This document shows, one piece after another, positions 1-64,000 of a DNA stretch of 64,000 nt; position 1 is the first letter of the stretch; the number at the start of each line of letters is the position of its first letter. The notes under the pieces were generated by a model. The model worked only from the letters and a program-made list of their open reading frames with translations. It searched no databases and was not told the DNA's origin. This DNA is from Mycoplana rhizolycopersici (GTDB lineage Bacteria; Pseudomonadota; Alphaproteobacteria; Rhizobiales; Rhizobiaceae), in the NCBI RefSeq assembly GCF_013378445.1, contig NZ_JABXYK010000004.1, forward strand, positions 310,001 through 374,000, written 5' to 3'. The position numbers and the translations under genes were made by a program.

Positions 1-162
1 GCAGCACCTCAAGCTGCCGGCCTGGGGATGGTGCCCGAGCGCGTGCTGGACACTCTCCTCGGTGCCGGTATCGGTGTCGTGCTCGCCATTCTCTGCTCGA
101 CGCTTGATGACAGGCGATATCTGGCCGAGCATCACGCCGCCCGTGCCGCACGGCAATCTTGA
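1..162 (+). CDS. FUSC-family membrane protein, C-terminal fragment (cut by window edge)
   Basis: Frame 1 is open from the first base to a TGA at 160-162 and gives 53 residues. The segment reads as a short loop, then a hydrophobic helix (TLLGAGIGVVLAIL), then a charged tail (DDRRYLAEHHAARAARQS). The order Arg-x-x-Asp-Thr-Leu-hydrophobic helix-charged end resembles the last membrane helix of fusaric-acid-resistance-like (FUSC) efflux proteins, where a motif of the type R-DT-L-GA precedes the helix. The start lies upstream of the window. The assignment rests on this one short motif, so the family is a likely match only. Confidence 0.5.
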   Translation, partial: AAPQAAGLGMVPERVLDTLLGAGIGVVLAILCSTLDDRRYLAEHHAARAARQS

Positions 163-292
163 TGGCGTCGCAATCGCGGCTCGACTACACGTAGAATTCC
201 CCGTCGGCGATAGCCGCTGACGGGTCGCATCGTGGCGCGCGTCGGCTGTCCTTGCCGAGCCGTTACGTGACCTCACGACCGAGATTGAGCCC

Positions 293-310
293 CCTCAATC
301 CTACTTGAGG
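293..310. other. Small stem-loop at the end of the aldo/keto reductase gene
   Basis: CCTCAA-N6-TTGAGG is a perfect 6-bp inverted repeat overlapping the stop codon of the minus-strand reductase. No T-run follows on the minus strand, so a terminator role is weak. The rest of 163-300 shows nothing recognisable. Confidence 0.3.
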
Positions 311-1356
311 TGCGGTCCGAGGAGGACCCGATCCGCCTCGCTCAAACGGTCGCTGGCCGTGTTGAGCTGGTGCCAGTAGGGATACAGGATGGGCGGCGCG
401 CTGACCGTATCGAGGCGCGCACGCTCCTCATCCGACAGAGTCAGCTCGGCGGCTGCCAGATTGTCGCTGAATTGTTCGGGCGTGCGTCCGCCGATGATCA
501 CCGAGGTGATGCCCGGCCGGCCCAACAGCCAGGACAGCGCCACGCGCGCCGCAGAGACGTTGCGTTCGTTGCCGATGGCGACCAGCGTGTCGACGATGTT
601 CCATAAGCGGTCCTCGTCCCGGATCGGCGGCTCGGTCCATCCGGCGAACTGCCGCGTGCCCTCGGGTGCGGACTGGTTGCGGCGGTGCTTGCCCGACAGC
701 AGGCCGCCAGCGATCGGGCTCCAGACCAGCACGCCAAGGCCTTGATCGACCGAGATCGGAAGGAGCTCGTATTCTGCTTCGCGCGCCTCAAGCGTGTAGT
801 GGATCTGCTGGCTTACGAAGCGCGGTCGCCGGTCTCTGTCGCTCACCCCCAGCGCCTTCATGATGTGCCAGCCGGAAAAATTGGAGCAGCCGACATAGCG
901 CACCTTGCCCTGGCTTACGAGCAGGTCCAGCGCTTCCAACGTCTCTTCAAGAGGGGTAATGCCATCCCATTCGTGCAGCTGGTAGAGATCGATCACGTCG
1001 GTCTTCAATCGCCGCAGGCTGGCCTCGCAGGCACGGATGAGATGGTAGCGCGAGGAGCCGACATCATTGGGATCCGGCGACATCGCAAAACGTGCCTTGG
1101 TGGCGATGAGCAGGCCGTTGCGACGCGGTCCGCCGATGATTTCCCCCAGCACCTCCTCGCACGCGCCTTCGGAGTAGACATCCGCCGTGTCGATGAAGTT
1201 GACGCCTGCATCGAGGCACATGTCAACCAGTCGCCCGGCGTCGGAGACGCCGAGGTCGCCTACGGTCTTTGCCCAACCTTTGCCGCCAAAGGTCATGGTT
1301 CCCATCGTAATGGTCGAGACTTTCAGGCCCGAACGACCGAGGAGGCGGTATTCCAT
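301..1356 (-). CDS. Aldo/keto reductase
   Basis: A 351-residue NAD(P)H-dependent oxidoreductase of the AKR superfamily (cytosolic TIM barrel), usual length for the yeast-dehydrogenase-like branch. It begins MEYRLLGRSGLKVS, the classic AKR opening strand. The catalytic tetrad is visible: Asp56 and Tyr61 in IDTADVYSEG, Lys87 in LIATKARF, His128 in YQLHEWDG. The NADP-phosphate loop near the C-terminus reads IIGGRTPEQFSDNL. An AGAAGGAAC ribosome site lies just before the ATG. It is the last minus-strand gene of the catabolic island, downstream of a GntR regulator and a zinc alcohol dehydrogenase, so a sugar or sugar-derived aldehyde/ketone substrate is likely. The substrate cannot be read from sequence. 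Confidence 0.9.
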   Translation of the reverse strand: MEYRLLGRSGLKVSTITMGTMTFGGKGWAKTVGDLGVSDAGRLVDMCLDAGVNFIDTADVYSEGACEEVLGEIIGGPRRNGLLIATKARFAMSPDPNDVGSSRYHLIRACEASLRRLKTDVIDLYQLHEWDGITPLEETLEALDLLVSQGKVRYVGCSNFSGWHIMKALGVSDRDRRPRFVSQQIHYTLEAREAEYELLPISVDQGLGVLVWSPIAGGLLSGKHRRNQSAPEGTRQFAGWTEPPIRDEDRLWNIVDTLVAIGNERNVSAARVALSWLLGRPGITSVIIGGRTPEQFSDNLAAAELTLSDEERARLDTVSAPPILYPYWHQLNTASDRLSEADRVLLGPHLK

Positions 1357-1491
1357 GTTTTCGTTCCTTCTGTTCGATTGCAGTGCGCTGGCTGCATATG
1401 TGCATCAGGGTGGCAGGGAAACGTCAAGCAGAGAGATGTCGCTTGTCGCAGTCGCGGAGCGACGCCCGGCCGGCCGGTGCCGGCGGCGACG

Positions 1492-2169
1492 TCAGCCGGA
1501 GCGCATGTCCAACAGGGTCAACGCATTGGCGTAGTTGGGCTCCATCGCCTCGATATGCTGCTTCAGGAGAAGGCGCAGCTGTTCGGCATCTCTTGCCTCA
1601 ACGGCGCGGGCGATCTGGTGATGCTCTTGCAGGGTCTTTTGCCGGTGCAGGCCCAGTTGTTCAGCAAGATGCGATCGCAGCGCCGCCAGCCGGCCGGCGG
1701 CGATCCCGTAGGCCTGGATCACCAGCGGGTTGCCGCAATGGACGATGAATGCCTCATGGAACTGCGTGTCCGCCGTGGCATAGGCAAATGAATCGTCTTC
1801 GTCACGGGCCTTTTCCATGATTGCGATTGCCTGCATCAGCGCCGAATGCAGAGCTTCCGGCGCCCGTTGCGTCGCCCAGTCCGCGGCCAGAAGTTCGAGC
1901 TGGACGCGATACTCCACCAGCGAATGCAAGGTTTGCTGATCCGGCTTGAAGACAAAACTGCCGCGGCGCGGCAGGATGGTGATCAGCCCCTGCAGTTGCA
2001 GCATGGTCAACGCCTCGCGCACCGGCGTGCGGCTGACTTCCATGGCGGCCGCGATCTTCTCCTCCGAAAGCGCCTCGCCCAGCGCCAGCTCCCGGCGAAG
2101 AATGGCGGCCTTCAAGCGATCGGCGACAATTTCGGCAAGCGACTGCGGCCTGATGGGGCTGTTTTTCAT
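1492..2169 (-). CDS. GntR-family transcriptional regulator, FCD domain
   Basis: A 225-residue DNA-binding repressor or activator of the FadR/VanR (FCD) type. Residues about 8-70 form the winged HTH, with the recognition region SEEKIAAAMEVSRTPVREAL. The helical effector domain follows and carries a D-x3-H metal pair (DTQFHEAF) and a later His (EHHQIA), typical FCD metal ligands. The start MKNSP is chosen because AGGAAC lies 9 bases upstream. The frame stays open to 2307, with MNEHEDPK at 2214 as an alternative start. It sits between the aldo/keto reductase and the zinc alcohol dehydrogenase, all on the minus strand, so it probably controls this catabolic group in response to an organic acid or sugar acid. 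Confidence 0.88.
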   Translation of the reverse strand: MKNSPIRPQSLAEIVADRLKAAILRRELALGEALSEEKIAAAMEVSRTPVREALTMLQLQGLITILPRRGSFVFKPDQQTLHSLVEYRVQLELLAADWATQRAPEALHSALMQAIAIMEKARDEDDSFAYATADTQFHEAFIVHCGNPLVIQAYGIAAGRLAALRSHLAEQLGLHRQKTLQEHHQIARAVEARDAEQLRLLLKQHIEAMEPNYANALTLLDMRSG

Positions 2170-2327
2170 GGGATTGATGTTCCTGTTCGCCTTAGGGTCC
2201 TCATGTTCGTTCATAGGACGCGTCGTTTTCCCTGACGGGCTGTTCCCTGACCGGCGGGGACGGCCAATCGTTACAGGCATTTCCTTGCAGCGATAGAAGG
2301 CAGGCATGAGCGGGTTTCACGCGCAGG

Positions 2328-3326
2328 TCAATTGACCAGAACGAGTTTTGCCGCATCCGCACGCCCCCGATCGAGATCTGCGAAAGCTGCAGCGCCATCG
2401 AACATCTTCCGCGTCTCGACCCAGTTCAACGGGCCGAGTCGTCCGGATGCGAGCAGGTCCACGGTTTCGCGGAAATCGATCATGGAGTAGCAATAGGATC
2501 CGACGAAGGCGATTTCCGAAAGCGTCAGGCGGCGCACGTCCACGCCATCGCCACCCGGCAGCAGGCCGAGGTGTACGATGGCGCCGCCGCGCCGCGTCAT
2601 GCGAAAGGCGGCCGCGCGCGTCGCCTGTGCGCCTACGGCATCAAAGACGAGGTCCACTGTGGCGTCGGCTGGTTCGTCCGTGCCGCCGGGCTCGTAGGCG
2701 ACGATATCGCCATTTGCAGCGCGCGCGGTCGCTCGCCTGTTCGCGTTCGTCTCACCCAGAAAAATCTGCCGCGCTCCCTGGGACAGGGCCACAAGTGCCG
2801 TGGCCAGCCCGATGGCGCCGCCACCCAGAACCGCGACGCGACGAGCAGAAAGGGGACGGTCTGACAGGCGAGTTGCGATCCGGACGGCGTGGTATGCGAC
2901 CGCGACAGGTTCGCTGAGTGCAGCCGTGACGAAATCCATTGTGTCCGGGATCGGCACCAGATTGGTTTCGCGCACCACCACTTTTTCGGCGAAAGCCCCC
3001 GCATGCGGAGGAAGGCCGATGTTGCGTTGCTCTTCGCAAAGTTGCGGGCTGCCCGAGATGCAGGCGTTGCAGCGGCCGCAGGTCAGCAAAGGATTTACGG
3101 TGACGCGGGTGCCCGTCATCGGCCCGGTTTCCACCACGCCGGCAAATTCGTGCCCCATGATCATCGGTGGAACGCGCCGCGGGTCATAGCCGTGATAACC
3201 ATGCATGTCGGAACCGCAGATGCCGCAGGCTGCCACCCGCACCACCGCCTCGCCCGTTCCGGGGCGAGGATCGTCGATCTCCCGGTACTCCATGTTTTCT
3301 TTCCCGAGATAGACGAGCGCCTGCAT
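2328..3326 (-). CDS. Zinc-dependent medium-chain alcohol/polyol dehydrogenase
   Basis: A 332-residue MDR-superfamily oxidoreductase that oxidises a secondary alcohol with NAD(P). Catalytic zinc ligands are visible as Cys37 in CGICGSD and His59-Glu60 in GHEFAG. The structural zinc site is the four-Cys cluster Cys83, Cys86, Cys89 and Cys97. A Rossmann fold follows (VLGGGAIGLATA). The ATG is preceded by a strong GGAGGA site. The short C-terminal half and the GYHGYDPRR loop resemble sorbitol, idonate or threonine dehydrogenases rather than ethanol dehydrogenases. It is divergent from the M24 gene at 3534 and lies next to a GntR regulator, which fits sugar-acid or polyol catabolism. Confidence 0.88.
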   Translation of the reverse strand: MQALVYLGKENMEYREIDDPRPGTGEAVVRVAACGICGSDMHGYHGYDPRRVPPMIMGHEFAGVVETGPMTGTRVTVNPLLTCGRCNACISGSPQLCEEQRNIGLPPHAGAFAEKVVVRETNLVPIPDTMDFVTAALSEPVAVAYHAVRIATRLSDRPLSARRVAVLGGGAIGLATALVALSQGARQIFLGETNANRRATARAANGDIVAYEPGGTDEPADATVDLVFDAVGAQATRAAAFRMTRRGGAIVHLGLLPGGDGVDVRRLTLSEIAFVGSYCYSMIDFRETVDLLASGRLGPLNWVETRKMFDGAAAFADLDRGRADAAKLVLVN

Positions 3327-3533
3327 TCATTCCTCCTTCGCATTTTCATGGGCGCCGCCGCCCATGCCAGCCGCACGCCCCTTCGCCTCCGCCGAAGCGT
3401 CAACTTGCAAGCTGAGGTACTGTATGTCAACAATTCCGTGGCCGTCGGGCGGGCGGGGCATGCGGCCAATGGGCCGGTGACCGTGTTGTGATTGGGCCGG
3501 GACTGTTTGCGTGGTGCAGGAGGAGGAATTGGA

Positions 3534-4712
3534 ATGAAATCCGAAAATGGAGCTTGCGGTGTTGCACCGTTCGATGCCAGCCTGCTCGATCGGTTGATGG
3601 AGGAGCGGGGCCTCGATCTGCTCCTTGTGACATCCAAGCACAATGTGCAGCACCTGCTGGGTGGCTACCGCTTCTTCATGTTCGATTACATGGATGCAAC
3701 GGGGCTAAGCCGCTACCTTCCCATCCTTATCTATCGACGCGGCCACCCTGAGCTCACCGGCTATGTCGGCAATCCCAATGAGGCCTATGAACGGGATCTC
3801 GGCAGTCTCTGGCCCGCTCATCTCGATCTACGCGCGCGCGGATCGGTTGACGCGATGCGCTACGCGATGGAATACGTCACCTCCGCCGGGATCGAACCAT
3901 CGTCCATCGGCGTGGAGGCTGGGTTTCTCCCGGCGGATGCGATGATGGCTCTGCAAGACGGCTTGCCCGGCGTGCGGCTTTCGGATTGCGTCGAAGTGCT
4001 GGAGGAATTGCGGGCGATCAAGTCGCCTGCGGAACTGGATTGTCTCAGGATCGCCTCCGAGGGCGTCGTCGACGCGATGCTGGCGACGTTTGCGCGCATC
4101 GAACCCGGCCTTGCCAAGCGCGAGATCGTCGAAATCCTGCGACAGGAGGAAGTGCGTCGCGGGCTCACCTTCGAATATTGCCTGATTACGGCCGGCAGAG
4201 ATCTGAACCGCGCGCCCTCCGACCAACGAATCCGGGAGGGCGATATCCTGTCACTCGATTCCGGTGGCAATTATCGAGGCTATATCGGCGATCTCTGCCG
4301 CATGGGCATATTGGGGCAACCCTCGCCGGAGCTTGAAGACGCGCTTGCCGCGATCGAGGAGATACAGCAGCTTGCACGACGGCCGATCCGGCAGGGCGCG
4401 ATGGGCGCGGAGATCTTCGAGGCCGTTGCCGAACGCTTGGTGCGTCCCCGCGAGGGAAAGCTCAGTTTCGTGGCGCACGGCATGGGCCTGATTTCGCACG
4501 AAGCGCCCCGGCTTCTGGATGACGGCCCGATTCCTTATCCAGCGGCGCACCGCAACCGGCCGCTCCATACCGGAATGGTCCTGTCCATCGAGACGACCCT
4601 GCAGCACCCGCGTCTCGGCTTCGTCAAGCTGGAGGACACGATTGCTGTGACCGATGACGGGTGCATTGGTTACGGCGATGGCGCACGGGGCTGGAATTCT
4701 CCGGGACGTTAG
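3534..4712 (+). CDS. M24-family (Xaa-Pro aminopeptidase/creatinase-like) enzyme
   Basis: A 392-residue two-domain pita-bread enzyme. The N-terminal creatinase-type domain covers about residues 15-155. The catalytic domain begins at ELRAIKSPAELDCLRIASEG. All five expected metal ligands can be placed: Asp242 in LDSGG, Asp253 in YIGDLCR, His315 in VAHGMGL, Glu353 in SIETT and Glu367 in KLEDT, so it should be an active metallohydrolase. The ATG at 3534 follows a strong AGGAGGAGGAATTGG site. An in-frame start 42 bases earlier lacks one. Its place among catabolic genes suggests cleavage of a small amide or dipeptide-like substrate rather than housekeeping prolidase work. The substrate is not determinable. 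Confidence 0.85.
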   Translation: MKSENGACGVAPFDASLLDRLMEERGLDLLLVTSKHNVQHLLGGYRFFMFDYMDATGLSRYLPILIYRRGHPELTGYVGNPNEAYERDLGSLWPAHLDLRARGSVDAMRYAMEYVTSAGIEPSSIGVEAGFLPADAMMALQDGLPGVRLSDCVEVLEELRAIKSPAELDCLRIASEGVVDAMLATFARIEPGLAKREIVEILRQEEVRRGLTFEYCLITAGRDLNRAPSDQRIREGDILSLDSGGNYRGYIGDLCRMGILGQPSPELEDALAAIEEIQQLARRPIRQGAMGAEIFEAVAERLVRPREGKLSFVAHGMGLISHEAPRLLDDGPIPYPAAHRNRPLHTGMVLSIETTLQHPRLGFVKLEDTIAVTDDGCIGYGDGARGWNSPGR

Positions 4713-4730
4713 GGGGCCCGGGGGGTGGTC

Positions 4731-5453
4731 TTAGTCGGGGAGGGGGCCGATATGGTCCAGCGAGGCGTTGCGTGTCGCCTTTCCCGCTCGTCCGGTCGCG
4801 CCTGGCACCGTGATCGGTTCAAGGCTGTAGCGTTTGGCCATCATGAGGATGTGGGTTCCGAGCGCTTCCATTGCCCCGTTCATGTCGTTGTCCTTAAGCA
4901 TCGACAGGATCGCAAAGTGTTCTTCGCTCGCCTGCCGGCGCGTCGGCAACGTCGATCGGTGCGATCTCAAGGCGCCCACCTTTGCGGCCACGAGCCGGTA
5001 GGCGTTGATCAGGTACGGGTTCCCGCAATTCTCGATCGCAACGCTATGAAAAAGCGTATCGGCGCTGGAACTGCGAAGATTGTCCTCTGCGAGGATTGCA
5101 TCCCGCATCTCCTCCGCCGCGATCGTCATGGCCGCAAGCGTCTCGCTGCGCTTTCTCTGCATGGCCAGCCGCATTGCCTCAAGCTCGATCATTCTGCGGA
5201 ATTCGCAAAGGTTTTCCGTATCTTCTCTGCTTGGCATGAACACGAAGCTGCCGCGCTGCGGCCGAATGTCGATCAAGCCCTCCTGCTCGAGCGCGGTGAA
5301 TGCCTCGCGCACCGGACTGCGGCTCACGCCGAGTATGGTTGCCAGCTTGTCCTCGGAGAGCGCGTCGCCAAGCTCCAGTTCTCCGTCGAGAATGGCGCTG
5401 CGCAGGCGCTCCGTGACGCGGGCGGTCAATGAGCCACGTGTTCTACGATCCAC
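4731..5453 (-). CDS. GntR-family transcriptional regulator, FCD domain
   Basis: 240 residues from a GTG start preceded by GGGGAGG with 9-base spacing. The winged HTH covers about residues 8-75 (SEDKLATILGVSRSPVREAF), followed by PQRGSFV and an FCD effector domain with the D-x3-H ligand pair (ADTLFHSVAI) and a later His (EEHFAIL). It is close in architecture to the regulator at 1492-2169, sharing SRxPVREA and RGSFVF-P, so the two are paralogues in one island. It lies convergent to the M24 gene and downstream of a TIM-barrel isomerase and an SDR on the same strand, which it probably controls. Confidence 0.88.
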   Translation of the reverse strand: MDRRTRGSLTARVTERLRSAILDGELELGDALSEDKLATILGVSRSPVREAFTALEQEGLIDIRPQRGSFVFMPSREDTENLCEFRRMIELEAMRLAMQRKRSETLAAMTIAAEEMRDAILAEDNLRSSSADTLFHSVAIENCGNPYLINAYRLVAAKVGALRSHRSTLPTRRQASEEHFAILSMLKDNDMNGAMEALGTHILMMAKRYSLEPITVPGATGRAGKATRNASLDHIGPLPD

Positions 5454-5565
5454 TTCGCGATGCCTCCCCGAGTTGTCGCGCCCATACTAATCCAATTCGT
5501 CGAAACCATCATTTCGGAACCGGCCATCCTGCCATCGGTGCGGCCGTCCAACCGGCAGCCGATGC
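5454..5565. other. Short spacer upstream of the GntR gene
   Basis: 112 bases without a gene. It contains CATACTAATCC near 5484. The same CATACTAA octamer core occurs beside the palindrome at 7200-7215, so this may be a second half-site for a shared regulator. Nothing else is recognisable. Confidence 0.25.
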
Positions 5566-6390
5566 TCATGATCGGCCCGGCAGTGCGTCGAGAAAGGCGC
5601 GCGTGGCAGTCATGCCCTTGCGTGCCTTCTCAAGGAAGCCGAGCTCCGAATCGCCTTTGTGCGGCGTTTCCACGCTGATGGCAATGCTTGCCGGAAGCAA
5701 CGCCATCAATTCCTCAAGCCACAATCCGCCGTCTCCCGGCAGCATCCGCGCACCGCGCGCTTCTGCGATGCAGGCCGCATTGTCGGCAGGCTGCTCGGCC
5801 GGTGCATCGCAAAGCTGGAGATAGAGGACGAGGTCCTGCGGCAGGGCGGCGACGGCGGCCGGACTGCCGCCGGAGCGCGACAGATGCAGGGCATCGAGCA
5901 GGATGCCGACATTGCCACGGCCTGAAGCCGTCGCCAGTCTTGCCGCATCCTCGATGGTTGCCGCGTTGCGCCAGCGCATGAACTCGATGGCCATCTTTAT
6001 CCCGTGATCGGCTGCTGCGTCGGCGATGCGCGCCAGATTGTCGGCCGCGCGGGAAAGCTCCGGGTCCTCGCAGGTGATCTGCATGATCGGCATGCCGAAT
6101 TCGCCTGCGGTCTCGATGACGGGAAGCCATGCCTCCACGTCCGTGTCCGGCAGCAAGGTGAAGACCTCGCCGTCGAGGAAGGAGATGCCGAGATCGGCTG
6201 CGACGGTGCGGATCTCGCGGATCAGCGGCCTGTCACCGACGATCGGATGCGCGAGGGCCAGGCCGTGCGGAGCAATGAGCCTCAGCCCGGCGGCGTCATA
6301 ACCGGCGGCGGCTGCGCATTTGACGTGTTCGACCGGCGGGCATCCCTGGACGGTCAGAAAGGCGAGGGAAAGCAGGTGTTGTCCGTGCAT
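5566..6390 (-). CDS. TIM-barrel sugar isomerase/epimerase-like protein (AP-endonuclease-2 fold)
   Basis: A 274-residue xylose-isomerase-like TIM barrel. The metal-site strands are recognisable: IEFMRW (Glu), LLDALHLSRSG (Asp and His) and ISVETP (Glu), as in hydroxypyruvate isomerases, tagatose epimerases and dehydroshikimate dehydratases. It shares a common plan with the protein at 12198-13025 (same length, both opening LS-x-FLT, both with DALH-SRS), so they are paralogues. A GAGG site precedes the ATG, and only 9 bases separate it from the SDR upstream, so the two are co-transcribed. Probable role: isomerisation or dehydration of a keto-sugar acid. Exact reaction unknown. Confidence 0.82.
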   Translation of the reverse strand: MHGQHLLSLAFLTVQGCPPVEHVKCAAAAGYDAAGLRLIAPHGLALAHPIVGDRPLIREIRTVAADLGISFLDGEVFTLLPDTDVEAWLPVIETAGEFGMPIMQITCEDPELSRAADNLARIADAAADHGIKMAIEFMRWRNAATIEDAARLATASGRGNVGILLDALHLSRSGGSPAAVAALPQDLVLYLQLCDAPAEQPADNAACIAEARGARMLPGDGGLWLEELMALLPASIAISVETPHKGDSELGFLEKARKGMTATRAFLDALPGRS

Positions 6391-6399
6391 TGGGCCGCC

Positions 6400-7140
6400 T
6401 CAATAGGTTGCACGGCCGCCGGAAACGTCGAAAACGGCGCCGGTGGAGAATGAACACTCCTCGGAAGTTAGCCAGCATACGAGCGCTGCTACTTCTTCTG
6501 CGCGGCCGAGACGCCCGACGGGGATCTTGGATGTGACGTATGCCTTGAATTCGGGGGTCAGCTGTTCGAGCATCTCCGTCTCGATCGCAGCCGGTGTCAC
6601 GCAGTTCACGCGAATAGAGGTGGTCGCCAGCTCCTTGCCGATCGATTTGGTCAGGCCGATCACGCCCGCCTTCGAGGCAGAATAGGCCACCGCATTCGGG
6701 TTGCCTTCCTTGCCCGCGATCGAGGCCATGTTGACGATGCGTCCGTATCCGGTCTTGAGCATTTCCCGGACGGCGGCCTGGCAGCAGTGGAAGACTGCGT
6801 CGAGATTGAGCGACATGACGAAGCGCCAGCCGTCGAGAGGGTATTCGGCGAATTCCCTGAGCGGCCCGTTATGGCCGGCGCATGTAACCAGAATGCCGAG
6901 CGGCCCAAGATCGCTCACGACCCGTGCGGTTGCCTCGGACACAGCATCCGGGTCGGTCACGTCGACCTCGTAGCCCTTCGCATTGGGAAGCTTTGCCGCC
7001 GCTGCCTCCGCACGCTCGCCGTTGATGTCCCATATCGCGACCTTGTGCCCCTGGGCTGCCAGCCGCTCGGCGATGGGATAGCCCAGGCCGCCAGCGCCTC
7101 CGGTGATGATAGCAACCCGTGACGTTTCGCTCTGCTGCAT
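6400..7140 (-). CDS. SDR-family NAD(P)-dependent oxidoreductase
   Basis: A 246-residue classical short-chain dehydrogenase. The cofactor motif is TGGAGGLG, the active-site Ser lies in NMASIAGKEG, and the catalytic Tyr-x3-Lys is YSASK. The C-terminal DVSGGRATY ending is typical of FabG-like or polyol/sugar dehydrogenases. A very strong GGAGGAGGAACGA site precedes the ATG. It is the first gene of a minus-strand unit with the TIM-barrel enzyme and a GntR regulator. The divergent region with a palindrome at 7200-7215 lies immediately upstream. Likely role: oxidation of a hydroxyl group in a sugar-derived substrate. Substrate not assigned. Confidence 0.9.
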   Translation of the reverse strand: MQQSETSRVAIITGGAGGLGYPIAERLAAQGHKVAIWDINGERAEAAAAKLPNAKGYEVDVTDPDAVSEATARVVSDLGPLGILVTCAGHNGPLREFAEYPLDGWRFVMSLNLDAVFHCCQAAVREMLKTGYGRIVNMASIAGKEGNPNAVAYSASKAGVIGLTKSIGKELATTSIRVNCVTPAAIETEMLEQLTPEFKAYVTSKIPVGRLGRAEEVAALVCWLTSEECSFSTGAVFDVSGGRATY

Positions 7141-7184
7141 TCGTTCCTCCTCCTGTCATCGCTCGCGTACCGAAAACTCGCGGC

Positions 7185-7251
7185 TTGACAATTGCGACAT
7201 ACTAACATTCTAGTAGTCTACATGAAGCGGAACCGGCCTGATTGTCAAGTT
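7185..7251. promoter_or_regulatory. Divergent promoter region with palindromic operator candidate
   Basis: Two TTGACA -35 boxes face opposite ways: plus strand 7185-7190, minus strand 7251-7246. Between them lies a perfect inverted repeat TACTA-N6-TAGTA (7200-7215), overlapped by GTAG-T-CTAC (7213-7221). The layout fits a regulator controlling both the SDR operon (minus) and the 7296 gene (plus). The -10 boxes are weak. Either of the two local GntR proteins is a candidate binder by proximity. Confidence 0.5.
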
Positions 7252-7295
7252 GGTCGATCAGGCCGGGCCGGTTGGAGGACTGGGAGGAGCATGAA

Positions 7296-7994
7296 ATGGC
7301 ATTGAAGGGGTCTGCCTTTCTGGCCATCTGGCACGATATTGCCGAAGGCGAGCATGGCGAATACATCGAGTGGCATACGCGCGAGCACATGCCCGAGCGG
7401 CTTTCGATACCCGGCTTCCGGACAGGAAAGCGCCTGCACGACCCGCAGGCCGGCCGCCACGTCTTCGGTACGATCTATGCGGCCGACACGGTCGAAGTAT
7501 TCCGGTCCGCGGACTATCTTGAGCGATTGAACAATCCCACGCCATGGACGGCCGCGGTGGCGCCGAGCTTCCAGAATTTTCTGCGCATCGCCTGTGAGCG
7601 TGTCGCTGAGGCGGGCCGGGGGGATGGCGGCAGCATGGCGACGATCCGCTTCGACCTGACCGATGCGGATGCCCGCGCGGCGATCGAAGGGAAGGCACAG
7701 GCTCTGGCCGATGCCATACTGGCTCTTCCCGGCATCTGCTGCGTGCATCTGGGGCTGGCGCGCAGCGAAGTCTCCGGGGTGCGTACCCGCGAGACGGAAC
7801 TTCGCAGCGCCATGTCCGAGCGGGAGTTCGATGTCGTCATTCTCGTCGAGGGGGCATCGCGAGCCGGTCTGGAGGCCGCGGTCCCGACGATCGAGTACCT
7901 GGCCACGGCGACCGGCTTGTTGTCCGCGCCGGTCACGACGATTTATGAAGCCGCCTATACGCTGACCGACGACGACATGCGGGTGTCGCCATGA
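7296..7994 (+). CDS. Uncharacterised dimeric alpha/beta-barrel-like protein
   Basis: A 232-residue cytosolic protein not matched to a named enzyme. The first half (to about residue 105) has a histidine-rich stretch, IWHDIAEGEHGEYIEWHTRE followed by HMPERL, similar in style to EthD/ferredoxin-like small-molecule enzymes where a His-Glu pair lies near the N-terminus. The second half (about 115-225) looks like another ferredoxin-like unit (MATIRFDLTD and later FDVVILVEG), suggesting a tandem fold. The ATG at 7296 follows GGGAGGAGC. An upstream in-frame ATG lacks a site. It overlaps the epimerase by 4 bases (ATGA), so the two are translationally coupled and probably act on the same metabolite. 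Confidence 0.75.
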   Translation: MALKGSAFLAIWHDIAEGEHGEYIEWHTREHMPERLSIPGFRTGKRLHDPQAGRHVFGTIYAADTVEVFRSADYLERLNNPTPWTAAVAPSFQNFLRIACERVAEAGRGDGGSMATIRFDLTDADARAAIEGKAQALADAILALPGICCVHLGLARSEVSGVRTRETELRSAMSEREFDVVILVEGASRAGLEAAVPTIEYLATATGLLSAPVTTIYEAAYTLTDDDMRVSP

Positions 7995-8896
7995 AGCCGG
8001 TTCTGATCACCGGCGGCGGTGGCTTCCTTGGCGGCTGGATCGTCCGGGCGCTCGCGCAGTCGGGCCATCCGGCGCGGATATTCGACCGTTCTTCCGATCG
8101 GCGCGTGCTGCGCGAGATCGCCGGTGCCGAAGCGGACCGGGTCGAGTGGGTCGAAGGCGACGTCACGGATGCCGCCGCGGTCGGTGAAGCGGCGCGCGGC
8201 TGTTCTTCCATCATTCATCTGGCCGCATTGCTGACGCCCGCCTGCAAGGCCAATCCGGCACGGGGGGCAACTGTCAACGTCATCGGCACGCTCAATGTCT
8301 TCGAGGCGGCAAAAGCCAATGGAATTGACCGCGTCGCCTATGCGAGCAGTGCTGCGGTATTCGGTCCGGACGATGGGGGCAGCCCGTTGCCTGTCACGCT
8401 CTATGGCGCCTTCAAGCTGGCATGCGAGGGCGTGGGCCGCGCCTATTGGCTGGACGAGGGGATCGCAAGCGTCGGGCTGCGTCCGACTGTCGTTTATGGT
8501 CCCGGACGCGAGGTCGGCCTGACCGCCGGTCCGACCATCGCCTGCCGTGAAGCGGTTGCGGGCCGTCCCTACACGATCGGCTATTCCGGAAGGCAGGATC
8601 TGGTCTTCGTCGCCGATGCCGCCGCCGCTTTCGCTGCCGCCGCCATCAGGCCTTTCGACGGCGCGCACGCCTTTTCTCTCACGGGAGGCACCGCAGACGT
8701 TTCCGAGGTCATCGAGGTCATTCGTAGCGAGATTCCGTCGGCGTCCATCGACTTCGCCGGTCCGAACGTTCCCATGGCTGCGGAAATCGCCGAGACGCCC
8801 TATGACGGTCTGCTCGGGCCGATGCCCCGGACGTTGTTGCAGGATGGCATCGCCCGGACGCTCGCGCACTATCGCGCGCTGTCGGAGGCCGCGTGA
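7991..8896 (+). CDS. NAD-dependent epimerase/dehydratase (extended SDR)
   Basis: 301 residues. The N-terminal Rossmann motif is TGGGGFLGG. Asp-Val of the substrate strand lies in EGDVTD, the Ser region is YASSAAVFG, and the catalytic pair is Tyr-x3-Lys in YGAFKLACE. This is the NAD-dependent epimerase family acting on sugars, nucleotide sugars or hydroxy-ketones such as erythronate/apionate-type acids. The start ATG overlaps the stop of the 7296 gene. The 3' end overlaps the 3' end of the convergent TetR gene by 28 bases. The context is catabolic, not nucleotide-sugar synthesis, so a free sugar acid is the more likely substrate (inference). Confidence 0.85.
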   Translation: MKPVLITGGGGFLGGWIVRALAQSGHPARIFDRSSDRRVLREIAGAEADRVEWVEGDVTDAAAVGEAARGCSSIIHLAALLTPACKANPARGATVNVIGTLNVFEAAKANGIDRVAYASSAAVFGPDDGGSPLPVTLYGAFKLACEGVGRAYWLDEGIASVGLRPTVVYGPGREVGLTAGPTIACREAVAGRPYTIGYSGRQDLVFVADAAAAFAAAAIRPFDGAHAFSLTGGTADVSEVIEVIRSEIPSASIDFAGPNVPMAAEIAETPYDGLLGPMPRTLLQDGIARTLAHYRALSEAA

Positions 8897-9570
8897 TGCC
8901 GATCCGACCGGACGAACCGCAGGACCATGTCGGTCATCGTTTCGAGGCGCTTTTCTATGGCTTCGTCGGTCGTGAGATCGCGACCGAAGAGCACGGCCAG
9001 GGTGTGCTGGTTGGAGATGTAGGTAAAGCCGAGCGCGGAAATCGAGATGTAGAGGTCGAGCGGGTCTATGCCCTCGCGGAAGATGCCCTCCGCAACGCCC
9101 CGGTCGAGAATCGCCTTGATCCTGTCGAGGATCGATCGGTTGAGCGTGGTCATGTCTCCGGCTGCCCGAAGGTGAACAGCTCGATGGAGGTTCTCGGTAT
9201 TGATCATCCGCACGAAGGCGGGATTGTCGACATAGTAGCGGAATGTGAAGGCGACGAGCGTGCGGATGGCGGCTTCGGGGGCCGAGAGGTCGAGCTCCAG
9301 TTCGTTCTCCGCTCCCCGGATGCCGGCATAGATATCCTGCAGGGCGGCCAGGTAGAGGTCGTCCTTGTTTCCGAAATAATGGTAGAGCATGGCCTTGTTG
9401 GTGTTGGCACGCTCGGCAATCCTGTCGACCCGCGCCCCGCCTATCCCATAGGTGGAAAACTCAACGATGGCCGAATCGAGCAGCGCGCTCCGGCGGCGCT
9501 TCGGCGCCCGCTCGCCGCTGCCCGGATTGCCCGTTGCGTTTTCACTGTTGTCGCTCGCCATCGTCGCCAT
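8869..9570 (-). CDS. TetR-family transcriptional regulator
   Basis: The regulator has an N-terminal HTH: ALLDSAIVEFSTYGIGGARV followed by DRIAERANTNKAMLYHYFGN, the canonical TetR recognition helix ending YHYFGNKDDLY. The C-terminal ligand domain runs to the end. The start MATMASDN at 9570 is chosen because GGGG lies just upstream. MNSGG at 9606 and an even longer frame to 9672 are open but have no ribosome site. It is divergent from the ABC-transporter operon, and the perfect palindrome at 9667-9682 lies between them, so it is most likely its local repressor, released by a pathway metabolite. Confidence 0.88.
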   Translation of the reverse strand: MATMASDNSENATGNPGSGERAPKRRRSALLDSAIVEFSTYGIGGARVDRIAERANTNKAMLYHYFGNKDDLYLAALQDIYAGIRGAENELELDLSAPEAAIRTLVAFTFRYYVDNPAFVRMINTENLHRAVHLRAAGDMTTLNRSILDRIKAILDRGVAEGIFREGIDPLDLYISISALGFTYISNQHTLAVLFGRDLTTDEAIEKRLETMTDMVLRFVRSDRHHAASDSAR

Positions 9571-9658
9571 TCCCCACGTCGGCTGGTTCTGCCCACCGCT
9601 GTTCATAGCGCGAATTCGCGCTGCATGAACCGTCTGCCGATGACTTATAGAACAATAA

Positions 9659-9687
9659 TTGACATCAACCAACTAGTTGGTTAACTG
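9659..9687 (+). promoter_or_regulatory. Promoter with perfect 16-bp TetR operator candidate
   Basis: TTGACA at 9659-9664 and TAACTG at 9682-9687 are 17 bases apart, a plausible sigma-70 pair reading toward the solute-binding gene. The spacer is filled by AACCAACTAGTTGGTT (9667-9682), a perfect 16-bp palindrome. This is a standard repressor position and fits the divergent TetR gene. Confidence 0.65.
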
Positions 9688-9789
9688 TAATCGAGTTGTT
9701 TGAAATGGAGCTGACGATGGTGGAGTTGTCGTCCTTTCAAAGGCTTGGTCGGAGGAAATGAAATAGATCAGCAACCCAGCGGAGGAGTT

Positions 9790-10617
9790 ATGGGTATGTT
9801 TTCAGTTCGTGCAGCAGCTTTTGCCCTGATGGCGGGATTGGGTCTCGCAGGCATCTCGTCTTCGGCGAATGCTCAGACCCTGGAAAGCATCAAGGATGCC
9901 GGCGTCGTGCGCATCGGCGTCATGGGCGAGCAGGCGCCCTGGGGGTCCATCGATGCGAGTGGCCAGAACATCGGCTACGACGTCGATGTCGGGCGCCTGA
10001 TCGGCGAGGAACTCGGGGTCAAGGTGGAGTTCGTGCCGAACGCGGTCGCCGCGCGCATTCCAAATCTGGTGACCGGGAAGGTCGATCTTCAGATGGCCGT
10101 GATGGGCATGTATCCCGATCGCGCCAAGGTGGTGCAGTTCTCCAAGCCCTATGCCGGCCTGAAGATCATTCTTCTGTCGAGCCAGAAGAACAAGATCGAA
10201 ACGATCGAGGACGCTCGCGATCTGCAGATCGGCGTGCCGCGCGGCGCCGCCCAGGACAAGTCGATCACGACCCTTCTCGGCGACGTTCCCAATATCCGCC
10301 GCTTCGATGACGACAGTTCGACGATGCAGGCGCTGGTCTCGGGGCAGGTCGATGCCATCGGCGGCAACACCACCTACAAGATCAACCTCGACAAGGCCGC
10401 CCCGGGCAATGACTTCGAGCAGAAGCTGGTGTTCAACGAGCAGTGGATGGGTATCTGCTCGAAGCTCGGCGACAAGGAAATGAACGACTGGCTGAACAGC
10501 TTCATCGACAAGATCAAGGCCGACGGCCGGCTGGAAGCCATCAACAAGAAGTATCTCGACGCGTCCATGCCGCAGTTTCCCGAGAAGCTCGAAGGCGTAC
10601 CCTTCACGGTGCAGTAA
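9790..10617 (+). CDS. ABC transporter substrate-binding protein, polar amino-acid type (family 3)
   Basis: A 275-residue periplasmic binding protein. It has a signal peptide (hydrophobic stretch about residues 8-22) with cleavage near SANAQ. Family 3 features follow: the opening LESIKDAGVVRIGV, the first-lobe strand YDVDVGRLIGEELGV, and MYPDRAKVVQFSKPY, a usual position for PAAT proteins. The ATG at 9790 lies directly behind GGAGGAGTT, giving a tight but strong start. It is the first gene of the operon and is followed by a hairpin and then the enzymes and the two permeases and ATPase it serves. The ligand could be an amino acid, an amino-sugar acid or another small polar acid. Confidence 0.9.
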   Translation: MGMFSVRAAAFALMAGLGLAGISSSANAQTLESIKDAGVVRIGVMGEQAPWGSIDASGQNIGYDVDVGRLIGEELGVKVEFVPNAVAARIPNLVTGKVDLQMAVMGMYPDRAKVVQFSKPYAGLKIILLSSQKNKIETIEDARDLQIGVPRGAAQDKSITTLLGDVPNIRRFDDDSSTMQALVSGQVDAIGGNTTYKINLDKAAPGNDFEQKLVFNEQWMGICSKLGDKEMNDWLNSFIDKIKADGRLEAINKKYLDASMPQFPEKLEGVPFTVQ

Positions 10618-10657
10618 GCGCGTAATCGCCCACACAATACCACCACAGGAATAGGCG

Positions 10658-10676
10658 CGGCCGCACGTTGCGGCCG
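10658..10676 (+). other. Stem-loop after the binding-protein gene
   Basis: CGGCCGCA-CGT-TGCGGCCG is a perfect 8-bp stem with a 3-base loop between the binding-protein and AroQ-like genes, with no T-run. Such hairpins behind binding-protein genes commonly protect the upstream mRNA or partly block read-through, giving more binding protein than permease. Confidence 0.5.
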
Positions 10677-10708
10677 ACGCTCTACCATTGCCCTTGGGAG
10701 GAAAGGCA

Positions 10709-11143
10709 TTGCGAACAATATTCATCCTGAACGGCCCCAACCTCAATCTGCTGGGGCAGCGCGAGCCCGAAATCTACGGCCGCACGACGCTCGACGAAAT
10801 TCGCGGCTGGTGCGAGGGCGATGCGAAAGAACTGAACGTCGCCATCGATTTCCGGCAGTCGAATTTCGAAGGCGAGATCATCGAGGCCGTTCACGCGGCG
10901 CGGACGCAAGCGGCCGGCATCATCATCAATCCGGCAGGCTACACCTTTACGTCGATTGCCATTCTCGACGCATTGAAGATGTTCAACGGCCCGAAGATCG
11001 AGCTGCATATCTCGAACGTGCATCAGCGCGAGGAAATCTACCACAAGTCGCTCGTCTCGAAGACCGCGACCGCCGTCATGGCCGGATTTGGCGCCTACGG
11101 CTACAGGCTTGCCCTCAGGGCCATGGCGGAGATGACGAAATGA
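10709..11143 (+). CDS. aroQ: Divergent type II 3-dehydroquinate dehydratase (AroQ)-like protein
   Basis: A 144-residue flavodoxin-like dehydratase, normal AroQ length, from a TTG start behind GGGAGGAAA. The fold motifs are clear: FILNGPNLNLLGQREPEIYG, INPAGY, and ELHISNVHQREE. Compared with the M. tuberculosis enzyme, the catalytic Arg (18), Tyr (23), Asn (74), His (100), Arg (107) and Asp (87) are kept. The His of the THTS motif is Phe80, the Glu equivalent to Glu92 is Met91, and the Arg equivalent to Arg112 is Tyr111. These three contribute to substrate recognition in true AroQ. The gene overlaps the next dehydrogenase by 4 bases. It is probably a catabolic dehydratase on a related cyclic or sugar-acid substrate, not the shikimate-pathway enzyme (inference). 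Confidence 0.82.
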   Translation: MRTIFILNGPNLNLLGQREPEIYGRTTLDEIRGWCEGDAKELNVAIDFRQSNFEGEIIEAVHAARTQAAGIIINPAGYTFTSIAILDALKMFNGPKIELHISNVHQREEIYHKSLVSKTATAVMAGFGAYGYRLALRAMAEMTK

Positions 11144-12201
11144 TAAGAATAGCGTTGTTGGGCGCCGGTTTGATCGGTCGGGAGCATGCCGAGCTCCTTT
11201 CATCCCACCCCGAGGTCGAAATTGCAGCTGTGTGCGATCCCTCGCCGGAAGCCGCATCCCTTGCCGAGCGCCTTTCGGTGCCGCATCGTACCGATTATCT
11301 TGCGATGCTGGACGAGATCAGGCCTGACGGGGCGATCGTCGCCCTGCCGAACCAGCTTCATGCGCCGGCTGCCATAGCCTGTATCGAGCGCGGCGTGGCC
11401 TGCCTGATCGAGAAGCCCATCGCCGAGAGCGTTGGCGCGGCCGCTCAGATCTGCGCGGCGGCAGAACGCCATAATGTGCCGGTTCTGGTCGGGCATCAGC
11501 GTCGCCACAGTCCGGATATCCGAGCCGCCAAGCAGGCGATCGAGAGTGGCGCCCTGGGCAGGCTCGTCGGCGTCAACGGCATGACGATGTTCGACAAGCC
11601 CACCGAGTATTTCAACATGGAGTGGCGTCGCAAGGCGGGTGGGGGCGTGCTCCTCATCAATCTCATCCACGACATCGACGTGTTGCGTTACCTCGTGGGC
11701 GAGATCGAGAGCATCCGTGCATTCACGTCGAATGCGCAGCGTGGCTTCGAGGTCGAGGACACCGCCAGCATCTCGATCCGCTTCGTCAACGGTGCCCTCG
11801 GCACCTTTCTGATCTCTGACAACGCCGTCAGCCCCTGGGCGTGGGAATACACGTCAGGCCAGGCCCTCTATCATCCCGCCCAGCCCGGACCGTCTCTGTT
11901 TCTCGCAGGCAGCAAGGGCGCCCTTTCGGTCTCCGACCTCTACCTTTGGCGGCATGCCAACGAGGGCGAGCACTGGCAGCATCCGCTCGTGCGTGAATAC
12001 CGCGGTGCGCCCGGATTGCCGACCTATCTGGCCCAGCTCAATCACTTCCTCGCCGTGATCAGGCGGGAGGAGCAGCCCCTGATCTCCGCGACAGATGGCA
12101 GGGCCACACTGGCCGCCACGCTGGCCGTCGCGCGCGCGGCAGCGGAGGACCGGACCGTCACGCTTTCGGAGATGCTCGAAGAAGACGGAACGGAGAGATG
12201 A
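11140..12201 (+). CDS. Gfo/Idh/MocA-family oxidoreductase
   Basis: 353 residues, usual length. The N-terminal Rossmann domain opens IRIALLGAGLIGREHA, and the family signature EKPIAES (Lys of EKP) lies near residue 95. The C-terminal alpha/beta domain contains GGGVLLINLIHDIDVLRYL, whose Asp-x3-His-type residues form part of the active site. Such enzymes oxidise a secondary hydroxyl of sugars, inositols or cyclic polyols with NAD(P). The ATG at 11140 overlaps the AroQ-like stop, and its own stop overlaps the next start, so translation is coupled. Together with the AroQ-like enzyme it suggests oxidation followed by beta-elimination. Confidence 0.88.
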   Translation: MIRIALLGAGLIGREHAELLSSHPEVEIAAVCDPSPEAASLAERLSVPHRTDYLAMLDEIRPDGAIVALPNQLHAPAAIACIERGVACLIEKPIAESVGAAAQICAAAERHNVPVLVGHQRRHSPDIRAAKQAIESGALGRLVGVNGMTMFDKPTEYFNMEWRRKAGGGVLLINLIHDIDVLRYLVGEIESIRAFTSNAQRGFEVEDTASISIRFVNGALGTFLISDNAVSPWAWEYTSGQALYHPAQPGPSLFLAGSKGALSVSDLYLWRHANEGEHWQHPLVREYRGAPGLPTYLAQLNHFLAVIRREEQPLISATDGRATLAATLAVARAAAEDRTVTLSEMLEEDGTER

Positions 12202-13025
12202 CCAGAGAACTTTCCCTGTCCTTCCTGACGTGTCTCGGGATCGGTCCGGAAGAAGCCGTGCGCGTCGCTGCCGAAACGGGATACGAGCATGTGGGGCTGC
12301 GGCTGCTGCCGGCAGCCCCCGGCGGCATCGCTTTTCCCCTGATGGGCGATCCGGCGCGCGTTCGCGATCTTCGCACGCTGATGGCCGACCTCGGCGTGAG
12401 CGTGTTCGATGTCGAGATGATCCGCATCGCGCCTGATTTCCAGGCGACGGACTATCTGTCGTTCCTCGATTGCGCCGGACGGCTCGGAGCGCGCGCCATA
12501 CTCGTCGCCGGCGACGATCCGGACGAAGGGCGGCTGACCGCTTCCTTCGCAGCGCTCTGCGAAGCCGCTGCACCGTTCGGCCTGTCGATGGATCTCGAAT
12601 TCATGCCGCAGTCGGAGTTGCACGACCTGGCCGCGGCGCTGCGCGTCCTCAAGGCTGCGGACCAGCCGAACCAGGGAGTCATCGTCGATGCGTTGCACGT
12701 ATCGCGGTCGCGGACGCCTGCGGATCTGATCGCAAACATTCCTGAGCAGTGGATGCACTATGCGCAGATCTGCGACGGTCCGGCGGACATTCCGGATACC
12801 CGCGAGGCGCTGAATTTCGCCGCGCGCCACGAGCGGTTCCTGCCCGGTGACGGGGCGATCGACCTCGCGGCCATATTTGCGGCTCTGCCGGGTGGACTGC
12901 CGGTCGCCGTGGAGGTTCCCAATGACAGGCAGGCAGCCGGTCTCTCGCCCGCTGAATGGGCGCTGCGCGCCAGAGATGCGACCCTGGCAGTGCTTGAAAC
13001 AATCGATGGAAGGAGCCAGGCATGA
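12198..13025 (+). CDS. TIM-barrel sugar isomerase/dehydratase-like protein (AP-endonuclease-2 fold)
   Basis: 275 residues, paralogue of the protein at 5566-6390. Expected metal-binding strands are present: MDLEFMPQ (Glu), IVDALHVSRSR (Asp, His) and VAVEVPND (Glu). The family includes hydroxypyruvate isomerase, inosose dehydratase and the AsbF/QuiC type of 3-dehydroshikimate dehydratase. It starts with ATGA overlap behind the Gfo/Idh/MocA gene and ends overlapping the aldo/keto reductase start. In this operon it may follow the AroQ-like step, as dehydroshikimate dehydratase follows dehydroquinase in quinate catabolism. This is an analogy, not a demonstrated role. Confidence 0.82.
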   Translation: MTRELSLSFLTCLGIGPEEAVRVAAETGYEHVGLRLLPAAPGGIAFPLMGDPARVRDLRTLMADLGVSVFDVEMIRIAPDFQATDYLSFLDCAGRLGARAILVAGDDPDEGRLTASFAALCEAAAPFGLSMDLEFMPQSELHDLAAALRVLKAADQPNQGVIVDALHVSRSRTPADLIANIPEQWMHYAQICDGPADIPDTREALNFAARHERFLPGDGAIDLAAIFAALPGGLPVAVEVPNDRQAAGLSPAEWALRARDATLAVLETIDGRSQA

Positions 13026-13852
13026 GTTCACAGGCCACCAAGATCATTCGCGGCGAGACCATCCCCGCGCTCGGGCTCGGGACGTTCGAACTAACCGGAC
13101 CGGAGGGCGAGACGGCTATTCGAACCGCCATCGAACTCGGCTACCGGCAGATCGACACCGCGATCAGGTACGGCAACGAGGCCGAGGTCGGCCGGGCGAT
13201 CCGTGCATCGGGCGTGCCGCGCAACGAGCTGTTTGTCACCACGAAGATTTGGTTCAACGACCTTGCGCCCGAGAACGTCGCCCGCCGCGTCGGGGAAAGT
13301 CTCGAGCGGCTCGGCTTTGATCAGGTGGATCTCCTGCTCGTGCACTGGCCGACGCGCGAGGTTCCACTCGGCGAGACGCTTGCCGCTTTCGCGGAGGAGA
13401 AGGCGAACGGGCGTACGCGCCTGATTGGCGTCAGCAACTTCACCGTCGCCCTGCTCGACGAGGCGCTCGACGTCCACAAGGCCGACCTCTTCTGCAACCA
13501 GGTGGAGTACCATCCCTTCCTGTCGCAGCCGAAACTCCTGGCGCGTATGCGTCGGGCGGACATGCTTCTGAACGCCTACCAGCCGATCGCCCGCGGCAAG
13601 GTATTCAAGTCCGATCTGCTCAATGAGATCGGCCGCAAATATGGAAAAAGCGCGGGCCAAGTGACGCTGCGCTGGCTGGTGCAGCAGGACCATGTCGGAG
13701 CAATCCCGCGCTCCTCGCGTCCAGAAAACATGCGCGCCAACCTGGACATCTTCGATTTCGAACTCTCGGGCGAGGATATGGCTGCGATCCACGGGCTTGC
13801 CCGCGGTGAGCGCTATTCCAACTTCGACTGGGCGCCGGATTGGGACCAATGA
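13022..13852 (+). CDS. Aldo/keto reductase
   Basis: A 276-residue AKR of the short 2,5-diketo-D-gluconate-reductase type. The catalytic tetrad is present: Asp45 and Tyr50 in QIDTAIRYGNE, Lys75 in VTTKIWF, His108 in LLVHWP. The family stretch LIGVSNF and the cofactor loop IPRSSRPENM also fit. The start overlaps the stop of the TIM-barrel gene by 4 bases. It completes a run of four coupled enzymes between the binding protein and the permeases. Probable substrate: a keto or aldehyde intermediate of the same pathway. Confidence 0.9.
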   Translation: MSSQATKIIRGETIPALGLGTFELTGPEGETAIRTAIELGYRQIDTAIRYGNEAEVGRAIRASGVPRNELFVTTKIWFNDLAPENVARRVGESLERLGFDQVDLLLVHWPTREVPLGETLAAFAEEKANGRTRLIGVSNFTVALLDEALDVHKADLFCNQVEYHPFLSQPKLLARMRRADMLLNAYQPIARGKVFKSDLLNEIGRKYGKSAGQVTLRWLVQQDHVGAIPRSSRPENMRANLDIFDFELSGEDMAAIHGLARGERYSNFDWAPDWDQ

Positions 13853-13880
13853 AGACATCCAACAACAACGGGGGGAGACC

Positions 13881-14543
13881 ATGACACTCGATTTCAGTGT
13901 GGTGACCGACGCCTGGCAGTCCCTGCTGTTCGGGACGCTCGGCACCTTGTTCCTTGCCTTTTCCGGCATGCTCATCGCCATGTTTATCGGCATCGCGGGT
14001 GTCGTCATCCTCAGAATGCAGATGTGGCTGCCGTCACTGCTCGTGACCGCCTTTGTGGAAATCGTGCGCAACACGCCGTTCCTGGTGCAGATCTTCTTCG
14101 TCTTCTTCGCATTGCCGCTCGCCGGCATCCGGCTCAATCCGACGATGACGGCTGTGATCGCACTTGGTGTCAACGGCGGCGCCTATGCCATCGAGATCAT
14201 CCGCGGCGGTGTGGAGAGCATTCCGAAGGGCCAGACGGAAGCCGGGCTGGCGCTCGGCCTGCACAAGCACGAGGTCTTCCGGCTGATCGTGCTGACGCCG
14301 GCATTGCGTGCGATTTATCCTTCGCTGTCCAGCCAGTTCATCCTGCTCACGCTGACGACGGCCATCTGCACCTCGATCTCGGCCTATGAACTGACATCGG
14401 TCGGGCAGCGGATCGAGGCCGAAACATTCCGAAGCTTCGAGGTCTACTTCACGCTGACCGGCATCTATCTGGTGATTTCGCTGGTCACCATGTGGTGCCT
14501 TGCCGCCATAGGCCGCTGGGCCTTCAGCTATCCGCAACGGTGA
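13881..14543 (+). CDS. ABC transporter permease, polar amino-acid type
   Basis: A 220-residue inner-membrane permease of the HisM/GlnP type with about five hydrophobic helices. The cytoplasmic EAA loop that contacts the ATPase reads GVESIPKGQTEAGLALGL. The family motif FVEIVRNTPFLVQIFF is complete. The ATG at 13881 follows GGGGGGAGACC. Upstream codons in the same frame overlap the aldo/keto reductase and are not coding. It forms a heterodimer with the next permease. Confidence 0.92.
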   Translation: MTLDFSVVTDAWQSLLFGTLGTLFLAFSGMLIAMFIGIAGVVILRMQMWLPSLLVTAFVEIVRNTPFLVQIFFVFFALPLAGIRLNPTMTAVIALGVNGGAYAIEIIRGGVESIPKGQTEAGLALGLHKHEVFRLIVLTPALRAIYPSLSSQFILLTLTTAICTSISAYELTSVGQRIEAETFRSFEVYFTLTGIYLVISLVTMWCLAAIGRWAFSYPQR

Positions 14544-14553
14544 GGAGGGCGAC

Positions 14554-15198
14554 ATGGGAATTCAGGAATTTACCTATCTGCTGCAGGGTCTGGCCTGGAC
14601 GCTGTTTCTGACCGCTATCGGATTTGCGGGCGGGATCTTCTTCGGCCTGGTGGTCGCGCTGATGCGCGTTTCACCGTCGGCCTGGCTGCGTGTGCCGGCG
14701 ATCTGCTGGATCGGTCTTTTTCAGGGAACGCCGCTTCTCATGCAGCTTTTCGTCGCCTATTTCGGGTTGCCATTGATCGGCTTCGATCTTCCCGCCTGGG
14801 GTGCCGTATCCGTCGCCCTGACGGCTCATGCTTCGGCGTTTCTGGGCGAAATCTGGCGCGGCGCCATTCAGGCCGTTCCAAAGGGGCAGAGCGAGGCGGC
14901 CCAGGCGCTGGGCCTTCACGGGTTCAGCCGCATGTTCGACGTCGTCTTGCCGCAGGCCTTCAAGCTCTCGCTGCCAGCGACGGTCGGTTTTCTGGTGCAA
15001 TTGCTGAAAGGGACGTCGCTGGCCGCGATCGTCGGCTTCATCGAGCTCGCCCGCGCAGGCACCATCGTATCCAATCAGATCTACAGGCCGCTGCTCGTGT
15101 TCGGCGTGGTCGGCGCGATGTATTTCGCGATGTGCTGGCCGCTGTCGCTGTGGGGGCGGACGCTCGAACGCCGCATGGCAGCCGGCCAGGCAAAGTAA
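14554..15198 (+). CDS. ABC transporter permease, polar amino-acid type
   Basis: A 214-residue partner permease of the HisQ/GlnP type. The signature WIGLFQGTPLLMQLF matches the conserved R/Q-GTP-L-QLF membrane entry. The EAA loop is AIQAVPKGQSEAAQALGL. It starts 10 bases behind the first permease, with GAGGAGGGCGAC as ribosome site, and is followed by the ATPase after 15 bases. Together with 9790, 13881 and 15214 it forms a full importer. Confidence 0.92.
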   Translation: MGIQEFTYLLQGLAWTLFLTAIGFAGGIFFGLVVALMRVSPSAWLRVPAICWIGLFQGTPLLMQLFVAYFGLPLIGFDLPAWGAVSVALTAHASAFLGEIWRGAIQAVPKGQSEAAQALGLHGFSRMFDVVLPQAFKLSLPATVGFLVQLLKGTSLAAIVGFIELARAGTIVSNQIYRPLLVFGVVGAMYFAMCWPLSLWGRTLERRMAAGQAK

Positions 15199-15213
15199 TA
15201 GGAGGAGAAAAAC

Positions 15214-15954
15214 GTGGCATCCATGATCGAAATGCAGCGCATCGAAAAGTATTACGGTGCCTTCCACGCGCTCAAGAATATCAATCTCACTGTTGCGAAG
15301 GGCGAGAAAATCGTGCTGTGCGGCCCTTCCGGGTCCGGAAAGTCCACGCTGATCCGCTGCATCAACCATCTCGAGACGATCAAGAGCGGGGAGATCGTCG
15401 TGGCCGGGCACCGTCTGAACGACAGCCAGAAGGCCGTCGATGCGGTCCGCCGTGAAGTCGGCATGGTCTTCCAGCAGTTCAATCTCTTTCCGCACAAGAC
15501 CGTGCTGGAAAACTGCATTCTGGCGCCGATGCGCGTTCGCAAGCTTTCCCGCAGCGAGGCTGAGGCGACGGCGCGCAAATATCTGGAACGGGTGAGGATC
15601 GGCGATCAGGCTGAAAAATATCCCGCTCAGCTTTCCGGCGGCCAGCAACAGCGTGTCGCCATTGCGCGGGCACTGTGCATGGAACCGAAGGCCATGCTGT
15701 TCGACGAGCCGACCTCGGCGCTCGATCCGGAAATGGTCAAGGAAGTTCTCGACACCATGGTTTCGCTGGCCCGCGACGGCATGACGATGATCTGCGTGAC
15801 GCATGAAATGGGCTTCGCGCGTCAGGTCGCCGACCGGGTGATCTTCATGGCCGACGGGCAGATCATCGAGGAAAACGATCCCGAGTCCTTCTTCCGCGCC
15901 CCCAAGCACGAGCGTACCCGCGCATTTCTCGGGGAGATTCTCGCGCATCACTGA
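15214..15954 (+). CDS. ABC transporter ATP-binding protein, polar amino-acid type
   Basis: A 246-residue ATPase of the HisP/GlnQ type. Walker [11 protein letters not shown]-loop [10 protein letters not shown], signature LSGGQQQR, Walker [14 protein letters not shown] and switch His in VTHEMGF are all intact. The start is GTG behind AGGAGGAGAAAAAC. An in-frame ATG lies three codons later. It ends the operon. No clear terminator follows. Confidence 0.94.
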
Positions 15955-16258
15955 AGGGGGCAGGGAAGCAGCCGCGTGCCATACACGTGCGTGCTTCGCC
16001 GCATGGCAATCGCTATGGGAGATTCACGCGCGGATGCCGTTGCCTGATGGTTCGATCGCACTTACACTCCTGCCGTGTATAGCTTGAGTTGCGCGCATCG
16101 CGACGCGTCGAAGGGCTGTATCGATCGAGATGTGGTCGCAGGGCTGGCGGCATGCAGACGTGCGCAATCGACGATTTCACCGGTCTGGTTGCGGTCGAAG
16201 GTTGGTCTGCTTTCGACGCTTGAATGCCGGTTTGGTCCCAATTGTCACGGAGCCTGGC
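15955..16258. other. 304-base gene-free spacer
   Basis: This separates the transporter operon from the polysaccharide locus. It shows no convincing reading frame with a ribosome site, no strong hairpin and no clear promoter, so the borders of both regions probably fall here. Confidence 0.4.
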
Positions 16259-17206
16259 ATGGCGATTTCGGGGCAGATGGTTCTCGTAACCGGGGCGAAT
16301 GGCTTCGTAGGCCGACACGTCGTCGCTCGACTGGCGGCCGGCGGGGCGGAAGTGGTCGCAATCTCGCGTCGCCCGACAGCGCATGAGATGCCTCCCAGTG
16401 TGCGAAACATCGTTGTTTCTCTCTCGAAACCCTCTGAACTGGCGAGGCTTGTCGACTGCTACAGGCCGCAGTTGGTCGTTCATGCGGCAGGCCGCGTTCC
16501 CTCGCCGGGACGAGACGACGAAAAGCTTCTTTTCGAAGACAATCTCGGTTTGACCCTGTCCGTGTTGGAGGCGATCAGGATTGCCGCCCTGCCTTTGCGG
16601 CTTGTGACGATCGGCTCCGCCGCGCAGTACGGGCTCGGAATGCCGTTGCATCGGGCAACGCGCGAAGACGATCCGCTCCGCCCGGTCTCACTCTACGGAG
16701 TGAGCAAGGCGGCTGCCCTTCTTGCCGCAATGGCAGCGGGCGCGAGGGACGGGCTCGATGTCTTGTGCGCGGTCCCTTTCAACCTGACCGGGGCGGGGCA
16801 GCCGGCACATCTCGTGCCCGCGGCATTCCTGCGGCACGCGCTCGACAGTCCGGGCGAAGTCTTGAAGGTGGGCAATGTTACCTCGAAGCGGGATTTCATC
16901 GACATTCGCGACGTTGCCGTTGCGATCGAGGCAGTGGCGTTGCACGGGAAAACGCAGTCCGTCTACAATATCGGATCCGGCAAAGCGCTTGCCATCGCGG
17001 ATATTCTTTCCATAATTGGTGATCGTCTGGGCACGTCTTTCCATTGGGAGGCGGACGAACACCGGCTTGGCCCCGAACGGGTGCCGGTCAGCTATGCCGA
17101 TATTGCCCGTATCGAAGCAGATACGGGATGGCGGCCGCAAATCTGCATCGAGCGGTCGATTTCGGACATGATCGAAGACATGCTGTCGAAAGTTCCACAG
17201 GCGTAA
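16259..17206 (+). CDS. NAD-dependent nucleotide-sugar epimerase/dehydratase
   Basis: A 315-residue extended SDR. Rossmann motif TGANGFVGRHV, Ser region TIGSAAQYG, and catalytic Tyr-x3-Lys YGVSKAA are present. The end resembles the substrate-binding domain of GDP-4-keto-6-deoxymannose reductases and UDP-glucose 4-epimerases (VYNIGSGKALAIADI). The ATG at 16259 follows CGGAG at 8-base spacing. The frame is open further upstream without a start signal. It is the first gene of the polysaccharide locus, 17 bases before another SDR. Likely role: making an activated sugar for the repeat unit. Confidence 0.83.
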   Translation: MAISGQMVLVTGANGFVGRHVVARLAAGGAEVVAISRRPTAHEMPPSVRNIVVSLSKPSELARLVDCYRPQLVVHAAGRVPSPGRDDEKLLFEDNLGLTLSVLEAIRIAALPLRLVTIGSAAQYGLGMPLHRATREDDPLRPVSLYGVSKAAALLAAMAAGARDGLDVLCAVPFNLTGAGQPAHLVPAAFLRHALDSPGEVLKVGNVTSKRDFIDIRDVAVAIEAVALHGKTQSVYNIGSGKALAIADILSIIGDRLGTSFHWEADEHRLGPERVPVSYADIARIEADTGWRPQICIERSISDMIEDMLSKVPQA

Positions 17207-17223
17207 GACAGGGAAGTGTTCCG

Positions 17224-18213
17224 ATGACGTTCTGGTCAGACAGGCCCGTACTCGTAACCGGTGGCGCCGGCTTTATCGGCAGCCATCTGTGCGAGGCGCT
17301 CGTGGCGGCCGGCGCACAGGTCACAGTCTTCACCCGCTATTCCTCGCGCGGCATCCGCGGCGCGGTCGATTCCATGCCGCCCGATGTCCGGTCGCGTATT
17401 CGTTTCATCATGGGGGATCTCAAGGATCCCTCGGGCGTGAACGAGGCGGTGCGTGGGGCGGACACGGTTTTCCATCTCGCTGCCCATATCGGGATACCGT
17501 ATTCCTATGTGCACCCGGTTGATGTCGTCCAGACCAACGTCAACGGCACGATGAACGTACTGGAGGCCTGCAGGCAGAACGATGTCGACAAGCTTGTCGT
17601 CTTTTCGACCAGTGAGGTGTACGGGTCGGCGCTGAAAGTGCCGATCGACGAAGACCACCCGCTACAGGGCCAATCGCCCTATTCGGCAAGCAAGATCGGC
17701 GCAGACCAGCTGGCGCTCAGCTATTTCCGTGCCTTTGGCGTGCCGGTCGCAATCTGCCGCCCCTTCAATACCTATGGACCCCGCCAGCCGGCGCGTGCGA
17801 TCATTCCGACGATCATTTCTCAGGCGCTGCGTTCCGATACGGTCCGGCTGGGCTCGCTCCTGCCGACGCGCGACCTCGTCTATGTCGGCGATACGGTGGC
17901 CGGGGCGATGAGGATCGCGGAGACGCAGGAGACACCCGGCCAGGTTATCCAGCTCGGCACGGGTGTGGAGGTGAGCATCGGTAGCCTGTTCGATACCATA
18001 TGCCGGGTGCTGGGAAGAACGCCCCGGATTATTGTGGAAGACAGTCGGCTGCGTCCGGACAAGAGCGAGGTCATGCGCCTCGTCGCGGACCCTTCCCGGG
18101 CGAGGGCGGTGCTTGGCTGGACGCCGCAGGTGCCGCTGGAGGAAGGTATCGCACGGACTGCCGAATGGGTGCGTACCAATATCGATTTCTTTGAGACGGA
18201 GTATCAGATCTAG
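17224..18213 (+). CDS. NDP-sugar 4,6-dehydratase/epimerase-like extended SDR
   Basis: 329 residues. TGGAGFIGSHL begins the NAD domain. FSTSEVYGSA carries the Ser/Glu pair seen in sugar 4,6-dehydratases, and SPYSASKIGAD carries catalytic Tyr and Lys. RPFNTYGPRQ is the substrate-binding strand. The TSEVYG pattern is closest to 4,6-dehydratases of the dTDP-glucose, GDP-mannose or UDP-GlcNAc (LegB-like) kind rather than simple 4-epimerases. It sits between another SDR and a nucleotidyltransferase with short gaps, so the three probably make one activated sugar. Confidence 0.83.
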   Translation: MTFWSDRPVLVTGGAGFIGSHLCEALVAAGAQVTVFTRYSSRGIRGAVDSMPPDVRSRIRFIMGDLKDPSGVNEAVRGADTVFHLAAHIGIPYSYVHPVDVVQTNVNGTMNVLEACRQNDVDKLVVFSTSEVYGSALKVPIDEDHPLQGQSPYSASKIGADQLALSYFRAFGVPVAICRPFNTYGPRQPARAIIPTIISQALRSDTVRLGSLLPTRDLVYVGDTVAGAMRIAETQETPGQVIQLGTGVEVSIGSLFDTICRVLGRTPRIIVEDSRLRPDKSEVMRLVADPSRARAVLGWTPQVPLEEGIARTAEWVRTNIDFFETEYQI

Positions 18214-18227
18214 ACCGGGAGCAAACG

Positions 18228-18950
18228 ATGAAGGCTGTCATTCTAGCCGGGGGTAAAGGTACCCGCCTACGGCCATACACATCGATTTTGCCTAAGCCGC
18301 TGATGCCGATCGGCGAACTGCCTATTCTGGAGATCATCCTGCGCCAGTTGGTGCACCACGGCGTTACCGAGGTGGTGATCGCGATCGGCTATCTCGGTGC
18401 GCTGATCCAGACCTATCTCGAGCAAAGCCCGATCTCGAAAAGGCTGAAGATACGCTACCACATCGAGCACGAGCCGCTCGGTACGGCCGGCGCGATCGGC
18501 ACGATCCCCGGCCTGGACGAGCCGTTTCTGGTGATGAACGGGGATATCCTGTCCAATGTCGACTATGCCGACATGATGCGGGTCCACAAGGCGCAGGCCG
18601 CGGACCTTACCGTAGGCGTCGTCGAGACGACGGTTCAGATCCAGCTCGGCGTGCTCGATGTCACATCGGATCGACGGATCGTCGGCTATGACGAAAAGCC
18701 GACTAAATCCTATTCCGCCTCCATGGGCGTGTATGTTTACTCACCCGCCATTCTCGAACTGATCGAGCCGGGCCAGTATCTCGACGCGCCGTCGCTCGTC
18801 CTGAAACTGATAGCTGCCGAGCGTAACGTCATTGGCTACAGGGAGGACTTTCACTGGATCGACATCGGTAACCTTGGCGAGTACGAGCGGGCGCAGATTG
18901 AATTCGAAGCGAATCCGGCGCTCTTCCTTCCCGAGCTGATCTCGAAATGA
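18228..18950 (+). CDS. Sugar-1-phosphate nucleotidyltransferase
   Basis: A 240-residue NTP transferase. The signature LAGGKGTRLRPYTSILPKPL begins at residue 5. The metal-binding Asp is in VMNGDIL, and the Lys region is DEKPTKS. The short length, lacking a left-handed beta-helix or CBS domain, matches mannose-1-phosphate guanylyltransferase-like and D-glycero-manno-heptose-type enzymes. It loads a sugar phosphate with a nucleotide. Co-directional with 16259 and 17224 with a 14-base gap. Nucleotide and sugar are not determined. Confidence 0.85.
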   Translation: MKAVILAGGKGTRLRPYTSILPKPLMPIGELPILEIILRQLVHHGVTEVVIAIGYLGALIQTYLEQSPISKRLKIRYHIEHEPLGTAGAIGTIPGLDEPFLVMNGDILSNVDYADMMRVHKAQAADLTVGVVETTVQIQLGVLDVTSDRRIVGYDEKPTKSYSASMGVYVYSPAILELIEPGQYLDAPSLVLKLIAAERNVIGYREDFHWIDIGNLGEYERAQIEFEANPALFLPELISK

Positions 18951-18951
18951 T

Positions 18952-18969
18952 TTCGCTCCCGGGAGCGAA
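18952..18969 (+). terminator. Perfect palindrome after the nucleotidyltransferase
   Basis: TTCGCTCCCGGGAGCGAA is a perfect 18-bp palindrome two bases after the TGA. It can fold into a 7-bp stem with a 4-base loop. No T-run follows, so it is a weak or Rho-assisted terminator, or an mRNA-end hairpin. Confidence 0.4.
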
Positions 18970-19261
18970 GCCCGTGAATATTGCATGCGGTCCGACGCGG
19001 CAACCTGGCGAGATCAAGCCTGGAGCCGCATTCTGCCATGGCGCATTGATCGATGGACATTTTTGGTATATTAACGAGCTGTAAAATACTGATGTGGGGT
19101 GCCGGCTCGTAATTTATTTTGAGCCGAGGCGAGACGACTTGCAGATCTCAGCCAAAGAATAAAAATATCCGTTAGTATTTTGCCCCTTTCATTTCCGTTC
19201 GGCAATACGGGCCTCGTTCTTCGTCTTTCGTGCCCGATCAATTCGGTTACCGGAGTTCTAG
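18970..19261. promoter_or_regulatory. AT-rich gene-free region before the 19262 gene
   Basis: About 290 bases, unusually AT-rich for this window (19060-19185). It holds AAAATACT (19083-19090) and its exact complement AGTATTTT (19174-19181), and the stem GGCTC-N12-GAGCC. It has no coding frame. It probably carries the promoter and regulator sites for the RmlB-like gene. Confidence 0.4.
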
Positions 19262-20290
19262 ATGCAGCGAGTATGTATTACTGGCGGAGCCGGATTTGTT
19301 GCCTCGCATCTTGCGGATAGCTTCTGCAGCAAGTTCCCGCTGGCAGAAATTATAGTCGTCGACAAGATTGGCTATGCTTCCCGCCGCGATCATCTGGCGG
19401 CGGCCCTGCGTTCCGGCCAGGTCCGCCTCGTCGAAGCGTCCATTTGCGATCAGCCGCTCATGCGCAGTCTGCTGAAGGGGGTCGACCTCGTCGTTCACGC
19501 CGCAGCGGAATCGCATGTCGACAATTCCTATTGTAACGTCCTGCCGTTCCTGGAAAGCAACATTTCGGGTACGGTGGCGCTGCTGCAGGCGGCGATCGAC
19601 AACAACGTCAGGCTGTTCTTCCACCTCAGCACGGACGAGGTCTACGGCGGCGCGGACGACCACCTGTTTCTCGACAACGACGCGCTGGCGCCCACCAATC
19701 CCTACGCCGCTTCGAAGGCGAGTGCCGAGATGTTCGTGCACTGCTATTCGAAGTCCTACATGCTGCCAACGATCATTTCGCGCGCAAACAACATTTTCGG
19801 ACCGCGCCAGTATCCGGAAAAGCTCGTTCCCAAACTGATCTGTGATGCCCTGCGCGGGGAAAAGTTCAAGATTCACGGAAATGGAAGCGCGAGACGCTCC
19901 TTCCTGCATGTCCGGGACTTCTGCGGAGCGGTAGTGACCCTTGTGACGAAGGGCGAGCATGGTCAGGTGTACAACGTACCGGGTGCTTGCGAGCACTCGG
20001 TGATGGAAGTGGTGGAACTGGTGGGACGGGTCATGGGTAGGAGCTGCGAACAGCTGGCCGAGCGCGGTCTCGACAGGCCCTTCAATGATAGCCGTTACGG
20101 TGTCGTGGCCGACAAGCTGCTGGCGCTTGGGTGGCACCCGGAATCAACCCTCGAGGCGGAACTGCCGGGCCTGATCGATTGGTATGCAGAAAACCTCCAC
20201 CTCTATTACGATTCCGTATCGGAGGGCGCCGTTTTGGCTGCAGAACGCGGCCGCCTGACGTCAAAATACGTGTCAGGGCTGCCGCGATAG
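19262..20290 (+). CDS. dTDP-glucose 4,6-dehydratase-like extended SDR
   Basis: 342 residues. VCITGGAGFVASHL starts the NAD site. HAAAESHVDNSY is the RmlB-type substrate loop. LSTDEVYGG carries the Thr-Asp-Glu triad of true 4,6-dehydratases, and NPYAASKASAEM provides Tyr and Lys. SRANNIFGPRQYPEKLVP is also an RmlB hallmark. The middle is shorter than in E. coli RmlB, so the nucleotide may differ. Preceded by a long AT-rich promoter region and followed convergently by the deacetylase. Confidence 0.85.
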   Translation: MQRVCITGGAGFVASHLADSFCSKFPLAEIIVVDKIGYASRRDHLAAALRSGQVRLVEASICDQPLMRSLLKGVDLVVHAAAESHVDNSYCNVLPFLESNISGTVALLQAAIDNNVRLFFHLSTDEVYGGADDHLFLDNDALAPTNPYAASKASAEMFVHCYSKSYMLPTIISRANNIFGPRQYPEKLVPKLICDALRGEKFKIHGNGSARRSFLHVRDFCGAVVTLVTKGEHGQVYNVPGACEHSVMEVVELVGRVMGRSCEQLAERGLDRPFNDSRYGVVADKLLALGWHPESTLEAELPGLIDWYAENLHLYYDSVSEGAVLAAERGRLTSKYVSGLPR

Positions 20291-20360
20291 TTTGTCGGAA
20301 GGGAGGCAATTCCCGTTATCGAGGGTCGGCTACACGGACAAGGCCAGTGGCAGTCCGCCG

Positions 20361-21347
20361 TCAACTGCGACAACGCTCCGAGTTGAGGCGCCTGTTGCGT
20401 TCCGCCAGAAGTTGGCCAAAACCCGTGCGGGCCGTCGCGAGCGTGAGTTCACGCTCGACGCGGCCGTGACGGATTGAGGCGAAGCGACCGATGGTCAACC
20501 TGTCGTTGACGGTCTGCAGCGATGCCGGACGGGCCTGCCCGGGAAGGCAGGTGACGCCGAACCTTAGGCCGAGTTCGGCTGCAGCGCCGAGTGTCCGTCT
20601 GTCGAAGGCACCGTTGGGGAAGGCGATAGATATGGGAAGGCGGCCGGTAAGGCGGTGGAGTTCTTCCTGGCAGCGGCGGATGTCTGACAGCTGTGTACCG
20701 GTGTCGACAACGGTCAGGATCGTGTGGGAATGGGTGTGATTGCCAATTTCGACAAGCGGCTCGCGCGCGAGCGCTGTAACTTCTGCGGGCGTCATCGGCC
20801 GGTCGATGTCGGCGACGGGGCGCATGGCACCTTCGCCATATCTCGTCACGATGGCCGCCCGGATGTCGTCGGGAGGGCAGGCTTTGAGGCTTTCTCGGCG
20901 GGCAGCGATCGCCGCCGCCGGCGTGCCACGTTTCGTTTCCTCGCGAAACAACACGTCCCACCAGAAGGCTTCTCCGCTTGCAACGTTGCCAGAAGAGATG
21001 AAGATCGTAAGAGGCATGTCGTTGCGACGAACGAGCGGCAGAAGCTTCAGGTTGTTGGCGTAACCATCGTCGAAGGTGAGCCATGCGGCAGGTCCCCGGA
21101 CGTTTCCGGCATCGAGATCGTGTCCAGTCACGAGGCTAAATCCTCGCTGGCGCAGCAGCGTCGCGACGAATTCGACATCCTGGATCGTCATGGGCTGGAA
21201 CGGGTCGAGCACGCCGCTCTGCAGGTCTTCCATCCTGTCGACAACGCTGTGAAACGCGAGAACGATCAGGCAATCGTCTTCATTCCGCCGCACCGAAAGA
21301 ACTTTGGCAATGGCGAGATCGAGAGCTTTGATCAGCTTTTCCTTCAT
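20361..21347 (-). CDS. Polysaccharide deacetylase (NodB-homology, carbohydrate esterase 4)
   Basis: 328 residues. The CE4 motifs are WLTFDDGYANN (catalytic base Asp and metal Asp) and EIGNHTHSHTI (two metal His). It probably removes acetyl groups from amino sugars of the polysaccharide or its lipid-linked precursor. The start MKEKLIKAL is chosen because CGAGG precedes it and because upstream codons overlap the divergent glycosyltransferase leader. An open frame reaches 21440. There is no signal peptide, so cytoplasmic or membrane-associated action is possible. Divergent from the GT2 gene. Confidence 0.85.
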   Translation of the reverse strand: MKEKLIKALDLAIAKVLSVRRNEDDCLIVLAFHSVVDRMEDLQSGVLDPFQPMTIQDVEFVATLLRQRGFSLVTGHDLDAGNVRGPAAWLTFDDGYANNLKLLPLVRRNDMPLTIFISSGNVASGEAFWWDVLFREETKRGTPAAAIAARRESLKACPPDDIRAAIVTRYGEGAMRPVADIDRPMTPAEVTALAREPLVEIGNHTHSHTILTVVDTGTQLSDIRRCQEELHRLTGRLPISIAFPNGAFDRRTLGAAAELGLRFGVTCLPGQARPASLQTVNDRLTIGRFASIRHGRVERELTLATARTGFGQLLAERNRRLNSERCRS

Positions 21348-21438
21348 GAGTGCCTCGGGATGTTCAATCAGGGCCTGCATTGGAAGGGCGGTGGGCAAAG
21401 TGGCCCTGACGGGCGCCTGCCAACGACGGAAGAGTAAC

Positions 21439-22428
21439 ATGCAGAATAGTCCGCGCGCGACAATTGTAATCCCGACCTACAACTCGGCCAGATGGCTCGG
21501 CGAGGCGGTCGATAGTGCGCTTGCGCAAACTTTCGACGATATCGAGGTCCTCGTCCTCGACAATGCCTCGACCGACGGCACGGCGAAACTGATGGCGCGC
21601 TATGCAGATCCAAGGCTGTTCTACCGCCGTTTCGACAACAACATAGGCTTTGCCGGCAACGTCACGCGCGGGATCAAGGCCGCGCGGGGTGACTACTTCA
21701 TGGTGCTCGGCGCCGACGACATTCTGGAACCGCGCTTCGTTGCGGCGGCCGTCGCCCGACTGGAAGCTGACCCGGCCGCAAAGATGGTGCATGGCGGCGC
21801 GATCTGGATCGATGACGATGGCGTGCCGATCGGGCATTTCACGGGTCGATGGCCTCCGACGTCGGATGGCGGCGACGCATTCGTCCGGGCCTTCACCGAG
21901 GGGTTTTGCTACTCGTGTGTATTTTCGCGAATGGCGCCGGTGAAGGCACTGGGAGGCATGGACGAGGAATGGGGGATGATCTCCGACAGCTGGCTTTTCC
22001 TGAAGCTGTGCCTGGCGGGTGATGTCCTGTTCATCGATGAACCGCTCGTCCGCTATCGCGTTCGCGAAAGCAGCCTTTCCTTCGAGCTCTATGCTGACGG
22101 AAAGATGTTTGACGACCATATGGCAGGTCTTGAGACCGCGTTCGCCTGGCCGGAGGCAAGCCCATTGATCACGCGGCGGCACGAGGCCCGCACCGCGGTC
22201 GCGCGGCAGGCATTCGAGACGATGCATCTGACGCGGATGGGCGCGGGTTTGCGAGGCGTGGGCCGTAAGACGTGGCAGATCGTCAGGGCCGAGCCGCGGG
22301 TTCTGTTCCTGCCGGCGAGTTGGCTGCGCCTTGGGGTGGCGCTGATGCCGCCGGTGGTCATCAGGGCGCTGCGGAACCATCGACGCCGTCGAGGCATCGC
22401 GCACTTCAGCGAGCCCGCACGCTCATGA
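21439..22428 (+). CDS. Glycosyltransferase family 2
   Basis: 329 residues, GT-A fold. It opens ATIVIPTYNSARW, then VLVLDNASTDGT (nucleotide site) and MVLGADDILEPRF with the DD metal motif. The C-terminal hydrophobic stretch near residues 285-305 suggests peripheral membrane binding. The ATG follows GGAAGAG. Its stop overlaps the flippase start, so flippase and transferase are coupled. It adds one sugar of the repeat unit on the cytoplasmic face. Confidence 0.88.
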   Translation: MQNSPRATIVIPTYNSARWLGEAVDSALAQTFDDIEVLVLDNASTDGTAKLMARYADPRLFYRRFDNNIGFAGNVTRGIKAARGDYFMVLGADDILEPRFVAAAVARLEADPAAKMVHGGAIWIDDDGVPIGHFTGRWPPTSDGGDAFVRAFTEGFCYSCVFSRMAPVKALGGMDEEWGMISDSWLFLKLCLAGDVLFIDEPLVRYRVRESSLSFELYADGKMFDDHMAGLETAFAWPEASPLITRRHEARTAVARQAFETMHLTRMGAGLRGVGRKTWQIVRAEPRVLFLPASWLRLGVALMPPVVIRALRNHRRRRGIAHFSEPARS

Positions 22429-23702
22429 GTACGCTGCTGGGCCGAACAGCTGTGGTGTCCGGCATCCGCATCTTCTATCTCGGACTATGGTTCGTCGCGA
22501 TTACCGTCGCATACCGCCATCTCGGCACGCTCCCCGACGGGATTGCCCAGGTCGGGCTTCTTACCTTCGCATTGGCATCGATCAAGATGGTGACGACCGC
22601 GCTCGGCGATCCACTCGATCTCGATGTCGTTCGCCGCGTGCCGCCTATTCTTGCCGCCGATCCTCACCGCGCGGTCCAGGCATGGCGTGCCGCTCAGCAG
22701 ATTCGCACCGGATTGGCGGCAGCAGTATTTGCGCTCGCCGTATTGCTGGCGGTGCCGATCGCAAGGATCTTTCTGCATGATCGCGAATGGTCCACGGCCG
22801 TCGTTCTGGCCGGTGGCGCGGCGGCCTTCGAGTTTGTCTATCGCGGCTATCTGGCCGACTGCCAGTCCCGCGAACGCTTCGACAGGCTGCTGCTGCTGGA
22901 GGGCGCGTTGCAGGGTTTCCGCATCGTCTCCGTGACGGCTCTGTTGATAGGTGGAGCTTTGACGGCGTCCAGCTTTCTGGCGGCTTACCTCCTGTCGGCG
23001 CTTTGTGTTTGCCTGATGTCTTATGTGCTGTCGGACGCGGCGCGGCGCAGGCTGTGCACGTTCTCCGCAGAGGCAAGCCTTGAGACGTGGCGCTACGTGC
23101 GATGGGTTGCGCCGGCCCTCATGGTCAGTGCCGTCGTGGAGCGGCTGGACATCTTCCTGCTCACCAGTCTGCGCGGGCCCGCGGAGGCCGGTTTCTATGG
23201 CGCTTTGATGCCGCTGCTACTCGTGCCGGAGATGGTCATGGGTTTTGCGATGGTCGTGCTGCAGCCCCGCGTCGCAGACCTCGCAAAGCATGGCGGCGGG
23301 CTGGAGCTCTGGTCTTCCGTTTGCCGGCTCACCGTGCCCCTGTCCGCCGTCGCCAGTCTAGTGGTGTTCCTGTTTGCAGAGCCTTTGATCCGGATGACTA
23401 TCGGGCCGGCCTACCTCCAGTCCGTCCCGGTGTTCAAGCTGCTTTTCGTCGCCGTCATGTGCTGGTTCGCCGTCGTGCCGGTCGCGCTTTCCTTTGTCGT
23501 TATGATGCAGCCGCGGGCGACGCTGGTGATCTGCCTGTTCCAGGCGGTCGTCGTCGGCACGGCCGGCTTCCTGCTCATACCCGCATATGGCGCGACCGGA
23601 GCGGCCGTCTCCGTTTTCGTGATGCGGCTTTTGACGGGTGTTGTGATCTGCGGCGCGGCCTATCATCGGTTGCGAGGTGGTTTTCTCGAGGGGAGGGCCT
23701 AG
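22425..23702 (+). CDS. Polysaccharide flippase, Wzx-like
   Basis: 425 residues with about twelve hydrophobic helices spread over the whole length and short charged loops, the plan of MOP-superfamily flippases. The N-terminal MSTLLGRTAVVSGIRIFY and the C-terminal AYGATGAAVSVFVMRLL (a G-A-T-G-A-A motif typical of helix 11 in Wzx proteins) support this. It is coupled by ATGA overlap to the upstream GT2 and lies directly before a GT4. It moves the lipid-linked repeat unit across the inner membrane. Confidence 0.88.
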   Translation: MSTLLGRTAVVSGIRIFYLGLWFVAITVAYRHLGTLPDGIAQVGLLTFALASIKMVTTALGDPLDLDVVRRVPPILAADPHRAVQAWRAAQQIRTGLAAAVFALAVLLAVPIARIFLHDREWSTAVVLAGGAAAFEFVYRGYLADCQSRERFDRLLLLEGALQGFRIVSVTALLIGGALTASSFLAAYLLSALCVCLMSYVLSDAARRRLCTFSAEASLETWRYVRWVAPALMVSAVVERLDIFLLTSLRGPAEAGFYGALMPLLLVPEMVMGFAMVVLQPRVADLAKHGGGLELWSSVCRLTVPLSAVASLVVFLFAEPLIRMTIGPAYLQSVPVFKLLFVAVMCWFAVVPVALSFVVMMQPRATLVICLFQAVVVGTAGFLLIPAYGATGAAVSVFVMRLLTGVVICGAAYHRLRGGFLEGRA

Positions 23703-23706
23703 CCAG

Positions 23707-24828
23707 TTGCGGGTTGCCCACCTCAAGAGCCGATATGACCGGATCGGCGGGATCGAGTCTCTGCTGGAGGGGCTGATGCCGGAGCTCGCCCGACAGCCGG
23801 ATGCGGAGCCGTTGCTGGTGTTTGTGGCTGACAGGCGCGATCGGGAACTGGAGGCCAGGCTGACGGCAAATGGAACGGTGCCGCTTGTCTGGCTGCCGTG
23901 GAGCGGGCTGGCTTTGTCACCGCTCAGCGCAATGCGTCTCGTAAGGATCCTGCGCGCGCACAAAATAAGTGTGATCCATACCCATGACATGCGTGCCAAC
24001 CTTCTTGCCGCCATGAGCCGGCCAATCCTGGGAATACCATGGCTTTGCCACATGCATGGTTGGCTGGGACACACCCACAAGGGCGTTCATCGCTTCTACG
24101 AGGGCGTGGATCGCCGGCTGGTGGGGCTGGCGGACCACGTTCTCGTCGGCTCCTATGCTGCGCTGGATGAGGTCCGGAGCGCCGGTGCGCGGTCTTCCTC
24201 CATCGCATGGAACGCAGCGGCCATCGCCGTGCCCGCGGTCACGGCGCGCGCAGATCTAGGGCTGCCGTCGGATGTCGTTGTCTGCACCGTGCTGGGACGG
24301 CTTCACCCGGGTAAGGGGCAGGACATATTTCTCAAGGCGCTGGGCAGTCTTGCCGCTCACGCAGGATGGCATGCGGTTCTGGTCGGCGTGGGCGAGACGG
24401 AGGCGGAACTGAAACAAATGGCGGCAACGCTTGCCATCGCCGATCGGGTCACTTTCACCGGCTTTGTCGAAAGGCCGACAGACTGGATCGACGCAAGTGA
24501 CGTCATCGTGGTTCCCTCGCGCAAGGACAGCCTGCCGATGACCTGCCTGGAGGGCATGGCGCGGGCAAAAGCGCTTATCGTGAGCGCGGCGGGAGACATG
24601 CCGCGCGTCGTCCCGGACGGGGAGGCCGGGCTTGTCGTTGCGATCGATGATGTCGACGGGCTGCGAGCCGCGCTCGCCGTGCTACTTGACGATCCTGCCC
24701 GGCGCGAAATTCTTGGACAGGCTGCAAAGGCCCGATTCCTCGCACACCACACCCCTGCAGCCCTTGCCCGTCAGATGACCGATAGCGCCATGGGGCTTAT
24801 ACCAAGTCTCGATGATAGGGGACTATAG
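23707..24828 (+). CDS. Glycosyltransferase family 4 (C-terminus formed by an inserted element)
   Basis: 373 residues, GT-B fold. N-terminal acceptor domain with IHTHDMRANLLAA. C-terminal donor domain with VLGRLHPGKGQDIFLKAL and the GT4 E-x7-E region in SRKDSLPMTCLEGMARAK. The likely start is TTG at 23707, 9 bases behind GGGGAGGG. A GTG 30 bases earlier is possible. The last nine codons (IPSLDDRGL) and the stop lie inside the left inverted repeat of the 24799-25057 element, so the native C-terminus was replaced or extended by the insertion. Confidence 0.87.
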   Translation: MRVAHLKSRYDRIGGIESLLEGLMPELARQPDAEPLLVFVADRRDRELEARLTANGTVPLVWLPWSGLALSPLSAMRLVRILRAHKISVIHTHDMRANLLAAMSRPILGIPWLCHMHGWLGHTHKGVHRFYEGVDRRLVGLADHVLVGSYAALDEVRSAGARSSSIAWNAAAIAVPAVTARADLGLPSDVVVCTVLGRLHPGKGQDIFLKALGSLAAHAGWHAVLVGVGETEAELKQMAATLAIADRVTFTGFVERPTDWIDASDVIVVPSRKDSLPMTCLEGMARAKALIVSAAGDMPRVVPDGEAGLVVAIDDVDGLRAALAVLLDDPARREILGQAAKARFLAHHTPAALARQMTDSAMGLIPSLDDRGL

Positions 24829-25057
24829 GATGGCTTATGGCTGGTCGCCGGCTAGGCGCGGCGCGCAGGGCGATGCTGTCGCATCGGCCAAGCGTCGCAA
24901 CGACGCCGGAGGCCAGCCATAAACCACCTGCGGCCGGCTTCTCGGGCTTTCTGGCGTCGTCGAGGTCCGTGGCCGATGCAACAGCTCCGCGGACCTCACC
25001 TAGCCAGAAAACCCGATCGAGCCGGTCCTGTCGGTCCCTATCATCGAGACTTGGTAT
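24799..25057. mobile_element. MITE-like element with 22-bp perfect terminal inverted repeats
   Basis: ATACCAAGTCTCGATGATAGGG at 24799-24820 is repeated exactly inverted at 25036-25057. TTA flanks the TACC...GGTA core on both sides (24797-24799 and 25057-25059), a possible target duplication. Inside, TTATGGCTGG (24835-24844) pairs perfectly with CCAGCCATAA (24913-24922), with CGATGC/GCATCG within. The right half pairs GAGGTCCG with CGGACCTC. It carries no transposase, is too short to be an autonomous IS, and lies exactly between two convergent genes. Confidence 0.75.
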
Positions 25058-26234
25058 TACCCGGGGGAAGGGCCCGTTCATAGATAGCCGAAAGGCGCTT
25101 TACGAAGATCGGCACGGAATATTCCTGTTCCTGCCGCAGGCGCCCGGCAGCACCGATCGCCGTTGCGCGGTCCGGAAATTCGAGCAGGCTGGATATCTGT
25201 TCGGCGAGCGCCGGCGCGTCGCCGGGCGGCAGCAGGATGCCGGATACCCCATCCTCCACGATCGCAAGAGGTCCGCCCGCCTTAACGGAAACGACCGGCG
25301 TTCCCACGGACATGGCTTCTAGCAGGACCAGCCCGAAGGGTTCCGGCGTGATGGATGTATGGCAGAAGACGTCAAGGCCATCCATCAGGTCTACCATGCT
25401 GTCCAGCCGGTAGCGCCAGCCGAGGAAGTGTAGCCTCTCGCCAAGGCCGAGCGCGGCGGCCTTGCGCTTCAATTCGCGTTCATACCCTTCGAGGCCTGGC
25501 GGCGAGCCACCGCTGACGACGAAGATTGCCTTGGGATGCCGCGCAGCCACAAGTGCGCAGGCGTCCAGAAAGACGTGGCAGCCCTTCCATGGGTCAAGAC
25601 GGGCGGCAAAGCCGACGATCGGTGTGTCGACGCCTACACCGAGATCGGCTCGCAAATGGCCCGGCTGAAGAGATTTCCGGAAGGCCTCGCCATCCAGCGC
25701 GTCGGGCATCACGACGACCTGTCGCGGCCAGAGGCCGTAGAGCGCATCGACGCACGGGTCAGACATGGCCAGAATGATCGTCGAAAGGCGGCGCACCATG
25801 GCGGCAAACAGCGGCGTCAGGACCGGAACGGACGGAGCCATTTCCCGGACATGCCAAATGTGAGGCTTACCCGCGAGTTTTGCCGCCCAAGCTCCGTAGA
25901 GGCAGTAGAGGGAATTGGAGTGGACCAGATCCGGTTCGATCTGACGGATCTTCCCTTTCAGGCGCATAACGGTCGGAAGGAATTTCAGCAGGTAGCCGAG
26001 TTGATAGCTGACGGACGGCAGCGTCCGCAGCTGCTGCATCGGCAGGAAATGAACCTCGGCGCCGGCCGCACGCAGACGTTCCACAATCGGGCCGTCGCAG
26101 GGCAGGATGACCGAGCTGCGTTGGCCGGTCGATCGCATGGCTTCCAGCGTGCGGGCGAGGGCGATGTCGGAGCCGCCGACCTCGGAGTTGGGGTGAACGT
26201 AGAGCACATGCCGGGTGCCAGAGGGAGTTTTCAT
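25041..26234 (-). CDS. Glycosyltransferase family 4
   Basis: 397 residues, GT-B fold. HPNSEVGGSDIALARTLEAM is the classic N-terminal Gly-rich loop. VGFAARLDPWKGCHVFLDA begins the donor domain. PEPFGLVLLEAMSVGTPVVS is the E-x7-E retaining motif. The final codons (N-T-K-S-R-stop) lie in the right inverted repeat of the inserted element. The start codon overlaps the stop of the upstream polymerase gene by 4 bases, so the two are one unit. Confidence 0.9.
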   Translation of the reverse strand: MKTPSGTRHVLYVHPNSEVGGSDIALARTLEAMRSTGQRSSVILPCDGPIVERLRAAGAEVHFLPMQQLRTLPSVSYQLGYLLKFLPTVMRLKGKIRQIEPDLVHSNSLYCLYGAWAAKLAGKPHIWHVREMAPSVPVLTPLFAAMVRRLSTIILAMSDPCVDALYGLWPRQVVVMPDALDGEAFRKSLQPGHLRADLGVGVDTPIVGFAARLDPWKGCHVFLDACALVAARHPKAIFVVSGGSPPGLEGYERELKRKAAALGLGERLHFLGWRYRLDSMVDLMDGLDVFCHTSITPEPFGLVLLEAMSVGTPVVSVKAGGPLAIVEDGVSGILLPPGDAPALAEQISSLLEFPDRATAIGAAGRLRQEQEYSVPIFVKRLSAIYERALPPGNTKSR

Positions 26235-27736
26235 CTGGCGCTTCTTGGCGCAAGCAGACTACGGACCGGGCTGTCGCCGACGACGGAGATGCGTCGCGCG
26301 GCCATGACCAGGCCCAGGACAATCCAGAGCAGCTTCAATAATTTTGCATGGCCGAAAAGACTGCAAACCAGAAACGCCAGCAGGCTGGCCTCCAGGGTGA
26401 TGGCGAGCAGGCGCAGTCGCGGCGGGCCGGTTTTCTCCATTCTCCAGAGCTCGCGGAACGCTGCGAAGAAAACCATGGAGAAAAGAACCAGTCCAACTGC
26501 CCCGTATTCGACCAGAATCTCAAGTTCGAGGTTGTGCGCGCCGATATTGGAGACCAGTTCCCGTCCTTCGTTGACGGCAAGTTCCATATCGTCGATCCAG
26601 GCCTGAAGACGGATATCGTCTGGCAGATGCTCGCGCACGTCGTCGTAGAACTTGAAGCCGAAAGCCTTGTATCCATGCCCCAATACCGGGCTATCGAGCC
26701 AGATATCGGCGGCGCGGGTAACGAGCAGGCTTCGCAGCGGCGTGCTGCCCTCGCTGAGATACTTCTGGGAAAACATTCGGTCGAGAAAACCGGGCGGAAG
26801 GTAGATCAGAAGCCCCACCAGCATGGTCGTTCCAGCGGCAAGCGCGAGTCGAAGCGGTATTACGCCACGGACAAACAGGAACAGGCCCGCGATCCCGAGC
26901 CCGAAGAAGCCGGTGCGTGTGTAGCTCAATGTCAATGCAATCATCTGCAGGAGCCCGAAGGCTGCGACGACGGAGCGGGTCCAGAAGTCTGTCCAGCGCT
27001 GCCAGGCGTAGAGAATGAGCGGCATCGACATGGCGATCGAATAGGAAAGCCAGTTGGCGTCGCCGATGCCGCCAGTGATGCGCTTGATGATGACGCCGTC
27101 GAGTGACTCGCTGTCGATCACGCCGCCGAGCGCGCCGAGTGCGAGACGTGGGTCATCGGATTCGATTGCGAGCGAAGGCAGGAAGTGTTCCATCAGGCCG
27201 ATGATCCCCGTGAGGGCCATGGCGGCGGACAGGATCATTATCGTCGCATCGAGAGCCCGCTGCGACTGGCCCGCGATCGTGGCAGAGAGCGCAGTCAACA
27301 ATATCGTCAAAAGCAACCGGCTCGTTCCTTCCAGCATCCCCGTTTCGGGATAGCGCACTGCAAGATCCCAGCCGACGACGAGGGCAAGGAAAAGGAAGAT
27401 CGGCTTGTAGATCGCAGATGCGGTCAGCCTCCAGCCAGCGAACACCATGTGGAGGATGACGGAGCCGAGGGCGATGGCTCCGTAGATCTTGGACAGGCTG
27501 CTCGGCAGGCCGAGGATATGGCTGCTGCCGATGACCTGAAGGGATGTATTGGCGAAGATCAGCACCGCAAGCGCGACGAGAGGCTGTGAAATGCTCACGA
27601 AAACGCCGATGAGGCCGAGTACGGCAAGCAATCCCTTGAAGGGCCCAAGCGAGAGGATCGCCGCAATCCCGAGGCCGAGGCAAAGGATGGCGTATGATGC
27701 TGACCAGGAACGAAGGCCGATTGCTTGCGGTTTCAC
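26231..27736 (-). CDS. O-antigen polymerase/ligase-like membrane protein (Wzy-like)
   Basis: About 501 residues from a GTG start behind GGAG at 7-base spacing. The frame is open 405 bases further upstream, but that part lacks hydrophobic or family features. It contains about eleven hydrophobic helices and a large periplasmic loop near residues 330-420, with GYKAFGFKFYDD and the conserved GAHNLELEILVEYG, where H-N-x2-L-E is the Wzy_C/O-antigen ligase signature. It polymerises repeat units, or ligates chains, in the periplasm. Together with Wzx, export and chain-length proteins it completes a Wzy-dependent pathway. Confidence 0.88.
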   Translation of the reverse strand: MKPQAIGLRSWSASYAILCLGLGIAAILSLGPFKGLLAVLGLIGVFVSISQPLVALAVLIFANTSLQVIGSSHILGLPSSLSKIYGAIALGSVILHMVFAGWRLTASAIYKPIFLFLALVVGWDLAVRYPETGMLEGTSRLLLTILLTALSATIAGQSQRALDATIMILSAAMALTGIIGLMEHFLPSLAIESDDPRLALGALGGVIDSESLDGVIIKRITGGIGDANWLSYSIAMSMPLILYAWQRWTDFWTRSVVAAFGLLQMIALTLSYTRTGFFGLGIAGLFLFVRGVIPLRLALAAGTTMLVGLLIYLPPGFLDRMFSQKYLSEGSTPLRSLLVTRAADIWLDSPVLGHGYKAFGFKFYDDVREHLPDDIRLQAWIDDMELAVNEGRELVSNIGAHNLELEILVEYGAVGLVLFSMVFFAAFRELWRMEKTGPPRLRLLAITLEASLLAFLVCSLFGHAKLLKLLWIVLGLVMAARRISVVGDSPVRSLLAPRSAR

Positions 27737-28251
27737 ATCAGCGCTCCGCTCACAACTCCGGGCGCGGTGGCGTCCTCGTGGCAAGACTATATGAAGAGTG
27801 CCAACATTACTGCAAGTAACATTTGAATACTGCGCGCATGGCGTTTCGGTGGACGGAATAGCGTTGAAATCGCTGGTCGCGATCTGCAAGCTCTCTGTCA
27901 AGAGTGCATTCGATCGATCGTTTTTGCCGGACGGCTTGACCTGCAGCGCAATCCGTTCGACAGTTCGTGCGGCAGGGCGCAAGGCGCATCTGCAAAGACG
28001 CGTCACCGGCGACATGACCCGGCTTGATCGTAGCCTCCCGGGTGAGGCGTCAAAGGCCGGGTTTGGGCCAATTCGATAGCAGAATGCCGACAGGGTTGAT
28101 TTCAGAAGCTTGAGTTTCGGTGGGCCGGACCGCGGCGGCACCGTTGTGCGTATCGAAGTCTTTGCATTCGGGGACGGGGATCCAGATCACGTGATGGCGA
28201 AATTAAAGCCTGGTCGGGTGACAATGCGCTGAGGCGACTGAAGGAGGCGTA
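27737..28251. promoter_or_regulatory. 515-base divergent control region of the polymerase and export operons
   Basis: There is no credible gene here: the small open frames lack ribosome sites. It contains the palindrome TTACT-GCA-AGTAA (27807-27819) in an AT-rich stretch (27790-27830), a likely operator or promoter site. It must hold the promoters for the minus-strand polymerase unit and the plus-strand export unit. Confidence 0.45.
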
Positions 28252-29502
28252 GTGAGCCGTCTGTCGCAAGTTTTTTGCCATATGTTTCTTGTGTTCGCGG
28301 TCCTCGCGAATGCGCCGTCGCGCGCCCAGGACATCGCCCAGGATATAGAGCCGCTCCCGATTGGAGAAGGCGATCGCGTGAGGCTCAAGGTCTTCGGCCA
28401 ACCGGACCTGTCCGACGTCTTCGAGATCGGCCGCGGCGGCCAGTTGTCGCTGCCGGGACTTGGAACTGCTACCGGCCTGCACGACCTGGAGCAGGCCCGC
28501 AAAGAGGTCGGTGCGCTCATCGATCGGAAGTTCGGGCTTCCCGATACGGCTTTCTCCCTGACGATCGATCGGCTGCGGCCGGTCATCGTCGGCGGCAACG
28601 TTTCCCGACCCGGCGAGATCGCCTTCACGCCGGGCATGCGTGTGGCGCACGCGCTGGCGCTCGCAGGCCAGGGGCGGCGCGCAAACGACGACGTCTCGAT
28701 AGAGCTGCAGATCAACGAGGGTAGGGAGCGCCTGATCAGCGCGAAGGCCAGGCTTGCGCGCGCGCTCGTCAAGGAGCAGCGGCTGGTCGCCGAGATGCGG
28801 CGCTCGCAGGCGGTCGATTTGCCCGCGGAGGCGAAGGAACTGATCGGCGAGAAAGAGGCGGGGCTGCTGTTTGCGACCGAGCGGCGCACGCTGGCCGCGC
28901 GGCTTGAAAATCGTGCGATCGCACTTCGGCGGATCGACGCATCTGCGCAGATCAATCGCGAGGATATCAGCTCGCAGGAGGCCGTGTCGCAATCCCTGCG
29001 AACGCAACTGGAACTGGTCCAAGGCGATCTGAAGCGCCTGGAGCCCCTCTTTGCCGACGGCAGCATAACCTCCAGCCGGATTCTCGAGCTTCGCCGCGAC
29101 TATGTCGAGATACAGGGACAGGTAGGTCAGACGGTTGCCTCGCTGGCCCAGGCGAGGGCGCGCCAGGCCGTGCTTTCCGAGGAAAGTGCCGCATACGATC
29201 TTCAGCTTCGCCTCGAGCTTCTGGGCGACGTCGCCGGCGTCCAGTTCGAGATTCTCGATGCGAGGGCCTCGATCAAGACCATATCGAGCTCGCTCGAGGC
29301 GGCGGGGGCGGAATTGCCCAGCGCCGATGTGGCGACACCATCTTCCTGCCGGCTTACGCTGTTGCGGGACACAGGAGCATCCACGCCGACCTTGATGTCC
29401 GCCGACCCGCTGACCAGGCTGGAACCCGGCGATCTTGTCTTCGTCGGACGGTCCAGCACTAAATGCCCGACATTGGCAGAGGTGCGGGGAGCGGTTCAAT
29501 GA
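28252..29502 (+). CDS. Polysaccharide export outer-membrane protein, OPX family
   Basis: 416 residues from a GTG start behind AAGGAGG. A signal peptide of about 26 residues has a cleavage site at SRAQ. No lipobox Cys follows, so this is not a Wza-type lipoprotein. The poly-export domain begins IGEGDRVRLKVFGQPDLS, and the SLBB-like strand is VIVGGNVSRPGEIAFTPG. A long coiled-coil-rich stretch (about 150-340) follows, as in ExoF-like rhizobial proteins, which are about this length. It overlaps the chain-length gene by 4 bases. It forms the outer-membrane or periplasmic part of the export channel. Confidence 0.88.
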   Translation: MSRLSQVFCHMFLVFAVLANAPSRAQDIAQDIEPLPIGEGDRVRLKVFGQPDLSDVFEIGRGGQLSLPGLGTATGLHDLEQARKEVGALIDRKFGLPDTAFSLTIDRLRPVIVGGNVSRPGEIAFTPGMRVAHALALAGQGRRANDDVSIELQINEGRERLISAKARLARALVKEQRLVAEMRRSQAVDLPAEAKELIGEKEAGLLFATERRTLAARLENRAIALRRIDASAQINREDISSQEAVSQSLRTQLELVQGDLKRLEPLFADGSITSSRILELRRDYVEIQGQVGQTVASLAQARARQAVLSEESAAYDLQLRLELLGDVAGVQFEILDARASIKTISSSLEAAGAELPSADVATPSSCRLTLLRDTGASTPTLMSADPLTRLEPGDLVFVGRSSTKCPTLAEVRGAVQ

Positions 29503-31154
29503 ACCAGTACCGCGCCAGCGAGATTGGCCGGCGGGCCGAAACGGACGGTTCCCGGACGGCGCCACATGAAGACGGTCGCATGGGCACCAATGCCCGTTCA
29601 AGCGTCATATGGACCCCGCCGGATGTGCTCAAGCTGTTGACCGCGCTGGCCCACAACTGGATATGGATCGCCATTGCGCCGGTGATCGCGGTGCTGGCCA
29701 GCATCGTCTACCTGTTATTGATCAACCCCAGCTACGACGTGGGCGCGCAACTGATGCTTCGCTTCGGCAACGAACTGTCGGCGCCGCCGACCGTCTCGAC
29801 GCAGACGACGCAGCAGGTCATTCCGATCTCCAAGCGTATCGAGGACATCACTGCCGAGGTTCAGATCATGAAGGATCCTGGCATCGTCCGAGAGGTGGTC
29901 GAGGGGCTGGGGGAGGATTTCTTCTATGGGGAAGACCCGGCGGTTACCTTCGTCCAGAAGGTCAAGCGGTTCGTCAAGCATACGGTCAACTATGTCAAGG
30001 AGCAGGTTCGCGGCGTTTTCGTGAGAATCGGCATCCTGCCAGAGTTGAGCAAGCTCGAGATGGTCACCGTCGCCCTGCAGCGCTATCTGTCGATTTCCCA
30101 CGTTACGCGTTCAGACGTCATCGAGTTGCAGTTGTCCTATCCCGATCCGCGAGGAGGAGAGGAACTGCTGCGCCGCTTCATCGCTACCTATATGGCCAAG
30201 CGGGAGGATATCTATACCGACGACCGTGTTCCGCACTTCTTTGCAAGCGAGCTTGCAAAGCTGGACAAGGCGCTGCTGGTTGCGGAAGACAGCTACAGCG
30301 CGGAACGACAGAAACTGTCGGCCTGGTCGATTGACGACCAGAGGAGCCTTGCGGTCCAGCGGCGCGAACAGCTGACGCGCGCGCTGCAGGACGCAGGATC
30401 GACCGTCGAGGCGGCCAATGCCCGCATCGGAGAGATCGATCGGCAGCTTGCGGCTTTGCCCGAACGGATACCCTCCTCCACCTCCCAACGACCGAACGCG
30501 TTGCGCGAGGCTCTGGAACTGAAGCAGTTCGATATCAGGTTGCAGGTCCAATCGGAGAGCCGGCGTGCGGGACCGCGCTCGCCCCAGGTCGAAGGATTGT
30601 CGGAGCAGATCAAGGATCTCGACGCCTATCTTTCGGGACAACCCGCGCGCGTCCCGGGCGAGGCGGTGACGGTGCCGAATCCGCTACGCGAGGCTCTTCT
30701 CAAGGATCGTGCCGATGCCCTTCTCCAATCGGCTTCGACGGAGCGAAAGGCTGCTTCCCTCTCGCGCGATCTGGCAAAAGCGGAAGACGAGCTGAAGGCA
30801 ATCGAGGAAGCGGCCTTGTTGCTCAGCCGGAAGCTGCGCGACGTCGAACGCCTCCGCCTGACACAGCAGCGGTTCCAGCAGGGTAGCGACGATGCGCGCA
30901 TCGCGCAGGAGATCGCAGCCGCGCAGATCTCCAACGTTGTCGTCATCGCAGAGCCTCAGGCTGGCGTCACGCCGGCGTCGTCCCGGATGCGGCTGCTGAT
31001 GCTGGCGGCCGGTCTTTCCTTGCTTGCCACCTGCGGCGTCATCCTGCTGCTCGATGCACTGAGACCAAAGGTGAGAAGCGATCAGGATGTCGCCGGCCTC
31101 GTGGACGGCCGCACGATTGTCCGGGCGATCGGAGAGCGCGGAGCCGGTCGATGA
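29499..31154 (+). CDS. Polysaccharide chain-length/co-polymerase protein (Wzz/GumC-like)
   Basis: 551 residues. A cytoplasmic N-terminus is followed by a first membrane helix near residues 52-74 (IAIAPVIAVLASIVYLLL). A large periplasmic domain rich in coiled coil lies between about 230 and 470, and the second helix is at about 488-510 (LLMLAAGLSLLATCGVIL). Wzz-domain strands such as YDVGAQLMLRFG follow helix 1. The Tyr-kinase part is a separate downstream protein, coupled by ATGA overlap, as in Gram-positive-style split systems. It sets chain length and links the polymerase to export. Confidence 0.88.
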   Translation: MNQYRASEIGRRAETDGSRTAPHEDGRMGTNARSSVIWTPPDVLKLLTALAHNWIWIAIAPVIAVLASIVYLLLINPSYDVGAQLMLRFGNELSAPPTVSTQTTQQVIPISKRIEDITAEVQIMKDPGIVREVVEGLGEDFFYGEDPAVTFVQKVKRFVKHTVNYVKEQVRGVFVRIGILPELSKLEMVTVALQRYLSISHVTRSDVIELQLSYPDPRGGEELLRRFIATYMAKREDIYTDDRVPHFFASELAKLDKALLVAEDSYSAERQKLSAWSIDDQRSLAVQRREQLTRALQDAGSTVEAANARIGEIDRQLAALPERIPSSTSQRPNALREALELKQFDIRLQVQSESRRAGPRSPQVEGLSEQIKDLDAYLSGQPARVPGEAVTVPNPLREALLKDRADALLQSASTERKAASLSRDLAKAEDELKAIEEAALLLSRKLRDVERLRLTQQRFQQGSDDARIAQEIAAAQISNVVVIAEPQAGVTPASSRMRLLMLAAGLSLLATCGVILLLDALRPKVRSDQDVAGLVDGRTIVRAIGERGAGR

Positions 31155-31780
31155 CGCCGTTCGTCCGTTCCGAGTTGATCGTCAACGACGCGGCGAGGCT
31201 GCTTGCTGATCTGGGACGAGGCGAGGGCAGGCGCAGCTTTCTCGTAACAGGCTGCATGGGCGGAGAAGGCACGACGACGTTGGCAATCGCGTTGGCGCGT
31301 GCCGCCAGAAAGCTCGACGGCACCAAGGCCCTCCTGATCGATGCCGATCTGGCAACATCCGGCTTGAGCCGCTTGGCCAATTCAGCGAACAGAACTGGCA
31401 TGAGGCAGCTTCCGGAAAAGCCGGATCTCTATCCGCATGCGGTGCTCCAGGTCGGAAGCGATCTCGATATACTGCCAGCCGGCAGCGAGCCGGGTGCCGG
31501 TATGAGCGAACTGGTGGCCGCCGGCGCGCTTGAGACATTGCTGTCGGCAGCGTTCAGGGATTACCGCTATGTTTTCTGGGACACCCATGCCCTCGGTCGC
31601 TCCGCCGATACGGGCCTGTTGATGACCGTCGTTCCGGGGGTCATTCTCGTCACGGAATCGGACGTGACACGGATGGACCAGCTGAGCAGTCGCTTGGCCG
31701 AGATCGCGAATGCGCGCGCGCATGCTGTCGCGGTGCTCCGCAACCGGGCAGGGCGTCGGCCCTTCAGTGCGGGCCCATAG
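31151..31780 (+). CDS. BY-kinase/ParA-like ATPase partner of the chain-length protein, lacking the Walker A Lys
   Basis: 209 residues. FLVTGCMGGEGTTTLAIALA occupies the Walker A position, but the conserved Lys is Thr41. The Walker A' motif ALLIDADLATS is intact (Asp64, Asp66), and a Walker B-like YVFWDTHALG follows. There is no Tyr-rich C-terminal tail. It is normally the cytoplasmic tyrosine kinase that phosphorylates itself and controls chain length. The missing Lys and tail suggest reduced or absent kinase activity. Its 3' end overlaps the convergent rfbG by 17 bases. Confidence 0.82.
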   Translation: MTPFVRSELIVNDAARLLADLGRGEGRRSFLVTGCMGGEGTTTLAIALARAARKLDGTKALLIDADLATSGLSRLANSANRTGMRQLPEKPDLYPHAVLQVGSDLDILPAGSEPGAGMSELVAAGALETLLSAAFRDYRYVFWDTHALGRSADTGLLMTVVPGVILVTESDVTRMDQLSSRLAEIANARAHAVAVLRNRAGRRPFSAGP

Positions 31781-32888
31781 GCTCAGAAGCACGGAGCGCC
31801 AGGACGGGGCTCGATTGCCGGTAGCTCTCTAGTTGCTCCATCGAGAAGCGTCGCATGTCGGTGCCTCGCTCAAACCAGGCGCGGTACCAGTCGGCCGTCC
31901 TGGCGACCGCCTCGTGGGTGTTCCAGCCTGGCCTCCAGGATAGCTCCTTCAGCGCGAGGCCTGAATCCACCCGCAACGTCGTGGCCTCTCCCCCAGTCTT
32001 CTCCCTGATGAGGAGGCGGGTCCGGTGCGACGGCATTGCGTCGAGGAACATGGTGGCGATCTGCGCCACGTCCGGCGGCGCCATTTCGTTCGGGCCGAAG
32101 TTTACCGCCGCAGGGGATGAAGCGGGGGCGTCGATCAGAGCGCCGGCGAGGCAGAGGTATCCGCCAATGGGTTCGAGAACGTGCTGCCACGGCCTGATCG
32201 CGCCCGGTTGGCGAATTTCCTGATCGCGCCCGTCGGCGATCGCGCGGACGAGATCCGGAATGAGACGGTCCGCCGCCCAATCGCCTCCACCGATGACGTT
32301 TCCGGCACGGGCTGCGGCAATCGCCGGCCGGTTCGGGGATTGAGCGCCTTCGTGAAACGCCTCGGATTGGTAGGCCATTGTCACGATCTCTGCTGCGGCC
32401 TTGCTTGCGCCATAGGGTTCGTGCCCGCCAAGTGCGTCGGTTTCGCGGAACCGCCTTGCCGCGCCGTTGTTGTGGTAGACCTTGTCGCTGGTCACAACGA
32501 CCACCGCCCGTACGGACGGAACCTTACGCGCGGCTTCCAGCACCGACACCGTGCCGAGCACGTTCGCTGCGAACGTCGCGTAGGGCTGCTTGAAGCCCTG
32601 TCGGACGATTGGCTGCGCGGCGAGATGGAATATGACGCTTGGCCGGGCGGCGGTGATGACCGACAGCACCGCCTCGGCGTCCACGATGTCGCCACGCTCG
32701 TCGGTCAGTTCACCGCCAAGCGCCATCAGTTCGAATGCGCCCGGCGCCGTCGGAACGCGGTCGCTGAAGCCGGTGACCTTTGCCCGCATCGCCAGCAGCC
32801 AGAGACAAAGCCAGGAGCCCTTGAAGCCCGTGTGTCCGGTGACGAGGACGGATCGGTCGCGAAACAACTGCTCGATGGTCTGGCCCAT
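31764..32888 (-). CDS. rfbG: CDP-glucose 4,6-dehydratase
   Basis: 374 residues, usual RfbG length. SVLVTGHTGFKGSWLCLWL is diagnostic: the G-H-T-G-F-K-G-S-W loop is specific to CDP-glucose 4,6-dehydratases. HLAAQPIVRQGF and VVVVTSDKVYHNN (Thr-Ser-Asp-Lys instead of the usual Thr-Asp-Glu) also fit RfbG. Catalytic Tyr-Lys is in PYGASKAAAE. It converts CDP-glucose to CDP-4-keto-6-deoxyglucose. It stands two bases behind an SDR that follows rfbF, so three genes form one minus-strand operon. Confidence 0.93.
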   Translation of the reverse strand: MGQTIEQLFRDRSVLVTGHTGFKGSWLCLWLLAMRAKVTGFSDRVPTAPGAFELMALGGELTDERGDIVDAEAVLSVITAARPSVIFHLAAQPIVRQGFKQPYATFAANVLGTVSVLEAARKVPSVRAVVVVTSDKVYHNNGAARRFRETDALGGHEPYGASKAAAEIVTMAYQSEAFHEGAQSPNRPAIAAARAGNVIGGGDWAADRLIPDLVRAIADGRDQEIRQPGAIRPWQHVLEPIGGYLCLAGALIDAPASSPAAVNFGPNEMAPPDVAQIATMFLDAMPSHRTRLLIREKTGGEATTLRVDSGLALKELSWRPGWNTHEAVARTADWYRAWFERGTDMRRFSMEQLESYRQSSPVLALRASEPMGPH

Positions 32889-32890
32889 GC

Positions 32891-33820
32891 CTATTCCGCC
32901 TCCATCTCCTTCTTGATCCTCAACAGTCCTTCCTTCATCGATATCTTCTGACGCCAGCCGAGCGTTTCCCTTAGGCGGGCGGAACTGGAGAACCGCCGCG
33001 ATGTTTCGCCGGGCGCGTCGTCTGAAATTTCGGGTTCGATGTCCTCTCTGCCGAACACGTCGAGCGTCAGCCGCGCAATCGCACGCGTGGTCATCGCCGG
33101 CTCGCCGGACACGTTAAACGCTTCGCCCCGTAAGCCCGGCTCGGCGGCATGTTCCGCCAGCAGTCGAAGGGCGGCAATACAATCGTCGATATGAAGAAGG
33201 CTGCGAACCGCGCGGCCACCACCACGAAGGCGCGGGGCGCGGGCGTTGCGGATCGCCTCGAGCGTGCCGGGAACGATGCGCGCGTGATTTTCGTCGCCGT
33301 AACCATAGACGTTGCCCAGGCGCGCAACGACGACCGGCAGGCCGAATTGCGCGTAGGCGCGTGCCGCGACGTCCGCCATCAGCTTCGAGGTTTCGTAAGG
33401 TCCGAGCGCATTGAGAGGATGGGCTTCAGTCGCCGGGGTGTTGCCGGTTTCGCCGTAGAGAGCGTCGGTGGAGGCCACCACGGTTCTGGGCGAGGTCGGC
33501 ATGTTGCGCACGGCCTCCAGCAACTGCCACGTCTGTCGGGCATTCGTTTCAAAGGCGAGAAGCGGGTTTTCCTGCGCTTGGCCTACCTGGCTCATGCCGG
33601 CGAGATGAAACAGCGTTTCCGGCCGGCACGTCCTTGCGACTTCGGCGATGTCGTGTTCGATGACGACCTCGACGAGAGGTTGAGCATCGAGGCCGAGCTT
33701 CTTGAACAGTGTCGAGGGCGGCCGGCGCATCTGGGCAACAATGCGATGGCCGTCATTGGCAAGAGCCTTCGTCAGCCAACTGCCGACAAAGCCCGATGCA
33801 CCGGTGACGAGCACGCTCAT
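32891..33820 (-). CDS. NAD-dependent epimerase/reductase for a CDP-sugar
   Basis: A 309-residue extended SDR. VLVTGASGFVGSWL begins the cofactor site, FHLAGMSQVGQA is the substrate loop, ASTDALYG is the Ser/Thr region, and GPYETSKLMAD carries Tyr-x3-Lys. It lies between rfbF and rfbG, overlapping rfbF by 4 bases, so it very likely acts on CDP-4-keto-6-deoxyglucose as a 4-reductase or epimerase. There is no ddhC-type deoxygenase nearby, which argues for a 6-deoxy rather than a 3,6-dideoxy sugar product (inference). Confidence 0.85.
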   Translation of the reverse strand: MSVLVTGASGFVGSWLTKALANDGHRIVAQMRRPPSTLFKKLGLDAQPLVEVVIEHDIAEVARTCRPETLFHLAGMSQVGQAQENPLLAFETNARQTWQLLEAVRNMPTSPRTVVASTDALYGETGNTPATEAHPLNALGPYETSKLMADVAARAYAQFGLPVVVARLGNVYGYGDENHARIVPGTLEAIRNARAPRLRGGGRAVRSLLHIDDCIAALRLLAEHAAEPGLRGEAFNVSGEPAMTTRAIARLTLDVFGREDIEPEISDDAPGETSRRFSSSARLRETLGWRQKISMKEGLLRIKKEMEAE

Positions 33821-34629
33821 GGTACTGGTCCCGACGCAATCCTCGTCCAGGGTGCGCCGCCGCGTTCAAACATTTCATTGAGCGCGCGGTAGTCCTTGAA
33901 CGTATCCATGCACTGCCAGAAGCCGCCATGCTCGAAGACCTTCAGTTCGCCATCGCCCGCTAACCGGCGAAGTGGCTGCTGCTCCAGAATGCAATCGGCT
34001 TCCGCCGACAGGTATTCCAGAAACCGACGCTCGAAGATAAAGAAGCCGCCGTTGATCATGGCGCTGACCTGGGGCTTCTCGATGAACGAACGCACAGTAT
34101 CACCTTCCAGCACCATCTCGCCGAATTGCGAGCGTGCCCGCACGCCGGTCACCGTGCCGATCCTCCCGTGCGAGCGATGGAACGCCAGAAGCCTGCCGAG
34201 GTCGATGTCGGCAAGTCCGTCGCCATAGGTCAGCAGGAAGGTTGGCGTGTCGATATACTGGGAGACGCGTTGGACACGGGCACCCGTCTCAGTCTTGTGT
34301 CCGGTTTCGGCGAAAGTCACGTCCCAGTCGAGCGGTGTCGCTCCTCCCAGGAGCGTCTGCGTCCCGTGCTCCAGGTCCAGGCGCAGGTCGCACTCGCGAA
34401 CGTCCCGGCCGAGGAAGTAGTCCTTGATCATCGCTCCGCGGTAGCCGAGGCACAGAATGAAGCGCTTGAACCCGTGACGGGCGTAGATGCGCATGATGTG
34501 GAGGAGTATCGGCTCACCACCGATCTCCAGTAGCGGCTTGGGCATGTTCTGCGTTGCCTGTCCGAAGCGGGTGCCTTCGCCGCCGCAAAGGATGACGACT
34601 GGATAATCTCTGACCTCTCGTTCGCTCAC
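33817..34629 (-). CDS. rfbF: Glucose-1-phosphate cytidylyltransferase
   Basis: 270 residues, usual RfbF length. VVILCGGEGTRFGQATQNMP with KPLLEIGG is the CDP-glucose pyrophosphorylase form of the signature. TYGDGLADIDL holds the metal-binding Asp. FIEKPQVSAMINGGFFIFE and HGGFWQCMDTFKDY are RfbF-specific strands. It makes CDP-glucose, the substrate of rfbG downstream. It is the first gene of the minus-strand operon. Confidence 0.94.
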   Translation of the reverse strand: MSEREVRDYPVVILCGGEGTRFGQATQNMPKPLLEIGGEPILLHIMRIYARHGFKRFILCLGYRGAMIKDYFLGRDVRECDLRLDLEHGTQTLLGGATPLDWDVTFAETGHKTETGARVQRVSQYIDTPTFLLTYGDGLADIDLGRLLAFHRSHGRIGTVTGVRARSQFGEMVLEGDTVRSFIEKPQVSAMINGGFFIFERRFLEYLSAEADCILEQQPLRRLAGDGELKVFEHGGFWQCMDTFKDYRALNEMFERGGAPWTRIASGPVP

Positions 34630-34683
34630 GGGCTGGCTCCCCGGCTCTTGGAGTCGTTTTGTTCGTACAGAGATGCAGGATAT

Positions 34684-34694
34684 GCTAATTTAGC
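34684..34694. promoter_or_regulatory. Small palindrome in the rfbF/propeller divergent region
   Basis: GCTAA-T-TTAGC is a perfect 11-bp palindrome in the 177-base divergent spacer. The spacer is AT-rich (34690-34790) and must hold promoters for both directions. The palindrome is a candidate operator only. Confidence 0.3.
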
Positions 34695-34806
34695 TCATGT
34701 TGACCATTCGGGACGCATGGGGCACTCTATAACAATATCTATTCCCCGTGTAGTAGATCCAGAATACGAGCATTCCGCATTTTTCGTCTCCGGAAAGAGA
34801 TACGAG

Positions 34807-35880
34807 ATGCTGAAGAAAGTTCTTGTTTGGACTGGCATAGCATTCGCCGGCCTCTTCGCAGGTGCCGGCCTTCAATCTATGCTTGAAGGCCATGCGCCGC
34901 TGTTCAAGAACGAAGTGGCGGCCGAAGAGAACTTCGCAGGCCTGACGAAATCCGAATGGTATTATAGAGGAAGCGTGATCGCTTCCGATCCCTCGATCGT
35001 GAAGACGAAGGACGGATACGTCATGTTTTATACCGACCTCGATACCGGTAAGGGCCGCACGGTGATTGCAAAGGCGTCTTCTTCGGACGGCCAGAACTGG
35101 AAGACCTCGGGTTCTTTCGACGGTGTCAACGGTGTGGTGATGGCCGGGCGGAGCGGCCAGTGGGACGAGAACGTCGAATCTGCTGCAGTTGTCCGGCAGG
35201 ACGACCGGTGGTTGCTCTATTTTTCCGGTTATCGGGATGAAGGCAATCCAACCCGCGGCTTCCCGGCCGCTTTGTGGCTCGCCACCTCCAACGACGGAGG
35301 CGCCTTCGACCGTTTGTCGGGCGACCCGATCATGACGCCTACGAAGGGTTGGTACGACAACGACGCGATCTATAGTCCGACTGTTCTTTTGGATGATGGC
35401 ATATTCCATATGGTGTATGTTGGCCATTCATATACTGACTTTTCCGCCATAGGTGCCGGCGGGGTATACTTGCTCAGCGCAACGTCAACGGATGGCGTTA
35501 ATTGGACGAAAGGGGAAAAGCCGATTGCGGGTCCGGGCCAGTTCGACGACTGGCGCAAGGACGGCATTGCTGAACCCTATCTCGTCAAACGGGAAGCCGG
35601 CGAGTACCTCCTGTTCTATACCGGGCTGAACGGAGAAGAACGGGAGATCGGCGTTGCGACGGGTAGTTCACCGGAGGGGCCGTGGAAATTTGGTTCCGGT
35701 CCAATCGTCAAGCCGGGGCCGTCAGGCGCTCCCGACGAGCATCAGGTTCTCGCGCCTGCTGCCTTAGTTGAGGACGGGCGCCTCAGGCTCTGGTATCTGG
35801 CTGCCAACAAGAGGGAAGCTCTCTCGATCGGCCAGGCCGACGGCTCGCTCAACGAAGCCCTGTCCTCCAGTGGACACTAA
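34807..35880 (+). CDS. Membrane-anchored five-bladed beta-propeller protein, glycoside-hydrolase 43/32-like
   Basis: 357 residues. A hydrophobic N-terminal anchor (about residues 5-23, VLVWTGIAFAGLFAGAG) precedes a beta-propeller. Blade motifs recur: IASDPSIVKTKDGYVMFYTD, DNDAIYSPTVLLDDGIFHMV and GIAEPYLVKREAGEYLLFYT. The D-P-S, D-x-I-Y-S and E-P residues lie where the GH43/GH32-type catalytic Asp, Asp and Glu usually are. It is probably periplasmic and may trim or modify the polysaccharide. The start at 34807 follows GGAAAGAG. An upstream frame opening at 34648 has no ribosome site. Confidence 0.75.
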   Translation: MLKKVLVWTGIAFAGLFAGAGLQSMLEGHAPLFKNEVAAEENFAGLTKSEWYYRGSVIASDPSIVKTKDGYVMFYTDLDTGKGRTVIAKASSSDGQNWKTSGSFDGVNGVVMAGRSGQWDENVESAAVVRQDDRWLLYFSGYRDEGNPTRGFPAALWLATSNDGGAFDRLSGDPIMTPTKGWYDNDAIYSPTVLLDDGIFHMVYVGHSYTDFSAIGAGGVYLLSATSTDGVNWTKGEKPIAGPGQFDDWRKDGIAEPYLVKREAGEYLLFYTGLNGEEREIGVATGSSPEGPWKFGSGPIVKPGPSGAPDEHQVLAPAALVEDGRLRLWYLAANKREALSIGQADGSLNEALSSSGH

Positions 35881-36018
35881 GCCGGTTCAGAGTTGCGCGG
35901 CCGTTTGGCTGGGAAATAGCCGGGCAACAGAGACGCCCTTCGCCGTCAGGGTGAACCGAAGTGCATCGCCGCATTAGCTATTGGCATTTTCGAGTCCGAG
36001 GCCACGTCGGAGGCGCAA

Positions 36019-36834
36019 GTGACTATACCGGATCGCGAAGCTGACTTCTGGGACCAGGTGGTCGAGCGATCGGCTGCCGACGAGCAAGCGTTGCGGATTT
36101 TAGCCAACGATCTTTGCGATCCGGCTGTTCCATGGTTCAAGGACCTTGATCTCGACCGGTTCGTGGAAGCGGTTTTCGCCCACATCGATCCGAAGCCCGG
36201 GATGCGCATCCTGGACCTGGGATGCGGCAAGGGATTTTTGTCGGTCGCGCTCGCGCATCGTGGTGCGGTCGTGGAGGGGGTCGACATCTCGCCGCGCTCC
36301 ATCGGTTACAGCATCCGGCGCGCCGAGACATCCGGCGTTTCCGATCGAACCACCTTCACCGTAATGGACTGCAAGAGCCTGACCTTCGAAGATGAGAGCT
36401 TCGACGCTGTCTGCGGAGGATTTGTCCTCCATCATCTGGACCTGGAAAATGCAGCACAAACCGTCGGGCGCGTTCTCAAGCCGGGCGGCAAGGCCGCTTT
36501 CATCGAGACGATGGGTCTCAACCCGCTTCTCATGCTCGCACGCGCGACGCTTCCGGGGCGGCTGAGCATACAGAAGGAATCCAGCGACGACGAATATCCC
36601 CTCGACCGTGCGCGGCTTGCGAAACTGCAGGCCAGTTTCCCCGGCCATGTAGGGACGTCCTTTCCCCAGGTCGTATTTCTGCGGATGGGTGGGTATCTAC
36701 CGTTCCTGGACAATCGCTGGGGCATTGGCCTCATGACGGGACTGGATCACCTGATCGCGCGTGCACCCGCGCTCGGCCCGTTGAGCTACTACGGTATCGT
36801 CACGATGGATCGCGGGAGCGTGCCGGAATGCTGA
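36019..36834 (+). CDS. Class I SAM-dependent methyltransferase
   Basis: 271 residues from a GTG start behind GGAGGCGCAA. Motif I is ILDLGCGKGFLSVALA, the acidic residue after strand 2 is VEGVDIS, motif II is FDAVCGGFVLHH and motif III is LKPGGKAAFIE. This is the UbiE/Methyltransf_11 type. The context suggests methylation of a sugar in the repeat unit or of a lipid carrier-linked intermediate. It overlaps the next glycosyltransferase by 7 bases. Confidence 0.88.
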   Translation: MTIPDREADFWDQVVERSAADEQALRILANDLCDPAVPWFKDLDLDRFVEAVFAHIDPKPGMRILDLGCGKGFLSVALAHRGAVVEGVDISPRSIGYSIRRAETSGVSDRTTFTVMDCKSLTFEDESFDAVCGGFVLHHLDLENAAQTVGRVLKPGGKAAFIETMGLNPLLMLARATLPGRLSIQKESSDDEYPLDRARLAKLQASFPGHVGTSFPQVVFLRMGGYLPFLDNRWGIGLMTGLDHLIARAPALGPLSYYGIVTMDRGSVPEC

Positions 36835-38063
36835 TCCCGGATGCCGAAACAGAATGCGGTCGGAAAAGCGGCCGGGCTTGCGTAATATGTGCTGCCGACG
36901 GCACACCGCTCGATATCGTTTGCATCGCGACATCGAATTGGGGGGTCGTGAAGTCCAATCCCGACTATACCATCCTCGGCCTGGCCGAGCGCGGTCACAG
37001 GGTGCTGGTGGTTGAGCCGTTCGAATCCGTTTCATCGGTTTTTCGGATGGCGCGCATCCAAAGCCGTGGGGTTGGTGGGGAATGGGGCTTGCGGCCTGTG
37101 GCGGACGGAATCTGGGCATATCGGCCGAGACCCTTCGCAATGCCCGGCCAGTCGCGAACCCCTGTCGCCGCTCATCTCAGCGGGCGCCTGCTCGCGGTTC
37201 TCGCAAGACGTGAGGCTCGGCGGCTCGGCTTTCGCAAGATCTGCCTCTGGACCTTCATGTACAATTCCGGGGCGCTGCTGGAGGCCTTTCCGGCCGAACT
37301 CAAGATCTATGAAAACGGCGACGACGACGCAGCCCTTGCCAGCACAGATGCGCAGAGACGGACGGTGCGCCAGCTGGATGCGGAAACCTGCCGCGCATCG
37401 GACCTCGTCTTTGCCGTTACCGAGGAGCTGTGCGCACCTCGCCGAAAAAGCAATCCCGCGACGTTTGAGGTCAACTGCGCCGCCGACGTCGGTTTCTTTG
37501 GCTCCGCCCTGAACCCGGCCACGCCCGTGCCGGGATCGATCGCCCAGTTGCCGAAGCCGGTGATCGGCTATGTCGGCGGCCTCGATCCGTGGAAGATCGA
37601 CGTCCCGCTACTCGTCGCCATGGCAAGGCTGCGTCCGGCATGGTCGATCGTGCTCGTCGGCTATGTCTGGTTCGGCTTCGACCGCTCGGTGTTCAACGAC
37701 GTGCCCAACATCCATGTCCTCGGTCCGCAGGCCTATGCCGACCTGCCAGGCTTCATGAAGGGTATGGACGTCGGCATCATGCCGTTTCCCCTCAACGACA
37801 TCACGCGCAACGGCGATGCGCTGAAGTGCTACGAATATCTCTCCGCCGGACTGCCCGTCGTCGGTCGCGACGTCCCCGTCGCCAGGCGCTTTTCCGGCCT
37901 TGTCGCCATCGCGAATACGCCGGACGCCTTCGTCGCCGCCTGCGAATACGTGCTTGCCGACGCGACGATGAGCCCGGCCGGTCGCCATGAGGCGATGCTG
38001 GCCCACGACTGGTCGCGCCGTATCGAGCAAAAGATCGAGATCATAAGCGAGTTCATGCGATGA
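36828..38063 (+). CDS. Glycosyltransferase, GT-B fold (TuaH-like)
   Basis: 411 residues. The acceptor domain begins IVCIATSNWG. IYENGDDDAAL and DLVFAVTEEL are typical of TuaH/GT1-like proteins. The donor domain has VIGYVGGLDPWKIDVPLL and GIMPFPLNDITRNGDALKCY, followed by YLSAGLPVV. Its start overlaps the methyltransferase stop, and its stop overlaps the fusion gene start (ATGA), so three proteins are coupled. It adds a sugar to the repeat unit. Confidence 0.87.
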   Translation: MLIPDAETECGRKSGRACVICAADGTPLDIVCIATSNWGVVKSNPDYTILGLAERGHRVLVVEPFESVSSVFRMARIQSRGVGGEWGLRPVADGIWAYRPRPFAMPGQSRTPVAAHLSGRLLAVLARREARRLGFRKICLWTFMYNSGALLEAFPAELKIYENGDDDAALASTDAQRRTVRQLDAETCRASDLVFAVTEELCAPRRKSNPATFEVNCAADVGFFGSALNPATPVPGSIAQLPKPVIGYVGGLDPWKIDVPLLVAMARLRPAWSIVLVGYVWFGFDRSVFNDVPNIHVLGPQAYADLPGFMKGMDVGIMPFPLNDITRNGDALKCYEYLSAGLPVVGRDVPVARRFSGLVAIANTPDAFVAACEYVLADATMSPAGRHEAMLAHDWSRRIEQKIEIISEFMR

Positions 38064-40291
38064 CGGCTGTCGACGTATCGATACTGATCATCAGCCATGG
38101 CCACGGCGCACTGGTGCACGATTGCCTGTCTTCGATCGACGCAGGAATGGCCGGCCTGACCTACGAGGTTGTTCTGGTCGACAATCTGAACGAGCCCGAC
38201 TTCCTGACAAAGGTCGGGGGAAGCCGGCCGGAAATGACGGTCGTGCAGAACGCCGAACGGATGGGTTTCGGTGCAAACGTCAACAAGGCTGCGCGCATTG
38301 CGGACGGGCGCGTCCTGCTTATCCTCAATCCCGACACGAAGTATCATGCCGGCCGTGTTGCCGATGCCGTACGATTCCTTGAGGATGACATAGCGATCGG
38401 CGTCGTGGCCGCGCGCCTTCTCAATGTCGATCTCACCGATCAGCGCAACTTCCGCTCCTTTCCATCGATGTGGATCGCCGTCTTGCGGGGCTTCGGAGCC
38501 GACGATTGGCAGCGACGGCCGGCATTCTATCGCCGGAGCCTGCTGGAGGGCGTTCCCCTCGACGGCCCCACGAAGGTCGACTGGGTCTATGGTTCCTTCA
38601 TGCTCATCCGCAAGTCGGTGTTCGAAGCCTTCGGTGGCTTCGATGAGGGCTTCTACATGTACTACGAGGACGTGAACCTGTGCTTCCGGCTGCGGAAGGC
38701 GGGCCTGTCCACCTTCGTCTATCCTGACCTCGAGTTCGTCCACCACCATCTGCGCACGAGTTCGGAATCGGCGACCGGAAGCCATCGCAAGTACCACGTC
38801 AACAGCCTAGCGCGGTACTTATGGAAATCGAACGGGTTTCTCACCAGTCCCCGCATGCCTGGCGATGCAGGAACGCCGAGTAGACGTGCGGCGATGGCAG
38901 GCGGTGTGCCGGAAGCAGCGGCCAATCCGCTGGCGCTCGTCGTGTCACCGTCTTCGATGCGTCCGCTTGTGCAACTGGCCTTCCTGGCCGCCGTCGCGGG
39001 CAGCACCGTCATCGCGTCGGCATTGGCATGGAGCCTGGTCGTTGCAGGCGGCATGGCGGCCGGCGCGATGGACCATGTGACATGGCTGATCGCTGCCAGC
39101 TATATCGTCTGCATCGTCATCGCCGAATTCATGCTGAAGGAATTCGATCCGACGCGGTTGGGGGATGCCCATGCCCGCGTCATCGGTGTCGTCGAATCGA
39201 GCATCCTTGCCTCTTGCCCGGTGGCCTTGTTCGTCGTCGCATCCGGCAATCTGACCGATCGCAAGCATGAATTGTTTCTCATGATCCTGGTCGGCGTCGC
39301 AGTTCTGTTCAACGCGGCGACCGCCCTCGTTTTCGCCAGGCTGATTTCGTCGGAAGGCGCGCGGATCGGTCTGGTCGTCGACCGGGCAACGACTGCCCCC
39401 CCCAAGGCGCCCGAATTGCCGATCGGGCTCCAGATCGTCTCCATCATCATTCCGATGGGCGGGACGGACATGACGAGCGTTCGCAACAGAATTGCCGATG
39501 CGATCCGATCCGAGGCGATCGATCATCTCCTTCTTGTGACTGGCAGGACAAGCGGTGCGAACGCGCTCCAACTGGTGCATGACCTGTCGATGTTCGATAT
39601 TCCGATGTGGCACGCCCAGGTCGGCGAAGACAACTCCGTCGACCTCGTCCAATTGAAGGCACAGTTGCGCAGTCGTACACGCGAAGGGCTCAAGCGCGGG
39701 TTCGACCTGCTCTTTTCCGTTACCGCCCTCGCCATCCTCTTCATCCCCATGCTTGTCATTGCCGCGGCGATCAAGCTGGAAGATTCAGGCCCAGTCTTCT
39801 TCGGCCAGCCGCGCCTGGGACGCAACCAGGTGCCGTTCATGATGCTGAAATTCCGGTCGATGTACGTGGCCCAGACAGACGTGCGCGGTGACCGGCTGAC
39901 GGCCCGAGGGGACGCGCGCGTCACACGTGTGGGCGCATTCCTGCGGCGGACCTCGCTGGACGAACTACCTCAACTGATCAATGTGATTAACTGCGACATG
40001 TCGATCGTCGGACCGCGGCCACTGCCAATAGGCTTTCATTTCAAGGGCAAGCCGTTCGAACACATGATCCCGAACTGGCATCACCGCCACCGGGTCCGAC
40101 CAGGCATCACCGGCCTCTCACAGCTGAAGGGACTGCGGGGCACGCCCGAAGAAATCTGCGAGGCCTGCGAAATGATGAAACTGCGGGCCAAGTACGACAA
40201 TCACTACATCGATCACTGGTCGATCTGGATGGATTTCAGGATCCTTATCATGACCATCATCAGCGGCGCATTCATGTCCAGTGCCTATTGA
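38060..40291 (+). CDS. Fusion of a family 2 glycosyltransferase and a polyprenyl-phosphate phosphoglycosyltransferase
   Basis: 743 residues. The N-terminal part (1 to about 270) is a GT2 rhamnosyltransferase-like domain with VSILIISHGHG, LILNPDTKYH (metal site near 90-93) and FYMYYEDVNLCFRLRKAG. The centre (about 295-435) has several membrane helices. The C-terminal 200 residues (from 544) are a complete WcaJ/PssY-type phosphoglycosyltransferase: LKRGFDLLFS, VFFGQPRLGRN, MMLKFRSM, the catalytic Asp-Glu pair at 634-635 in TSLDELPQL, and DMSIVGPRP. It should start the repeat unit on undecaprenyl phosphate and also transfer a sugar. Confidence 0.92.
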   Translation: MTAVDVSILIISHGHGALVHDCLSSIDAGMAGLTYEVVLVDNLNEPDFLTKVGGSRPEMTVVQNAERMGFGANVNKAARIADGRVLLILNPDTKYHAGRVADAVRFLEDDIAIGVVAARLLNVDLTDQRNFRSFPSMWIAVLRGFGADDWQRRPAFYRRSLLEGVPLDGPTKVDWVYGSFMLIRKSVFEAFGGFDEGFYMYYEDVNLCFRLRKAGLSTFVYPDLEFVHHHLRTSSESATGSHRKYHVNSLARYLWKSNGFLTSPRMPGDAGTPSRRAAMAGGVPEAAANPLALVVSPSSMRPLVQLAFLAAVAGSTVIASALAWSLVVAGGMAAGAMDHVTWLIAASYIVCIVIAEFMLKEFDPTRLGDAHARVIGVVESSILASCPVALFVVASGNLTDRKHELFLMILVGVAVLFNAATALVFARLISSEGARIGLVVDRATTAPPKAPELPIGLQIVSIIIPMGGTDMTSVRNRIADAIRSEAIDHLLLVTGRTSGANALQLVHDLSMFDIPMWHAQVGEDNSVDLVQLKAQLRSRTREGLKRGFDLLFSVTALAILFIPMLVIAAAIKLEDSGPVFFGQPRLGRNQVPFMMLKFRSMYVAQTDVRGDRLTARGDARVTRVGAFLRRTSLDELPQLINVINCDMSIVGPRPLPIGFHFKGKPFEHMIPNWHHRHRVRPGITGLSQLKGLRGTPEEICEACEMMKLRAKYDNHYIDHWSIWMDFRILIMTIISGAFMSSAY

Positions 40292-40415
40292 TGGAGTCAG
40301 TGGGGAACAGCGGCTTAATTCGAAGCTTTCGCGGCGCGGCTGCGGGCGTGCCGGGGTCGACCGACTGTCTGGCGCAACATCTGGTTTGCAGAAAATGACC
40401 GGACTGAGATATTCG

Positions 40416-40437
40416 CCCGATAGATGACGCTATCGGG
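40416..40437. other. 8-bp perfect stem-loop upstream of coxC
   Basis: CCCGATAG-ATGACG-CTATCGGG lies in the 200-base spacer between the polysaccharide and cox regions. There is no T-run. It may end the polysaccharide transcript or act as an operator for coxC. The rest of the spacer shows no clear feature. Confidence 0.4.
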
Positions 40438-40491
40438 AAAGCTTGCTAGTTTGGCTGGCACATTGTCTCTTAAATAGGCGATAGTCGCTTC

Positions 40492-41637
40492 ATGCTGGCA
40501 CCTACCTACGATCTCGCTCTGGTGTTCGCTTCCATCGCGGTCTCGATCATGGCCTCGTTCACGGGGCTCACGTTGACGCGTGGAATCAGTGCGCTGCCCG
40601 ACTTCAGGCGGAAATTCATGATCGTCATGGCCGCGATGGCGCTGGGCGGCGGTATCTGGTCGATGCATTTTGTCGCCATGCTGGCCATGAACCTGCCGGT
40701 GCCGATCAGCTATGACGCGATCAACACGCTCGGCTCGGCGCTGATCGCCGTCCTGATGTGCGGGATCGCCTTCCTGATCATGCACTATGCCGGACGCGCC
40801 TGGATTCACACCGCGATTGCCGGCGCCATTCTGGGCAATGGCATCGTCGCCATGCACTATGTCGGCATGTCCGGCATCCGCGGTTGCCTGCCGAGCTTCG
40901 AGCCGCAGGGCGTGGTGCTCGCCATCTCCGGCGCGACGATCATGGGAATCCTGGCGCTGCGGATCTCCTATTCCAGGCGGACGACCGGCGGCATCTTCAT
41001 CGGCGCCGTCATCTTCGGGCTGTCGGTGGTGCTCGTCCATTTCGTCGCCGTCGGCTGGACCGGGTTCCGGATTGGCGAAGCCACCGGCGACGTCGCGCCA
41101 ATCATCGACAACGGCGTGCTGGCGCTGCTGGTGATGCTGTCGGCCTTCGTGATCTGCGGCACCTTCCTGCTGACGGCGACCAACTTCGTTCTGACCGGGG
41201 CGAAAGTGCCGGCCGCGACCATGACTGCGTCGCCCCCGGCCGTCCCCGCAACAGCGGTCGCTCCCAAATTCTTCAAGGCTGCGGCGGATGGTCATCTGCC
41301 GGAAAACAGCCGGCTGCCCTACGAGCGCGACAAGCGTATCCATTTCATCGAGCCGGCGAAGGTCGCCGCGATCCGGGCTGAGGGACATTACTCGATCATC
41401 TACACCGCCGACGAAAAGCTGTTCTGTCCGCTCTCCATATCGGCCGTCGAGAGGCGTCTCGATCCGCTGCATTTCGTCCGCACCCACCGCAGTTATCTCG
41501 TCAACATCGAGCAGGTCGCAGCCTTTGAGCGAGCCAAAGACAACGGCCGATGTCTTTTCGAGGGCGTCGCCGCCCTCAAGTCCGCTCCCGTCAGCCGTGC
41601 CTTCGTGCCACGCGTCCGGAACGCGCTGAGCATCTAG
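40492..41637 (+). CDS. coxC: MHYT-LytTR regulator, CoxC-like
   Basis: 381 residues. The N-terminal 240 residues form about seven membrane helices with three MHYT-type motifs: WSMHFVAML, IVAMHYVGMSG and VLVHFVAVGWTG. Their Met/His/Tyr residues are proposed to bind a metal and sense a gas (CO, O2 or NO). After a Pro/Ala linker comes a LytTR DNA-binding domain (about 285-378, KVAAIRAEGHYSIIYT and FVRTHRSYLVNI). This architecture and position match CoxC/CoxH of carboxydotrophs. It likely binds the direct repeats just downstream and controls coxMSL. Confidence 0.88.
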   Translation: MLAPTYDLALVFASIAVSIMASFTGLTLTRGISALPDFRRKFMIVMAAMALGGGIWSMHFVAMLAMNLPVPISYDAINTLGSALIAVLMCGIAFLIMHYAGRAWIHTAIAGAILGNGIVAMHYVGMSGIRGCLPSFEPQGVVLAISGATIMGILALRISYSRRTTGGIFIGAVIFGLSVVLVHFVAVGWTGFRIGEATGDVAPIIDNGVLALLVMLSAFVICGTFLLTATNFVLTGAKVPAATMTASPPAVPATAVAPKFFKAAADGHLPENSRLPYERDKRIHFIEPAKVAAIRAEGHYSIIYTADEKLFCPLSISAVERRLDPLHFVRTHRSYLVNIEQVAAFERAKDNGRCLFEGVAALKSAPVSRAFVPRVRNALSI

Positions 41638-41660
41638 GTTCGCGACTGTTCTTGAGCGCC

Positions 41661-41696
41661 TTCGCGTTTCGTGCAGCTATTTCGCATTTCGTGCAG
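41661..41696 (+). promoter_or_regulatory. Two 16-bp direct repeats with 20-bp period, LytTR operator candidate
   Basis: TTCGCGTTTCGTGCAG (41661-41676) and TTCGCATTTCGTGCAG (41681-41696) differ at one base, separated by CTAT. A third, weak TTCGC start occurs at 41702. LytTR regulators characteristically bind paired direct repeats about two helical turns apart, and this pair lies between the LytTR gene coxC and coxM. Confidence 0.6.
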
Positions 41697-41802
41697 AACC
41701 GTTCGCGGCCAGGGCGATTGACGTTGCGGCAGGCCGAACGGGGTTCATCATTTCTTTTCAGAGGCGTGCCTGCCGGCGCGCTTCGTTTCTGGGAGGAAAT
41801 CG

Positions 41803-42657
41803 ATGATACCGGCACCCTTTGACTATCACCGCCCGGACACCGTGGAGGCGGCGGTGAAACTGATCGCCGATCTCGGCGACAGCGCCCGCGTAATCGCCGG
41901 CGGCCACAGCCTCATCCCCCTGATGAAGATGCGCATGACCGACATTGCGCATCTGGTGGACCTGCAGAAGATCGGCGCGCTGAAGGGCATCGCCATCGAT
42001 GGTGGCACCGTGACGATCGGCGCGATGACCACGCAGCACGAACTGATCGGGAGCGCAGCACTCGGAAGCGCTGCGCCGATCATCCGCGAGGCGGCGCTGC
42101 AGATCGCCGATCCTCAGGTGCGCTACGTCGGCACGATCGGCGGCAATGTCGCAAACGGCGACCCCGGCAACGACATGCCTGGCGTCATGCAGTGTCTCGA
42201 CGCCACCTACCACCTGCGGGGACCGGACGGCGAGCGCACGGTCAAGGCGCGGGATTTCTACGAGGCCGCCTATTTCACGGCCCGCGCGGACGACGAGATC
42301 CTGACAGCCGTGAGCTTCGAGGTGCCGGTAGGCGGCCAAGCCTATGTCAAACAGAAGCGCAAGACGGGCGACTACGCCACGGCCGCCGCCGCGGTCATCA
42401 TCGCAAAATCGGGTGGCAACTGTTCCGCCGCATCGATCGCGATGACCAATCTTTCCGACACGCCCGTCTGGTGCGAGGCGGCTGGCGACGCCCTCGTCGG
42501 TTCCTCGCTCGGGGCGGCCGACATCGACAATGCGGTCGATGCGATGCAGGCGGTGATCAACCCTCAGGACGACAACAAGGGACCGGCGGCATTCAAGCGC
42601 CATGCAGCCGCCGTCATCCTGCGCCGCGCGATCGAACGCGCCACGTCGCGCGCCTGA
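41803..42657 (+). CDS. coxM: CO dehydrogenase medium (FAD) subunit
   Basis: 284 residues. The two FAD pyrophosphate motifs AGGHS (32-36) and TIGGN (111-115) lie where the O. carboxidovorans subunit has its AGGHS and TIGG motifs. It carries FAD and passes electrons from the iron-sulphur subunit to quinone. The ATG follows GGGAGGAAATCG. It begins the structural operon, 11 bases before coxS. Confidence 0.95.
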
Positions 42658-42668
42658 AGGAGGTTTTC

Positions 42669-43156
42669 ATGAGCAAGATGCACATCAAGCTGACGGTCAA
42701 CGGAAAGCCCGTCGAGCTTCTGGCCGAGCCGCGCGAACTCCTGATCCACGTGCTGCGCGAAGAGCTTTCGATCACCGGACCACATATCGGCTGCGAGACC
42801 ACCCATTGCGGTGCCTGCACCATCGACATGGACGGCAGGTCGATAAAATCCTGCACCGTCTTTGCCGCCCAGGCGAACGGCGCCAATGTCACCACGATCG
42901 AAGGCCTCGGCACCCCGGACGGGCTGCACGTGCTGCAGACGATGTTCAAGGAGCACCACGGCCTGCAATGCGGCTTCTGCACGCCGGGGATGATCACGCG
43001 CGCCTATCGCCTTCTGCAGGAGAACCCCGACCCGACCGAGGAGGAGGTCCGTTTCGGCATGTCCGGCAATCTCTGTCGCTGCACCGGATACCAAAACATC
43101 GTCAAGGCGATCCTCGCGGCGGCGGCCGAACTTAACGCGGTCAAGGAGGCGGCACA

Positions 43157-43160
<4 letters not shown>
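42669..43160 (+). CDS. coxS: CO dehydrogenase small (2x[2Fe-2S]) subunit
   Basis: 163 residues. The plant-ferredoxin-type cluster uses Cys42, Cys47, Cys50 and Cys62 ([10 protein letters not shown]). The second cluster uses Cys101, Cys104, Cys136 and Cys138 ([14 protein letters not shown]). It moves electrons from the molybdenum site to FAD. The ATG follows AAGGAGG. Its stop overlaps the coxL start by 4 bases. Confidence 0.96.
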
Positions 43161-45577
<2,417 letters not shown>

Positions 45578-45588
45578 GGACGCGGGAG

Positions 45589-45620
45589 GGCGGGTCGGTA
45601 CGAGGCCGGCCCGCCTTTTT
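45589..45620 (+). terminator. Intrinsic terminator between coxL and coxD
   Basis: GGCGGGTCGG-N7-CCGGCCCGCC forms a 10-bp stem (one G-T pair) directly followed by TTTTT (45616-45620). It starts 12 bases after the coxL stop and ends 15 before the coxD start. Confidence 0.8.
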
Positions 45621-45634
45621 GCCGGAAGGATACG

Positions 45635-46510
45635 ATGAGCTGGAAGACGCTGAAGGACGATCTCGCAAATCATGGCTATGTCGCCTCCGACGACCTCGCC
45701 ATGGCGTTGCACCTTGCCGTGACGATCGGCAAGCCGCTGCTGCTCGAAGGGGCGGCGGGCGTCGGCAAGACGCAACTTGCGAAGACGCTTGCCGAACTGT
45801 TCGACACGCGCCTCATCCGCCTGCAATGCTACGAGGGCCTGGACGCGGCCTCGGCGATCTATGAATGGAACTACCAGCGGCAGCTTCTCGCCATCCGGGC
45901 AGCGACCGAGAGTGGCGCTCCCGGCGAGAACATCGAGGACCGGATCTTCTCCGAGAAATACCTGCTCGCGCGGCCGCTGCTCGAAGCGATCCGGCAGGAC
46001 AAGGCTCCGGTGCTCCTGCTCGACGAGGTGGACCGCGCGGACGAGGAGTTCGAGGCCTATCTGCTGGAGCTCCTGTCGGATTTCCAGGTGACGATCCCCG
46101 AACTTGGCACGATCACGGCACAGACCAGGCCGCATGTGATCCTCACGTCGAACGGCACGCGGGACCTCTCGGACGCGCTCCGCCGCCGCTGCCTCTATTC
46201 CTATGTCGACTATCCCGACCGCGCGACGGAACTGGCAATTCTCGCGAGCCACAAGCCGGGGCTCGAGGCGAGGCTCTGCGAACAGATCGTCGGCGTCGTG
46301 CAGGCGCTGCGCAGGGAGGATCTGGAAAAGAAGCCGGGCGTTGCCGAAATGCTGGATTGGGCCGCGGCGATTGCCGGCCTCGGCATCAACGATCTCGCCG
46401 CCGATCCTGTCGAGTTGCAGGCGACCCTCGTCTGCCTGCTGAAGACCCAGGCGGACCGCGCCGCCGTGCCGCTCGAGGTGCAGCAGCGTCTGGTCGGAAA
46501 GGCTGCCTGA
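45635..46510 (+). CDS. coxD: CoxD, MoxR-type AAA+ ATPase for CO dehydrogenase maturation
   Basis: 291 residues. Walker A is GAAGVGKT (39-46), Walker B LLLDEVDRAD has Asp130-Glu131, and sensor residues lie in VILTSNGTRDLSDALRRRC. CoxD is needed to build the Cu-S-Mo active site. It starts behind GCCGGAAGGATACG, and its stop overlaps the coxE start, so the chaperone ATPase and VWA protein are coupled. Confidence 0.94.
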   Translation: MSWKTLKDDLANHGYVASDDLAMALHLAVTIGKPLLLEGAAGVGKTQLAKTLAELFDTRLIRLQCYEGLDAASAIYEWNYQRQLLAIRAATESGAPGENIEDRIFSEKYLLARPLLEAIRQDKAPVLLLDEVDRADEEFEAYLLELLSDFQVTIPELGTITAQTRPHVILTSNGTRDLSDALRRRCLYSYVDYPDRATELAILASHKPGLEARLCEQIVGVVQALRREDLEKKPGVAEMLDWAAAIAGLGINDLAADPVELQATLVCLLKTQADRAAVPLEVQQRLVGKAA

Positions 46511-47688
46511 TGCGCGTGACCCGTTTTCCGGATCGCCAGACCATAACGGAGCGCATGGCCGGCTTCATGGCGCATCTGCGGCTGAACGGGCTGGACGCCG
46601 GCATGGCGCAGGGCGAGACCGCCCTTGCCGCGCTCGGTGCCATCGACGCGACGGATCGCGAGCAGGTCCGGCTGGCGCTGAAGTCGGTCTGCGCCCATGG
46701 GGCCGAAGGCTTTCGGGCCTTCGACGATCTCTTCGATTCATATTGGCTTTCCCATGGCCGGCGGCGCGAGAGGTCGGCCGGCATGCATGATGCCGAGCGC
46801 CGGCTACCCCGCGCGACCTCCAGCATCCGCGAAATGATGGAGAGCCGCACCGGCGGCGGCGTGCCGCACGTGCCAGACGCTGATGGCGAGGGCGAAAGCG
46901 AGGGGGACACCGGAAGACTGCTCGCCTCGCGCATCGAGGCTGTCCGCCGCTCCGATCTACGCGGTCTCACCACGCCGGAGGAACTGGCGGAGGCGGAAGC
47001 GGTTGCCCGGCAGATTGCCCGTTCGCTGCGGGACCGCCGGTCGCGGCGCCGCAAGGCCGCCCGCCGCGGCGCCCTGCTCGATCTGCGCCGCATTGCCCGC
47101 CGCTCTGTCGCCCATGGCGGCGATCCGGTGGAACTGCTGCGCCGGCGCCGGCCGGACCGGCCGGTCAACATCGTCGCCATCTGCGACGTCTCCGGCTCCA
47201 TGACGGTCTATGCGCGCGTCTTTCTCGCCTTCCTGCAGGGGCTCGTCAGCGCCGACAGCCGCACCGATGCCTTCCTGCTGCACACGCGGCTGGTGCGGAT
47301 TTCCGATGCCCTGCGCGACAGCGATACGCTTCGGGCAGTCGAGCGCCTGTCGCTGATGGCGACCGGCTTCGGCGGCGGCACGAAGATCGGCGCCAATCTC
47401 AAGGCGTTCAACGACCAGTACGCACGCGGCATGGTGACGGGCAGGACCGTGGTGCTGATCCTGTCCGACGGGTACGATACCGATCCGCCCGAACTGATCG
47501 GCGGCGAACTCGCCCGCCTAAAACGGCGGGGCTGCAAGGTCGTCTGGCTGAACCCGCTTAAGGGATGGAGCGGCTACGAGCCGGTGGCACGCGGCATGGC
47601 CGCGGCGTTGCCCCACCTCGATCTGTTCGCGGCAGCCAACACGCTGGATTCGCTCGCAGCACTCGAACCGCATCTCCAAAAGATGTGA
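46510..47688 (+). CDS. coxE: CoxE, VWA-domain maturation protein
   Basis: 392 residues. The C-terminal von Willebrand A domain has a full MIDAS start, Asp226-x-Ser228-x-Ser230 in CDVSGSM. A basic stretch RRSRRRKAARRG (about 177-188) precedes it. MoxR plus VWA pairs act together in cofactor insertion. With CoxD it inserts the copper and sulphur. It begins with a one-base overlap behind coxD. Confidence 0.93.
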   Translation: MRVTRFPDRQTITERMAGFMAHLRLNGLDAGMAQGETALAALGAIDATDREQVRLALKSVCAHGAEGFRAFDDLFDSYWLSHGRRRERSAGMHDAERRLPRATSSIREMMESRTGGGVPHVPDADGEGESEGDTGRLLASRIEAVRRSDLRGLTTPEELAEAEAVARQIARSLRDRRSRRRKAARRGALLDLRRIARRSVAHGGDPVELLRRRRPDRPVNIVAICDVSGSMTVYARVFLAFLQGLVSADSRTDAFLLHTRLVRISDALRDSDTLRAVERLSLMATGFGGGTKIGANLKAFNDQYARGMVTGRTVVLILSDGYDTDPPELIGGELARLKRRGCKVVWLNPLKGWSGYEPVARGMAAALPHLDLFAAANTLDSLAALEPHLQKM

Positions 47689-47703
47689 GCGGAGGAGGCT
47701 CGC

Positions 47704-48768
47704 ATGATGAGGAAACCGAACATCGACCAGATCGCGGACGAGCTGAAGCGTGCCGGCACGCCCTATGTCATGGCGACCGTGGTGCGCACCGTCGCGGCGA
47801 CCGCCGCGAAGGCCGGCGCCAAGGCGGTGATCCTTGAGGACGGCACGATCGCCGAAGGCTGGATCGGCGGTGGCTGCGCCCGCGGCGCGGTGCTGCGGGC
47901 GGCGAAGGACGCGATCGCCGACGGCGAGCCGCGGCTCGTCTCCGTTCAGCCAGAGGATCTGCTCGCCGAACTTGGCGTCGCCCCGGGAGAGGTGCGCGAC
48001 GGCATCCGCTTCGCCCGCAACATGTGCCCATCCAAGGGGAGCATGGACGTCTTCATCGAACCGGTGCTGCCGGTTCCGCGTCTCTACGTGATGGGTGCGA
48101 GCCCGGTGGGCGTGGCTCTTGCCGATCTCGCGCGGCGGTTCGGCTTTCACACGGTCGCCTGTGCGCCGGCGCCCGACCAGCAGGCCTTCCCCGAGGTCGA
48201 CGACCGGATCGAAGGCTATCTCCTGCCGGCGGATGCGCCGGGCGAGCGCTATCTGGTGGTCGCGACGCAGGGGCGGGGCGACGAGGCGGCGCTGCGCGCA
48301 GCACTCGGCTCTCCCGCCGCCCATGTCGCCTTCGTCGGCAGCCGCGCGAAGGCGGCGGCGCTGAAGCAGGAACTCCGGTCGAGTGGCGTGAGCATGGAAG
48401 ACCTCGATCGCGTGAAGGCGCCTGCGGGACTCGATATCGGTGCGGTGACGCCGGAGGAGATCGCGCTCTCCGTCGTCGCCGAACTCGTAGAGGTGCGACG
48501 CCGTGGCCATCAGCGGATGCTGAGGGCAGGGGCCGAGGCCAAGGGGGATGTCACCGGCAACGCGCCAGTCGAAGCCGGCGATGCCCCGGTGCCGGCTTCG
48601 CCCGCCCTCGCCGGCAGGCCCGGCCCATTGCGCCGGGTAGGGGCCTTTATTGGCGAGAGGATGCTTCGCGAGAAGGTGAAGCCGAGCGAAATCCCGGACG
48701 TTGCGAGCCAGCAGGACGAGGCCTTCTACCTCCGCCTGCTGCTGCAGCGTCGTTTTTGTTGCATGTGA
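47704..48768 (+). CDS. coxF: CoxF, XdhC-family maturation factor with an unusual C-terminal extension
   Basis: 354 residues. The N-terminal XdhC/CoxI domain is marked by GWIGGGCARGAVLRAA. A Rossmann domain (YVMGASPVGVALADLARRFG) fills the middle. The family normally ends soon after ALSVVAELVEVRRRGH. Here about 70 extra residues follow (DVTGNAPVEAGDAPVPASPA, then a basic tail ending RRFCCM), not recognised. The ATG follows GGAGGAGGCTCGC. It probably helps protect or sulphurate the molybdenum cofactor. Confidence 0.88.
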   Translation: MMRKPNIDQIADELKRAGTPYVMATVVRTVAATAAKAGAKAVILEDGTIAEGWIGGGCARGAVLRAAKDAIADGEPRLVSVQPEDLLAELGVAPGEVRDGIRFARNMCPSKGSMDVFIEPVLPVPRLYVMGASPVGVALADLARRFGFHTVACAPAPDQQAFPEVDDRIEGYLLPADAPGERYLVVATQGRGDEAALRAALGSPAAHVAFVGSRAKAAALKQELRSSGVSMEDLDRVKAPAGLDIGAVTPEEIALSVVAELVEVRRRGHQRMLRAGAEAKGDVTGNAPVEAGDAPVPASPALAGRPGPLRRVGAFIGERMLREKVKPSEIPDVASQQDEAFYLRLLLQRRFCCM

Positions 48769-48780
48769 GGGTGGGAACGA

Positions 48781-49236
48781 ATGGAACTGAAGGACGAAAT
48801 CCGCATCGAGGCGCCGAAGCACGAGGTCTATGCGGCGCTCAACGACCCGGAGGTGCTGAAGGCCGCAATTCCCGGCTGCCAGGAGCTCAACAAGGTCTCT
48901 GACACCGAGCTCGAAGCCAAGGTCGCGCTGAAGGTGGGCCCGGTGAAGGCGACGTTCGGCGGCAAGGTGACGCTCGATACCGCGGGCGCGCCGGACCGGT
49001 TTTTACTCACCGGGGAGGGAAGTGGTGGCGTTGCCGGCTTCGCCAAGGGCGGTGCTGAAGTCGAACTCGAAGAGGACGGCAACGCCACCATATTGCGCTA
49101 CGCGGCCAGGGCCGATGTCGGCGGCAAGCTCGCCATGCTCGGCGGCCGTCTCATCGCCAGCACGGCGCAGAAGCTCGCAGGCCAGTTCTTCGAGAATTTC
49201 TCCGCGAAGGTCTCTGCAGGCCGGAGAATTTCCTGA
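48781..49236 (+). CDS. coxG: CoxG, SRPBCC-fold membrane-recruitment protein, C-terminally truncated
   Basis: 151 residues. MELKDEIRIEAPKHEVYAAL, AAIPGCQEL and GVAGFAKGGAEVEL are typical CoxG motifs. CoxG anchors CO dehydrogenase to the membrane via a C-terminal linker and helix, giving about 200 residues. Here the frame stops right after QKLAGQFFENFSAKVSAGRR, and unrelated DNA with IS remnants begins. The recruiting helix is absent, so anchoring may be lost. Confidence 0.88.
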   Translation: MELKDEIRIEAPKHEVYAALNDPEVLKAAIPGCQELNKVSDTELEAKVALKVGPVKATFGGKVTLDTAGAPDRFLLTGEGSGGVAGFAKGGAEVELEEDGNATILRYAARADVGGKLAMLGGRLIASTAQKLAGQFFENFSAKVSAGRRIS

Positions 49237-49500
49237 TGTAATCTCTTGACCGAGGAGGAGCGCGGGTGTGTTTGGCGACCGAACAGCAGCATGCTCCATT
49301 CCGTATTCGCAGAGGCAGATGGGAGTGTCCGGCGCGTTTGTTCAGCCCTTTGTATGTTGCAGGCTCGATCTCGGGCAGGCTCTGACGCGGCGTTGCGTTG
49401 CGTCGTAGAAATGGGCCCGTTTCGCCGGCACCCTGCCATTCAGATCCATCCTATCGAGCATCCACGACGGTTGTGACAGGTGGCCACCCCATGCGCTCCT
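49237..49500. other. Unassigned junction between coxG and the IS remnants
   Basis: About 260 bases without a credible gene or terminal repeat. It holds neither the missing coxG end nor the 5' end of the IS256 transposase, so it is probably scrambled or foreign DNA from insertion and deletion events. Confidence 0.4.
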
Positions 49501-49501
49501 C

Positions 49502-50346
49502 GGCTTTCCGCAAAGGCGGCACGTCCAAGGCGATCTCTCTTGCCAGATTCCGGACCTGATCTCGGCGGTGACCGACCAGGTTCTGGAGGCCGTTGGCGAG
49601 TGGCAAAACCGCCCGCTCGAGCTGTGCTATCCCCTCGTGTTCTTCGATACCATCCGGGTCAAGATCCGGGACGAAGGCTTCGTTCGCAACAAGGCCGTTT
49701 ATGTCGCGCTCGCAGTTCTGGCGGACGGCACAAAGGAAATCCTCGGGCTCCGGATCGAGAAGACCGAAGGGGCAAAGTTCTGGTTGCGCGTGATGAATGA
49801 GCTGAAAAGCCGTGGCTGCCAGGACATCCTGATCGCCGTGGTCGACGGCCTGAAAGGCTTTCCTGAAGCCATCACCGCCATCTTCCCCCAGACGATCGTA
49901 CAGACTTGCATCGTCCATCTGATCCGGCATTCGCTGGAGTTCGTTTCCTACAAGGACAGGAAGCCGGTCGTGCCGGCCCTGAGGCCATCTACCGTGCCCG
50001 AGATGCGGAGGCTGGAATGAAGGCGCTGGTGGCTTTCGAGGAAGGGTATTGGGGCCAGAAATACCCTGCCGTCTGCCGGCGACGCAATTGGGAACACGTC
50101 GTTTCCTTCTTCGCCTTCCCGGAGGGCGTCCGCCGCATCATCTACACGACGAACGCTATAGAAGCCTCGAACTCGAAACTTCGTCGGGCAGTGCGCTCGC
50201 GCGGCCATTTCCCTGGTGACGAAGCCGCGATGAAGCTGTTATATCTGGTTCTCAGCAATGCGGTCGAGCAGTGGAAGCGCGCGCCGCGGGAGTGGGGCGA
50301 AAAGACACAGTTCGCCGTCATCTTTGGCGAGCGGTTCTTCAACTGA
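49502..50346 (+). pseudogene. IS256-family transposase remnant (5'-truncated, frameshifted)
   Basis: Transposase pieces appear in two frames. Frame A (about 49526-50000) reads PDLISAVTDQVLEAV, FDTIRVKIRDEGFVRNKAVY, and VVDGLKGFPEAITAIFPQT. Frame B (about 49985-50346) reads AIYRARDAEAGMKALVAFEE, IIYTTNAIEASNSKLRRAV and GHFPGDEAAMKLLYLVL. The switch falls near 49980-49990. The N-terminal DNA-binding part is gone. DDE catalytic residues are only partly kept, so it is inactive. Confidence 0.9.
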
Positions 50347-50362
50347 TGAAACCGGCCCCCGC

Positions 50363-50382
50363 ACAGAATTCCTGACAGTCCC
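50363..50382 (+). repeat. Right terminal inverted repeat of the IS256-type element
   Basis: ACAGAATTCCTGACAGTCCC lies 17 bases after the transposase stop and resembles IS256-family ends (GGGACTGTCAGGAATTCTGT on the other strand). No matching left end was found, so the element lost its left part. Confidence 0.6.
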
Positions 50383-50532
50383 GGCTAGGTTTGCGTTGGA
50401 CCACGGCCAGATAATGCCGCCAGTCGTAGATCGTCTGACCGGGTCGGTCGTGAGAGCGGTCGATGATCCGTCGATGTTCGCACACGATTGACCTTCCGCG
50501 GCGACGACGGCGCGATCGGGATAGGCCAGCAG
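50383..50532 (-). pseudogene. IS21-type transposase (IstA) fragment
   Basis: On the minus strand AYPDRAVVAAEGQ is followed, after a frame switch, by VCEHRRIIDRSHDRPGQTIY and DWRHYLAVVQRKP, a well-known IstA C-terminal segment. It breaks off exactly where the IS256 terminal repeat begins, so the IS256 element inserted into it. It is only about 50 residues, frameshifted and inactive. Confidence 0.7.
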
Positions 50533-50870
50533 GCTCACCGCAGAAACGTCGAAGTCGAAGCGGGTGCTATGGCGATCCAGTCGCTTGAGATAGACGATTG
50601 AATCGTGCACGTTGGCGGGTGTCACATGGGTATCGGTGATGATGGCATGGCGGCCGTTCACCGTGCGGTGGTCGAGGTAGAAGAGGCCCTTCGGCTTGCC
50701 GTCGCGGACCTTGCAGCCGCTGTCGGTGCAGTAAAGACCGGCAACCCGGTCATGGATGAAGGAATAGTCGATGACCGCATCGATCTTGCGCAGCAGGTGA
50801 TCCTTCGGGACCAACTGCTCCAGCGTCACCATCTCAAGTGCGTCTGCTCAGGGGCCGGTTTCTTCAACAT
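50533..50870 (-). pseudogene. IS1182-family transposase fragment (internal deletion, frameshifted start)
   Basis: MLKKPAPEQTHL at 50870 is the usual IS1182 opening, but one base is missing before MVTLEQLVPKDHLLRKIDAV. After VAGLYCTDSG the central part is deleted, and the reading resumes with KVRDGKPKGLFYLDHRTVNG and ITDTHVTPANVHDSIVYL. It ends at FDFDVSAV, where the IstA fragment is fused in frame. Inactive. Confidence 0.82.
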
Positions 50871-50885
50871 GGTCCAGTGAATCAG

Positions 50886-50911
50886 AAACCCCCAGCCGAG
50901 GCCAGGGGTTT
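50886..50911. other. Stem-loop at the outer end of the IS1182 fragment
   Basis: AAACCCC-N12-GGGGTTT forms a 7-bp stem between the IS1182 start and the GntR stop at 50933. It may be part of the IS end or end GntR transcription. Confidence 0.35.
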
Positions 50912-50932
50912 GTCAGCAGTCTGACGCCAGGG

Positions 50933-51643
50933 CTATGCTGAAGCGCCTGTGTTCAACGTCGAGCGGAAGCGGATCTTCGAGCGCTCGACATGGCGAAAGA
51001 AGGCTTCCTGGGCGCGTTCGCGGTTGCCGGAGGCGAGGGCGTCGACCATCTCGCGGTGCTCGCGGTTGGAGACCGAGAGCCCGCCGGCCTGGACGAGCCC
51101 GCGTGCACGCGCCAGATGCAGCTTGTTGACGAAGCCCTTGTATTCCTTGACGAGCGTCGCGTTGCCGGTCGAGGTGACGAGGTAATCGTGGAAGGCGAGG
51201 TTGACGGGGTAATAGTCGTCGAAGTTCTTGCTCGCGGCGATCTCGTCCATCTGGTCGAGAAAGGCATTGAGCCGGGCCAGCATCTGGTCGGTGACGAGAT
51301 CGGCGAGCAGGCGTCCTGCAAGGCCGAAGATCGCGGCGCGCACGTCGTAGATTTCAAGCGCTTCCGTTGGCGAGACCGAGCGTACGAAGACGCCTCGGTT
51401 GCGGATGCTCTCGACGAGGCCCTTGGCCTGCAGGCTGCGGGTCGCCTCGCGCAAGGGGCCACGGCTGGTGCCGAAGCGGGCCGAGAGCTGGATCTCGTTC
51501 AGCCGCTCGCCGGGTTTCAGTTCGCCGGTCAGGATGAGGTGCTCGAGCTCGCGCTCGATGACGCCGGTCAGCGACGACGTTCTCAACACCGTGAGATCGT
51601 TCTGCTGTACCTTCGGTTCCTCATGATACATGGCGCGTTCCAT
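50933..51643 (-). CDS. GntR-family transcriptional regulator, FCD domain
   Basis: 236 residues. HTH (about 30-85) contains LNEIQLSARFGTSRGPLREA, then a PLREATRSLQAKGLVE wing. FCD domain ligands include the NLAFHDYLV and EHREMV His residues. MERAM at 51643 is the longest start. MYHEE at 51631 is the alternative, and neither has a strong ribosome site. Interlocked inverted repeats (51653-51677) lie directly upstream and fit autoregulation. It heads the minus-strand carboxylate cluster only by proximity, since its gene is downstream of a spacer from the tartrate-dehydrogenase-like gene. Confidence 0.88.
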   Translation of the reverse strand: MERAMYHEEPKVQQNDLTVLRTSSLTGVIERELEHLILTGELKPGERLNEIQLSARFGTSRGPLREATRSLQAKGLVESIRNRGVFVRSVSPTEALEIYDVRAAIFGLAGRLLADLVTDQMLARLNAFLDQMDEIAASKNFDDYYPVNLAFHDYLVTSTGNATLVKEYKGFVNKLHLARARGLVQAGGLSVSNREHREMVDALASGNRERAQEAFFRHVERSKIRFRSTLNTGASA

Positions 51644-51652
51644 TGATTTCGA

Positions 51653-51677
51653 TTGCTATTGTAGGCAATAAACAATG
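51653..51677. promoter_or_regulatory. Interlocked inverted repeats upstream of the GntR gene
   Basis: ATTGC-N8-GCAAT (51653-51670) and ATTGT-N9-ACAAT (51659-51677) are both perfect 5-bp inverted repeats and overlap. The ATTGT/ACAAT form is like known FCD-GntR operators. A similar ATTG-N12-CAAT occurs at 58866-58885 before the TTT transporter genes. Confidence 0.5.
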
Positions 51678-51696
51678 GGAATGTAAGCTGCAACTG

Positions 51697-52767
51697 CTAT
51701 TGGGCGCCTCGTCTTGTCGCATCCAGGATGGCGTCGGTGACCGCCCGCGTATCGGCCTGTCCGCCGAGGTCCGGCGTATGCGGCCCCGACCGGCTGACCG
51801 TCTCTATCGCGGCCATGAGTTTTTCGGCCGCCGCCGTCTCGCCGAGCCGTTCCAGCATCATCGCCCCGGTCCAGAAGGCGCCGATCGGGTTGGCGATGCC
51901 CTTGCCCATGATGTCGAAGGCCGAGCCGTGGATCGGCTCGTACATGGACGGATGTTTTCCGGACGGATCGACATTGCCCGTAGCACCATTGCCGAGGCTT
52001 CCCGTCAGCGCCGAGGCGAGGTCGGAGAGAATGTCGGCGTGCAGGTTGCTGGCAAGGATCGTGTCGAAATTGCCTGGCTTCGTCACCATCAGCGCGGCCA
52101 TGGCATCGACCAGCTTCCAGTCGACGTCAAGCTCCGGGAAGTCCTTCAGAACGTCGCGGCAGGCCTCGTCCCAGAGCACCATGCCGTGGCGCTGGGCGTT
52201 GGACTTGGTGACGACGGTAAGCCGCTTGCGCGGCCGCGCCATCGCCGTCTCGCAGGCAAAGCGGCAGATGCGCTCGACGCCGGCGCGGGTGAAGACCGCG
52301 ACGTCCATGGCAAGCTCGATCGGCAGCCCCGCATGGGCCCGTCCGCCGACGCCGGAATATTCGCCCTCGGAGTTCTCGCGCACGATGACCCAGTCGATCT
52401 GCTCGCCGAGTTCGGGGCGTAGTGGCCCGCGCATGCCGCCGATCAGCTTCGTGGGCCGCACGTTGGCATACTGATCAAGCCCCTGGCAGATAGCGAGCCG
52501 GAGGTCCCAGAGCGTGATGTGGTCGGGAATGTCGGGGTCGCCGACGGCGCCGAAGTAGATGGCGTCGAAGTGCTTCAATTGCTCCACTCCGTCTACCGGC
52601 ATCATGCGTCCGGTACGGCGGTAATAATCCGAGCCCCAGTCGAAGCGGGTGACGTCTAGCGTGAAACCTTCGCGACCGGCGAGGTCCGCCAGAACCGAAA
52701 GCCCGGCCTCGATCACTTCCGGCCCGACGCCGTCGCCGCCGATCGCGGCGATCTTATGCGTTCGCAT
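51697..52767 (-). CDS. Tartrate dehydrogenase/decarboxylase-like NAD enzyme (isocitrate/isopropylmalate DH family)
   Basis: 356 residues. It opens HKIAAIGGDGVGPEVIEAG. Family motifs include WVIVRENSEGEYSGVGG (Arg and Tyr), NLHADILSDLASALTGSLG (metal Asp residues) and EPIHGSAFDIMGKGIANP. The HGSAFD variant is typical of tartrate dehydrogenases, against HGSAPD in isopropylmalate and D-malate enzymes. It oxidises, often with decarboxylation, a 2-hydroxy diacid. Its start overlaps the stop of the next paralogue by 14 bases. Confidence 0.85.
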   Translation of the reverse strand: MRTHKIAAIGGDGVGPEVIEAGLSVLADLAGREGFTLDVTRFDWGSDYYRRTGRMMPVDGVEQLKHFDAIYFGAVGDPDIPDHITLWDLRLAICQGLDQYANVRPTKLIGGMRGPLRPELGEQIDWVIVRENSEGEYSGVGGRAHAGLPIELAMDVAVFTRAGVERICRFACETAMARPRKRLTVVTKSNAQRHGMVLWDEACRDVLKDFPELDVDWKLVDAMAALMVTKPGNFDTILASNLHADILSDLASALTGSLGNGATGNVDPSGKHPSMYEPIHGSAFDIMGKGIANPIGAFWTGAMMLERLGETAAAEKLMAAIETVSRSGPHTPDLGGQADTRAVTDAILDATRRGAQ

Positions 52768-53857
52768 GGGCTGCCTCCATGCCGCGCAGGATGCCGTCGA
52801 CCATGTCGGCCTGCGTGCCCGTGCCGCGGATGTCGGGCGTGCGTGTCGCCGGGTCGGCAAGGGCCGCGTCGATGCCGGCCTTCATGATGCGCGACATCTC
52901 GAGCGCCGCATCGATCTTGTGGTGGTGTCCCATCCAGTCGAAGAGCATGCGGGTCGATTCGATCATCGCGAAGGGATTGGCGATGCCCTTGCCGGCAATG
53001 TCGGGGGCCGAGCCGTGCGTCGCCTGGGCCATCGCGATCGAGCCGCGGCCGATGCAGAGGCCCGGCGCCATGCCGAGGCCGCCGACGAGGCCGGCCGCCT
53101 CGTCGGTAAGGATGTCGCCGAACATGTTGGTGGTGACGACCGTGTCGAAGCTCTGCGGGTCGCGCACCAGCCGCATCGCCATCGTGTCGACGATCACCTC
53201 GTTCACCTCGACGTCGGGGAAGCCCTTGGCGACCTCGTAGCAGCTGTCGACGAACATGCCGCAGCCGAGCTTGTAGACGGTGTTCTTGTGCACCAGCGTC
53301 AGCTTCTTGCGCCGCGAGCGGGCGATCTCGAAGGCGGCGCGCGCCACCTTGGAAGACCCCTCGACGGTGATGACGCGCACCGAGATCGTCACGTCATGCG
53401 TCGGGCGGAACTCGCCGGAGCCCATGACGACGTTGCGGTCCGGCTGGAAGCCCTCGTTGTTCTCGCGCACGATCACCATGTCGATGTCGTCGTGCAGGCA
53501 GCCGATGCCCGGAAACGATCGGGTCGGGCGCACATTGGCGAAGAGGTCGAAGCGCTTGCGCAGGATCGGATGCGGATTGATCGCCTCCGGTACCTTCGGA
53601 TACTCGCGATGGCCGATCGGGCCGAGGATGAAGCCGTCGAGTGTCCCGAGCGTCTCAAGCGTGCCTTCGGGCATGGTGTGGCCATGCGTGTCCAGCGCGC
53701 GCCGGCCGATCGGCACGTCGAGCCATTCGATGGCCATGCCGGTCGCAGCCGCCGCGGCCCTGGCGATCCGGACCGAGGCCGGAACGACCTCGTGGCCGAT
53801 GTCGTCGCCTTCGAGGATGCCGATCCTGAGTGAGGTCTTCTTGGTCATCTGGTTCAT
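52754..53857 (-). CDS. Second isocitrate/isopropylmalate-dehydrogenase-family enzyme
   Basis: 367 residues. RIGILEGDDIGHEVVPASVR begins the fold. MVIVRENNEGFQPD replaces the usual Glu-Gly-x-Tyr segment, NMFGDILTDEAAGLVGGLG has the metal Asp residues, and THGSAPDIAGKGIANPFAMI is the NAD loop. It diverges strongly from its neighbour: there is no Tyr in the RENNEGF loop, so the substrate differs. MNQ at 53857 is the preferred start, with MTKK at 53848 as alternative. Its start overlaps the MmgE/PrpD stop by 4 bases. Confidence 0.85.
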   Translation of the reverse strand: MNQMTKKTSLRIGILEGDDIGHEVVPASVRIARAAAAATGMAIEWLDVPIGRRALDTHGHTMPEGTLETLGTLDGFILGPIGHREYPKVPEAINPHPILRKRFDLFANVRPTRSFPGIGCLHDDIDMVIVRENNEGFQPDRNVVMGSGEFRPTHDVTISVRVITVEGSSKVARAAFEIARSRRKKLTLVHKNTVYKLGCGMFVDSCYEVAKGFPDVEVNEVIVDTMAMRLVRDPQSFDTVVTTNMFGDILTDEAAGLVGGLGMAPGLCIGRGSIAMAQATHGSAPDIAGKGIANPFAMIESTRMLFDWMGHHHKIDAALEMSRIMKAGIDAALADPATRTPDIRGTGTQADMVDGILRGMEAAHANA

Positions 53858-55254
53858 TCCGCTGCTGCCGTCTTGGAGGTGGAGCCGGGAACGCTGGCGC
53901 GGGCCACCTCGGCCGCGTCCTTCAGCTCTTCGAGCTTCCACGACGTTTCGAGGAGCGCCTTCGTCACCGCGTCGCCGACGACGAGCGCCGACTGGACCGT
54001 GAACTTGTGGTCGATCTGTGCGTCGGTAAGCGGCACGTCCTTCGAGCCGATCGCCCGCTCGACGCGCTTGGAGACCGTCGTGCCGTCGTCGAAGGTCAGG
54101 AGAATGTCGACGGAGGCCTCGTGGCAATTCTTGTCGGCGGTGGCCTTCGTCCTGTCGCGAAGCGCGATGATCTCCGGGTCGTTAACCATCTCGTCTGTAA
54201 AGGCAGTCGGCGCGCCGTCGCCCTTGAGGAGTGCGGCAGCCGCTGCGTGATAGACCGAGAACTTGCCTTCGAGGCCGGTCTTCGGCGCCGTCTTGCCGGT
54301 CAACTCCAGCACTAGCGGATGGGCGGTCAGTTCGACCGAGCGGATGCGGCGCACCTTCTCCTCGCCGAGTTCGTCGCGAAGCTGGATGCAGCCGTCGATG
54401 GTCGGGTGGATGACGATACCGCAGGCGAACGGCTTGTAGCTGTTGAGCGCCGATTCCCAGCGCGTGCCGAGGTCGTCGAGGATTTCGGAATAGTCCTGCT
54501 TGTCGGACATGACGTTGGCGAAGCCGCGCGGCGCCTCGATCGCGCGCTCCGAGCTGTCGAAGTTCGCCTCCGCCAGAAGGGCTGCGAACATGCCGTTTTG
54601 CGCGGCGCGGCCGGGGTGAAAGCTCTTGGTCATCGTGCCGAACATTTCGCGCAGGCCCGAGGACTGGGTGGCGGCAAGCCCGAAGGCCCAGCGCATCTGC
54701 TGTTGATTGAGGCCGATCACCTTGCCGACGGCAGCCGCCGCACCGAAGACGCCGGCCGTACCGGTGATGTGCCAGCCGCGGTCGTAGTGGTGCGGATAGA
54801 CGGAGTTGCCGATCCGGCACTCGACCTCGATGCCGACGATCAGCGCCGTCAGAAGATCGTAGCCGGAGATGGCGCGCATTTCGGCCAGCGCCAGCAGGGC
54901 GGAGGCGACAGGGCCGGCCGGGTGGATGATCGTCTTCAGGTGCGTGTCGTCATAGTCGAGCACATGCGAGGTGATGCCGTTCAGGAGCGCCGCATGCAGC
55001 GCGTCGAGCTTTTCGCTCCGTCCGAGAACGGTGGAGGTCGGCTTGCCGGAGAAGGGCGTGGCGGCCGCCAGCGCCCGGTCGACCGTCTCGTGGCTGGCGC
55101 CGCCGACGGCGCAGCCGACCCAGTTGACGAAGGTTCTGAGCCCCTCGCGGCGAATGTCGGGCGCGATGTCGCTGCCCTTGATGGTGACGACCCAGTCGGC
55201 GAGGATTTCCGTCACCTTGGGAATGCCGGGGGCGGTTGCCTGGTGCTGACTCAT
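53854..55254 (-). CDS. MmgE/PrpD family protein
   Basis: 466 residues, family length. It opens with a helical region and the signature DYDDTHLKTIIHPAGPVASA, where the Asp-Asp-x-His is typical. GLRYAFG-like AFGLAATQSSGLREMFGTMT and the later HPTIDGCI are also family hallmarks. PrpD members dehydrate 2-methylcitrate, and relatives act on aconitate-like or tartrate-like acids. The ATG at 55254 follows AAGGAG at 6-base spacing. A second family member lies at 57194. Confidence 0.88.
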   Translation of the reverse strand: MSQHQATAPGIPKVTEILADWVVTIKGSDIAPDIRREGLRTFVNWVGCAVGGASHETVDRALAAATPFSGKPTSTVLGRSEKLDALHAALLNGITSHVLDYDDTHLKTIIHPAGPVASALLALAEMRAISGYDLLTALIVGIEVECRIGNSVYPHHYDRGWHITGTAGVFGAAAAVGKVIGLNQQQMRWAFGLAATQSSGLREMFGTMTKSFHPGRAAQNGMFAALLAEANFDSSERAIEAPRGFANVMSDKQDYSEILDDLGTRWESALNSYKPFACGIVIHPTIDGCIQLRDELGEEKVRRIRSVELTAHPLVLELTGKTAPKTGLEGKFSVYHAAAAALLKGDGAPTAFTDEMVNDPEIIALRDRTKATADKNCHEASVDILLTFDDGTTVSKRVERAIGSKDVPLTDAQIDHKFTVQSALVVGDAVTKALLETSWKLEELKDAAEVARASVPGSTSKTAAAE

Positions 55255-55271
55255 TTCATTCTCCTTGTAAC

Positions 55272-56063
55272 TTACAGAAGACCGCGGGCTATGCCGCCGT
55301 CCACGTTGACTGTCTGGCCGGTGACGTAGCTGGCGAGGGGGCTTGCGAGCCACACCACCATCGTCGCCACCTCTTCGGGGCTCGCGAAGCGGCCGAGTGG
55401 AATGTCCTTCGAGAAATCGCCGAGGATGTCGTCGCGCGTCCGGCCCTGTTCGCCGGCCATCTTGTCGGCGCGCTTGGTCCAGAGCGGCGTCAGCGTGCGG
55501 CCGGGCGCGACGCAATTGACGCGGATCCTTCGGTCGGCGAGTTCGGCGGCGAGCGTCTTGGTGAGCCCCAGCAGGCCGGCCTTGTGCACGTTCGAGACGA
55601 TCTGGTGCTGGTAGGGCATCTTGGAGGCCGCGGCGCCCAGCGTGACGATCGCCGGATCGTTACCCCTTTCGAGCGCCGGAAGCAGGGCGCGGATGGCGCG
55701 CACGGTCGACAGGATGTTGAAGGTGTAGTTGCCGAGCCAGTCCTCGTCCGTCAGGTCCTCGAAGGAGGAGCGAATGCTGCCGCCGACGGCGGTGACGAGC
55801 AGGTCCAGCGCGCCCCAGCATTCCATCGCTGCTGTTGCCAGCGTTTCGCCGGCGTTCGGCTGCGTGACGTCGCAGACAAGCGTCGCCGGCCGGGCAGCGC
55901 CTGATGCCGCAATGCCGTCTGCCGCCTCGTTGAGATTGTCCGCACTGCGCGAGGCGATCAGCACGTCGGCACCCTCGGCGCCCATGATGGCGGCCGAGGC
56001 CTTGCCGATGCCGTAGCTGCCGCCGACGATCAGCGCGCGGCGCCCCTTATACGCCAGGTCCAA
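55272..56063 (-). CDS. SDR-family protein lacking the catalytic Tyr
   Basis: 263 residues. The cofactor loop VGGSYGIGK and the NNAG-like TAVGGS region are present, and the fold ends TVNVDGGIARGLL. Lys161 of the Tyr-x3-Lys pair is kept in SNVHKAG, but the Tyr position is Ser157, and the Ser position in TLGAAASK is Ala. Dehydrogenase chemistry may be lost or changed. It is followed upstream, with overlap, by the AbrB-like membrane protein gene. Confidence 0.85.
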   Translation of the reverse strand: MDLAYKGRRALIVGGSYGIGKASAAIMGAEGADVLIASRSADNLNEAADGIAASGAARPATLVCDVTQPNAGETLATAAMECWGALDLLVTAVGGSIRSSFEDLTDEDWLGNYTFNILSTVRAIRALLPALERGNDPAIVTLGAAASKMPYQHQIVSNVHKAGLLGLTKTLAAELADRRIRVNCVAPGRTLTPLWTKRADKMAGEQGRTRDDILGDFSKDIPLGRFASPEEVATMVVWLASPLASYVTGQTVNVDGGIARGLL

Positions 56064-57171
56064 TGGAGCCTCCCCTCAGTCGAAGATAGAATTTGAAGAC
56101 GATGAGCACCGTCGACGAGACGACGGCAATGCGCATCACATGGAAGGCCGTCACCACCTCCGCCTCCAGATGCATGACCTGCGCGGTCACGACCATTTCC
56201 GTGACGGCGGCCGGCGCCAGCGACAGGAAGCTCGTCGGATAGGGAAGGCCTGTCGCAAGCGTCAGCACCACGGCGCCCGCCGCCGCGCACCCGATCATGA
56301 AGAGCGAGATGACGAGCGCCGCGAAGGTGACGCGCGGCAGGGCGGCCAGAAGATCGCGCTTGAACTGGCAGCCAAGCCAGGTGCCGAGCATGATCTGCGC
56401 GATGTTGATTAGCAAAGGCGGAATCTTCACGGCGTAAAGGCCGAGCACGCCGATGATGATGCCCATGAAGATCGGCCCGACGAGCCAGGGATTGGGTAGG
56501 GGCGTCGGTTTCAAGAGCCGCGCCATCAGGTAGCCGAGCGCCAGCGACACGATGACGAGCAGCCAGTGCGAGCCGACGGCCGCCGAGTCCGGCGCATTGC
56601 CCGGTTCGCCGAAGAGAACGACGAGGAAAGGCACGAGCGCCACCACGCCGGAAACGCGCATGGCATGCACCACCGCGACCGATCCCGCCGCTCCGCCATA
56701 GTCCTTCGCGACCGTTGCCATATCGGCGACGCCGCCGGCGGCGGTCGCGAAGAAGGCGGTGACGTCGTCCACCTTCGCCAGCGGCTTGAAGAGAAATGCC
56801 GCCGCCATGGTGAAGATGACGACATAGATCGTGCCGAGCACCATGGCCGGCAAGAGGCCGGACATGGCGGCGAGCACCGACGGCGTGAAGCGCATGCCGA
56901 CGGCGACCCCGATCGCGACCTGACCGAGCTCGCGGCCCATCGGCACAAGGACCGACCGGAAGCCGAAGATCGAGAGCGCCGCCATGACGAAGAACGGTCC
57001 GAGCATGAAGGGCAGCGGCATGTTGACGGCCTTCGCCGCAAAGCCGGCCACCGCCGCGATGACATAGGTCAGGGCAAGCGTCAGCCACCAGCGCGGCTGG
57101 CGATGGCGCCCCGCCGCGTCCGGATGCTTGGCCGTTTTTACGGGCGCTGCTGATCGAGGCTTGTCATCCAT
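56047..57171 (-). CDS. AbrB-family integral membrane protein
   Basis: 374 residues with about nine or ten hydrophobic helices. The repeated pattern FMLGPFFVMAAL and PWLVGPIFMGIIIG (a Pro-x-L-x-GP half-helix in each half) marks the AbrB domain, a duplicated membrane unit often misnamed as ammonia monooxygenase. The N-terminal 25 residues are basic and cytoplasmic. Near two MmgE/PrpD genes and a TTT system it is probably an organic-acid or aromatic-acid transporter. Function in this family is mostly unproven. Confidence 0.82.
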   Translation of the reverse strand: MDDKPRSAAPVKTAKHPDAAGRHRQPRWWLTLALTYVIAAVAGFAAKAVNMPLPFMLGPFFVMAALSIFGFRSVLVPMGRELGQVAIGVAVGMRFTPSVLAAMSGLLPAMVLGTIYVVIFTMAAAFLFKPLAKVDDVTAFFATAAGGVADMATVAKDYGGAAGSVAVVHAMRVSGVVALVPFLVVLFGEPGNAPDSAAVGSHWLLVIVSLALGYLMARLLKPTPLPNPWLVGPIFMGIIIGVLGLYAVKIPPLLINIAQIMLGTWLGCQFKRDLLAALPRVTFAALVISLFMIGCAAAGAVVLTLATGLPYPTSFLSLAPAAVTEMVVTAQVMHLEAEVVTAFHVMRIAVVSSTVLIVFKFYLRLRGGSIGPGV

Positions 57172-57193
57172 CGCGGTGATCCGGACCGTGGCC

Positions 57194-58618
57194 TCAGTTG
57201 CTGACCAGCGCCATCAGCTTGCGGATGTCAGCAAGCTGCTCGAACTCAGCCACCATGCCGACGACCTCGCGGGCCTTGCCCATGTCCCACCGCGCGAATT
57301 CGGCGCATTCGAGGAACTTCGTCGCGACATCGTCATAGCTCATCGGATTGGCCGGGCTGCCCTTGCCGAAATCCGCCATGCCGGAAATCGTGCGACCGTC
57401 CTTCAGCCGGATGTCGATATAGGTGGTCATCAGGTGATAGCCGGCCGCCTCGGCGCGCTCGTCGACGACGAAGTCCACCTTGGAGATCATCGCCTTCACG
57501 TCGTCGCGCAGCACCACCTCGTCCGTGAACTCATTGAGGCCGGCGCGGCCGTCGATCAGCAGGATCGCCATGCAGAACTGCATGGAGAATTTCGCCTGCA
57601 GCTCGTTTTGCGGCCGGTAATGGATCAGCGCGTTCGGCATGTTGTGGTTGGTGCCGACGCGCACATGCTCGACATCCGAAGCCTTGATGCCGTTCTCCTT
57701 GATGAGGCGCAGCATCTCGGTCATGCCGGGATGGGTGAGCGAGCCCGACGGATGCGGCTTGATGGAGATGCCGGGGCTGTCGAAGGTCCAGGGATTGCCG
57801 AGCTTGCCGCGGATGGCGTTCTCGTCGTAGCCGCCGCCGGCGGCCGAGAAGAAGCCGCGCGGGGCTTCCAGGATCGTCGGCGCGGCCGACCAGCCATAGG
57901 AGGCGAACTGCGCGGCAGCGACGCCGCTTTCCGAGGATCGGCCGGCATGGAAGGGCTTGGTCATCGTGCCGAAATTCTCGCGCAGGCCGGCGGACTGGCT
58001 GCCGGCGATGGAAAGGGCGCGCAGCAGTTGCTCGACATTCAGCCCCATCAGGCGGCCGGCGGCTGCGGCCGCGGCATAGGTGCCGCAGGTGGCGGTCGCG
58101 TGGAAGCCTGTCTGGTAATGGCGCGGATTGATCGCCTCGGCGATCTTGCATTCCACTTCGACGCCGATGTGGTAGGCGAGCATGACATCCGCGCCGCTGG
58201 CGCCCAGCGTTTCGCCCATGGCGAGCGCCGAGGGCAGGGCGGGCGCGGTCGGATGCGTCAGCAGGCCGTAGACGCGGTCCTTGGCGACGGCGAGCTGCGT
58301 GTCGTCATAATCGTCCGCATGGATGCCGACGCCGTTTGCGAAGGCGGCGAAGCGCGGCGGGACCTTGCGATCCGTGCCGATGACGGTGGCCGTGCCGTTG
58401 GCCGCACCGATATCGTCGAGGTGATGGCGGACATACTCGCCCGATTTCGCGACGGAGCCGGACAGGGCGAGGCCGAGGCCGTCGAGAATCGATTTCTTGC
58501 CGTTTTCCACGACGACCGCCGGGAGGTCGCCCAGCCGTGTGCCGTGAACGAATTCCGCCACTTCGCGGGTCAGGCCCGTGGCTTCGCTGGAGACGTTGGC
58601 GGCAGCGGTTGCGGTCAT
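57194..58618 (-). CDS. MmgE/PrpD family protein (second copy)
   Basis: 474 residues, paralogue of 53854-55254: DYDDTQLAVAKDRVYGLLTH is the Asp-Asp signature, SIAGSQSAGLRENFGTMTKP is conserved between the two, and HPSGSLTHPGMTE matches HPTIDG. The start is chosen behind GGGAGGAAATAGACCA. A frame runs further upstream through the ribosome site itself and is not used. It is divergent from the TTT binding-protein gene, with TTGACA boxes facing both ways between them. It probably dehydrates a hydroxy-acid imported by that system. Confidence 0.88.
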   Translation of the reverse strand: MTATAAANVSSEATGLTREVAEFVHGTRLGDLPAVVVENGKKSILDGLGLALSGSVAKSGEYVRHHLDDIGAANGTATVIGTDRKVPPRFAAFANGVGIHADDYDDTQLAVAKDRVYGLLTHPTAPALPSALAMGETLGASGADVMLAYHIGVEVECKIAEAINPRHYQTGFHATATCGTYAAAAAAGRLMGLNVEQLLRALSIAGSQSAGLRENFGTMTKPFHAGRSSESGVAAAQFASYGWSAAPTILEAPRGFFSAAGGGYDENAIRGKLGNPWTFDSPGISIKPHPSGSLTHPGMTEMLRLIKENGIKASDVEHVRVGTNHNMPNALIHYRPQNELQAKFSMQFCMAILLIDGRAGLNEFTDEVVLRDDVKAMISKVDFVVDERAEAAGYHLMTTYIDIRLKDGRTISGMADFGKGSPANPMSYDDVATKFLECAEFARWDMGKAREVVGMVAEFEQLADIRKLMALVSN

Positions 58619-58699
58619 TGGTCTATTTCCTCCCGACATGTGGCTTTGTTTCTTCTGCTCGTGGCGTCGCGCGGCGTGACGCGCTGCCATCTCGCCAGC

Positions 58700-58898
58700 A
58701 CAAAACGTCACTCGTTGTCGATTGTCAACAGATTTTGAAGATGGCAGGCGAAATGAAGTTCTGCGGCATAGCAAGCCTTCCTTCCAGTCAGAAATGCCGT
58801 ATCAAGTGGTGCCAAATGCCGACCAATGGCCAGTTATTTCAGCATTTCTTGCGCTGTTTTGCATTATTGTTGACAGTTTACCAATTCGCTCTTAGCCT
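58700..58898. promoter_or_regulatory. Divergent promoters between PrpD and the TTT operon
   Basis: Minus strand: TTGACA (58728-58723) with TTTTGT 17 bases on. Plus strand: TTGACA (58870-58875) with TAGCCT 17 bases on. Both boxes lie in a TGTTGACA context. The inverted ATTG-N12-CAAT (58866-58885) covers the plus -35. It resembles the repeat before the GntR gene at 51643, so one regulator may control both. The rest of 58619-58974 holds no gene. Confidence 0.5.
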
Positions 58899-58974
58899 TC
58901 CGCTCGGCTCGAGGAGAAGGACATGGTCCGGGCCGAAACGGGAGAGAGCGACGAAAAGCTCGGGAGGAGAACGC

Positions 58975-59970
58975 ATGAAAACGCAACTTTCACGCCGTAA
59001 CATACTGAAGATCGCCGGAGGTGGCGCCGCCATCGCCGCGCTCGGCATGCCATCGATCCTGCGCGCGCAGGGCGCCTATCCGGACCGGCCGATCAATCTG
59101 GTGGTGCCGTTCGCCACGGGCGGCTACAACGACCGGCTCGCACGCGCCTTCGCGCCCTATCTGCAGGCGGAACTCGGCCAGCCCTGCGTCATCGTCAACC
59201 AGCCGGGGGCGGGTGCGCAGCTCGGCCATACCTATGCACTGCAGCAGCCGATGGACGGCTATACGATCCTCTGCACCTCGGCGGCGCCGTATATTCCGCT
59301 GAACATCCTGCTGCAGAATGCGACCTACAAGGCTGAAGACTTCCACATGATCAATCTGCCGTCGCGTGACTATACGCTCGCGGCAACAACTTCCGACAGC
59401 GAGATCACCGACATGAAGCAGGTGATAGACCGTCTGAAGGAAGACCCAACGAGCCTCTCGCTCGGCGTCCAGCCGGCATCCGCCGACTACGCCAACCTCA
59501 TTCTGACGCTTCAGAAGGCAGGCGTGCCGACGGACGGCTTGCGGCTCGTCACCTATGACGGCGGCGGCCCGGCCCGCAACGCGACGGCCGGCGGCCAGGT
59601 CGATGTCGGCTTCGTCGGCGGCGAGGGTTTCCTGCCGCTCAAGGACAAGATCAAGCCGCTGGTCATGTATGCCGACGAGGCACCGGAATGGTGGAGCGAC
59701 GCGCCGACGCTCTCCGATGCGGGCATCGAGACCGACTATGTCGAGGGCTCGCAGCGCGGCTGGGTCGTGCCCACGGCGCTCACGAAGGAGCAACCGGAGA
59801 TTTACGCGAAGATCGAGGCCGCGGTGAAGGCCGCGTCGGAGAAGCCGGAAGCGATCGAAGCGCTCAAGCTTCAGGAACTGGCGACGCGCTGGTACGGGCC
59901 CGAGGCCTCCAACAAGGCCTACATGAACAACTTTACGAAGATGTCCACCTATGTCGATCTGCTGAAGTAG
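58975..59970 (+). CDS. tctC: TTT-family (TctC) periplasmic binding protein with Tat signal
   Basis: 331 residues. The N-terminus has a twin-arginine motif SRRNILKIAGGGAAIAALG, then cleavage near RAQG, so it is exported folded. The Bug/TctC opening YPDRPINLVVPFATGG and the ligand loop VNQPGAGAQLGH are clear. It captures an organic di- or tricarboxylate. The ATG follows CGGGAGGAGAACGC. It is the first gene of a three-gene transporter and is followed by a strong hairpin. Confidence 0.92.
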   Translation: MKTQLSRRNILKIAGGGAAIAALGMPSILRAQGAYPDRPINLVVPFATGGYNDRLARAFAPYLQAELGQPCVIVNQPGAGAQLGHTYALQQPMDGYTILCTSAAPYIPLNILLQNATYKAEDFHMINLPSRDYTLAATTSDSEITDMKQVIDRLKEDPTSLSLGVQPASADYANLILTLQKAGVPTDGLRLVTYDGGGPARNATAGGQVDVGFVGGEGFLPLKDKIKPLVMYADEAPEWWSDAPTLSDAGIETDYVEGSQRGWVVPTALTKEQPEIYAKIEAAVKAASEKPEAIEALKLQELATRWYGPEASNKAYMNNFTKMSTYVDLLK

Positions 59971-59990
59971 GCGCGATCCGGACTCTTCTC

Positions 59991-60016
59991 GGGGCGGCAG
60001 TCACAGGCGCCGCCCC
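59991..60016 (+). other. Stem-loop after the TctC gene
   Basis: GGGGCGGC-N10-GCCGCCCC is a perfect 8-bp stem just after the binding-protein gene, with no T-run, as at 10658-10676. It likely stabilises the binding-protein mRNA relative to tctBA. Confidence 0.5.
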
Positions 60017-60040
60017 TGTACTCATCCAATGGAGGCCAGC

Positions 60041-60568
60041 ATGACCTTTCGAGGCCGTAACCTATCGGTCGACTGGGGGCACCTCATCATTCTGTTGCTG
60101 ATCGGCGGGGCGACATCCTGGTATATCATGGACGCCCGCAGCGTCTCGACCGACACCAACAACCTACTGCTCATCCAACCTCTGGCGCTCGCCACGCTCA
60201 TCCTCATCGCCGTCGTCGTGCCGCAGTGTTTCCACTACGTCGATCCTCTTGCCGACGATGCCGGCCCCGCAGACGACGGCCAGCCGAAGGAAGTCAAGCC
60301 GTCCGACCTGATGCAGGCCAAGCTGCCGACGGAACGGGCCGACGTCATCAAGATGCTCTCGATGGGCGGCCTTCTGGGTCTCTTCGTATTCTCGCTTCAG
60401 CCGCTCGGCTTCGACATCGCGATCCTGCTCTTCAGCGGTATCGGCATGGCCATCTGCGGAGAACGGCGTCCGCTGCCCCTGATCGTCTTTCCGGTCATCG
60501 TCACCCTTATCACGGTCTACGGATTCAAGGCGCTGATGCCCTATCCGATGATCACGACCCTTCTCTAG
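60041..60568 (+). CDS. tctB: TTT-family small membrane subunit (TctB)
   Basis: 175 residues with four hydrophobic helices: one near residue 15, one near 48, and a pair around 115-170. A charged cytoplasmic loop (PADDGQPKEVKPSDL) lies between. The ATG at 60041 follows GGAGGCCAGC. It is the usual short partner of TctA, of which it probably stabilises the membrane complex. It starts 70 bases behind tctC. Confidence 0.88.
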   Translation: MTFRGRNLSVDWGHLIILLLIGGATSWYIMDARSVSTDTNNLLLIQPLALATLILIAVVVPQCFHYVDPLADDAGPADDGQPKEVKPSDLMQAKLPTERADVIKMLSMGGLLGLFVFSLQPLGFDIAILLFSGIGMAICGERRPLPLIVFPVIVTLITVYGFKALMPYPMITTLL

Positions 60569-60577
60569 GAGGCCGGC

Positions 60578-62146
60578 ATGATTGATACAGAAGCGTTCAT
60601 GGGTGCGCTGACGCTGATGGCGACGTCGGCGGGCTCCTGGGGATGGATCGTCCCCGGGCTGATCGTCGGCCTGGTCTTCAGTGCCATTCCCGGCATTTCG
60701 ATCACCATGGCGATGGCGATCGTGCTGCCCATGTCGCTGCACATGGATTTCTTCTCGGCCGTCGTCTTCCTGACCTCGGTCTACACCGGAGCCGGGTTCG
60801 GCGGTTCGGTACCCGCGATCCTGATGAACATTCCCGGTTCGCCGTCTTCCTTCGCCACGACTTTCGACGGCTATGCCATGTCGAAGAAGGGGGAGCACAA
60901 CGAGGCGCTGGGCTACGCGCTGTTCGCCTCGACGCTGTGCGGCATCTTCGGCTACGTGCTCTTGCTCTTCGTGGTCGAGCCGCTTGCCGAGATCGTGCTG
61001 AAGATCGGGCCGCTCGAAATGTTCGCGGTCGCGCTCTGGGGCATGCTGCTGCTCGGTTCGCTCGGTTCCACCTATATCAGCCGCGGCCTGCTCGCCGCCG
61101 CCTTCGGCGTGCTGCTGGGAACGGTCGGAATGAACACCGCCGGATATATCCGAGGCACCATGGGCATCCCTTCGCTGCTCGACGGCATCCAGCCGGTGCC
61201 GGCGATGATCGGCTTGCTCGCTGCCGGTCAGCTCCTGTCGCTGGCGAGCCGGGACTACATCCTGGAGGCGGAGGGCGCGCGCAAGGTATCTGTCCGGCGC
61301 ATCCTGCTCGGCTGCTGGTATACATTCAAGTATCCGGCCGTGTTGATCCGCGGCTCGATCATCGGCATCGTTATCGGCGCCGTTCCGGGCGTGGGCTCGT
61401 CCGTCGGCAACCTCATCGCCTATGCGGAGACGAAGCGCACGGACAAGGACAGCGCGAGCTTCGGCAAGGGCAACCCGAAAGGGGTGATTGCGGCGGAATC
61501 CGCCGTTGCCAGCGCCGAGGGCGGATCGATGGCGACGATGCTGGCGCTCGGCATTCCGGGCGGCGGCGCGACAGCGATCCTGCTGGCGGCCTTCATGATG
61601 CACAACATCGTGCCGGGGCCGACCTTCATCGAGACGCAGAAGGACATGGTCTATGCCATCATCCTGAACAATATCGTGCAGGCGGTCGTGCTGCTCGTCG
61701 TCGGTATCGGCTTCATCTACGTGGCGGCCAACGTGGTGCGCGTTCGCACCCGTTACGTGCTGCCGGCGATCCTCGTCATCGCAACGCTCGGAACCTATGC
61801 GGTGAACGGCTCGATCGCCGGTCCGATCACCTTCTTCGTCTTTGCCTGCATCGGCTTCGCGCTCGTGCGCTACGAGTATCCGGTGGCGGCGACGGTCGTC
61901 GGCCTGCTGCTCGGCCGCATGCTGGAGACGGAGTTCTTGCGGTCCTACCAGTTGACAGGTGGCAACATCGTCTACGTCACAGAGCACCCGGCCGCGATCG
62001 CGATCGTGGTTTTGATGGTCCTCTCGATGGCCATGACGGCATGGGGAAAGCGCAAGCAGTTGCAGCAGGAGGCTGCCGAAGCGGAAGCCATGGAACGCCT
62101 GCATCAGGAGGAACTGGCCGCAAAGGCGGCACACAACCATCGGTAA
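60578..62146 (+). CDS. tctA: TTT-family large membrane subunit (TctA)
   Basis: 522 residues with about eleven or twelve helices. The conserved GLVFSAIPGISITMAMAIVL and TGAGFGGSVPAILMNIPGSP are TctA signatures, with a second GIPGGGATAILLAAFMMH. It forms the sodium- or proton-driven import channel. It starts 9 bases after tctB and ends before a strong terminator. The charged tail EEAAEAEAMERLHQEE-type (acidic coil) follows the last helix. Confidence 0.94.
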   Translation: MIDTEAFMGALTLMATSAGSWGWIVPGLIVGLVFSAIPGISITMAMAIVLPMSLHMDFFSAVVFLTSVYTGAGFGGSVPAILMNIPGSPSSFATTFDGYAMSKKGEHNEALGYALFASTLCGIFGYVLLLFVVEPLAEIVLKIGPLEMFAVALWGMLLLGSLGSTYISRGLLAAAFGVLLGTVGMNTAGYIRGTMGIPSLLDGIQPVPAMIGLLAAGQLLSLASRDYILEAEGARKVSVRRILLGCWYTFKYPAVLIRGSIIGIVIGAVPGVGSSVGNLIAYAETKRTDKDSASFGKGNPKGVIAAESAVASAEGGSMATMLALGIPGGGATAILLAAFMMHNIVPGPTFIETQKDMVYAIILNNIVQAVVLLVVGIGFIYVAANVVRVRTRYVLPAILVIATLGTYAVNGSIAGPITFFVFACIGFALVRYEYPVAATVVGLLLGRMLETEFLRSYQLTGGNIVYVTEHPAAIAIVVLMVLSMAMTAWGKRKQLQQEAAEAEAMERLHQEELAAKAAHNHR

Positions 62147-62199
62147 TTTCTGCTGCGGCAATACCTAGGCACCGGCAATTCTAGGGTCCCGCGATGAAG

Positions 62200-62235
62200 A
62201 ACGCCGCCCGTCTCGATCGAGGCGGGCGGCGTTTT
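62200..62235 (+). terminator. Intrinsic terminator after tctA
   Basis: The hairpin uses arms AACGCCGCCCGTCTCGA and TCGAGGCGGGCGGCGTT, 17 pairs with one G-T pair and a very small loop, followed by TTTTC. It is the strongest terminator in the window. On the minus strand a weaker T-rich end also follows, so it may serve the rhodanese gene too. Confidence 0.85.
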
Positions 62236-62269
62236 CGGTCGGTCCGGCGCCTGTTCGGGGGATCCGCCG

Positions 62270-63856
62270 TCAGGGACGCTCCAGTCGGAACTCGCCTTGC
62301 TCGATGTCGTCCAGCTGATCGACCAGGCGGGTCTCCCAGGCCAGATAGCGTCGCGAGGATTCCAGATTGCCGTCATGGCGGTCGTGGACGAAAAACAGGT
62401 GGTCGATGGCGTCGCCATCCGCTGGCAGGTCAGGGCTTGCAGCGATCTGTGCGCCGGCATCGACGAGCGCCCGGTGGCCGCCATCCACGAGATGCACCGC
62501 ATCGGTTCCCGCCTCGTGCAGCTCCTGTGCGGCCAGCGCGGCGGCGGTCCGGTCGTCGGCGACCAGCAGCGCCGCCCTGGCGCCGATCATTGTGGAAACC
62601 TCTTCCGCTTTCGGCCGTACCAGCCAGATCGCACCGGCGACATGGCCGTCGCGATAGGCAAACGATCCGCGCATGTCGACAAAGACCGCCATGTCCTCCG
62701 CGACGCTCCGTAAGGCTTCCCCTGGTGCGATCGGCGACAGTGCCGTCAGTTGGGCCGCCGTCGCGGCCGCGTCTCTTTGCACCCGCTGGCGCATGGCGTC
62801 GTCGATGATCGCTACATAGGGGCGGTAGCCCAGTTGCCGCAGCCAGAAGGCGGCGAGTGCTGCGCGCAGGCCAAGGTCGTCGAGGAGAACGAACCGGGCG
62901 TGGCGCACGGCGACCCACTGGTCGGTCGCCTGCACGAGCTGGCCCGACAGTGCGTGCACGGCACCGGGGACCGGATCGGCGGCGGCTTCGGCGGCGGAGC
63001 GCACGTCGAGCAGATAGGTGGTCGTGCCGTCGTCGGCGAGGAAATCCTCGATCCCGGCGGCATCGACAGTATCGATGCCGAAACGGCCGATCAGCGATTG
63101 CGCGGCGGTGCGGGTGCGTTCGGCGTCGGCGGGCGAGAGCGTCGGAAACGCTGCAGCCGTGTTGCCACGTTCCAGCGTTTCGCCGGCCAGCGCCCAGCCC
63201 TGCGTGCCGTTTTCGAGCGCCAGGACCGGACCCGTGTGACCGGCAAGCTTGACCCCGATGGCGCCGATGATGCCGCGGGTACGGCCGGCGCAGGTGATGA
63301 CGACCGGCGTTTCGGGATCGGCTGCAACGGGCAGGCGATGCGCCAGTTCGCCGTTCGGCAGGCAGGCAGCACCCGGCACGCGCATCTTGGCATATTCGTC
63401 CGCCGGCCGCGCATCGAAGAAGCGGAAATCCCGCCCCTCGGCCTTCCAGGCCGCAAGCTGTTGCGGCGTGATCATCGACGGATGCCAGATATGCTCGGCC
63501 AGTTCGCCGAGCGTCTTCGACGGCACGTTGACGCCCTTGTAGACGGGAAATCCGGCCGCCGCCCAGGCCGGCAAGCCGCCGGAGATGACGCTGACATCCT
63601 TGTAGCCGAGGGCTTCGAGCCGCATCGTAGCGCGTTCCGCCACTCCGTCGCCGGCGTCGAGGAGCAGCACCGGCGCCGTCCGCCGCGGCACGAGACGGGG
63701 CGCGAGGATCTCCAGCCGGGAATAGGGGCAGGGCGTGGCAAAGAGCGGATGCGCCTCGCCGAACTGCCCGGCCTCCCGGACGTCGAGCAGCGCGATTTCG
63801 CTTCCGTCGTGCAGCCGTCGCCGCGCTTGCCCGACCGGGACGATGCGCGCCGTCAT
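62270..63856 (-). CDS. Multi-domain rhodanese-like sulphurtransferase, one active module
   Basis: 528 residues in four rhodanese-like modules (about 1-105, 128-225, 255-360, 385-490). Only module 2 has the active Cys (Cys189 in VITCAGRTRG). The others have Asp at this position (LLLDAGDG, VLLDDLGL, LLVADDRT). It opens MTARIVPVGQARRRL, and its ATG overlaps the stop of the upstream hydrolase gene. It moves sulphane sulphur or binds thiosulphate or polysulphide, in a pathway unknown here. Confidence 0.9.
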   Translation of the reverse strand: MTARIVPVGQARRRLHDGSEIALLDVREAGQFGEAHPLFATPCPYSRLEILAPRLVPRRTAPVLLLDAGDGVAERATMRLEALGYKDVSVISGGLPAWAAAGFPVYKGVNVPSKTLGELAEHIWHPSMITPQQLAAWKAEGRDFRFFDARPADEYAKMRVPGAACLPNGELAHRLPVAADPETPVVITCAGRTRGIIGAIGVKLAGHTGPVLALENGTQGWALAGETLERGNTAAAFPTLSPADAERTRTAAQSLIGRFGIDTVDAAGIEDFLADDGTTTYLLDVRSAAEAAADPVPGAVHALSGQLVQATDQWVAVRHARFVLLDDLGLRAALAAFWLRQLGYRPYVAIIDDAMRQRVQRDAAATAAQLTALSPIAPGEALRSVAEDMAVFVDMRGSFAYRDGHVAGAIWLVRPKAEEVSTMIGARAALLVADDRTAAALAAQELHEAGTDAVHLVDGGHRALVDAGAQIAASPDLPADGDAIDHLFFVHDRHDGNLESSRRYLAWETRLVDQLDDIEQGEFRLERP

Positions 63857-64000
63857 GGCGCTTCGGTCCAGTGCGGCTTGCGGCCGGTAAAGAAGTCCCA
63901 GAACAGCGGATAGACGATGTCCGGACGATGCTCCGCCGGATAGTGCCCGGTCGGAATACCGAAGCCGCTGACATCGTCGGCCCATTCGCTCCAGGCCTCG
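63853..64000 (-). CDS. Alpha/beta hydrolase, C-terminal fragment (cut by window edge)
   Basis: The minus-strand frame is open from the window end to a TGA at 63855-63853 and gives 48 residues. IPTGHYPAEHRPDIVY is the C-terminal catalytic His loop of alpha/beta hydrolases of the haloacetate-dehalogenase/epoxide-hydrolase type (S-G-H-F/Y-x-x-E-x-P). It shares an ATGA overlap with the rhodanese gene, so the two are coupled. The start and nucleophile are beyond the window. Confidence 0.7.
   Translation of the reverse strand, partial: EAWSEWADDVSGFGIPTGHYPAEHRPDIVYPLFWDFFTGRKPHWTEAP

Follow-up and report, generated by a model that had tools for sequence, protein, structure and literature searches.

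Organization of the AroQ locus

The window (the whole stretch of 64,000 nucleotides analysed, from Mycoplana rhizolycopersici) holds a gene for a type II dehydroquinase, AroQ, inside a transporter operon. The original prediction described this gene as linked, through overlaps of 4 bases, to genes for a Gfo/Idh/MocA dehydrogenase, a TIM-barrel protein, and an aldo/keto reductase, behind a binding protein and ahead of permeases. Open reading frame coordinates agree with this arrangement: the AroQ/Gfo, Gfo/TIM2, and TIM2/AKR junctions overlap by 4 bases each, the solute-binding protein (9790–10617) lies upstream, and the permeases and ATPase lie downstream. The gene families were confirmed by Pfam and NCBIfam profiles. 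The start codon of AroQ (10709–11143) is TTG, preceded by GGAGG. As for the extent of the operon, the core genes are as first described, but comparison with loci L215–L217 reveals a larger conserved unit that extends left to about 4.7 kb. The features are as follows:

4731..5453, minus strand: GntR/FadR-type regulator, left arm of the conserved unit (Pfam GntR and FCD; in place in L215–L217)
5566..6390, minus strand: TIM1, TIM-barrel protein, paralogue of TIM2 (37%) (PF01261; conserved in L215–L217)
6400..7140, minus strand: short-chain dehydrogenase (PF13561/PF00106; conserved in L215–L217)
7290..7994, plus strand: protein without Pfam or NCBIfam match (69–70% in L215–L217; start site assumed)
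7991..8896, plus strand: NAD-dependent epimerase/dehydratase-type SDR (PF01370; seen in L216 and L217 but not detected in L215)
8869..9672, minus strand: TetR regulator (PF00440 and PF17938; conserved in L215–L217)
9790..10617, plus strand: family 3 solute-binding protein, SBP (PF00497; upstream of AroQ)
10709..11143, plus strand: AroQ, type II dehydroquinase of the F80/Y111 clade (PF01220, TIGR01088, residues, and tree; core of the finding)
11140..12201, plus strand: Gfo/Idh/MocA dehydrogenase, proposed quinate-type dehydrogenase (Pfam/NCBIfam and neighbourhood evidence)
12198..13025, plus strand: TIM2, TIM-barrel protein, distant QuiC relative, proposed dehydroshikimate dehydratase
13022..13852, plus strand: aldo/keto reductase, AKR (PF00248; 249 bits on the DkgB model, under its cut-off of 327)
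13881..14543, plus strand: ABC permease 1, polar amino acid type (NCBIfam; 68% to the Rhizobium cluster permease)
14554..15198, plus strand: ABC permease 2 (PF00528; 63% to the Rhizobium cluster permease)
15214..15954, plus strand: ABC ATPase (PF00005; 74% to the Rhizobium cluster ATPase)

The protein at 7290..7994 is EthD-like by look only.

Active-site residues of AroQ

The window AroQ scores above the curated cut-offs of PF01220 (184.7 bits; cut-off 23.3), TIGR01088 (178.5; 169.85), and NF003806 (208.5; 171). Its catalytic set is intact (N11, R18, Y23, N74, D87, E98, H100, and R107), with R18, Y23, N74, D87, H100, and R107 read just as in the original prediction, and the carboxylate-binding residues are also kept. 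The roles of the catalytic residues of type II dehydroquinases are taken from PMC10772564 and PMC6011038.

The reported exchange of His for F80 and of Arg for Y111 is real; these residues replace His81 and Arg112 of other type II dehydroquinases. The same pair is present in 43 other AroQs of 133, while 4 more carry F80 with H111, and thus the two changes mostly go together (44 of 48 F80 sequences). The supposed loss of a conserved glutamate (Glu92-equivalent) at M91 did not hold up, since the site varies among AroQs of the H/R type (n = 80; Ala 41, Thr 26, Ser 5, Met 5, Ile 2, Leu 1), none of the 133 AroQs has Glu there, and S. coelicolor has Thr; M91 was rejected as an altered recognition residue. 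It is worth mentioning that two co-varying sites had been overlooked, K90 and the loss of F110: Lys at position 90 is found in 48/48 sequences of the F80 clade versus 13/80 H/R AroQs, and Phe at position 110 in 0/48 versus 79/80.

The two replaced residues are assigned to the C5 hydroxyl of the substrate in a QM/MM study (PMC6011038), and the H81A and R112A variants of the C. glutamicum dehydroquinase have undetectable activity (PMC10772564).

Phylogeny and distribution of the F80 clade

In the tree of 133 AroQs, from which repeats of identical sequences and pieces shorter than 125 aa were left out, all 48 sequences with F80 group together as a single clade (44 F/Y and 4 F/H). Grouping them after removal of the trait columns gave +27 lnL and was not rejected (p-AU 0.742). 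On a profile of the F80 clade, 43 of the 44 F/Y sequences outscore the best of 39 PDB sequences (188.9 bits). The clade is mainly alphaproteobacterial and found mostly in catabolic loci. An AroE-like or QuiC gene lies within 10 kb at 25 of 33 F/Y loci as compared to 21 of 63 H/R loci, counted over matches in order of their similarity to the window copy, with L137–L139 (near copies of L136) left out and with related loci that are not independent.

As to whether the clade always carries Phe, Met, and Tyr in a constant gene neighbourhood, a check proposed with the original prediction, F80 marks a single clade in which Y111 predominates and the Met site is variable, and the neighbourhoods are mostly catabolic, while the window type of operon is present in 4 of 247 family genomes, the host's own included. 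The altered residues are common to the whole clade, most members of which lie in quinate/shikimate clusters with QuiC, AroE, or pca genes, and do not support another substrate in the form first put.

At loci L055, L098, and L229, the importer–Gfo–AroE module accompanies an AroQ of the unaltered H/R type. Trees of the partner proteins were labelled by the nearest AroQ within 10 kb, with any F80 sequence given one label; L137–L139 were omitted, and one locus may supply two rows (L097 does). F80 and H/R labels are intermixed in the AroE tree (10 changes, at least 4 of them forced, that is, required by starred branches; 27 F80 and 22 H/R rows) as well as in the QuiC tree (4 changes, at least 3 forced; 18 F80 and 14 H/R rows), although in both they are still more clustered than in shuffles. 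Such intermixing is expected if both AroQ types feed the same intermediates.

Among the best matches fetched, each of the 17 other genomes with an F/Y AroQ has at least two AroQ matches; genome G112 has an F/Y–TRAP locus and an H/R–ABC locus 86 kb apart. The host has three AroQs, and the window copy is therefore not its sole aroQ. One of the two others (C2) is of the H/R type, adjoins a biotin-carrier gene, and groups with other Rhizobiaceae copies in the tree; the other (C15) is the second F/M/Y copy of the host, beside an AroE-like gene, a QuiC stub, and TRAP genes. AroE-like or QuiC genes are likewise adjacent at the opened Rhizobium orthologues. The 10 kb on either side of the window AroQ contain neither an AroE nor a full QuiC; a full-length QuiC of the host is located beside pca genes 22.6 kb from the operon, in a QuiC/pca span 20–23 kb away. 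Three of three sampled congeners have no AroQ match to the window copy at E 1e-45. G479 has the window-type operon and also a Rhizobium-type F/M/Y cluster, and G534 has a second AroQ at 68%. Given the coexisting clusters and copies in G479, G534, and the host, the operon may not be redundant with quinate use.

Partner proteins of AroQ

Among the best 30 matches to the Gfo/Idh/MocA protein, the window's own included, 23 have a match to AroQ or to AroE-like proteins no more than 1.5 kb away, a rate counted in the Gfo family alone. QuiC matches in this survey include TIM2-type genes, but all 23 have an AroQ or AroE-like match; 20 fetched stretches, some of which were picked for Gfo–AroQ adjacency, were excluded from any rate. 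The protein is a candidate quinate-type dehydrogenase. To our knowledge, the Gfo/Idh/MocA family is not known for such a reaction.

TIM2 scores 39.3 bits on the QuiC model NF042435, which describes a two-domain protein, far under the cut-off of 1200. Its nearest solved chain is Lmo2234 (2g0w), followed by 5hmq, which is QuiC1 according to PMC7442255. Active-site mapping indicates that TIM2 keeps the metal site of QuiC1 (E134, D165, Q191, and E239) as well as H168 and R210; the R64 site was left out, since only one of two alignments pairs R64 with a residue of TIM2. However, all six of these residues are also retained in 2 of the 11 TIM barrels of the genome that served as controls, so the match is not diagnostic, and the mapping makes TIM2 compatible with a dehydroshikimate dehydratase rather than a proven one.

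Family 3 binding proteins for amino acids use an Arg for the carboxylate and an Asp for the alpha-amino group. The binding protein here keeps the Arg (R111) and has N193 in place of the usual Asp, which is kept in the five PDB chains aligned with it. The Rhizobium binding protein likewise has no Asp (N195; one of three alignments is shifted by one).

Proposed route and alternative readings

We consider it probable, at roughly 0.6, that the operon serves to take up a hydroaromatic acid of the quinate type and convert it to protocatechuate, with AroQ as a catabolic dehydroquinase. This reading is supported by the Rhizobium orthologues in QuiC/AroE/pca clusters, the setting of C15, the F/Y loci, most of which have an AroE-like or QuiC gene, the single F80 clade, the further AroQ matches in the genomes with an F/Y copy, the intermixed partner trees, the neighbours of the Gfo matches, the QuiC and pca genes of the host, and the missing alpha-amino Asp of both binding proteins. 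The replacement of both C5-hydroxyl residues counts against it, given that the alanine mutants are dead in C. glutamicum, as do the lack of an AroE or full QuiC within 10 kb, the coexisting AroQ clusters and copies, the residual clustering of labels on the partner trees, the undiagnostic active-site match of TIM2, and the ranked, non-independent loci behind the neighbour counts. The original proposal, the logic of quinate catabolism with another substrate, stands with respect to the catabolic setting and the replaced C5-hydroxyl contacts; the other substrate is not supported as put.

In the quinate-type route, the ABC importer would take up the carboxylate, and the Gfo/Idh/MocA protein, judging from its gene neighbourhoods, would yield 3-dehydroquinate from quinate by oxidizing a ring hydroxyl to the ketone. 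AroQ, which belongs to the type II dehydroquinase family and has its catalytic residues, would dehydrate the product to 3-dehydroshikimate. Aromatization could be carried out by TIM2 as a dehydroshikimate dehydratase or, alternatively, by the full-length QuiC present 22.6 kb away, and PcaGH and the other pca enzymes, whose genes are present, would complete the breakdown. The C5 hydroxyl may instead be held by Y111, perhaps with K90 of the neighbouring subunit; alternatively, the F80 clade may work with weaker binding at high substrate levels. AroQ belongs to a branch of dehydroquinases with swapped C5-hydroxyl residues, which makes the use of dehydroquinate by this branch the first question.

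It is possible, with clearly lower probability, that the F80 clade is a separate dehydratase acting on a 3-keto hydroaromatic acid with an inverted C5 or one without a hydroxyl, derived for instance from a quinate stereoisomer or by oxidation at the other ring hydroxyl. F80, Y111, K90, and the loss of F110 would then remodel the pocket around C5 and leave the contacts to the carboxylate and C4 unchanged. Consistent with such a change, both C5-hydroxyl ligands shift together, along with K90 and position 110. The published residue roles and alanine mutants (PMC6011038 and PMC10772564) point the same way, as does a survey of 750 sequences in PMC10772564, where the active-site positions named as variable are six others. 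Several hosts also keep more than one catabolic-looking AroQ (the present host and G479; two loci in G112). On the other hand, AroQs of both types are accompanied by the same lineages of AroE and QuiC, QuiC requires a C5 leaving hydroxyl to yield protocatechuate, and Tyr is able to hydrogen-bond. A key residue can also vary with activity kept, as in the B. subtilis enzyme, which has Phe in place of Tyr24 and is still active (PMC4314829). If the clade were such a dehydratase, it would feed the breakdown of plant acids across many Alphaproteobacteria and a few Betaproteobacteria under the name of shikimate-pathway dehydroquinase given by curated models, with a pocket rebuilt by H80F, R111Y, F110I, and Lys90 of the neighbouring subunit.

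A shift to a new hydroaromatic substrate in the window-type operon only, with the rest of the clade using dehydroquinate, seems unlikely. TIM2 and AKR do replace AroE here, the binding protein is just 45% alike as compared to 63–74% for the permeases and ATPase, and the operon coexists with a Rhizobium-type cluster in G479; nevertheless, the window residue at all 38 tabulated AroQ sites occurs among 11 Rhizobium-type sequences. This shift overlaps with the preferred quinate-type reading, in which the exact acid is left open.

A sugar-acid or cyclitol route with AroQ acting on 3-keto sugar acids, as first suggested, is very improbable and was rejected: enzymes of the Gfo/Idh/MocA, TIM-barrel, and AKR families often take part in the catabolism of sugars and inositol, but the Gfo relatives cluster with AroQ and AroE-like genes, the catalytic and carboxylate-binding residues of AroQ are retained, and the nearest clusters run into pca genes. 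A spare or housekeeping role in making aromatic amino acids is equally hard to credit: although the window AroQ exceeds the TIGR01088 equivalog cut-off, the genome also has the H/R AroQ beside the biotin-carrier gene that groups with Rhizobiaceae copies, and the window copy lies in a transporter operon and is unmatched in the sampled congeners.

In general, a clade of second-copy AroQs, which the family models name type II 3-dehydroquinate dehydratases and which lie mostly in plant-acid loci, is without two residues whose alanine mutants are inactive in C. glutamicum. Either His81 and Arg112 play their role only in some of these enzymes, or the AroQ name conceals a further dehydratase activity. 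We found no report of the F80/Y111 variant, its operon, or a Gfo-type quinate dehydrogenase among the open-access papers listed.

Comparison with known systems

The four Rhizobium plasmid orthologues are 72–75% to the window AroQ, in clusters with the order QuiC / SBP–AroQ–permease–permease–ATPase–Gfo–shikimate dehydrogenase / pcaBGHCDQ; L138 annotates QuiC and Gfo otherwise and L139 leaves Gfo unannotated, but all four match. Permeases and ATPase are 63–74% to those of the window, and Gfo and SBP 45%. Plasmid pRLG202 of R. leguminosarum WSM2304 (L136) resembles the window in its single run of SBP, F/Y AroQ, two permeases, ATPase, and Gfo genes, with GntR genes nearby. However, AroE, QuiC, and pca are adjacent in the Rhizobium cluster, whereas the window has TIM2 and AKR instead, with QuiC and pca at the distance given above, as well as a TetR gene and a divergent left arm.

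The dehydroquinases of S. coelicolor (1d0i/1gu1) and C. glutamicum (CgDHQD) share the whole domain and the catalytic and carboxylate-binding residues with the window AroQ, which differs from them in Phe80, Tyr111, the fixed K90, and the lost F110. His and Arg are present in the three S. coelicolor PDB alignments inspected, of 39 PDB sequences. TIM2 differs from QuiC in having a single domain, with 29% identity over 143 aa and changes of S206 to Ala and L136 to Met.

The quinate routes of C. glutamicum and Pseudomonas use an AroE-type dehydrogenase, while the window has a Gfo/Idh/MocA protein in its place. C. glutamicum qsuABCD and the QuiC1-type system of Pseudomonas, described in part in PMC7442255, run through a dehydrogenase, a dehydroquinase, and a dehydroshikimate dehydratase to protocatechuate, as proposed here.

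The operon and the AroQ copies of the host

The protein encoded at the start of the four-gene chain is best read as a catabolic AroQ (type II dehydroquinase) in a quinate-type route, a reading to which we give a probability of about 0.6. The genes lie where the original prediction placed them, coupled as it described through three overlaps of 4 bases each.

Genes of the overlapping chain
10709-11143, AroQ, type II dehydroquinase, above the equivalog cut-off in the profile search
11140-12201, Gfo/Idh/MocA dehydrogenase (Gfo)
12198-13025, TIM-barrel protein (TIM2)
13022-13852, aldo/keto reductase

A family 3 solute-binding protein precedes the chain, and two permeases and an ATPase follow it. 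The AroQ carries R18, Y23, N74, F80, D87, M91, H100, R107, and Y111. The host genome (5.6 Mb) encodes three AroQs, and the possibility that the window copy is a sole housekeeping enzyme did not hold: the copy on contig C2, next to a biotin-carrier gene, has His80 and Arg111 (H/R type) and clusters with other Rhizobiaceae copies in the tree. The copy on C15 has Phe80, Met91, and Tyr111 (F/M/Y), like the window AroQ.

Replaced residues and the Phe80 clade

Residues were counted in 133 AroQs; because these were selected for similarity to the window AroQ, the share of the Phe80 clade among all AroQs is overstated. Of the 133, 80 are H/R (His and Arg by definition), 44 Phe/Tyr (F/Y), 4 Phe/His (F/H), and 5 have another residue with Arg. 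The replacements first noticed at positions 80 and 111 are real, with Phe and Tyr in 44/133 and Phe and His in 4 more. Met91, taken at first for a changed Glu92 equivalent, falls at a variable site, with Glu in 0/133 AroQs and Ala or Thr in 67/80 H/R sequences. All 48 Phe80 AroQs stand together on the tree of 133 (support 98/83), as a clade in which 44 members have Tyr111 and 4 have His111. When columns 80, 91, and 111 were removed, a quick tree did not give them as one side (3 changes); a tree keeping them together was 27 likelihood units better and was not rejected (p-AU 0.742). The clade also has Lys90 in 48/48 members (13/80 in H/R) and Phe110 in 0/48 (79/80 in H/R). Lys90 (codon 90, 10976-10978) is one turn away from Asp87, which, as an account of known structures has it, serves the active site of the neighbouring subunit (PMC6011038).

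This source, a QM/MM study, describes His81 and Arg112 as the ligands of dehydroquinate's C5 hydroxyl, with C4 held by Asp88 of the neighbouring subunit (PMC6011038). Activity was reported as undetectable in C. glutamicum H81A and R112A, and variation was named at six other active-site positions in a passage on a 750-sequence survey (PMC10772564). Given these roles, both C5-hydroxyl ligands are replaced in the Phe80 clade. A B. subtilis enzyme reported to be active with Phe replacing Tyr24 (PMC4314829) cautions against over-reading changed residues. A profile of 17 F/Y proteins matched 39 PDB sequences, the best at 188.9 bits, a score exceeded by 43/44 F/Y proteins against the same profile; a typical F/Y member is thus unlikely among solved structures, with alignments examined for 3 of the 39.

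Genomic setting of the clade

An AroE-like (shikimate dehydrogenase-like) or QuiC (dehydroshikimate dehydratase) gene lies within 10 kb of AroQ at 25/33 F/Y loci vs 21/63 H/R loci (Fisher p 1e-4, kinship and contig ends ignored), and TRAP or ABC importer genes occur at 30/33 and 10/63, three near copies being left out of the F/Y loci. At 4 of the 8 F/Y loci lacking AroE-like and QuiC genes, the contig stops less than 2 kb from AroQ. The related F/H group comprises three loci (L052, L053, and L054), where diverged TRAP genes adjoin AroQ and neither AroE nor QuiC was found within 10 kb. Each of 17 other genomes with an F/Y AroQ among the retrieved matches has at least two AroQ matches. On one contig (G112:C95), an F/Y-TRAP locus (L043) and an H/R-ABC catabolic locus (L055) are separated by 86 kb. 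Five of nine Pseudomonas loci (L084, L087, L091, L124, L125), with H/R AroQs, have a TIM2-like and Gfo-like pair beyond QuiC; the distance from QuiC is 2.6 kb for L087 and 1.1 kb for L124.

The putative host pathway

The host QuiC lies on the operon's contig (C4), its end 22.6 kb from the AroQ start, with pcaGH about 20 kb before AroQ. This QuiC adjoins the pca genes and is a full-length protein in which both the TIM-barrel part and the HPPD-like part are present; it scores 631 bits, below the family cut-off of 1200. By contrast, the QuiC of the C15 cluster (L004, about 4794-5060) is reduced to two stubs, one at profile positions 2-42 and the other at 590-627, beside an AroE-like gene, DctP/Q/M TRAP genes, and the F/M/Y AroQ. 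In the operon, Gfo would occupy the place where a quinate dehydrogenase is needed. For 23 of its best 30 matches in the family, counting the host's own, a match to AroQ or to an AroE-like gene lies no more than 1.5 kb away, a raw count with no control family beside it.

A second hydroaromatic-looking cluster on C25 (L156, 6967-15154; also L157) has AroE-like, a third TIM-barrel paralogue, two FAD_binding_2 dehydrogenases, NIPSNAP, IclR, and thiolase genes, with Gfo, epimerase, and AroE-like genes following at a distance of about 20 kb. Its families are united at one place in L233, and in L216 the second of the FAD enzymes (76%) adjoins the window-type operon.

Dehydroquinate or another substrate

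Were F/Y enzymes to act on a different intermediate, separate partner lineages would be expected as well. They are not separate: the AroE tree of 51 rows needs 10 changes of the Phe80 label, of which starred branches force at least 4, and the QuiC tree of 33 rows needs 4 changes, of which at least 3 are forced, although real labels are more clustered than shuffled ones (on average 17.2 and 11.3 changes after shuffling). Since partner lineages are intermixed, and the importer-Gfo-AroE module also accompanies H/R AroQs (L055, L098, L229), the comparison favours dehydroquinate as the substrate of F/Y enzymes. The residue argument for another substrate raises a real and wider puzzle, the C5 ligands being gone in the whole clade, without demonstrating a new substrate.

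The operon may import a related but different ligand. The window-type unit was found in G519, G479, and G534 besides the host (4/247 family genomes searched, own included), kept nearly entirely from GntR (4.7 kb) to the ATPase (16 kb) at 87-89% AroQ and 75-76% Gfo identity; the epimerase was not found in the G519 copy, and an AroQ match at E 1e-45 and a Gfo match at 1e-60 were absent in 3/3 sampled congeners. The best argument for such a ligand is that G479 carries a Rhizobium-type F/M/Y cluster in addition and G534 a second AroQ match at 68%. The sugar-acid route originally proposed is unlikely.

In the window binding protein, the Arg typical of amino-acid binders is retained and Asn occupies the alpha-amino Asp position; the Rhizobium counterpart also lacks this Asp. 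In amino-acid binders, Arg contacts the carboxylate of the ligand and Asp its alpha-amino group, and the lack of Asp fits a ligand that has no amino group.

Comparison with known systems

TIM2 is a distant QuiC relative, its closest solved chains being Lmo2234 (2g0w) and QuiC1 (5hmq); it shares six active-site residues with QuiC1, as do 2/11 control TIM barrels. In a plasmid search with the window AroQ, the best 50 matches were all Rhizobium proteins (70-75%), and 60-80% was reached in 114 of the 436 plasmid records having an AroQ match. Four Rhizobium plasmids that were examined carry, in this order, a divergent QuiC, binding protein, AroQ, two permeases, ATPase, Gfo, shikimate dehydrogenase, pcaB/G/H/C/D, and pcaQ; two of these clusters annotate QuiC or Gfo differently or omit them, with the sequence matches present. 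The binding protein, AroQ, permeases, ATPase, and Gfo are common to these clusters and the window operon.
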